DNA from: Deltaproteobacteria bacterium
Lineage (GTDB): Bacteria > Myxococcota_A > UBA796 > GCA-2862545
DNA length: 33,545 nucleotides
Assembly: GCA_011376105.1 (NCBI GenBank)
Contig: DRPG01000452.1
Location: forward strand, 1 to 33,545
Direction: 5' to 3'
A model generated the notes under the pieces. The model searched no databases and was not told where the DNA came from. It worked only from the letters and a program-made list of their open reading frames with translations. Shown here one piece after another: positions 1 to 33,545 of this stretch. The position numbers were made by a program, and so were the translations under genes. Position 1 is the stretch's first letter. Every line of letters begins with the position of its first letter.

Positions 1-445
1 CCCTACGCGGTCTGCACGAGCGACTGGGGAGGGGCGGGGGTGGCCGGGCTCGCTCGACCGCTATCCCCGCGACAACCTCACGAAGCAGCACGTCTGACCG
101 AGGCGCTCGGGGAGGGCACGGCCCTGCTCGGGGCGACCGACGGGCTCGGCGGAGCGCTGGGGGAGAGGCGCAGCGCCGGCGGAGGGGCGGAGGCTGGGCT
201 CGGCGGGGCGCTCGGGGAGGGGCGAAGCGTCGGCGAGGCGCCGAGCGCTGGGCGTGGGCAGGCGGAAGCGGCTGGCGGAGGACCTCAGTGCAGAGGCGAG
301 GGCTGCAGACGCTGGGCGTACGGCGCTTTGTACCGCTTCCCAGCGCTTCGTCGTCAGCCCCGGGAGCCCCGCCCCGTCGTCGCGAGGCTCGACGACCCAA
401 GGGGCACGTCGTAGGGGCCCTCAACACGCCCGCCCCGACTCATAG

Positions 446-471
446 AGCCCCTACTTGAAGGGGTAGGGGCT
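446..471. other. Perfect 9-bp inverted repeat (AGCCCCTAC-N8-GTAGGGGCT), followed by a second copy of GAAGGGGTAGGGGC
   Basis: Direct reading of agcccctac ttgaaggg gtaggggct; possible terminator or RNA hairpin, no U-tract. Confidence 0.5.
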
Positions 472-678
472 GAAGGGGTAGGGGCCCGGGGCCTGAGCCG
501 AGCCAAGAGAGAGGGCTATGGGGGCTCGCCGTTCCCTGGGAGCCCCGCCCAGCCGTGTCCGCAGCGCCCAAACGCACGCTAATAGACAGCCCACATCACC
601 CCAAAGCTCCGGCCGAAGCACGCAAAAACAGCCGAGACCCAAGATCGTGCGGCGTCTCGCGGGGCGCTTGCGGGGGGG

Positions 679-801
679 CGGGAGGCGGACGTGGGCGGGA
701 GCGGCTGTGGAGGACCTCAGTGCAGGGGCGGGAGGTGGACGTGGGCGGCGGGAGTGGCTGTGGAGGGCCTCGGCGGGAGGTGGACGTGGGCGGGCGGGAG
801 T
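679..801. repeat. Three degenerate tandem copies (periods about 50 and 45 bp) of CGGGAGGYGGACGTGGGCGG...
   Basis: cgggaggcggacgtgggcgg at 679, cgggaggtggacgtgggcgg at 729 and 774. Confidence 0.7.
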
Positions 802-976
802 GCCCGCTGAGCCCACCCCAAGCCACGCTCAAGCCTGCCCCACCGGATCCGAACAAAGGGGGCGAGGTCCCCATGTCGCCACCGCTGTCTCGCCCCATGG
901 ATCCGGGGAGCCAGCCGCTCCACCCCACGTCCCCACAGAGGGTCTGCCCCGATACCAGCGCTCTAGGAGGTCATCG

Positions 977-1126
977 ATGAGCCCAAAGCCAGGCTCACCG
1001 CCCCTCGCCCGGATCACGACCCTGCTGTTGCTGGTCGTGACCGGCGTGATCTGGGCGGGCTGGGGCATCACCACTCAGCAAGAGCCAGACCCGGGGGCCA
1101 GCCCAGAGGGCACCCTGGATCCTTGA
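977..1126 (+). CDS. Small single-pass membrane protein, 49 aa (MSPKPGSPPLARITTLLLLVVTGVIWAGWGITTQQEPDPGASPEGTLDP)
   Basis: AGGAGG Shine-Dalgarno at 965-970, about 6 nt before the ATG; one hydrophobic segment. Confidence 0.5.
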   Translation: MSPKPGSPPLARITTLLLLVVTGVIWAGWGITTQQEPDPGASPEGTLDP

Positions 1127-1365
1127 CGTTCACTTGGCCTGTTGTGCGAGGGGCTCATCGTGCGCCCCCGCTCCCCCCTCCCCTGCTCCTGTGGAGGCTG
1201 TTGTGACCGGCCTCGGCCTCCTGGAGCAGGCTACAGCACCTCGTCCAGCCCAGCAAGGACCCCAGCGAGGCTCCATCGCCACCCCCCCCTCAGCCGAAGA
1301 GCGGGGGTTGACGGGGGCTGGCTGCGTGCATAGCCAGCGAGGCGCTCTGGAGGAGGGCCCTCCCT

Positions 1366-2295
1366 ATGATCCAAGTTCGAGACCTGACGCGGTACTACGG
1401 AGAGTTTGCTGCCCTGCAGGATGTGTCGTTCGAGCTCAAGGAAGGCGAGATCATCGGCCTGCTCGGCCTCAACGGGGCCGGGAAGTCCACTACCCTGATG
1501 ATCCTCGCTGGCCTGCTGGCTCCGTCGTCCGGATCCGTGCAGATCGATGGCACCGATCTCGCCAACCACCCTGAGCTGCGTGCGCGCATCGGCTTCCTGA
1601 CCGAGAGCCCGCCGCTGTACACGGAGATGACCGTCACGAGCTTCCTCCGCCACATCGGGCGGATGAAGGGCATGTCCAACGACAAGATCAACGCTCGCCT
1701 GCCCGAGGTGATCCGGCTGGCCGATCTGGCCGGGCGCGAGCACCAGGTCATCGGCACCCTGTCCCATGGCTACAAGAAGCGTGTGGGCATCGCCCAGGCC
1801 ATCATCCACGATCCCAAGCTGGTGATCCTGGACGAGCCGATCAGCGGCCTGGATCCTGCGCAGATCGTCGAGATGCGCAAGGTCGTCAAGGGCCTTGGCG
1901 AGAAGCACGCGGTGATCATCAGCAGCCACATCTTGTCGGAGGTCAGCCAGACCTGCGATCGGATCCTGGTGATCGGCAACGGCCGCCTGGTCGCCCAGGG
2001 CACCGAGGCCGAGCTGATGGCCCGCAGCGGCGAGAACGCTCGGCTGGTGATCACGGTCCGGGGCGATCAAGCTGCCTTCACCGAGTGGCTCGACAAGAGC
2101 GAGCGCATCGTCAGCGTGGTCTCGAAGGACGTGGCGGACGGCCTCGCCAGGGCGCTGGTCGAGATGGAGGGGGATCAGAGAGAGGATCTCCTGCTGGAGA
2201 TCGCCAAGGCGGGCTTTGGGCTCCGCCTCGTCGAAGATCCCCAGGACGAGCTCGAGGAGATCTTCCTCGGGCTGACCCACCAGGAGGCGGCATGA
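1366..2295 (+). CDS. ABC transporter ATP-binding protein, GldA-like
   Basis: Walker A GLNGAGKST, Walker B LVILDEPISGLDP, C-terminal domain typical of GldA-type ATPases; overlaps the permease start (ATGA). Confidence 0.92.
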   Translation: MIQVRDLTRYYGEFAALQDVSFELKEGEIIGLLGLNGAGKSTTLMILAGLLAPSSGSVQIDGTDLANHPELRARIGFLTESPPLYTEMTVTSFLRHIGRMKGMSNDKINARLPEVIRLADLAGREHQVIGTLSHGYKKRVGIAQAIIHDPKLVILDEPISGLDPAQIVEMRKVVKGLGEKHAVIISSHILSEVSQTCDRILVIGNGRLVAQGTEAELMARSGENARLVITVRGDQAAFTEWLDKSERIVSVVSKDVADGLARALVEMEGDQREDLLLEIAKAGFGLRLVEDPQDELEEIFLGLTHQEAA

Positions 2296-3020
2296 ATGCC
2301 CTGATCATCGCCAAGCGCGACCTGGCGTCGTACCTGCAGGGGTACTCCGCCTACATCATCATCGCTGCGCTGCTCCTCGGCAACGGCGTGTTCTTCCACG
2401 CCTTCGCCCTAGGGGCTGAGTCAGCGAGGTACTCCCACGAGGTCCTCGAGAACTTCTTCTACCTGTGCTGGGGCTTCTCGGTGGCGACCGCGGTGCTGCT
2501 CACCATGCGGTCCCTGGCCGACGAGCACGCGCTGGGCACTGAGGTGCTGCTCAGGACCTCGATCGTGAGCGATGGAGAGATCGTCGTGGGCAAGTGGCTC
2601 GCGGCCATGGGCATGGTCACCCTGTACGCGGTGCTGACCCTGCACATGCCCTTGCTCATCTTCGTCAACGGCAAGGTGAGCCTCGCTCACCTGATGGTCG
2701 GCTACCTCGGGGTGATCCTCGGAGGGGGGACCGCCAGCGCGCTGGGCGTGTTCTGCTCCGCTCTGTTCCGCAACCAGCTCGCGGCCGGCATCATCGGCGG
2801 CCTGCTGGCCATCTACATGTCGGTGATCGCCTGGATGCTCGCCGACACCACCAACCCTCCGTTCAACGACGTCATCGCGTACACCGCGATCTTCAACCAG
2901 CACTTCGTGCCGTTCATGGAGGGCCGGATCGCGATGTCTAGCATCGTCTATCAGGGTAGCCTCACGGCCCTGTTCCTGTTGCTCGCGAGCTACATCCTCC
3001 ACACCCGCCGGTGGGAGTGA
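2292..3020 (+). CDS. ABC-2 type permease, GldF-like
   Basis: Starts MNALIIAKRDLASYLQG, multiple TM segments, 4-nt overlap with the upstream ATPase. Confidence 0.85.
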   Translation: MNALIIAKRDLASYLQGYSAYIIIAALLLGNGVFFHAFALGAESARYSHEVLENFFYLCWGFSVATAVLLTMRSLADEHALGTEVLLRTSIVSDGEIVVGKWLAAMGMVTLYAVLTLHMPLLIFVNGKVSLAHLMVGYLGVILGGGTASALGVFCSALFRNQLAAGIIGGLLAIYMSVIAWMLADTTNPPFNDVIAYTAIFNQHFVPFMEGRIAMSSIVYQGSLTALFLLLASYILHTRRWE

Positions 3021-3023
3021 GCC

Positions 3024-4925
3024 ATGTCGAACCTCGCTACCGTCCTCGCCCTGTTCTTCTCCATCGGCACCGTCGTCGCGCTCCTGGTGCTGGTCCGAGA
3101 CGTGGTCACCCGCCGCGCGGGCTCGTCCCCGGTGCTGTTGATCGGCCTGGGCACCCTGTTCATCGGAGAGCGGGTCCTCGGAGAGGGGGATCTCCGGCTG
3201 CCGATCAGCGGTGCCGGCTTGTTGCTGGTGCTGGGCGCCGTGGGGCTGCGTGCCTACGCGATGTCCAACTCTGACGGGGCCCGAAGGGAGGGCCATCGGC
3301 TGGGCCTGATCTGGACCAGCATCTCAGTGGCGTCGCTGCTGCTGTACGCCATGTCCCTCGATCCCGTCGTCGGGGCCCTGGGCTTCGAGGAAGCCGGCAG
3401 AGATCGCTGGGTCGGCGTGTTCCAGAGCCTGTTCCCGATCGTCGCCTTGATCGGCCTGATCCCGTCCTTCCTGATCGATCGCCTGTTGGCGCTGCACCCG
3501 ATCGTCATGCCAGCGGGCGCGAGCAGGAGCGCACAGCTGTCGGGGCTCGGGGCCGCGCTGGCCATCAGCCTGATGTTCCCGGTCAACTACCTGGCCAACC
3601 AGCACGACCTCGACTGGGATGTGGCCTACTTCCGCACCACCCGCGCCGGGGACTCCACCCGGGCGCTGGTCTCCACCCTGACCGATCCCGTCGAGGTCCT
3701 GCTGTTCTTCCCGTCGGGCAACGACGTGGGGCGGGAGGTCCTGCCCTACTTCGAGGAGCTGGTCGCGAGCTCCGACGATCGGATGAGCGTCCGGATGGTG
3801 GATCAAGCCCTCGAGCCTCAGCTCGCCGAGGAGCTCAAGATCCGGGAGAACGGCCACGTCGTGCTCCGTCAGGGCGAGTCCCAGCAGAAGTTCAAGCTGA
3901 ACACCGATCTGGATCGGGCCAAGCGAGAGCTGCGCAAGCTCGATGGCACCGTGCAGAAGAACTTGCTGAAGCTCACCCGGGGCCAGCGCACGGTCTACTT
4001 CCTCGCCGGCCACGGGGAGGCCAACTGGCGCGAGACCGAGAACACCTTCCGCAAGATCAACATCTACAAGCGCGATCTGCTCGAGGGCACCCTGAGCGTC
4101 AAGGTCAAGACCTTCGGCGTCGCCGACGGCTCGACCAACGCCGTGCCTGACGATGCGTCCGTCGTGGTGGTGGCCGGCCCCACCGAGCCGCTGCTCGCCG
4201 AGGAGATCACCGCGCTACAGCGCTACTTCGACGGAGGTGGCTCGCTGCTGGTGATGATCGATCCCGAGGGGGATCCCCTGACCGAGCTGCTCTCCCACCT
4301 CGGGGTGAAGCCCGGCGCCGCCGTGCTCGCCAACGCTGAGGCCCACGCCCAGATCCAAGGGGGCCCCGCCGATCGGGTGTTCATCGCGACCAACAAGTAC
4401 GGGAGCCACGCCTCGGTCAAGGAGCTGTCCCGCAACAGCTCCGTGGCCCACATGGTGTTCTCCACCGCGATGTCGGTGCAAAAGCAGGAGGGCACCGCCA
4501 ACAAGATCACCACCCTGATCCGCTCGCGTCCCAACACCTGGGAGGATCTCAACGGCAACTTCCAGGCGGATCCGGGTGAGCCCAAGAAGACCTTCGAGCT
4601 CGCCGCGGCGATCACCAAGCCGATGGACGACGCCGCGGAGGGAGCACCCGAGGAGGCGAGGGCCATCGTCGTCGGCGACGTGGGCTACCTCTCCGACGTC
4701 TTGATCAGCAGGCTCAAGGCCAACGCCGTCTTCAGCCTCGATGGCTTCAAGTGGCTCACCCACGACGAGGAGATCGTCGGAGCGATCGAGACCGAGGAGG
4801 ACGTGAAGGTCCAGCACACCCGGGAAGAAGACTGGATCTGGTTCCTCGCGGCCGTGGTCGCGGTGCCGAGCATGGTGCTGCTCGTCGGCTTCCTGTTCAT
4901 CCGTATGCGTCAGAGGAGGAACTGA
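3024..4925 (+). CDS. GldG-family ABC-associated membrane/auxiliary protein
   Basis: N-terminal TM segments, GQRTVYFLAGHGE and GGSLLVMIDPEGDP motifs typical of the GldG domain, C-terminal TM. Confidence 0.85.
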   Translation: MSNLATVLALFFSIGTVVALLVLVRDVVTRRAGSSPVLLIGLGTLFIGERVLGEGDLRLPISGAGLLLVLGAVGLRAYAMSNSDGARREGHRLGLIWTSISVASLLLYAMSLDPVVGALGFEEAGRDRWVGVFQSLFPIVALIGLIPSFLIDRLLALHPIVMPAGASRSAQLSGLGAALAISLMFPVNYLANQHDLDWDVAYFRTTRAGDSTRALVSTLTDPVEVLLFFPSGNDVGREVLPYFEELVASSDDRMSVRMVDQALEPQLAEELKIRENGHVVLRQGESQQKFKLNTDLDRAKRELRKLDGTVQKNLLKLTRGQRTVYFLAGHGEANWRETENTFRKINIYKRDLLEGTLSVKVKTFGVADGSTNAVPDDASVVVVAGPTEPLLAEEITALQRYFDGGGSLLVMIDPEGDPLTELLSHLGVKPGAAVLANAEAHAQIQGGPADRVFIATNKYGSHASVKELSRNSSVAHMVFSTAMSVQKQEGTANKITTLIRSRPNTWEDLNGNFQADPGEPKKTFELAAAITKPMDDAAEGAPEEARAIVVGDVGYLSDVLISRLKANAVFSLDGFKWLTHDEEIVGAIETEEDVKVQHTREEDWIWFLAAVVAVPSMVLLVGFLFIRMRQRRN

Positions 4926-6076
4926 TGCGACAGGTCATCGGGCTGTCCGCGGCCCTCGGGCTGTCCCTGATCGGCAGCTACATCACCTGGATCGACGACG
5001 GCGATGTGATCGACGACGATGCCGTCGTCGTCTACACGATCGCCCCCGAGGAGCTCGCGTCGATCACCTGGGACGGTGAGGACGCAACCGTCCAGATCAC
5101 CCAGAGGTCCGACGCACAGGGTGAGTATCTGTGGATCGACTCCACCATCCGCAAGAAGAAGCCCAAGCCCAGACCCACGCCCGAGGACACCGAGGACACC
5201 TCGGACGCCGACAAGCCCCCCGGCGCCGAGGACACCGAGGACGCCGACAAGCCCCCCGGCGCCGAGGACGCCGAGGACGCCGATAAGCCCCCCGGCGCCG
5301 AGGGCGAGGAGGGCGAAGAGGAGGAGGAGGGTGAAGAGGAGGAGGAGGCCTTCGAGATCGAGACCACCACCACCGCGTTCATGGGCAACAGCCAGGCCCA
5401 GGAGCTGTGGGAGAGCTTTGCGCCCCTAGAGGCCCTGCGGGAGCTGGAGATCGCCACAGACGCGGATCCCTCGAAGTTCGGCCTCGACGAGCCCACCGCC
5501 ACGATCACCGTCGCCCGGAAGGCTGGGGAGATCGAGCTGGTGGTCGGAGGCGAGACCTACGGGAGCAAGGATCGCTACGTCAAGATGGGCCAGCACCTGT
5601 TCCTGCTCGATGACACCACCCTGCGTCCCCTGCAGTTCGCCTCGAGCCGGCTGGTGGAGCGCTCCCTGTTCCCGACCTCGACCAAGGACACCTCGAAGAT
5701 CGAGATCACCTTCAGCGATGGGATCACCCGGACCCTCGAGCAGCACAACGCCGACGATCCGGCCAAGGCATTCTGGGCCGATGTCGCGACCCCCGACACC
5801 CCCGACGAGACCGCGGGCACCTGGATCGATAAGCTGTTCCGGCTCCGGCTCCGGAGCTATGTGGGCGAGGGCGAGATCGAGGGTGAGCTGATCCCCGTCT
5901 TCAGCTACGTCACCCACGAGGGCAAGACCTCCTGGAGCGTCGAGGTGCTGAAGGTCGAGTCGGGGGAGGACACGTCGTGGTACGCCAAGAGCAGCTACAA
6001 CCGCTCCCTGGTCACCCTGACGGACTCCCTGGCGAACAACGTGGTGGCTGATCTCGACTCGCTGCGGCCCGAGTAG
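4925..6076 (+). CDS. DUF4340-like protein with an acidic low-complexity insert
   Basis: Starts at ATG 4925 overlapping the GldG stop; N-terminal TM, GLDEPTATITV region; position after gldG is typical of DUF4340. Confidence 0.75.
   Translation: MRQVIGLSAALGLSLIGSYITWIDDGDVIDDDAVVVYTIAPEELASITWDGEDATVQITQRSDAQGEYLWIDSTIRKKKPKPRPTPEDTEDTSDADKPPGAEDTEDADKPPGAEDAEDADKPPGAEGEEGEEEEEGEEEEEAFEIETTTTAFMGNSQAQELWESFAPLEALRELEIATDADPSKFGLDEPTATITVARKAGEIELVVGGETYGSKDRYVKMGQHLFLLDDTTLRPLQFASSRLVERSLFPTSTKDTSKIEITFSDGITRTLEQHNADDPAKAFWADVATPDTPDETAGTWIDKLFRLRLRSYVGEGEIEGELIPVFSYVTHEGKTSWSVEVLKVESGEDTSWYAKSSYNRSLVTLTDSLANNVVADLDSLRPE
5183..5299 (+). repeat. In-frame minisatellite encoding ED(T/A)ED(TSD)ADKPPGA x3
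   Basis: Copies 5183-5227 (45 bp), 5228-5263 and 5264-5299 (36 bp each). Confidence 0.9.
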
Positions 6077-6116
6077 GGCCCGGGCTCGGGGATCCAGGGC
6101 CCTCCCCTGTGGGGAT

Positions 6117-6137
6117 CCAGGCGCAGCGATCGCCTGG
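6117..6137 (+). terminator. Candidate terminator hairpin CCAGGCG-cagcgat-CGCCTGG followed by TTCTCG
   Basis: Perfect 7-bp stem 40 bp after the DUF4340 stop; weak U-tract. Confidence 0.35.
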
Positions 6138-6459
6138 TTCTCGCAGGGGGGGTCTCGGTGTCTGTGGAGCAGCTACGGGAGGATCCATGTGGACGTGGGT
6201 GTGGGCAGCGATGGCTGCTGAGGGTCATGTGTGGGCGGGATCGTTTTAGCTCCGGTCAGCTCAGGCGATGCCACCTCCTGTGCCGGCGCTGCGGTCGGTG
6301 CGGGAGCTCCGGCGCCGCTGAGCACTGCGACACCGCCGCCCAGGGCCTCGAGGTGCTCCGGGCCCTGTGAGCCTCAGGCCTCCAGGAGCCCGTCGCGCGC
6401 CTCAGACCCCGACGAGCGATCCGTCGGGACGAGGTGACGGCAGCATGCGCTGCAGGCTC

Positions 6460-7137
6460 CTAGCCGCGCAGCCAGCCCATGAACCGCCCCAGGGAGTCGA
6501 GCATGCCCCCCGCTCGCTGCTCCTCGTCGTCGTCCTCGAAGTGTAGCGCCCGCAGGTTGCGGGTGATGTCGTGGGCGGTGTGGCGCGGTGGCGCAGAGAT
6601 CGCGGTGTGGTTCGCCACATCAGGGGACCCGGACATCAGGCCAGGGATCACCTCGTCCTCAGCCCGGGTAGCGACCTCCAGCGAGGCAAACAAGGCCATC
6701 AGGGACGGACGAAGCTCCGGGATGAAGTTTGACTCGATCCGGACCTTCCGCAACAGCTCCTGGGTGTGCTCCCGACGCGCCTGCATCCGGCTCGTGGCGT
6801 CGATCACCCGCGCGCTCGCGGCGGCCCCGCCGGGTCCGACCCAGACCTTGACCAGAGGCCACAGCTCCATCTCCCAGTGATCGACACAGTCGAGCACCGA
6901 GCGCTCGAACGGCTCCCACACATCGAATAAAGGGCGGAGGTTGACCCGCTGGCGCTTGGGTGCGACCTGCTCCTTCTTGATGGGATCGCCCCACATGTCG
7001 ACCGCGCCGTCCTCGGAGACCTCCTCGATCAAGGCGCGCTCGACCTCCCGGAGGGCCCTGTCTGCCCTCGCGAGGGCTCGACGGAGCTTCATGTGTTCTT
7101 CCGCCCGGATCTCTTCGACTCGTCTCAGGATGCCCAT
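6460..7137 (-). CDS. Hypothetical protein (225 aa) with coiled-coil-like N-terminus
   Basis: MGILRRVEEIRAEEHMKLRRAL...; start taken at the internal ATG (7137) where protein-like composition begins. Confidence 0.7.
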   Translation of the reverse strand: MGILRRVEEIRAEEHMKLRRALARADRALREVERALIEEVSEDGAVDMWGDPIKKEQVAPKRQRVNLRPLFDVWEPFERSVLDCVDHWEMELWPLVKVWVGPGGAAASARVIDATSRMQARREHTQELLRKVRIESNFIPELRPSLMALFASLEVATRAEDEVIPGLMSGSPDVANHTAISAPPRHTAHDITRNLRALHFEDDDEEQRAGGMLDSLGRFMGWLRG

Positions 7138-7329
7138 ACCCAAACCAACCCCGCGCGCACGACACGTCCGCGCTCTCGGCACACGCCAACAAAGATTTTG
7201 GTCACAGCGTGGTTGTTGAGGTCCTTGTTGGGTGCTCGCCCCTCCTATCCTCATCTGTGGAGGGAAGGTACACCGCCGGTCTGACACGGCCCCCCACCAC
7301 GCCCCCACGGGCCACGTGATACCACAGCT

Positions 7330-7357
7330 TTGGGGCAGATAACGTCAAAAGTATAAC
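7330..7357 (+). promoter_or_regulatory. Candidate sigma70-like promoter TTGGGG-N16-TATAAC
   Basis: AT-rich pocket upstream of the lipoprotein gene. Confidence 0.3.
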
Positions 7358-7437
7358 CATGGCCTCGCCCCTAGGCCCAGAGGTCGGGCGCCCCAGAGCG
7401 GGGTACCATGCCCCCCCCCAGACCCGGAGCGATCCAC

Positions 7438-8664
7438 ATGATCCTGCTGTTGCTCCCCTCCACCCTCGGCTGCGCCTCGATCCTCCCCCAGTACGAGGCC
7501 GCGATGGAGCGTGCCCTCGTGGCCCCCCCCCCGACCCCAACACAGTGGATCCCCGACGCCGTGCTCCACCTGTCGGGCGAGTCGATCAACACCATCATCC
7601 AGACCGCCATCGAGGACTACGGCACGTTCAGCTCGACCGTGGATCTCAAGATCGCCAGCGTAACCCCGGATCTCGCCCTGACCTCGATGGAGATCAGCGC
7701 AGGCAACGACTGCGGCGACTGCCTGGGCATCGCGATGGAGCTCGACGGCACGCTGAGCTGGGAGACAGTGCTCGGCTCGGGCAGCACCAGCCTCGCCGCC
7801 ACCGGCAGCCTGGATGCCCGGTTCGAGGTGAGCCGAGACGATCAAGAGGACTGGATCGTCAGCGTCCAGCCCCAGCGGTTTCGCTGGCTCGACGTCACCC
7901 TAGGCCAGGTGACCGCCGGCGTGTCGGGGATCGGAGAGAAGGTCCAGGACTGGATCGATCGCAACCTGGTGGCTCAGGTCCCCCCACAGCAGATCATGGT
8001 CATCGCCAGCGAGGATCTCCCCCTCGCGGCGCTCGAGATCGTGCCCAGCGAGGACGGCGTCGAGCTCCAGCTGCTGACCCTGTCCGCGGAGCGGGGCCAC
8101 GTGGAGGTCGGTGGCGATCACCTCGAGTCGGGCTGGCACATGGATCTGTCCCCCGAGAGCCTGATCTCGCTGGCCCGGGCCGAGGCCTTCAGGGCCGAGC
8201 CCATGGCCCGGGGGATCGTGGCTGAGCCCACCCTGCTGCGCATGGACAGCGACACCTTCCAGATGGGGCTGAGGCTGTGGCGCATCGAGGGCCGGGGCTG
8301 GTGGCGCGACTACCTGATCGATGGCACGATCACCGTCGTCGAGGACGAGATCCGGCTGGCGGCGACCTCCGTCGAGCAGGTCGACAAGTCGGCCGGAGCC
8401 GCGGCCGCTGATCCCCTCGCGGCGCTGGCCAAGGGCCTGATCCTCAAGTACATCGAGGACGCGTTCGAGACGAGCATCCCCGCGATCCAGGGAGAGGACA
8501 CCCAGGTGGTGATCACCTCGATCGACGCCAACGAAGACGGCTCGATCCGGGTCTCGGGCACCATCCAGGCAGCGGCAGCGGCAGCGGCAGCGGCAGCGCC
8601 CAAGAGCCGGGGCCGGAGCCGGGCCGCGCCCGCCCCCGCGGACACCTACGGGCCCAACCGGTAG
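7438..8664 (+). CDS. Predicted lipoprotein of unknown function
   Basis: MILLLLPSTLGCAS lipobox (LGC-A); beta-rich body; poly-Ala C-terminus. Confidence 0.75.
   Translation: MILLLLPSTLGCASILPQYEAAMERALVAPPPTPTQWIPDAVLHLSGESINTIIQTAIEDYGTFSSTVDLKIASVTPDLALTSMEISAGNDCGDCLGIAMELDGTLSWETVLGSGSTSLAATGSLDARFEVSRDDQEDWIVSVQPQRFRWLDVTLGQVTAGVSGIGEKVQDWIDRNLVAQVPPQQIMVIASEDLPLAALEIVPSEDGVELQLLTLSAERGHVEVGGDHLESGWHMDLSPESLISLARAEAFRAEPMARGIVAEPTLLRMDSDTFQMGLRLWRIEGRGWWRDYLIDGTITVVEDEIRLAATSVEQVDKSAGAAAADPLAALAKGLILKYIEDAFETSIPAIQGEDTQVVITSIDANEDGSIRVSGTIQAAAAAAAAAAPKSRGRSRAAPAPADTYGPNR
8569..8598 (+). repeat. (GCAGCG)5 hexamer repeat encoding Ala10
   Basis: Direct reading. Confidence 0.95.
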
Positions 8665-8695
8665 CGCACCCTACGGGCCCAACCAGTAGCGCACC
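8646..8695. repeat. 25-bp tandem duplication, 1 mismatch, across the convergent gene ends
   Basis: ctacgggcccaaccggtagcgcacc / ctacgggcccaaccagtagcgcacc. Confidence 0.95.
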
Positions 8696-10290
8696 CCCAG
8701 CTCCCGGCAGGTCGCGCGATCCCTGGCCCCCACCTGGGGGCTCCAGGTGGCCATCACGTCGATCTCCAGGGCGTGGCTGACCCCGATGAAGCGAGCGACG
8801 GCCTCGCGCTGGACCCGCCCGGAGGCCAGCCCCTGGATCAGGGAGGAGGCCAGCCGCACGACCTGGGGCCGCAGCAGCACCATCGCCTCCACGATCGTCC
8901 TGGAGAACTCGCTGGCGTCGAGGCACAGCCGCACCCCGCCGCGCCGCAGCGCGCTCAGGGGTGGGATCAGCTGTTTGGGATCGCCGGACAGGAACAGCTC
9001 GTCCAGCGCGATCACCAGCAGCCGGGGGGGCACCGCCCCGGGGAGCTGCCCGAGGAGCGTGCGGGGCGGGATCTTGAGCAGGGTCGGGGGGAACAGACGC
9101 GCGTGCACCGGCAGCTCGTCCCCCGGAGCCTCAGCCAGGGCCAGCTGGAACCAGTGGAGATCCCAGCCCACGTGGGCGGCCCGCTCGGCGGAGAGCTCGA
9201 CATGATGCTCTGGGGGCCCCCCGATCTCCAGCACCCACCGTGTGAGCTCTCCGGTCTCGAGGCTCACCGCCTCCCGGGTCTGGATCACGCTGAGCTCGCT
9301 GTCCGGTGGCAGCGAGACATACCCTGAGCCCCCGGGATCGAGGGGATCCGCCACCGCCACCCGGTCCTTGCCCGTGGCCTTCGACAGGGTCAGGCCCGCC
9401 TCTGCGGCGGCCAGCACCTCGGAGACCGTGGTCACCCGCCCATCGAGGCGCTTGACCCCGATGCTGACCGACAGAGACTCTCCGTCGGGGAGCTGGACCC
9501 GATCGGGCACCCGCGCCCGCACCCGCTCGGCGATCTCGACCGCCTCCCAGGTGCGCGTCTGAGGCAGCAGGACGAGGAACTCATCGCCTCCGACCCGAGC
9601 CACCGTGTCGCCGGAGCGCACCGCCTCGACCAGGGTCTGGGCCAGGGTCCGCAGGACGTGATCGCCGGTGGCGAGCCCGTGGCGATCGTTGACCCGCTTG
9701 AAGTCGTCGCAGTCGATCAGCAGCGCGATCAGTGGTCCCTGGCCCCGCTCCCGCGCAGCGGTCTCGCGGATCAGCAGGTGCTCGAGGCCCCGGCGGTTCA
9801 GGACGTCGGTCAGGGGATCCCGCAGCGCCCAACGGGACAGCCGAGCGCTGGCCCTCGCGATCGCCCGGGCAGAGCGGAGCACCCGGGTGAGCAGCGGGCT
9901 CTCCAGCTCCCTGGGCTCCACCACGTCGTCGAACCCCTCGAGGCAGGCCTCGTGTAGAGGCTCCACCGTGGACGCCTCACACAGCGCCACCAGCGCGACC
10001 TGAGACGCCGTGCGTCGCAGCTCTGCGGCCACAGCGAGCCAGGCCGCGGCCTCCTCGGGGGGCTCCACCAGGGCGCGCCCCACCAGCACACAGCCGATGG
10101 CCTCGGTCCGGAGCACCCGCAGCGCGCTGCGCATCGAGCCACAGACGCGCAGCTCAGTGCCACCCCCGATCCTGGGGAGGGCGCCCCGGACGCACACCAG
10201 CTCAGCCGGCGAGAGACCAGCCACCAGGATCTTCAGCGAAGATCCTCGGGTGGATGGCGCCATCAGCTCACCGCCGGGAGGCACCGACAA
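8671..10290 (-). CDS. Pseudo-receiver - GGDEF - degenerate EAL-like signalling protein (start could be 10263)
   Basis: RxxD I-site plus GGDEF (RSGDTVARVGGDEF); N-terminal REC-like fold with Gly at the phosphoacceptor region (IGCVLVGRAL); C-terminus resembles EAL without catalytic residues. Confidence 0.85.
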   Translation of the reverse strand: MSVPPGGELMAPSTRGSSLKILVAGLSPAELVCVRGALPRIGGGTELRVCGSMRSALRVLRTEAIGCVLVGRALVEPPEEAAAWLAVAAELRRTASQVALVALCEASTVEPLHEACLEGFDDVVEPRELESPLLTRVLRSARAIARASARLSRWALRDPLTDVLNRRGLEHLLIRETAARERGQGPLIALLIDCDDFKRVNDRHGLATGDHVLRTLAQTLVEAVRSGDTVARVGGDEFLVLLPQTRTWEAVEIAERVRARVPDRVQLPDGESLSVSIGVKRLDGRVTTVSEVLAAAEAGLTLSKATGKDRVAVADPLDPGGSGYVSLPPDSELSVIQTREAVSLETGELTRWVLEIGGPPEHHVELSAERAAHVGWDLHWFQLALAEAPGDELPVHARLFPPTLLKIPPRTLLGQLPGAVPPRLLVIALDELFLSGDPKQLIPPLSALRRGGVRLCLDASEFSRTIVEAMVLLRPQVVRLASSLIQGLASGRVQREAVARFIGVSHALEIDVMATWSPQVGARDRATCRELGVRYWLGP

Positions 10291-11035
10291 CGATCACGGT
10301 GACGTTGTCCTCGCTGCCGGCCTCCAGCGCCTCCTCAGTGAGGACGTGGGCTAGCATGTCGAGCGGGGTCGAGGCCACGATCCGCTGGATCGCAGCGTCG
10401 TCGAGTGGATCCGTCATCCCGTCGCTGCAGAGCACGAACACGTCCCCGGGCTCCACCATCCGGGTGGTGGTGTCGGGCTCGACCGGCCCGTGGAACCCCA
10501 CGGACTGGGTGAGGATGTGCTTGTGCGGGAGCAGGCGCGCCAGCTCGGGCGTGAGGCGCCCGGCGTCGATCTCCTGCTGGACCACGGTGTGATCCCGGGT
10601 GAGACGCACCAGGCGCCCCTCCCGGAACAGGTAGGCCCGGCTGTCGCCCACGTGGGCGAGGTGCGCATGATCGCCATCGACCACCAGCACGACCAGGGTC
10701 GTGCCCATGCCCCGGGTCTCAGGGCGTGCCTCGGCCTCCCTCCGGATGTGGATGCTCGCCTGGTTCATCGCGTAGCGGAGCCGCTCGCGCAGGATGTCGG
10801 CGGGATCCTCGGACGCGTGATCCCGGACCAGCCTCGTCTCGTCGGGATCCACCGCGCCCACCAGGGTCTGGTGCACGACCTCGGTGGCCATCGCCGAGGC
10901 CACCTCCCCCGCGGCGTGGCCTCCCATCCCATCTGCCACCACGAACACGCCGCCGTCGAGATCGATCAACCAGGCATCTTCGTTGTGCTCTCGTACGGGC
11001 CCTGTCTCCGAGCGCGCGTACGCTTCCAACTCCAT
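10268..11035 (-). CDS. PP2C-family Ser/Thr protein phosphatase (Stp/PrpC-like)
   Basis: TGPVREHNEDAW, VVADGMGGHAAGEVAS, HVGDSRAYL, CSDGMTDPL, EDNVTVIVV motifs. Confidence 0.95.
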   Translation of the reverse strand: MELEAYARSETGPVREHNEDAWLIDLDGGVFVVADGMGGHAAGEVASAMATEVVHQTLVGAVDPDETRLVRDHASEDPADILRERLRYAMNQASIHIRREAEARPETRGMGTTLVVLVVDGDHAHLAHVGDSRAYLFREGRLVRLTRDHTVVQQEIDAGRLTPELARLLPHKHILTQSVGFHGPVEPDTTTRMVEPGDVFVLCSDGMTDPLDDAAIQRIVASTPLDMLAHVLTEEALEAGSEDNVTVIVVGASRR

Positions 11036-11056
11036 GAAGTCCTCGCCATGCCACGG

Positions 11057-11085
11057 CTGACCCGCGGCAACCCCGAAACTATAGT
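11057..11085. promoter_or_regulatory. Candidate shared divergent promoter: CTGACC-N17-TATAGT on +, with palindromic -10 ACTATAGT readable on both strands
   Basis: ACTATAGT at 11078-11085 in an AT-rich pocket between the divergent PP2C and kinase genes. Confidence 0.4.
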
Positions 11086-11171
11086 GTTTTGGTGTGACCG
11101 GGGTCGCCTAAGTCCGATCCTGAACCCTGTTCCCCCACTTTCCCACACACGAACCAAGACGCGGAGAGCTC

Positions 11172-14100
11172 GTGAGCGACGCCGACAGCCCACGTGTCAT
11201 CATCGGGGAGCCAGCGCCGGGGGACCGGATCGGTGACTACGTGGTGCTCGATCGTCTGGCGCGGGGCGGCATGGCCACGGTCCTGTCGGTCCGCCACACC
11301 GAGAGCCAGGAGGAGGTGGCGCTGAAGCTGCTGCTGTCCCTGGCCCTGACGGACGAGTCCCAGGGCCGGTTCCGGCGCGAGTTCCGGGCCCTGTCGAGGC
11401 TGCACCACCCCAACGTGCTCCGGGTCTACGAGTGGGGCCTGCTCGGCGATCGCCCCTGGTTCACCATGGAGCGCCTCGAGGGGCACGATCTCCGAGAAGA
11501 GGTCGGGCTCCTCGAGGGCCTACCTCTGTCCGAGCGCTTCGCCCGGGCGGAGGACATCCTCAAGCAGGTCGCCCGGGCCCTGGCCTACGTCCATGAGCGT
11601 GGGCTGGTCCACCGCGACGTGACCCCGGGCAACATCTTCGTGCTCCAGGACGGCACGGTGAAGCTGATGGACTTCGGCGTGGTCAAGGAGGCGGGCGCCG
11701 ATCTCACCGCAGCGGGCGAGGTGATCGGCACCATCGCCTACATGGCGCCGGAGCAGATCACCGGAGAGGGGATCGACTCCCGGGCTGATCTGTACTCGCT
11801 GGGCGCGGTCCTTTACCTGCTGCTGACCGGCCGCCGGGCGTTCTCCGCCCACACGATCCATGGCTTCATGGAGAAGCACCTCAACGCCCGACCCCGGCCT
11901 CCCTCGGAGCTGGTCCCGGCCGTGCCCGCCCGCCTCGAGGCGATCTGCCTCCGGCTGCTGCAGAAGGCGCCCTCGGATCGGTTCGCGTCGGCCAGCCACC
12001 TGCTGCACGTGCTCGGGGATCTCGAGCACGGGTTCGATCTCGAGGGCCAGTTCCCCAGGCGCACCGTCGGGCGCACCCTGCTCAAGGCCCGCCTGCGGGA
12101 GGCCGTGGACGCGGTGGCCCATGGGCGCGAGGGGCGCGCCCTGCTGCTGTCGGGCCCCAACGGCCAGGGCAAGACGCGCCTGCTGGAGGTCGCCGAGCAC
12201 CACGCCCGGCGCCTCGGCCTCCCCGTCGCCACCGGGCGCTGCCGACACCACGATCGCCCGTTCGGAGCCTTCTCCAGCATCTACCAGGCGTTCAGAGGCG
12301 ATGCTCCCCCCGCAGCCCTCGAGGCGGTGTTCCGGGGTGATGATGGTCAGGTCTGGGAGCGCTACCCGATCCTCTCAGCGTTCCGCGAGCTGGTGATCGC
12401 GTCCGCTCCGCTGGTGCTGATCCTCGACGACCTCGATCGAGCGGATCCGGCCACCGTGGAGCTGCTGTGCTACCTGGTGCGCAACACCCTGGAGCTGGTG
12501 GCTGAGCCCGTGCTGCTGCTGATCGGCCACGACAGCGGGGAGCGGCGGATCCGAGCCCAGCTCGAGAGCCTCGCTCCGGTGGAGGGCCTCGAGATCCCAC
12601 CGCTGGACGCGTCCGAGGTCGAGGAGCTCGTGGTCAGCCTGATCGGCAGCAACGAGGCCTCGCTGGCCCTGGCCGCGAGGCTCCACGTGGAGGGCAACGG
12701 CTCTCCGGCCCTGATCGCCGACATGCTCCGGGGCCTGATGGACGACGAGCTCATCGTCAAGGAAGACACAGGGAGCTGGCGGCTGGTCATCGCCGCCGCC
12801 GAGATCACCCGCTCCAGGCTCCCGATGCCCGCGTCCCTGCGCCAGGCACTGCAGGAGCGCCTGGCGCCGCTGTCCGAGGACGCGCTGGTGGTGGGTCGCG
12901 TCCTCGCCCACGCCCGCAACAAGCTGAACCTCGACGTGCTGGTGGCGGCGGCCCCGTTCGAGGAGGAGCAGGTGGTCGAGGCCCTCGACGAGCTGCTCGA
13001 CGCCGGCATCGTCCAGGAGCAGCGCGCCGAGGACATCGAGCAGGTCGAGCTGTGCCACGGTCGCTTCCGGGAGGTGCTCGCCGACGGGGTCCCCCCCGCC
13101 ACCCGCCGTGGCATCCACCTCGCCCTAGGAGAGACGCTGGAGCGCCAGCACCGCGACCACATCCACAGCGTGGTCGAGGAGCTGGCGTACCACTTCGAGC
13201 ACGCCCAGCTCGCGACCAAGGCCTACCAGTACCTGGTGCTCACCGCTCAGCACCACCTACACCGCAGCCTCAACCAGGAGGCCCTGGGGTTCCTCGATCG
13301 GGCGGTGGCGATCGAGCCCCGGGCGCGGCCCTACATGCTGCTCGACGACGCTGACCAGCGCCTGGCGGAGGTCCACCTGGCGATCGCCCAGGCACGCCAC
13401 GCCCTGGGGCAGCTGCCCAGCGCGGTCGCCGCCACCCAGCTGGCCCAGGCCCTGGCCCGGGCCGTGCGCGATCCAGGCCTCGAGTCGAGGGTGGCCTCTG
13501 AGCTGGGCTCCCAGCTGCGCCAACAGGGCAGCTCCGAGTCGGCCGAGGAGCAGTGCAGGCTGGCGATCCAGCGCGCGGAGGAGGCCGGCGATCAGCGGCT
13601 GCTGCCCCGGCCTCTGTACCAGCTCGGCGGGATCCTCTGGACCCAGGGCGATCTGGGGGAGGCCGAGCGGATGTGGCGTCGCTCATTGCAGATCGCCCAG
13701 CAGGTCGGGGACGAGCGCGCCCAGGGCAACGGCTACAACGGACTGGCGATCCTCGCGATCTGCCGGGGCCAGTCGATGGAGGCACGGCGCTGGTTCGAGC
13801 AGTCCGCCACCCTGTTCGAGCGCCTGGGGATGCTCGCACCGCTGGTGATCGCCCGGGTGAACCTGATCGAGCTGTACCTGAACACCGGGATCCTCCGGAA
13901 GGCCCTGGCGCTGGCCGATCGCACCCTGTCTCAGGCCAAGGAGGTGGGCCACCCCCAGGGGATCGCGCTGGGGAAGGGCTGGCGAGCCCGGGTCCTGCTG
14001 ACCCTGGGGCGGGCCACTGAGGCCGAGCGGGAGGCGAGGGAGGCCTGGAGCCACGTCCGGGGGCTGGCCAACAGAGAAGATGAGGCCCTGATCCTGGGCA

Positions 14101-14603
14101 CCCGGACGCTGATCTGCCTCGACGCAGGGCGCTGGTCCGAGGCCCTGGAGCTGATCGTCCAGCTGCTGGATGTCCTCGACATCTACGATCACGAGGGGAT
14201 CGGCCCAGAGGTGACGGCCTGGCAGGCGCTGGCCCTGTGTCAGCTCGAGCGACACGCCGAGGCTCAGGCGCTGCTCGAGGCGCTCCCGTCCCGCCCCGAG
14301 CCCTGGCCCCACATCCAGATCCGGGCGGATCTGGCCCTGGGACAGGCCCTGCTGGCGCTGCAGCAGCGCCCCGGGGCCAGATCCGCGCTGCAGCGGGCCC
14401 TGGCCGCGAGCGAGGCCAACGGCTACCGCTACTTTCAGCTGGTGGCCCACTCAGCGCTGGTGCGGGCAGTAGACGACGAGAGCACCCGCACCCGGCACGC
14501 CCGGGTGGCCTCGGGCCTCGCGCGCTCCCTGGCCGCGAACCTGCCCAGAGACGACGTCGATCGCTTCCTGCGGGCCCACGACGGCCCGGGCGCGGCGGCC
14601 TGA
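11172..14603 (+). CDS. Ser/Thr protein kinase - AAA ATPase - TPR protein (kinase 1)
   Basis: GTG start; GGMATV loop, VALK, HRDVTPGN, DFG, APE; Walker A GPNGQGKT, Walker B LVLILDDLD; TPR-rich C-terminus. Confidence 0.93.
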   Translation: MSDADSPRVIIGEPAPGDRIGDYVVLDRLARGGMATVLSVRHTESQEEVALKLLLSLALTDESQGRFRREFRALSRLHHPNVLRVYEWGLLGDRPWFTMERLEGHDLREEVGLLEGLPLSERFARAEDILKQVARALAYVHERGLVHRDVTPGNIFVLQDGTVKLMDFGVVKEAGADLTAAGEVIGTIAYMAPEQITGEGIDSRADLYSLGAVLYLLLTGRRAFSAHTIHGFMEKHLNARPRPPSELVPAVPARLEAICLRLLQKAPSDRFASASHLLHVLGDLEHGFDLEGQFPRRTVGRTLLKARLREAVDAVAHGREGRALLLSGPNGQGKTRLLEVAEHHARRLGLPVATGRCRHHDRPFGAFSSIYQAFRGDAPPAALEAVFRGDDGQVWERYPILSAFRELVIASAPLVLILDDLDRADPATVELLCYLVRNTLELVAEPVLLLIGHDSGERRIRAQLESLAPVEGLEIPPLDASEVEELVVSLIGSNEASLALAARLHVEGNGSPALIADMLRGLMDDELIVKEDTGSWRLVIAAAEITRSRLPMPASLRQALQERLAPLSEDALVVGRVLAHARNKLNLDVLVAAAPFEEEQVVEALDELLDAGIVQEQRAEDIEQVELCHGRFREVLADGVPPATRRGIHLALGETLERQHRDHIHSVVEELAYHFEHAQLATKAYQYLVLTAQHHLHRSLNQEALGFLDRAVAIEPRARPYMLLDDADQRLAEVHLAIAQARHALGQLPSAVAATQLAQALARAVRDPGLESRVASELGSQLRQQGSSESAEEQCRLAIQRAEEAGDQRLLPRPLYQLGGILWTQGDLGEAERMWRRSLQIAQQVGDERAQGNGYNGLAILAICRGQSMEARRWFEQSATLFERLGMLAPLVIARVNLIELYLNTGILRKALALADRTLSQAKEVGHPQGIALGKGWRARVLLTLGRATEAEREAREAWSHVRGLANREDEALILGTRTLICLDAGRWSEALELIVQLLDVLDIYDHEGIGPEVTAWQALALCQLERHAEAQALLEALPSRPEPWPHIQIRADLALGQALLALQQRPGARSALQRALAASEANGYRYFQLVAHSALVRAVDDESTRTRHARVASGLARSLAANLPRDDVDRFLRAHDGPGAAA

Positions 14604-14679
14604 GATACAGTCCCGTCATGGTGCTCAGCTTCCGGATCCCCACGACATCCACCCGATCGAGGTCTGCTGGATCCACTCG

Positions 14680-17600
14680 ATGAACCGAGACGAAGCCGGC
14701 TGGGCCTCAGGCCTCGGCCCCCCCGGGCCCGGAGACGTAGTCGGGCACTACACCATCGAGCGACTCCTCGGCTCAGGCGGCATGGCCAGCGTCTTCGAGG
14801 CCAACGATCCCCAGGGGGAGACGGTCGCCCTGAAGATCCTCGATCCAAGCCGGGTCCTCGACGAAGACGTCAAGCGCTTCGCCCGCGAGTACGAGGCCCT
14901 GTCGCGGATGGATCACGACAACATCGTCGAGGTCTTCGAGGCCGGCGTGCACGAGGGCTACCCGTGGATCACCATGGAGCTGATCGACGGCACCGATCTC
15001 GAGAGCGAGATCGCCTCCTGGCAGGCCTCGGATCCACCCGATCGCTTCGTCCGGATCGAGCGGATCCTGCGGGGCCTGTGCCAGGGGCTGGCCTACATCC
15101 ACGAGCACGGGCTGGTTCACCGGGATCTCAAGCCGTCCAACGTGCTGCTCACCCGGGATCAGCAGCCCAAGATCAGCGACTTTGGCTTGGTCAAGGGAGA
15201 GAACACCGCGAGCACCCAGCTGACCATGGCGGGTCGCCTGGTGGGCACCGTCGCCTTCATGGCGCCGGAGCTGATCACCGACGAAGACGTCGATCTCCGC
15301 GCAGACCTGTACGCCCTCGGCGCGGTGCTGTACATGATGTGCACCTTCCGCCGCCCGATCGAGGCCGAGAGCGTGGCGGGCTACCTCGCTCGGCACCTCA
15401 CCGAGGTCCCCCGGGCGATCAGCGAGCTGGAGCCCGCCGCTCCCCGGATCTTCGAGCAGATCTGCCAGCGCCTGCTGCAGAAGGATCGGACCCTCCGCTA
15501 CCCGAACGCTCAGGCCATCCTGCAGACCCTCGATCGCACCGACGCGCCGAAGATCCCACCGCTGCGGGGGCGCGACGAGCTCCTCCAGCGCTGGGCCCGC
15601 TGGCTGCTGCAGCTCCAGGAGGGCGCAGGCTCCACCCAAGCCCTGCAGGGGGCACCGGGCAGCGGTCGGAGCCACCTCCTCGAGGTCTTGATCGATCAGG
15701 CGCGCTCCCATGGGCTGCGGATCGCGACGGCTTGTGGCCACCAGGGCTCGCTGCTGCAGCAGCTCGCCGAGGATCTCGGGGCCACCGGAGCCTGCTCGGG
15801 GGACACGCTGGAGGCCAGCCTTCGTAGCCACCCCACCGAGCCTACGCTGTTCGCGGTGGACGACGCAGACGCGGCTCCGGTCGACGAGATCCGTGAGCTG
15901 GCCCGCCTGGTGCGGCGCTGGGTGACCCTGGAGGCCCGGCCGCTGCTGCTGCTGCTCACCGTCCACGAGGCGGAGGGGGAGCTCGCGGCCCTGCTCAGCG
16001 GCTCCTCCACCGGGCTGCCCTGCGCTGTGGTGGCGCTGGAGCCCCTCGATCCCAAGTCCACCATCGCGATGGTCCGCGATCGGGGGATCTGCGGGCCGGT
16101 GGCGCCGGCGCTGGGCCGCAGGCTCCACGCCATGTACCGGGGGATCCCCGGCGCCATGCTCCAGCAGCTGGAGGCCCTGATCGAGGCCGGCTGGCTCTCC
16201 CCCCGGGGGGATCAGCTCCGCCCCACCCGGCCCCTGGATCAGTTCCGCAGGGGGGATCTCCCCGTGCCCGAGGCGGCGAGGGTGCGCATCGAGGCGCTCA
16301 TCGAGGCGCTCGATCCTCGCCCCCGTGAGATCATCCAGCTGATGTCCCTGCTGGATCGTCCCGCGAGCGCGGCCCTGATCGAGGGCTGTAGGCCCGACGA
16401 TCCCGCGACGCCCCGGCTGCTCGACGAGCTCGTCCGGCAGCGCCTGCTGTCCAGGGCCACCGTAGAGCACCAGGAGGTGCTGTCGCTGCACGATCCCTGC
16501 GCCGCCCGGATCGTGCGCTCGGGCCTGCAGCCTGAGCAGCGCCAGCGACTGCACGGGGCGCTGGCCAGCGCCTTGATCGCCCGGAGGCGCCGGGCCAACG
16601 CCCTGGAGATCGCGAGGCACCTGCAGGAGGCGGGGGATCTGGCCGCAGCCTGGCCGACCTACATCCAGGCCGCGCGGCGGGCCGCCCGGGACGGTCGCTT
16701 CTCCGAGGTCCTCGAGATCTGCAGCGCAGCCGCTGAGATCGCGCCCGGAGCGGCCGCAGGGCTCCCCGAAGACGAGGCGCTGGAGCACCGCCGCTGGCTG
16801 AACCTGCTCCAGGGGGAGGCCCTGGTCGCCCGCAGGGCCTGGCTCGAGGCGCTGGAGCCGCTGAGCCGGGCGGTCGAGGCCGCCCGCACCACCGGCGATC
16901 CCCGGGGGATCGCCCGCTGTGTGGGGCTGCAGGGGCGGGCCCTGTACCGGCTGTCCCGCTTCGACGAGGCCGCACCGCTGCTGCAGGAGGCCCTGCGCCT
17001 GACCGAGCCCGGCGCTCCGGATCGGGGCAGCACCGTCCGGGCCCTGGCCGACATCGAGCTGCGCAGGGGGAACCTCGAGCTCGCCGAGACGCTGTGGAAC
17101 GAGGCCCTGAGCGCGTCGCTGGGCACGGGCAGCCGGGACGCCGAGGCGAGGGCCCGCCGGGGCCTGGCCCACAGCCGGGCCCTGCGGGGGCGGCTGGTGG
17201 AGGCCAGCGAGCTGCTGTCTCAGGCCGACGATCTGCTGAACCCCGACGGAGACTACCGGGTGCGGGCTGCGGTGCTGACCCGGGCTGCAGAGCTCGACAT
17301 CACCGCGGGCAGGCTCGGCTCGGCTCTGTACCGGACCGAGCTGCTGATCGAGCTGGCCCGTCGCCACGGGCTGGGCGATCGGATGCCCCTGGCCTACGCC
17401 GCGATGGCGCAGATCCTGCGCGCCCTCGGGGAGGAGGAGGGCGCGATCAGCGCGACAGAGCAGGCGCTCGTGTTCGCCGAGGCCAGCGAGGGCCCCACCT
17501 GGAGCGCCCGGCTCCAGGTGGCGCGGGTGCTGATGGAGCTGGAGCGTCCCTCGGAGGCCTGGTCGGCCCTCCCCCCCCCCGACGAGGTCCCCCCCGGCCG

Positions 17601-18009
17601 GGTCGACGATCCCGAGGGGCAGCTGCTGGTGCTCCATGCCCGCTTCGCGGCCTCCACCGAGCCCAGCCGGGCCGAGCAGCTGTGCCGCACGGCCCTGGCC
17701 CGTCGCCCGCCCCTGCTGATCCCCGCCACCGCCACCATCGCGCTGGATGCGTCCAGGGCCCTGTTCACCGCGGGTCAGGCCACCGAGGCAGCCCAGGCCG
17801 CGGCCCGTGGGCTGAGGGCCCTGCGGGGGCCCGGATCAGACGGGCTCCGCCTCGAGCTGCTGCTGGCCCAACACCAGGCCGCCCCCGGAGACGAGACCCG
17901 CCGCACCATCCAGGGGATCCTCGAGCGGATGACGCCGCTGCTTCCCCCCCAGGCGACTCAGCGCTTCGCCCACCGGGCAGATCTGCGGCGGCTGAAGCCC
18001 GACCCGTGA
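14680..18009 (+). CDS. Ser/Thr protein kinase - AAA-like - TPR protein (kinase 2)
   Basis: GSGGMASV, VALK, HRDLKPSN, DFG; P-loop GAPGSGRS (Lys to Arg); TPR-like C-terminus. Confidence 0.92.
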   Translation: MNRDEAGWASGLGPPGPGDVVGHYTIERLLGSGGMASVFEANDPQGETVALKILDPSRVLDEDVKRFAREYEALSRMDHDNIVEVFEAGVHEGYPWITMELIDGTDLESEIASWQASDPPDRFVRIERILRGLCQGLAYIHEHGLVHRDLKPSNVLLTRDQQPKISDFGLVKGENTASTQLTMAGRLVGTVAFMAPELITDEDVDLRADLYALGAVLYMMCTFRRPIEAESVAGYLARHLTEVPRAISELEPAAPRIFEQICQRLLQKDRTLRYPNAQAILQTLDRTDAPKIPPLRGRDELLQRWARWLLQLQEGAGSTQALQGAPGSGRSHLLEVLIDQARSHGLRIATACGHQGSLLQQLAEDLGATGACSGDTLEASLRSHPTEPTLFAVDDADAAPVDEIRELARLVRRWVTLEARPLLLLLTVHEAEGELAALLSGSSTGLPCAVVALEPLDPKSTIAMVRDRGICGPVAPALGRRLHAMYRGIPGAMLQQLEALIEAGWLSPRGDQLRPTRPLDQFRRGDLPVPEAARVRIEALIEALDPRPREIIQLMSLLDRPASAALIEGCRPDDPATPRLLDELVRQRLLSRATVEHQEVLSLHDPCAARIVRSGLQPEQRQRLHGALASALIARRRRANALEIARHLQEAGDLAAAWPTYIQAARRAARDGRFSEVLEICSAAAEIAPGAAAGLPEDEALEHRRWLNLLQGEALVARRAWLEALEPLSRAVEAARTTGDPRGIARCVGLQGRALYRLSRFDEAAPLLQEALRLTEPGAPDRGSTVRALADIELRRGNLELAETLWNEALSASLGTGSRDAEARARRGLAHSRALRGRLVEASELLSQADDLLNPDGDYRVRAAVLTRAAELDITAGRLGSALYRTELLIELARRHGLGDRMPLAYAAMAQILRALGEEEGAISATEQALVFAEASEGPTWSARLQVARVLMELERPSEAWSALPPPDEVPPGRVDDPEGQLLVLHARFAASTEPSRAEQLCRTALARRPPLLIPATATIALDASRALFTAGQATEAAQAAARGLRALRGPGSDGLRLELLLAQHQAAPGDETRRTIQGILERMTPLLPPQATQRFAHRADLRRLKPDP

Positions 18010-18078
18010 GGCCATGGCGATCCCTCGGCACCACGCCCTCGATCCGATACGTCCCCTGCCCGACCCCGCGGATCATGG

Positions 18079-21000
18079 ATGGCTAAGGCAAACGACGAAC
18101 CCCTGGAGATGGGCGGGCTGCCGCTCAAGCCCGGTTCCCGTATTGGAAGCTATGTTTTCATGCGGGAGATCGGCAGCGGCGGCATGGCCCGGGTGCTCCT
18201 GGCCAAGGATCCAGCTGGCGCCCTGGTGGCGCTGAAGGTGCTACGCAAGTCCCGGTTCAAGACCGGGTTGGTACGGTTCCGTCGCGAGTTCCGGGCCTTG
18301 TCACGGATCAACCACCCCAACGTGATCCGGGTCGAGGCCTATGGGGATCTGCACGGTCACCCCTACATCGCGATGGAGTTCGTCGACGGCCCCGATCTAC
18401 ACTCCCGGATCCGGAGCTTCCGCACTTGGGATCCCGACAAGCGTTGGCGTCGGGTCGAGCAGATCCTCATCGATCTGTGCCGGGCGCTGTCCGCGATCCA
18501 TCGCCGGGGGCTGGTTCACCGGGATCTCAAGCCGTCCAACGTGCTGATCACCCGCGAGGGGGAGTGCAAGCTCACCGACTTCGGCATCGTCAAGGACCTC
18601 GATCCTTCCCACGATCCCCACCTGTCCACCACCCTGGTGGGCACCTGGGCCTACGCCTCCCCCGAGCAGATCACCGGTAGCCCGCTGGATCATCGCTCCG
18701 ATCTGTACTCCCTGGGCGTGATCTTGTTTGCGATGCTCACCGGCAAGCGCCCGTTCGTGGCCAACGACATGGCGGGCTACCTCACCCTGCACCGGGATCG
18801 ACCTGCGCCGGCTCCGAGGGACGTCAACCGGGACATCCCCGATCACCTCGACGAGATCTGCAGGAGGCTGCTGCAGAAGGCGCCGAGGGATCGCTACCAG
18901 TCCGCCCAGGAGATCCTGTATCGCCTCGAGGCCGAGGAGCGCGTGCCCCCGCCCAGCGAGGCGGACGGCTGGAACCCCCCGCTGGTGGGGCGGGCTCTCG
19001 AGATCGAGGCGATCACCGACGCGGTGGCGGGGCTCACCGCCAGCCGTGGCGGGGTGGTGATCCTCGAGGGGGACGACGGCGCAGGCAAGTCGAGGCTGCT
19101 GTCGGTGGCCATCGATCGCTCTCAGGCGCTAGGGATCCCGTTCCATCGCGGCGAGTTCCACTCAGAGGAGCCCACCTTCCGGGTCCTGCTCCGGATGGTG
19201 CAGCAGATCCTGGCCGATCAGGGGGAGCAGGCACCCGCGGCCCTCAAGGGCAGCATCGAGGCCTGGCTCAAGGGCAGGGAGGCCCCCAAGGACGCGGCCC
19301 ATGCGGTCTACGACGCGGCCCGGGAGGCCCTGGATCTAGTGCTCGACGACGGGCCCCAGCTGGTGGTCCTCGACGATCTGCACGAGGCGAACCCCCGGGA
19401 GCTGCACCTGCTGTCGTTCTTGGTCCGCACCCTGATCGGCAACGAGGACCTGCCGCTGTTGGTGATCGCCTCCCTCCGCCCCAAGGCCAACGCCGCCGCC
19501 GACGGCCTCGCCGCGGGCGAGGGGCTGGGGGTAGAGCCGATGGAGATGAGCGTGGGCGCGCTGTCCCGGGAGGATCTCGCGGAGATCCTGTTCGAGCTGG
19601 TGGGCGACTCGCTCGGCGCACGCCTGCTCGCCCAGCGGCTGCACAAGGAGACCGAGGGCAACGCCTACTTCGTCACCGAGTTCCTGCGCTCCCTGCTGTC
19701 CCAGGGGGTGATCCGCAAGACCGGCGACGGAGGCCACGAGCTGGGCATCGATCCCGACGAGATCGTCACCGGCCACCTCGAGATCCCGATCGGCGTGCGC
19801 CAGATGATGAAGAGCCGGCTGGACGCGATCGATCCCGAGGATCGGGGCGTGCTCGAGGTCCTGGCCGTCGAGTCGAGGGACGTCGATCTCGACGTGCTGC
19901 TGGACGTGCTCGACGAGGACGAGGAGATCGTGCTCGACAGCCTCGATCGGCTGCTCGCTTCGGGGATCGTGCGGGAGCGCCGGATCGGCGACACGATCTA
20001 CCACTCGGTGACCCACCGAAAGTTCGCCGACGTGGTGTACCGCGATCTCGACGCAGAGCGGAGGGCGTGGCTGCACCGGCGGATGGCCGCGGCGATGGAG
20101 CTGCACTACGCCAACCAGCCCGCAGCGCTGGAGATCGTCGGCGAGCACTACCGCAAGGCGGGGGACGCAGGCCGGGCCTACCGCTACCTGGTGGCCGCCG
20201 CCAAGCGGCTCGCCGATCGCTCCCTGATGCAGGAGGCCTGGGACCTGACGGAGAAGGCGGGCACCCTGGAGGGCTCAGCGATGGCGGATCTCCCGTCGGC
20301 GAGCTTTCGCTCTTTTCGTAGAGACAACCTCACGGTTCGAGCCACGGTGCTGTACAACCGGGCGGAGTGGGCCGACGCTGAGCAGACCTGGCGCGCGGTG
20401 TTGGCACTGTCCGAAGAGGACGCAGATCCAAGGGCGGCCTGTGAGGCCCGGCTGCGGCTGGCCACGGTGCTGCGCAGGCGGGGGCAGCACGACGACAGCC
20501 GCGAGTTCGCTGAGCTGGCCCTGGAGGCCAGCCGGCGGCTGCACTTCCGGGAGGGCGTCGCCGAGGCGCTGCACTGCATGGCCGCCCTGGCCTGGTCCGA
20601 GGGCCAGCTCGACGAGTGTGAGCGCCTGGCGAGCGAGGGGCTGCGGGTGGCCCAGGGCAACCAGCTAGCGGATCGCCGCGCCGAGCTGCTGCTGGCCCTG
20701 ACCGCGGCCCAGGCCACCCGGGGCCACCTCGCCGCGGCGACCAGCGGGCTGACCGAGGCCGAGGGCATCTTCCGAGAGCTCCGGATGAAGCGCCCCCGCT
20801 GCCTGGCCCTGGCCAACATCGCCGAGCTGCTGATGTGGCAGGGAGAGCCCCTGCAGGCTCGGCAGCGGGCCCACATCGCGGTCGAGCTGTCCCGGGAGCT
20901 GGACTACAAGCTCGGTCGCACCGCAGCCACCCGCGCCATGAGCGCGTCCGCCCTGGATCTCGGGCTGTACGAGGAGGCCGAGGAGGGGCTGCACGAGGCG

Positions 21001-21609
21001 CTACAGCTCGCCCGCAGCATCGATCTGCCCGAGGAGATCCTCGCCTGCCTGGTGGCCCTGACCCAGCTGTCGCTGGAGCGACGCGAGCTACAGCAGGCTC
21101 GCCAGTACGGCGCCCGGGGGATCGAGGTGGTGCTGCGGCGGGATCCAGAGCGCTACCTCCCCATCCTCCAGACCCACCTGGCCCGGGCCGAGGCCCCCAC
21201 CGATCGGGGCGCGGCCGAGGCCCTGATCCAGCGAGCGTCCGCCGCCCTGCCCGAGCTGCCCCTGCCCCGCAGGACCCAGGTCCAGCTGGGGCTGGCCTGG
21301 GCCAACCTCGGGATCCAGGACTACGCCGCCGCCCGGAGCGCAGCGAGGCTGGTGCTACAGACCGCCGGGGGCCGGGGCTTCCGCCTGCTGTCGCTCGAGG
21401 CCCGCGCCCTGATGGTCCAGCTCACCGACGGCGAGGAGCAGCAGACCCACCGAGTCGTCGGCCAAGAGCTGGCGCGGGACTTCCGCGCGGGCCTGGCGCC
21501 GGACATGGCGCGGGCCTTCATGCGGCGCCCGTTCCTCAAGTTCCTCGACGATCCGCCCCCCGTCCAGGGCTGCCCCTCCCCCGAGCGCGCCCCGTCCTCC
21601 GATGTCTGA
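18079..21609 (+). CDS. Ser/Thr protein kinase - AAA ATPase - TPR protein (kinase 3)
   Basis: GSGGMARV, VALK, HRDLKPSN, DFG, SPE; Walker A GDDGAGKS, Walker B LVVLDDLHEAN; TPR-like C-terminus. Confidence 0.93.
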   Translation: MAKANDEPLEMGGLPLKPGSRIGSYVFMREIGSGGMARVLLAKDPAGALVALKVLRKSRFKTGLVRFRREFRALSRINHPNVIRVEAYGDLHGHPYIAMEFVDGPDLHSRIRSFRTWDPDKRWRRVEQILIDLCRALSAIHRRGLVHRDLKPSNVLITREGECKLTDFGIVKDLDPSHDPHLSTTLVGTWAYASPEQITGSPLDHRSDLYSLGVILFAMLTGKRPFVANDMAGYLTLHRDRPAPAPRDVNRDIPDHLDEICRRLLQKAPRDRYQSAQEILYRLEAEERVPPPSEADGWNPPLVGRALEIEAITDAVAGLTASRGGVVILEGDDGAGKSRLLSVAIDRSQALGIPFHRGEFHSEEPTFRVLLRMVQQILADQGEQAPAALKGSIEAWLKGREAPKDAAHAVYDAAREALDLVLDDGPQLVVLDDLHEANPRELHLLSFLVRTLIGNEDLPLLVIASLRPKANAAADGLAAGEGLGVEPMEMSVGALSREDLAEILFELVGDSLGARLLAQRLHKETEGNAYFVTEFLRSLLSQGVIRKTGDGGHELGIDPDEIVTGHLEIPIGVRQMMKSRLDAIDPEDRGVLEVLAVESRDVDLDVLLDVLDEDEEIVLDSLDRLLASGIVRERRIGDTIYHSVTHRKFADVVYRDLDAERRAWLHRRMAAAMELHYANQPAALEIVGEHYRKAGDAGRAYRYLVAAAKRLADRSLMQEAWDLTEKAGTLEGSAMADLPSASFRSFRRDNLTVRATVLYNRAEWADAEQTWRAVLALSEEDADPRAACEARLRLATVLRRRGQHDDSREFAELALEASRRLHFREGVAEALHCMAALAWSEGQLDECERLASEGLRVAQGNQLADRRAELLLALTAAQATRGHLAAATSGLTEAEGIFRELRMKRPRCLALANIAELLMWQGEPLQARQRAHIAVELSRELDYKLGRTAATRAMSASALDLGLYEEAEEGLHEALQLARSIDLPEEILACLVALTQLSLERRELQQARQYGARGIEVVLRRDPERYLPILQTHLARAEAPTDRGAAEALIQRASAALPELPLPRRTQVQLGLAWANLGIQDYAAARSAARLVLQTAGGRGFRLLSLEARALMVQLTDGEEQQTHRVVGQELARDFRAGLAPDMARAFMRRPFLKFLDDPPPVQGCPSPERAPSSDV

Positions 21610-22906
21610 CGAGCGCAAGCGGGACAAGCTCAAGCAGATCACCAGCTCCTGGGCGAGCCGCACCCTGGCCTCAGGCCGGGTCGCGCTGAGGCTGTCCTCC
21701 GCCGCGGGGCGCAGGGTGGTGCGGGCCGCGGGCGAGGCCAGCGATGCCCACCTGGGCACCTCCATCGCCGACGATCTCGACGCGATGAAGGGCCTGGCGA
21801 TGAAGGCCGGCCAGATGGCGAGCTACCTTGAGGGCTCGATGCCACCGGAGGCCCAGCGCATGCTGCGCAGGCTGCAGCAAGGAGGTGAGCCGCTGGAGCT
21901 CGCCACCCTGCGCCCCGTCGTCGAAGACAGCCTCGGCGCGACCCTCGAGGCGCTGTTCGAGGACTTCGATCCCGAGCCCCTGGCCAGCGCGTCCATCGCC
22001 CAGGTCCACCGCGCCACCTTCGAAGGGCGCGACGTCGTGGTCAAGATCCAGTACCCCCACATCGCAGAGACCTTCGAGGTCGATCTCGGCCACCTACGTC
22101 GCATCGGCGCCCTGGCCTGGTTCGGCAGCGCGATGCAGGCGGGCGAGCTGGTCGGGGAGCTCCGGGATCGGCTCGCCGAGGAGTGCGACTTCGAGGTGGA
22201 GGCCAACAACCAGCGTCGGTTCCAGGCCCTGTGGGCCGGCGCCCCCTGGGTCCAGATCCCCGAGGTGATCGAGGCCCGCAGCTCGTCGGTCGTCCTGACC
22301 TCGACCTTTGCCGAGGGGCAGAGCTTCTACCCGTTCATCGAGGCCGCCGACGCCGGGGCCCGCAACCTGGCGGGCGAGCGCCTGTTCTCCTTTGCCTTTG
22401 GCTCGATCTTCGGCCATGGCTGCCTACACGGAGATCCTCACCCGGGCAACTACCTGTTCCCCGAGCACGGCGAGCAGGTGGTGTTTCTCGACTTTGGCTG
22501 TGTGCGCTGGTTCGACGCCGAGTTCGTCCAGACCTGGAAGCGCCTGGCCCGGGTGGTGCTCGAGGGTCGACGCGCCGATCTGGCCGACGTCATGGTCGAC
22601 ACCGGCATGGTCCCCGATCCAGATCGCTACGACTTCGACTATCACTGGCAGGTCATGCGCTACCTGTACGAGCCCTTCCTCACCCCCCGGTTCCGCTACA
22701 CCCACGACTACGTGAAGCGGAGCTGGAGCCTGCTCGCTTGGGATAACCCCAACCTCCGCCGGACCCGAATGCCGCGGCCCTGGGTCCTGACGAGCCGACT
22801 GCAGTGGGGGCTCAACAGCGTTCTGGCCTTGCTCGGGGCCGAGGCCGACTTTGGCACCCTGTTCCGCGAGGCGCTGCAGACCCCCCTGGTGATCATGCCC
22901 CGGTGA
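21602..22906 (+). CDS. ABC1/UbiB/ADCK-family atypical kinase
   Basis: KAGQMASYL (KxGQ), SASIAQVHRA, HGDPHPGN, FLDFGCV; 8-nt overlap with kinase 3. Confidence 0.92.
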   Translation: MSDERKRDKLKQITSSWASRTLASGRVALRLSSAAGRRVVRAAGEASDAHLGTSIADDLDAMKGLAMKAGQMASYLEGSMPPEAQRMLRRLQQGGEPLELATLRPVVEDSLGATLEALFEDFDPEPLASASIAQVHRATFEGRDVVVKIQYPHIAETFEVDLGHLRRIGALAWFGSAMQAGELVGELRDRLAEECDFEVEANNQRRFQALWAGAPWVQIPEVIEARSSSVVLTSTFAEGQSFYPFIEAADAGARNLAGERLFSFAFGSIFGHGCLHGDPHPGNYLFPEHGEQVVFLDFGCVRWFDAEFVQTWKRLARVVLEGRRADLADVMVDTGMVPDPDRYDFDYHWQVMRYLYEPFLTPRFRYTHDYVKRSWSLLAWDNPNLRRTRMPRPWVLTSRLQWGLNSVLALLGAEADFGTLFREALQTPLVIMPR

Positions 22907-22961
22907 GCACCGGGCGAGCCAGGTGAGCACCGGGCGAGCCAGGTGAGCACCGGGCGAGCCA
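22902..22961. repeat. 20-bp tandem repeat x3 (ggtgagcaccgggcgagcca)
   Basis: Three identical copies 22902-22921, 22922-22941, 22942-22961; first copy contains the UbiB stop codon. Confidence 0.98.
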
Positions 22962-23152
22962 GGGACCTGGCTCCTGCCCCTGATCGAGGCCCTCGACGAT
23001 GTAGGGGTGATCCAGCCTCCGCAGCAGCCGGCCCTCCCGGTGAGACCGGGCCAGGCGCTCGGGCAGGTGGGTGGGCTCGCTGTGCCGGAGCACCTCCAGC
23101 GCGGATCGGCGCCCGGGATCGTCGACATGGTGGCTCCAAGACACCGTCGCCA

Positions 23153-23252
23153 TGCCCCCGTGCCCCCGTGCCCCCGTGCCCCGTGCCCCGTGCCCCGTGC
23201 CCCGTGCCCCGTGCCCCCGTGCCCCGTGCCCCGTGCCCCGTGCCCCGTGCCC
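23153..23252. repeat. GTGCCCC(C) heptamer/octamer minisatellite, about 14 units
   Basis: Successive units of 8,8,7,7,7,7,7,8,7,7,7,7,6 bp from 23160, preceded by TGCCCCC. Confidence 0.98.
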
Positions 23253-23320
23253 GATGGGGCGCTCCACCACCCAGGATCCAGGACGACGCATCGGGTTCAT
23301 GGAGTTGCATCGTGCCACGA

Positions 23321-24121
23321 TCAGCGCCTCTTCCGCTGGAGCCGGTGGATCCGGAGCCGGTGGGCTGCGTCGAACAGGCTGCTCGTGCTGATCAACACCG
23401 CGGTCGCGGTGCTCACCGCGATCGCCCCCGCGATCAGGAACAGGATCACGATCTGGTAGCGCGCAGCCAGCACGGGATCGACCCCCCCCAGGATCTGCCC
23501 CGTCATCATCCCTGGGATGGACACCAGCCCGACCACGCTCATGGAGTTGAGGATCGGGATCAGCCCCGTCCGGATGGCGTCGGCCACCACAGGCCGGCTG
23601 GCCTCCCACCAGGTCGCCCCCCGGGCCAGCAGCAGCTCGACCTCGACCCGACCGGTGTCCAGCTGATCCAGGCTCCGCTCCAGCCCCAGGCCCACCCCGG
23701 TTAGCGCGTTGCCCAGGATCATGCCCAGCAGTGGGACGAGATACTGCGGCGACCACCAGGGCTGAACTCTGACGATCACCGTGGTGGCGAGGATCGTGGT
23801 GGTGATCCCGCCCAGCGCCAGGGCCCCGAGGGCGGAGGAGAACAGGCCACGGTGGCTCCGGGAGACCCGCCCCAGGGCCTCCCGGGCCCCGATCATGATC
23901 ATGATCCCACCGAGGAGAAACACCAGCAGGGGCTGCTCCCAGGCCAGCACCGGCGCCAGCACGTAGCCCAGCAGGGTCAGCTGCAGCACGCTGCGCAGCG
24001 CCGCCACCCCCACCCGCCGGGTCAGCCCCAGCCCGAGCCACGCCGACAGGAGGCCATGGAGCAGCAGCAGCGACGACGCCAGCGCCACGTCCAGCGCAGA
24101 CAGCGGGATCGGGCCGCTCAC
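23321..24121 (-). CDS. fetB: ABC transporter permease, FetB/UPF0014 family
   Basis: RSVLQLTLLGYVLAPVL, GMILGNALTGVGLGLERS, SMSVVGLVSIPGMMTGQILGGVDP family motifs; GTG start overlapping the fetA stop. Confidence 0.85.
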   Translation of the reverse strand: MSGPIPLSALDVALASSLLLLHGLLSAWLGLGLTRRVGVAALRSVLQLTLLGYVLAPVLAWEQPLLVFLLGGIMIMIGAREALGRVSRSHRGLFSSALGALALGGITTTILATTVIVRVQPWWSPQYLVPLLGMILGNALTGVGLGLERSLDQLDTGRVEVELLLARGATWWEASRPVVADAIRTGLIPILNSMSVVGLVSIPGMMTGQILGGVDPVLAARYQIVILFLIAGAIAVSTATAVLISTSSLFDAAHRLRIHRLQRKRR

Positions 24122-24735
24122 CGGGATCCCATCGAGATCACGTCGGCGCCCAGGCGCTCGATCTGCGCTGGATCGTGGGTGACCCACAGCGCGGTGCGCC
24201 CGGCCAGCAGCGCCTCCACCGCACCCACCAGCGCTGGATCCAGGGCGGCGGTGGGCTCGTCCAGCAGCAGGACCTCGGGGGCGGTGGACAGGGCCAGGGC
24301 GAGGTGCAGGCGCTGGCGCTCTCCTCCAGACAGCGAGGCCCAGGGCTGCTCCCACGCAGCCTGTGGCAGCGACAGCCGGGCCGCGACCTCGCAGGGATCG
24401 GGTCCGTCCGGGGGGTGGGTGCGCAGGGTCTCGAGCCGGGCCCGCCAGGCCGCGGGGGTTGCGGAGACGATCGGGGCGCCCTGGGGCACATACGCGACCC
24501 GGGCCCGCCAGGTAGGCATCCCCCAGGCCTCTGGTGGGCGGCCATGCAGGGTGATCGTGCCCTCGTCCGCTGGATCGAGGCCGGCGAGCAGCCGCAGCAG
24601 CTGGGTCTTGCCGGTGCCCGACGCCCCCTGCACACAGCAGCTCGTGCCAGCCCGCAGGGTCAACCCGAGGCCCTGGAACAGGATCCGCTCCCCGATCCGA
24701 CGGGTCAGCCCTCGGGCCTCGAGCACCGCGCTCAA
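24118..24735 (-). CDS. fetA: ABC transporter ATPase, FetA-like
   Basis: Walker A GASGTGKT, LSGGERQR signature, LLLDEPTAALD; TTG start overlapping the DUF2063 stop. Confidence 0.85.
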   Translation of the reverse strand: MSAVLEARGLTRRIGERILFQGLGLTLRAGTSCCVQGASGTGKTQLLRLLAGLDPADEGTITLHGRPPEAWGMPTWRARVAYVPQGAPIVSATPAAWRARLETLRTHPPDGPDPCEVAARLSLPQAAWEQPWASLSGGERQRLHLALALSTAPEVLLLDEPTAALDPALVGAVEALLAGRTALWVTHDPAQIERLGADVISMGSR

Positions 24736-25520
24736 GGCTCACCAGGCGGCGCGGCCAGCTGGACCAGGCTCCGCTCCGAGAAGTCCCGGAACCAGGTCCC
24801 GATCTCATCGGTGAGGTGCTCGGCGTCGACGAGCCCCCGTGCGAAGACGTCCTCGATCGCCTCGGGCACCCCCCGCCCGGCCGCGATCCCCTGCAGGATC
24901 CCCCACGCGGGCAGCGGCACCACCCAGTGCCGCATCTTCCGGCCCCGACGGAACACCACCAGGGGAAAGTCGGCGGCCTGTAGCCCGGGCAGGGGCCGGC
25001 GTGACAGGGCGGCCGAGCGCAGGCTGTGGACGTTGTGCCTGAGCCGCAGCAGCCGAACGTGGGGCTGCAGCTGCAGACGGGGCATCGTCGCGAGCTCAGC
25101 TGGCTGGATCGGCCGCCCCTCCGCGGCGTCGAAGCCCTCCTGCACCGCACGGTCCAGCAGGGCCATCTCCACCAGGTGGGCGCCGACGCCGGGCTGCTCG
25201 GCGAGCCACCCGGGCAGCGCGTCGGCGATCCGGTTCAGGGTCCAGGACGACGGAGGATGATCCGCGAGATAGCGCCTCAGCAGGCGCTCCCCGGCCTCCT
25301 CGTCGTCCCCCTGCAGCAGGGCGGCGAGGCCAGGGACCTCATCGAGCAGTGCATCGTACAGGCGAAGCCGGTACTGCTGGACATAGATCCCGATCTGCTC
25401 CTCGGGGGAGCACACCGGCCCCCCGGCGAACCAGTCCCCCCGGACGGGAGCCGCCCCCCGGATCATCTCGACCATCTGCTCCCGCCAGTCCGGTGGCAGC
25501 TCCCCGCTGCGCTGCCCCAT
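24732..25520 (-). CDS. DUF2063 family protein (BufC/HvfC-like)
   Basis: IYVQQYRLRLYDALLDEVPGLAALLG-type motif, SWTLNRIADALPGWL; directly after a DUF692 gene. Confidence 0.85.
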   Translation of the reverse strand: MGQRSGELPPDWREQMVEMIRGAAPVRGDWFAGGPVCSPEEQIGIYVQQYRLRLYDALLDEVPGLAALLQGDDEEAGERLLRRYLADHPPSSWTLNRIADALPGWLAEQPGVGAHLVEMALLDRAVQEGFDAAEGRPIQPAELATMPRLQLQPHVRLLRLRHNVHSLRSAALSRRPLPGLQAADFPLVVFRRGRKMRHWVVPLPAWGILQGIAAGRGVPEAIEDVFARGLVDAEHLTDEIGTWFRDFSERSLVQLAAPPGEP

Positions 25521-26353
25521 CAGAGGCTCCCGGGGGCCCCGGACGGGGCGGGCTCCGCCCCCCCCGTGATCCGATCCCGCAGGGCCCGGGCCCGGGCCGC
25601 CTCCTCAGCCAGGCGCTCCCAGGAGGGGATGTTGCCGTCCCACTCGATGAGGGTGCTCACCGGACCGAGCCGCTCGATCGCGTGCGCGTACAGCGCCCAG
25701 ACCTCGTCGCACACCGGCGCGTCGTGGGTGTCGAGCCGGTAGCCCTCCCTCACCGAGTGCCCCGCGAGGTGGATCTGCACCACCCGATCAGCGGGGATCT
25801 GATCGAGGTAGTGCTCTGGATCGAAGCCATGGTTGATGGAGCTCACGAAGACGTTGTTGACATCGAGCAGCAGCGCGATGTCCGCGCGCTCCGCCAGCTC
25901 CGCGATGAAGGCCCACTCGGGCATCGTGCTCGCCTCGAAGGACAGGTAGGAAGAAGGATTCTCCAGGGCAAAGGGGCACGGCAGCGCTCCTGCGATGCGC
26001 TTGCTCCGCTCGACCATGTGCCCGAGGACCTCGGGCGTGTAGGGCACCGGCAGCAGATCGTGGGTGTTGACCCTCCGAGAGCGGGTGAAACAGACATGAT
26101 CGCTTAGCCAGGGCGTCCGGGTGTGGCGTGCCAGCGCGACCAGCCGCTGAGTGTGCTCGACGTCCTCTTCACCCCCGATCGACATCGACACCCCATGCTG
26201 CACCACGGGGTAGGCATCCAGGAGACGATCGAGGTGGAAGCGTGGAGATCCCCCGTCAACCATGAAGTTCTCGCTGATGATCTCGAACCAATCCATCTCA
26301 GGGCGGTGCTCGACGATGTGCCCGTAGTGCGGCACGCGAAAGCCGACCCCCAC
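25520..26353 (-). CDS. DUF692 family protein, MNIO (multinuclear non-heme iron oxidative) enzyme, BufB-like
   Basis: GVGFRVPHY, WFEIISENFM, HGVSMSIGG, LSDHVCF, ENPSSYL, LLLDVNNVFVSS, QIHLAGH, IEWDGNIP motifs; start may lie slightly upstream. Confidence 0.92.
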   Translation of the reverse strand: MGVGFRVPHYGHIVEHRPEMDWFEIISENFMVDGGSPRFHLDRLLDAYPVVQHGVSMSIGGEEDVEHTQRLVALARHTRTPWLSDHVCFTRSRRVNTHDLLPVPYTPEVLGHMVERSKRIAGALPCPFALENPSSYLSFEASTMPEWAFIAELAERADIALLLDVNNVFVSSINHGFDPEHYLDQIPADRVVQIHLAGHSVREGYRLDTHDAPVCDEVWALYAHAIERLGPVSTLIEWDGNIPSWERLAEEAARARALRDRITGGAEPAPSGAPGSL

Positions 26354-26431
26354 GCCCAGATCGGGGACCCGGAACCTGGAGACACAGCGCCTCTGTGATC
26401 CTCGGTGCTCGATGGCGACCTCCCTCGTCCC

Positions 26432-26457
26432 GAGCCTCTATCCGGAGCCTCTATCCG
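26432..26457. repeat. 13-bp tandem duplication (gagcctctatccg x2)
   Basis: Direct reading. Confidence 0.95.
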
Positions 26458-26594
26458 GAGCCGCGCCCCCGAGCCGCCGTCGAGCGCCCACGACACACGC
26501 TCAGGCGCACCCCACGACACACGCTCAGGCGCACCCCACGACACACGCTCAGGCGCACCCCACGACACACGCTCAGGCGCACCCCACGACACAA
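26451..26594 (-). CDS. Speculative 47-aa micro-ORF encoding (G)VRLSVCR x4 with 5 Cys, upstream of and co-directional with DUF692
   Basis: TTG TGT CGT [GGG GTG CGC CTG AGC GTG TGT CGT]x4 GGG CGC TCG ... TAG; no recognisable leader or strong RBS. Confidence 0.15.
   Translation of the reverse strand: MCRGVRLSVCRGVRLSVCRGVRLSVCRGVRLSVCRGRSTAARGRGSG
26489..26594. repeat. 24-bp tandem repeat, 4 full copies plus 10 bp
   Basis: cacgacacacgctcaggcgcaccc at 26489, 26513, 26537, 26561, partial at 26585. Confidence 0.98.
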
Positions 26595-26680
26595 CCACCC
26601 CCGTTATCCGCATCTGTTCTGAAGAATGCGAGCCGTGCCCCAACAGCAATCGTCTATACTGATCTTCCAGGGAGGGGAAC

Positions 26681-28207
26681 TTGGGGAACCACTATCGACT
26701 CGAGAAGAAGCTTCACGATGGCACGCTCTCCAGCGTCTGGCTCGCTCGACACGTCGCCCTTGGGCGAGAGGTTGTCGTCAAGTTTTTTCGCTGTCCAGAC
26801 AAGGCCCAGCGCCAGCTCATCGGGGAGCTGAGCAGCCTGTGTCGGCTCCAGCACCCCCACAACGTGCACGTGATCGACACCACGGGCCGGGTCGAGGGCC
26901 CCGAGGGCTCGATCATCGGCCCGTTCCTGGTGATGGAGCATGTGCCGGGCCAGACCCTGCGTCGGATCCTGCGGACCCAGCGCCGGCTCGCCCCCTTGCA
27001 GGCCTGGCGCGTCGCCCTGCAGGTCCTGGCGGCCCTGTCCGAGGCCCACGGGTTTGGGATCGTGCACGGGGACATCAAGCCTGAGAACCTGATGTTGTGG
27101 GAGCCCGAGGGGCTCGATCGGTTGGTGAAGGTGATCGACTATGGGCTGACCGGCGGCTTCGCCGGCTCGCCGGAGCAGGGCGTGCTGACCTCCGGCACGC
27201 CTCAGTACATGGCGCCGGAGGTGGCGATGGGGCACGCCCCGAGCCCGTCGTCGGATCTGTACAGCCTGGGGATCGTCCTGTACGAGGCGCTGGCGGGGAG
27301 CCGTCCCTTCAACGCCGACGATCCCCACGAGGTCATGCAGCAGCAGATCCACAGCGAGCCCGTGCCGCTGCGGGCGCTGGCCCCGATCCCCGAGGAGCTG
27401 TCGCGGATCGTGCACCGGGCGCTGCGCAAGGATCCTGCGGCACGCTTCGCCAGCGCCCAGGAGCTCCTGGGCGCGATGCGCGCCCTGACCTGGCGCGAGC
27501 TTAGCCGCTACCAGTTCGCTGCCTTCTCTCCGATCGCCGCCGAGGAGTCGATCGCGACGGATCGGTTCACGCCCCAGGCCTCGGATGCAGCCAGCGGGCT
27601 GCTCGGCGATCCAGTGCAGCTGATCCATGCCGATCGGGAGCTGCCCACCCCCAGCCTCAACGCCACCGACACCACCCTCGCGGCCACGGCCACCCCCACC
27701 GTCTGGGTGCTGACCGGAGATCCGACCACCGAGCACTTGATCGTCGAGGAAGCGGTCTCGCTGCTCAGCCCCCGCTGCGAGGTCTCGCTGCTGAGCCCTG
27801 AGGCCCGGGAGAGCCAGCTGGCCCGTTTCCTCGAGGGCCGGGCGCGTCCACCGTGGGTCGTGGTGTTCGGCGACATGCACGTGCTGATCCAGGACGCCCT
27901 GCTGTCGAAGCTCCGCTGGTACCCGGAGACCACCAAGGTCCTGCTCTCGAGTCACCTCAACCCCGAGCTGCTCCAGACCACGGTGAACTTCGTCGGGCTC
28001 GATCAGCACCTCACGCTGCCCAGCGACGCGCGCAAGCTGGTGGCGGCGGTGAACATCTCGCTGGAGCGGAGCCGTAAGATCCACCACAGCCAGGATCAGC
28101 TCCGGCTCGCCCTGAGAGACGCGATCGACGATCTCGAGACCGCATGGCGCGCGGCCCACTCCCGCAACCTAGTCCCTTACCCCAAGAGCAAGGAAGCGAC
28201 AGGATGA
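26681..28207 (+). CDS. Atypical Ser/Thr protein kinase with degenerate receiver-like C-terminal domain (kinase 4)
   Basis: TTG start after GGAGGGG; VVVK, HGDIKPEN (HRD to HGD), IDYG (DFG to DYG), APE; C-terminus PTVWVLTGDPTTEHL...VVVFGDMHVLIQ...VLLSSHL resembles REC. Confidence 0.85.
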   Translation: MGNHYRLEKKLHDGTLSSVWLARHVALGREVVVKFFRCPDKAQRQLIGELSSLCRLQHPHNVHVIDTTGRVEGPEGSIIGPFLVMEHVPGQTLRRILRTQRRLAPLQAWRVALQVLAALSEAHGFGIVHGDIKPENLMLWEPEGLDRLVKVIDYGLTGGFAGSPEQGVLTSGTPQYMAPEVAMGHAPSPSSDLYSLGIVLYEALAGSRPFNADDPHEVMQQQIHSEPVPLRALAPIPEELSRIVHRALRKDPAARFASAQELLGAMRALTWRELSRYQFAAFSPIAAEESIATDRFTPQASDAASGLLGDPVQLIHADRELPTPSLNATDTTLAATATPTVWVLTGDPTTEHLIVEEAVSLLSPRCEVSLLSPEARESQLARFLEGRARPPWVVVFGDMHVLIQDALLSKLRWYPETTKVLLSSHLNPELLQTTVNFVGLDQHLTLPSDARKLVAAVNISLERSRKIHHSQDQLRLALRDAIDDLETAWRAAHSRNLVPYPKSKEATG

Positions 28208-29454
28208 CGACCCACAGCCTTGACATCGACTGTCGTGGCATGCGGTGCCCCGCCCCCATCCTCGAGGTGGCCCGGACCGCGCGGCGGCAGGTCCACCAGC
28301 CCACGGTGCTGCACATCTACGCCGACGACGACGACTTCCCCTCGGATCTGGAGGCCTGGTGTCGTGCGGTGGATGCACGGCTGCGTTGGCTCGCGCCCCC
28401 ACCGGAGGGGGGGTTCCACGGCATCGTCGCGCTGCACGGGGCCTCGCTGCCCTCCACCGACAGCCTCGTCTCTCCGACGATGATCCCAGGCCCCCAGCCC
28501 AGCCAGCGCCCCCGGGAGACCACTCTGTCGCCCCTGGGGCTGGATCCGGACGAGGGGGACACCGTGCCTTCGGCCCCCCCCCGGCCCCCCGGGGAGGCCC
28601 GGGGCTCCCCCCGGGATCGACAGCCCGACCTGCTGGATCTCCGTGGGATCCCACCCCACCTCGGGATCCTGCAGCTGTCCGGCACCCTGATGGGCCACGG
28701 GGGGAGGCTTAGGGTGATCTCCGACGATCCAAGCTTCCGGACCTCCCTGTACTCCTGGGCCTCGGCCACCTGCGCCGAGATCTCCAATGTGATCCAGGAG
28801 ACGGCGTTTTCCGCCACCATCTGCCTCCCCAGGGCCCCCGCCGGCACGCTGGCGCCGGCCCCGGTGGGCGCTGAGCTCGCGGATCAACCCACCCTGCTGG
28901 ACAGCCCGAGCCACACCAGCCCCTCCGACCCCGCACCGCTGCTGCCGACGAGGCGGGACGAGCAGGCCTCGCAGGATCGGACGACGATCCTGATCCTGCA
29001 CAACGACCTGGAGAGCCTGCTCGGCTGCATGCTCACCGCCAACGCCGCGGCAGCCCAGGGGATGGAGGTCGTCATCTTCTTCAGCTTCTGGGGGATCAAC
29101 GTGCTCCGTGGGAGCAACCCCCACGCCACGTCCTACCGCAAGAGCCTGATCCAGCGCCTGATGCAGTGGATGATGCCGCTGGGGCCCCGGCGCCAGCGGC
29201 TCGGCAAGATGGACATGGGGGGCGCGGGCACCCGGATGATGCAGCATCTGATGCGCAAGCAGAACGTGCTGCCCCTGGAGGAGTTGATGCGCCAGGCCAT
29301 CGATCAAGGCGTGCGCTTCCAGGTCTGCACCATGTCCATGGGGGTGATGGGGATCACCCGGGCCGATCTGATGGATCTGCCCAACCTGGAGTTCGGTGGC
29401 GTCACCGCGTTCGCCGAGTCCGCTCGGCGCTCGGCGGTGAGCCTCACCTTCTGA
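28204..29454 (+). CDS. TusA - TusA-like (Cys-less) - DsrE/DrsE-like fusion protein
   Basis: IDCRGMRCPAPILEVAR (CPxP), LLDLRGIPPHLGILQLSGTL...ISDDPSF, then TILILHNDLESLLGCM...VRFQVCTMSMGVMGITRADLMD...GGVTAFAESA; ATGA overlap with kinase 4. Confidence 0.85.
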   Translation: MTTHSLDIDCRGMRCPAPILEVARTARRQVHQPTVLHIYADDDDFPSDLEAWCRAVDARLRWLAPPPEGGFHGIVALHGASLPSTDSLVSPTMIPGPQPSQRPRETTLSPLGLDPDEGDTVPSAPPRPPGEARGSPRDRQPDLLDLRGIPPHLGILQLSGTLMGHGGRLRVISDDPSFRTSLYSWASATCAEISNVIQETAFSATICLPRAPAGTLAPAPVGAELADQPTLLDSPSHTSPSDPAPLLPTRRDEQASQDRTTILILHNDLESLLGCMLTANAAAAQGMEVVIFFSFWGINVLRGSNPHATSYRKSLIQRLMQWMMPLGPRRQRLGKMDMGGAGTRMMQHLMRKQNVLPLEELMRQAIDQGVRFQVCTMSMGVMGITRADLMDLPNLEFGGVTAFAESARRSAVSLTF

Positions 29455-29482
29455 TCACGCTCCGGGGTCCGCGAGCTGGAGG

Positions 29483-29530
29483 CGATCCACGCCCAAAGGC
29501 CCACATCGATCCACGCCCAAAGGCCCACAC
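29483..29530. repeat. 24-bp tandem duplication (cgatccacgcccaaaggcccacat/c)
   Basis: Two copies, 1 mismatch, 28 bp after the TusA-DsrE stop. Confidence 0.95.
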
Positions 29531-29677
29531 CAGAGCGAGGATCGTTGTCCCGGTGCGAGCGCCACCGCGTCGCGGCCTCGGGGCCGGACGCCCGCTCCAC
29601 AAGCGCCACACAGGCCGCCGCCCGGAGGGTTGGGCTCCCCCTGGGGGGGTAGACCTCCTGTGGAGGAGGAGAGATCG

Positions 29678-30535
29678 TCAGCTCCACCAGCTCCCGGCGA
29701 CGACGAACGCCAGGAACAGCAGCGAGACGTAGCCGTTTAGATCAAAGAAAGCCTTGTCTATCCTGGACAGATCGTCGGGCCTCACGATCCAGTGCTCATA
29801 GAGCAGCGCCGCCGCGATCAGGGCCACCCCCACCCCATAGGCCCAGCCCAGGGGCGTGAGCCACGGCAGCGCGATCAGCAGCGCCACGGTGGCGAGGTGC
29901 AGCCCGGCGCTGACCCCCATCGCCCCCCGCAGCCCCAGGGCGGTGGGGATCGAGCGCAGCCCGTGGTCGCGATCGAAGCCCTGATCCTGACAGGCGTACA
30001 GGATGTCGAACCCCGCCACCCAGGTGCCCACCGCCGCGGACAGCAGCGCGGGGATCGGACCCCAGGAGCCGGTCAGCGCGATCCAGACCCCGGTGGGGGC
30101 CAGGGCCAGGGCCAGGCCGAGGAACAGGTGGCACAGCGCGGTGAAGCGCTTGGTCAGCGAGTACCCCCACACCACCGCCAGGGCGACGGGCGACAGCGCC
30201 AGGGTCAGCGGGTGTAGCAGGGCCGTGCAGACGACGAACAGGGCCGCTGAGCCCAGGGTGAACGCCCAGGCGGCGCGGACCCCGATCTGACCGCTGGGCA
30301 GCTCCCGCCCCATGGTGCGGGGGTTGATCGCGTCGATGTCGCGATCCACCAGGCGGTTGAACCCCATGGCGCTCGAGCGCGCAGACACCATGCACACCAC
30401 GATCAGCACCAGCTGCCCCCAGCCGACCGGGACCTCCCGGGCGGCGAGCACCGCCGCCGCCAAGGCGAAGGGCATCGCGAAGATGCTGTGGGAGAGCTTG
30501 ATCATCCGGCTGTAGGTGGCCAGGGCGCTGCTCAA
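29678..30535 (-). CDS. UbiA-family prenyltransferase (possibly MqnP-like)
   Basis: NRLVDRDIDAINPRT, YSLTKRFT, DILYACQDQGFDRDHGLRSIP; TTG start overlapping the amidohydrolase stop. Confidence 0.9.
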   Translation of the reverse strand: MSSALATYSRMIKLSHSIFAMPFALAAAVLAAREVPVGWGQLVLIVVCMVSARSSAMGFNRLVDRDIDAINPRTMGRELPSGQIGVRAAWAFTLGSAALFVVCTALLHPLTLALSPVALAVVWGYSLTKRFTALCHLFLGLALALAPTGVWIALTGSWGPIPALLSAAVGTWVAGFDILYACQDQGFDRDHGLRSIPTALGLRGAMGVSAGLHLATVALLIALPWLTPLGWAYGVGVALIAAALLYEHWIVRPDDLSRIDKAFFDLNGYVSLLFLAFVVAGSWWS

Positions 30536-31689
30536 GGGGCACCTCCTTCGGTGGGGGGACGGACGAGCCAGCGCCGGGGGGGGACACGCCGCAGCGCTCT
30601 GGGGTGATCCACCTCGAGCAGCAGCAGCCCTGGGGTGGCCCCCACGGCGATGCGGCCGAGCCCGGGGCGCTGTAGGGCGTCCGCCCCCCCCACCGTCGCT
30701 AGCTGCAGCCAGCGCAGGGCGGGGATCTGTGGGAAGGCCCCGCACAGCAGCGCGATCTCCCCAAGCACGTCGAGATCGGGGGCCGATCCCAGGCTGTCGG
30801 TGCCCAGGCACAGCCCGATCCCGGCCTGCATCAGGGCCGGCACGTCGGGGAGCTGGCCGCCGATGTGCTGGTTGGAGCGTGGGCAGAGGCACACCCAGGC
30901 CCCCGCAGCGGCGATCGCCGCGCGATCGGTGGGCTCGAGGTGCACCCCATGCACCAGCAGCAGCTCCGGCCCCAGCAGCCCCAGCGCCGCGAGCCAGGCG
31001 GTGGGCGACAGCCCGGGGGGCTCCCACCATCGCCAGTCGATCCCCAGGGCGTCGAGCAGCTCAGCGAAGGGCCCGGAGCCCCGCAGGGTCAGCTCCGCCT
31101 CCCCCGGATCCTCGGCGAGGTGGACGCTGCCGGGCACACCCGCACGACCTGCTCCGGCGGCGGCCAGCAGCGGGCCCGGCGCGCTGTAGGTCGCATGGGG
31201 GGACGGACGCACCGCCACCTTCCCCACCCAGCGCGCCGGGGCACGGGCGGCCTCGATCCGCTCGGACAGCCCAGCTTGGCTGAGGCCCAGCAGCTCGTGC
31301 TGCACGATCCCCGCGAGCCCGACGGAGGCCAGCAGCTCCGCGGTGTCGCCCAGGTTGGAGACGTCGCAGACCAGGGCCGTGCCCCCCTCGATCATGGCCT
31401 CCGCTGCGCGGCGGGCTCGCCCGGCGGCGTCGGGCGGAGGCGTGCACGATCTGAGGGCCTGGACCCAGGCCGGCAGCCCCTCGCCCCCCTCGATCGCGCC
31501 ACGGGCCCAGCTCAGCTCGAGATGGAGGTGGGCGTTGACCAGCCCGGGCACCAGCAGCCCCCGCAGCGCGGGTGGATCGCCGGCCCGGCCTGGGCGCACC
31601 ACGGTGATCTCGTGGGTCTCAGACAGCTCCACGACTGCATCCTCGACGAGCTGATCCCCGAGGAGGGCCCGCTGGGTGCGCACCACCAT
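30532..31689 (-). CDS. Amidohydrolase-family deaminase (possibly MqnX-like aminodeoxyfutalosine deaminase)
   Basis: VNAHLHLELS, HLAEDPGE, LLVHGVHL, CPRSNQHIGG, GTDSLGSAPDLDVLGE; neighbourhood with UbiA and MqnA. Confidence 0.82.
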   Translation of the reverse strand: MVVRTQRALLGDQLVEDAVVELSETHEITVVRPGRAGDPPALRGLLVPGLVNAHLHLELSWARGAIEGGEGLPAWVQALRSCTPPPDAAGRARRAAEAMIEGGTALVCDVSNLGDTAELLASVGLAGIVQHELLGLSQAGLSERIEAARAPARWVGKVAVRPSPHATYSAPGPLLAAAGAGRAGVPGSVHLAEDPGEAELTLRGSGPFAELLDALGIDWRWWEPPGLSPTAWLAALGLLGPELLLVHGVHLEPTDRAAIAAAGAWVCLCPRSNQHIGGQLPDVPALMQAGIGLCLGTDSLGSAPDLDVLGEIALLCGAFPQIPALRWLQLATVGGADALQRPGLGRIAVGATPGLLLLEVDHPRALRRVPPRRWLVRPPTEGGAP

Positions 31690-31777
31690 GGGCTCGCCCT
31701 ATCCAGCGCCCCTGGTCTCTTCAATGTTCTCTGAAGAAACGGACAGAGCGCTCGCCCTCCTCCGATCCCCGGGCTCT

Positions 31778-32119
31778 CTATGCCCCGTCGCTCCACAGGG
31801 CGCGGAGATCTGCGAGCAGCTGGAGCTCCTCGGGGCTCTGCTCCCCGTCGCGCTGTGCCAGATCGTGCAGCACGGTCTGGACCAGCTCCCTCGCCTCGGT
31901 CCGCTGGATCTCGGAGGCGCTCTCCAGCGCAGCGTCTCGATCGCGGAACTGGGCGCGGGCCTCCTCCAGCGCCGCACACAGATCGATCTCCATCTCCTCT
32001 GCCAACGCATCGATCTCCTCGAGCTCTTCCTCGGCGACCTTCCCGTCTGCATCGACCATGGTCGTGAGCAGGCCGAAGAAGCTCCTGCGCTCGGCTTCTG
32101 TCAGGTCCTTGAGGTCCAT
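31778..32119 (-). CDS. TerB-like acidic helical protein, 113 aa
   Basis: MDLKDLTEAERRSFFGLLTTMVDADGKVAEEELEEIDAL resembles TerB-like N-termini. Confidence 0.65.
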   Translation of the reverse strand: MDLKDLTEAERRSFFGLLTTMVDADGKVAEEELEEIDALAEEMEIDLCAALEEARAQFRDRDAALESASEIQRTEARELVQTVLHDLAQRDGEQSPEELQLLADLRALWSDGA

Positions 32120-32174
32120 GGAGTCCTCCAGGGCGACGTTGTAATCGATGGCGGCGTCGTCGCCACGGTGCCGG

Positions 32175-33545
32175 CTACGGGGCGGGGTGCTCTGTGGGCT
32201 GGGGCGTGGATCTCCGGCTGGGCCGGAGGCGCACCGGCTCGAAGCCCGCCTCCCGGATGTGGTGCTCGATGGCCTCGACCTGCTCCGCCCAGCCACCGGG
32301 ATCCCCCTCGAGGCAGATCCGACCGAGCTGATCGCAGCCCATCCCGAGGCTGGCCTGGGCCATGCCCAGGCCCTCGGTGCCCACCGACGCACAGCAGTGT
32401 GGGACGTTGTCCAAGGCGATCCGAGCCAGGGCCACCGCGCGCTGGTGATCGATGGCGGTGTTGGGCTGGTCTCCATAGGGGCCCTCGCCCTCGGCGGCCC
32501 AGACCCGCACTCCGGTGACAGCGCCGTCGCGATCCTGGGCCTCGCGCAGGGCCAGCAGCTGCTCGACCACCCCCACCCCGCCCCCGACGACGATCTCGGC
32601 GATCCCCTCTGGATCGGGCATGGAGGCCTCGAGCCAGTAGCCGACCTCGCCGCCCGGGTGGCGGATGCATCGGAGCTCGTGGGCGGCGGCGGCGAGCTGA
32701 GCCAGGGGCGCGTGCAGGGCGAGGCGGTGCAGCGCGTCCGGCCCGAGGCGCTCCCCTGCGACCGCGCGCTGCAGCAGCCCGGCCACCGGAGGGTGATCGA
32801 GGCGAGGCCGGGAGGGCCCGAACAGCTCGATGTCTTCCCGGCCCAGCCAGCCCTCGGCCCGGGCGAGGGCGGCGAAGCGCCGCAGCCCCATCAGCGCCGC
32901 GTCGTCCAGCGGGTACCGGAGGCTCTCGGTGAGGTAGCGCAGATCGTCGCCGGCGTAGGCCCTGGGCAGGGCCTCGACCCCCGCCCGCCCTGCCTCGACG
33001 AGGTGGTCCACCACCGCAGGATCGAGGTCGGGCCTCGCCGCCCACACCGCGAACACGAACGGCAGCTCCGTCCACTCGTGCCACAGCTCGGCCAGATCCA
33101 GGCGCACCGACCAGCGCGCGTCCAGCGCCAGGGCCGCGTCTCCGATCACCAGCGCGGCTACATCACCGCCGGCCCCGGCCAGGGCCTCGTTGGGGCCCAC
33201 CGCCTCGATCCGTAGCCCGGGCGGGACGCGCTCGCTCAGGGGGCCCGCGAGCAGCAGCCGGGCCAGGACCGCCGAGGTCCGGCTCACCCCATCGAGCCGG
33301 ACGGCGCGCCACTGCTCAGGCGGGGTCTCGGCGACCAGCAGCACCGATCGGACCGGCCCCTGTGCCCCGATCGCCACCCCCGGCACGATCCGGAAGTCGC
33401 CGTCGGTCAGGGCTGCGGCCACCGGCACCAGCGCCACGTCGACCTCGTCGTCCCGGAGCATCCGCGCGACCTCGGCGGGGGGGGCCATCACGAGGGGGTG
33501 CTGGTCGATGTCGATCCGCTCGGAGAGGGGGCGTGCGTTGAGGTA
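32175..33545 (-). CDS. MqnA (chorismate dehydratase)-like domain fused to a MqnC/MqnE-like C-terminal remnant; 5' end lies beyond the window
   Basis: YLNARPLSERI...APPAEVARMLRDDEVDVALVPVAAA...YLTESLRYPLDDAALMGLRRFAALA; then LLQRAVAGERLGPDALHRL...ALARIALDNVPHCCASVGTEGLGMAQASLGMGCDQLG; no CxxxCxxC. Confidence 0.85.
   Translation of the reverse strand, partial: YLNARPLSERIDIDQHPLVMAPPAEVARMLRDDEVDVALVPVAAALTDGDFRIVPGVAIGAQGPVRSVLLVAETPPEQWRAVRLDGVSRTSAVLARLLLAGPLSERVPPGLRIEAVGPNEALAGAGGDVAALVIGDAALALDARWSVRLDLAELWHEWTELPFVFAVWAARPDLDPAVVDHLVEAGRAGVEALPRAYAGDDLRYLTESLRYPLDDAALMGLRRFAALARAEGWLGREDIELFGPSRPRLDHPPVAGLLQRAVAGERLGPDALHRLALHAPLAQLAAAAHELRCIRHPGGEVGYWLEASMPDPEGIAEIVVGGGVGVVEQLLALREAQDRDGAVTGVRVWAAEGEGPYGDQPNTAIDHQRAVALARIALDNVPHCCASVGTEGLGMAQASLGMGCDQLGRICLEGDPGGWAEQVEAIEHHIREAGFEPVRLRPSRRSTPQPTEHPAP

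Follow-up and report, generated by a model that had tools for sequence, protein, structure and literature searches.

Because many relatives keep the two genes adjacent, the Ser/Thr kinase and the TusA-TusA'-DsrE fusion protein encoded side by side in the window (the whole stretch of 33,545 nucleotides that was analysed) are very probably coupled in function. The more specific reading, of a dedicated kinase/sulfur-relay module in which the kinase controls the relay, is given a probability of roughly 0.5. TusA and DsrE relay persulfide sulfur, and the phospho-regulated sulfur trafficking or persulfide sensing that an earlier note had inferred from this DNA is now the best-supported functional inference.

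Organization of the gene pair

The upstream gene (26681..28207, forward strand, with TTG as the sole possible start of the ORF) encodes a protein of 508 aa that was recognized as a Ser/Thr kinase with a C-terminal pseudo-receiver from its ORF and sequence, its Pkinase match (PF00069, 7e-39) and its orthologs. The downstream gene (28204..29454, forward strand) encodes the TusA-TusA'-DsrE fusion of 416 aa, identified by ORF, Pfam, structural model and Foldseek. As the earlier note had stated, the kinase stop and the fusion start overlap by 4 nt (ATGA, 28204..28207, forward strand), and a Shine-Dalgarno-like AAGGAAG (28190..28196, forward strand) lies seven bases 5' of the ATG.

The kinase domain covers residues 5-262 (26693..27466, forward strand), as delimited by Pfam and by a residue table over all paired kinases, and scores 134 bits against a Pkinase cut-off of 31.7. 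The note had called this kinase atypical for its HGD in place of HRD and its DYG in place of DFG. Both variants are present, at residues 129-131 and 153-155, and the HRD Arg is indeed missing, but the label is overstated: Lys34, Glu49, Asp131, Asn136 and Asp153 are all kept, so that the kinase is not clearly atypical. HGD and DYG are shared by the G298 relative and the ortholog of G015 (43%; that of G060, 39%) has HRD and DFG. Judged from its residues, the window kinase is probably active. Its fold and catalytic residues are those of Hanks-type Ser/Thr kinases, from which it differs by the added pseudo-receiver, the fixed partner gene and the lack of a recognized sensor domain.

Downstream of the kinase domain, Pfam gave no match. 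AlphaFold2, run on an 11-sequence alignment, modelled this part with a mean pLDDT of 90.6 and the order β1-α1-β2-α2-β3-α3-β4-α4-β5-α5, i.e. a (βα)5 fold with a long last helix, and the Foldseek matches of the model are receivers of response regulators (E 1e-6, target TM-score about 0.7). The core spans residues 340-457 (27698..28051, forward strand), as indicated by the model, Foldseek and an FGDMHV motif found in paralogs, and the long C-terminal helix extends to about residue 495. A pseudo-receiver is defined by the absence of any of five active-site residues (D, two acidic residues, T/S and K) (PMC12632262), and the domain qualifies because active-site residues are missing: Leu446 stands in place of the conserved Lys, and the acidic pair has degenerated. 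The description of the receiver as dead-looking was thus right insofar as it means a pseudo-receiver. The further claim that it lacked a clear phospho-Asp/Lys pair stands for the Lys but not fully for the Asp, as Asp398 (FGDMHV, end of β3) lies at or beside the phospho-acceptor position. HMMER puts Asp398 opposite the acceptor Asp in 6swf, the β3 spacing favours Gly397 and hhalign was uninformative; the residue is Gly in the G060 ortholog. Pseudo-receivers such as FrzS of Myxococcus xanthus (PMC1974792) share the (βα)5 fold without phosphotransfer residues (cf. PMC12632262), whereas the present domain is part of a Ser/Thr kinase that is paired with a sulfur-relay protein. Genes for a kinase of the window type with pseudo-receiver also occur at L097 (G168) and L098 (G273), with no fusion found beside them in the sequence examined; a weak receiver match in G014, likewise not beside a fusion in that sequence, has no DsrE fusion and was left out.

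The three domains that had been proposed for the fusion were borne out by profiles and models. TusA domain 1 (28213..28434, forward strand) carries Cys15 in a CPAP form of the CPxP motif and matches PF01206 (1e-12) and, by Foldseek, E. coli TusA (3lvj, TMt 0.82). The second TusA-like domain, TusA' (residues 142-207; 28627..28824, forward strand), was found by hhalign and in the AlphaFold model; it has the TusA fold without the Cys (IPPHLG), so that domain 1 is the only TusA fold with CPxP. It aligns with domain 1 with a probability of 98.8 (E 7e-17) and not with DsrE, and its model has the order β-α-β-α-β-β, as in domain 1. The DsrE domain, of the DrsE_2 type (28972..29451, forward strand; PF13686, 8e-38; Foldseek 3pnx, TMt 0.93), carries an invariant Cys375, the likely active Cys, in FQVCTMSMG. 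In the AlphaFold model of the whole fusion, TusA (pLDDT about 90) is followed by an unordered linker, TusA', a further linker and DsrE; among solved structures, the DsrE protein 3pnx and E. coli TusA come closest. Fold prediction thus supported the TusA, TusA', DsrE and receiver assignments alike. Fusions of relatives contain one to four TusA domains detectable by profile, and a Cys-less TusA-like stretch always precedes DsrE where it can be aligned.

Conservation of the gene pair in the phylum

Conserved adjacency in relatives was found. With a profile of the fusion, 379 sampled genomes of the phylum, many of them fragmented, yielded 18 fusion loci with upstream sequence, and a same-strand Ser/Thr kinase gene lies directly upstream at 16 of them, counts that are not independent trials because the loci are related by descent. 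At the other two, which are the second copies (B loci) of the window's own genome and of G015, the pseudo-receiver is kept and the kinase is absent; in the own genome (C432, L006) the upstream ORF, with a zinc ribbon and a receiver, shares an ATGA overlap with the TusA-TusA-TusA'-DsrE gene that follows. Both loci are also present in G015 (L027, L026), a metagenome-assembled genome from the same family, the kinase locus occurs in G060, from another family, and loci of G179, G211 and G298 that are fragmentary or were found through the receiver agree with the pairing. The -4 nt overlap is seen at seven loci, including those of G015A, G190, G225, G243 and G211, with GTGA in G368. The pair is absent from the same-genus genome G001 (82% complete) and its distribution is patchy. 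When a later sample of 145 genomes was used as a hold-out, a kinase ORF was directly upstream in all three new fusions. The survey and the hold-out together rule out chance adjacency. A kinase gene was seen on both flanks of the fusion at L126 (G395) and L085 (G273), the kinases of G273 being near copies, and a rhodanese gene adjoins the fusion at six loci.

Both partners form groups of their own in trees. A long-stemmed branch with 100/100 support separates the DsrE domains of the fusions, as one clade, from twelve unlinked DsrE2 domains. When the paired kinases were compared with other kinases of the same genomes, they fell into two dedicated clades, one of the window type with the receiver (100/99) and a second type (100/100) whose C-terminal part matches Response_reg and Hpt slightly below the Pfam cut-offs. 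A single joint clade of paired kinases was not rejected (AU p 0.081), so that two independent recruitments of the kinase are a possibility only.

The catalytic Lys, Asp, Asn and Asp are kept in the best domain of 18 of 19 paired kinases. The exception is G243, where Asp131 and the DFG Asp are lost, and this loss together with the two kinase-less loci implies that kinase activity is not needed everywhere. Three loci, those of G198, G260 and (from the hold-out, by profile) G395, encode two kinase domains ahead of the receiver. The receiver-proximal one in G198 and G260 is a degraded paired kinase of the first clade (Lys→Gln, Asp→Val or Ser, Asn→Val, DFG Asp→Glu), preceded in the same protein by an intact kinase domain; catalysis thus seems to have been lost and then replaced, which argues that activity matters there.

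A proposed kinase-controlled sulfur relay

In the proposed module, the TusA Cys would be loaded with persulfide (or thiosulfonate) sulfur, as suggested by the chemistry of the known TusA and DsrE sulfur carriers (PMC4175335, PMC3397948), and the sulfur would pass to or from the DsrE Cys, with rhodanese as a possible donor or acceptor where it is encoded next door. The pseudo-receiver may be the contact point with the fusion and dock the kinase, because the two kinase-less loci retain nothing else of the upstream gene. Phosphorylation of the fusion by the kinase would then gate the relay, possible sites being Thr376, beside the active Cys, and the Ser/Thr/Pro linkers. Given the many kinases per genome, the true substrate of the kinase could be elsewhere.

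Thr376 drew attention in a scan of the DsrE columns. Directly after the invariant Cys (Cys375-Thr376, 29326..29331, forward strand), every kinase-linked fusion examined has Thr or Ser (18 Thr and 2 Ser in 20 of 20 fusions), and 376 is the only position that is Thr or Ser in all fusions and in none of the unlinked relatives of the first set, the twelve of which have 6 Glu, 4 Gln and 2 Ala; the position was picked post hoc and represents one clade-level change. The three hold-out fusions have Ser, Thr and Thr. A Thr is also found in L129, one of the four unlinked DsrE2 of the hold-out, giving Thr or Ser in 1 of 16 unlinked DsrE2 overall. Thr376 is a candidate phosphosite suggested by this alignment, and is to be taken as a lead only. 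The strongest form of the proposal, in which the kinase acts on Thr376 beside the DsrE catalytic Cys and so switches transfer, with the pseudo-receiver as docking adapter, would link persulfide sulfur directly to Ser/Thr phosphorylation by a route undescribed before; in this full form we consider it rather unlikely.

Control may also run in the opposite direction, with the fusion serving as a sulfane-sulfur sensor subunit whose persulfidation, read via the pseudo-receiver, switches a kinase that acts on other proteins. A hydropathy scan detected no clear transmembrane segment in the paired kinases and Pfam no recognized sensor domain, which makes an input through a partner protein plausible, and the pseudo-receivers and the sub-threshold matches of the second clade suggest docking parts. 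However, the multiple TusA repeats and the neighbouring rhodanese fit sulfur flux better, and fusion and receiver persist without a kinase at two loci; sensing of this kind is a real but doubtful possibility.

Alternatively, the two genes may be co-expressed and no more, the kinase having unrelated targets and the adjacency reflecting a promoter shared for sulfur stress. These genomes are rich in kinases, with some 70-300 candidates each (69 to over 109 scored per genome), though this amounts to a few per cent of the genes. Against this, the pair is kept in many families, with two kinase clades, two kinase-less variants and short overlaps, and unlinked DsrE2 genes of the same phylum are without a nearby kinase: none was seen within about 1.5 kb at the 12 DsrE2 loci of other layout in the first set, nor within about 5 kb at the four unlinked loci of the hold-out. 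Mere co-expression is therefore improbable. Large open frames at L061-L065, which we take to be CoA-disulfide-reductase-like/rhodanese-like multidomain proteins with TusA and DsrE, share the TusA-DsrE fusion but have no nearby kinase, and their DsrE falls in the other DsrE clade.

A role of the fusion in dissimilatory sulfur oxidation of the Dsr or sHdr type, with the kinase as an ordinary regulator, has in its favour that TusA and DsrE2 belong to those pathways (PMC4175335, PMC3397948). The fusion does have the DrsE_2 domain and the active Cys of the DsrE2 group. That group is, however, genetically linked to Dsr or Hdr systems, and DsrE2A has two conserved Cys (PMC4175335), whereas a single Cys is conserved across the DsrE clade of the fusions, the NCBIfam DsrE2 equivalog scores 46 bits, below its cut-off of 210, and no dsr or hdr gene was recognized beside the listed loci. 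DsrA was below cut-off in all ten module genomes tested, on which ground the DsrAB pathway was rejected, and involvement in oxidation of either type is highly improbable. The rhd-tusA-dsrE2 sets of Allochromatium, Acidithiobacillus and Metallosphaera (PMC4175335, PMC3397948) share with the module a CPxP TusA, a DsrE2-type protein and often a rhodanese, and their proteins are persulfide/thiosulfonate carriers; in the module, a single protein combines TusA, an inactive TusA' and DsrE, a kinase gene is attached and DsrA stays below cut-off.

An anti-phage kinase that has a sulfur gene next to it by accident would fit the strong PADLOC matches to PD-T4-6 kinases. These matches are, however, essentially confined to the kinase domain, which every Hanks kinase has, PADLOC finds nothing in the fusion and no defence neighbourhood was recognized; a defence island was rejected, and this explanation has next to no probability.

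Significance

Sulfur relays built from TusA, DsrE and rhodanese have been studied mostly as metabolic plumbing under transcriptional control. A search of the open-access literature brought up no paper linking Ser/Thr kinases to TusA or DsrE, and the kinase/sulfur-relay pair seems to be undescribed. To judge from that literature, a kinase gene kept beside a distinct sulfur-relay clade throughout a phylum would be the first sign of a direct post-translational control or read-out of bacterial persulfide traffic. It also suggests what one of the many orphan Ser/Thr kinases in these genomes may do, and that pseudo-receivers may serve as partner-docking domains.

Other features of the window

Short tandem repeats, perfect or near-perfect, are present at 26487-26593 (24 bp x 4.5), 29483-29529 (24 bp x 2) and 23156-23252 (7 bp x 13), and a similar one is found at about 4530-4610 of L006, the second module locus of the own genome; they are mostly intergenic, and some directly precede both module loci. 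Divergently from the kinase gene, 24732-26353 (reverse strand) encodes a RiPP-modifying enzyme of the MbnB/TglH/ChrH type (PF05114, 7e-100) followed by a DUF2063 protein. Such enzymes modify Cys in peptides together with a DUF2063-type partner. This pair does not adjoin the kinase ortholog in G015. Further upstream, three large tandem Ser/Thr kinases of 1109-1176 aa (11172-21609, forward strand) group together in the kinase tree and are adjoined by a PP2C phosphatase gene (10268-11035, reverse strand).
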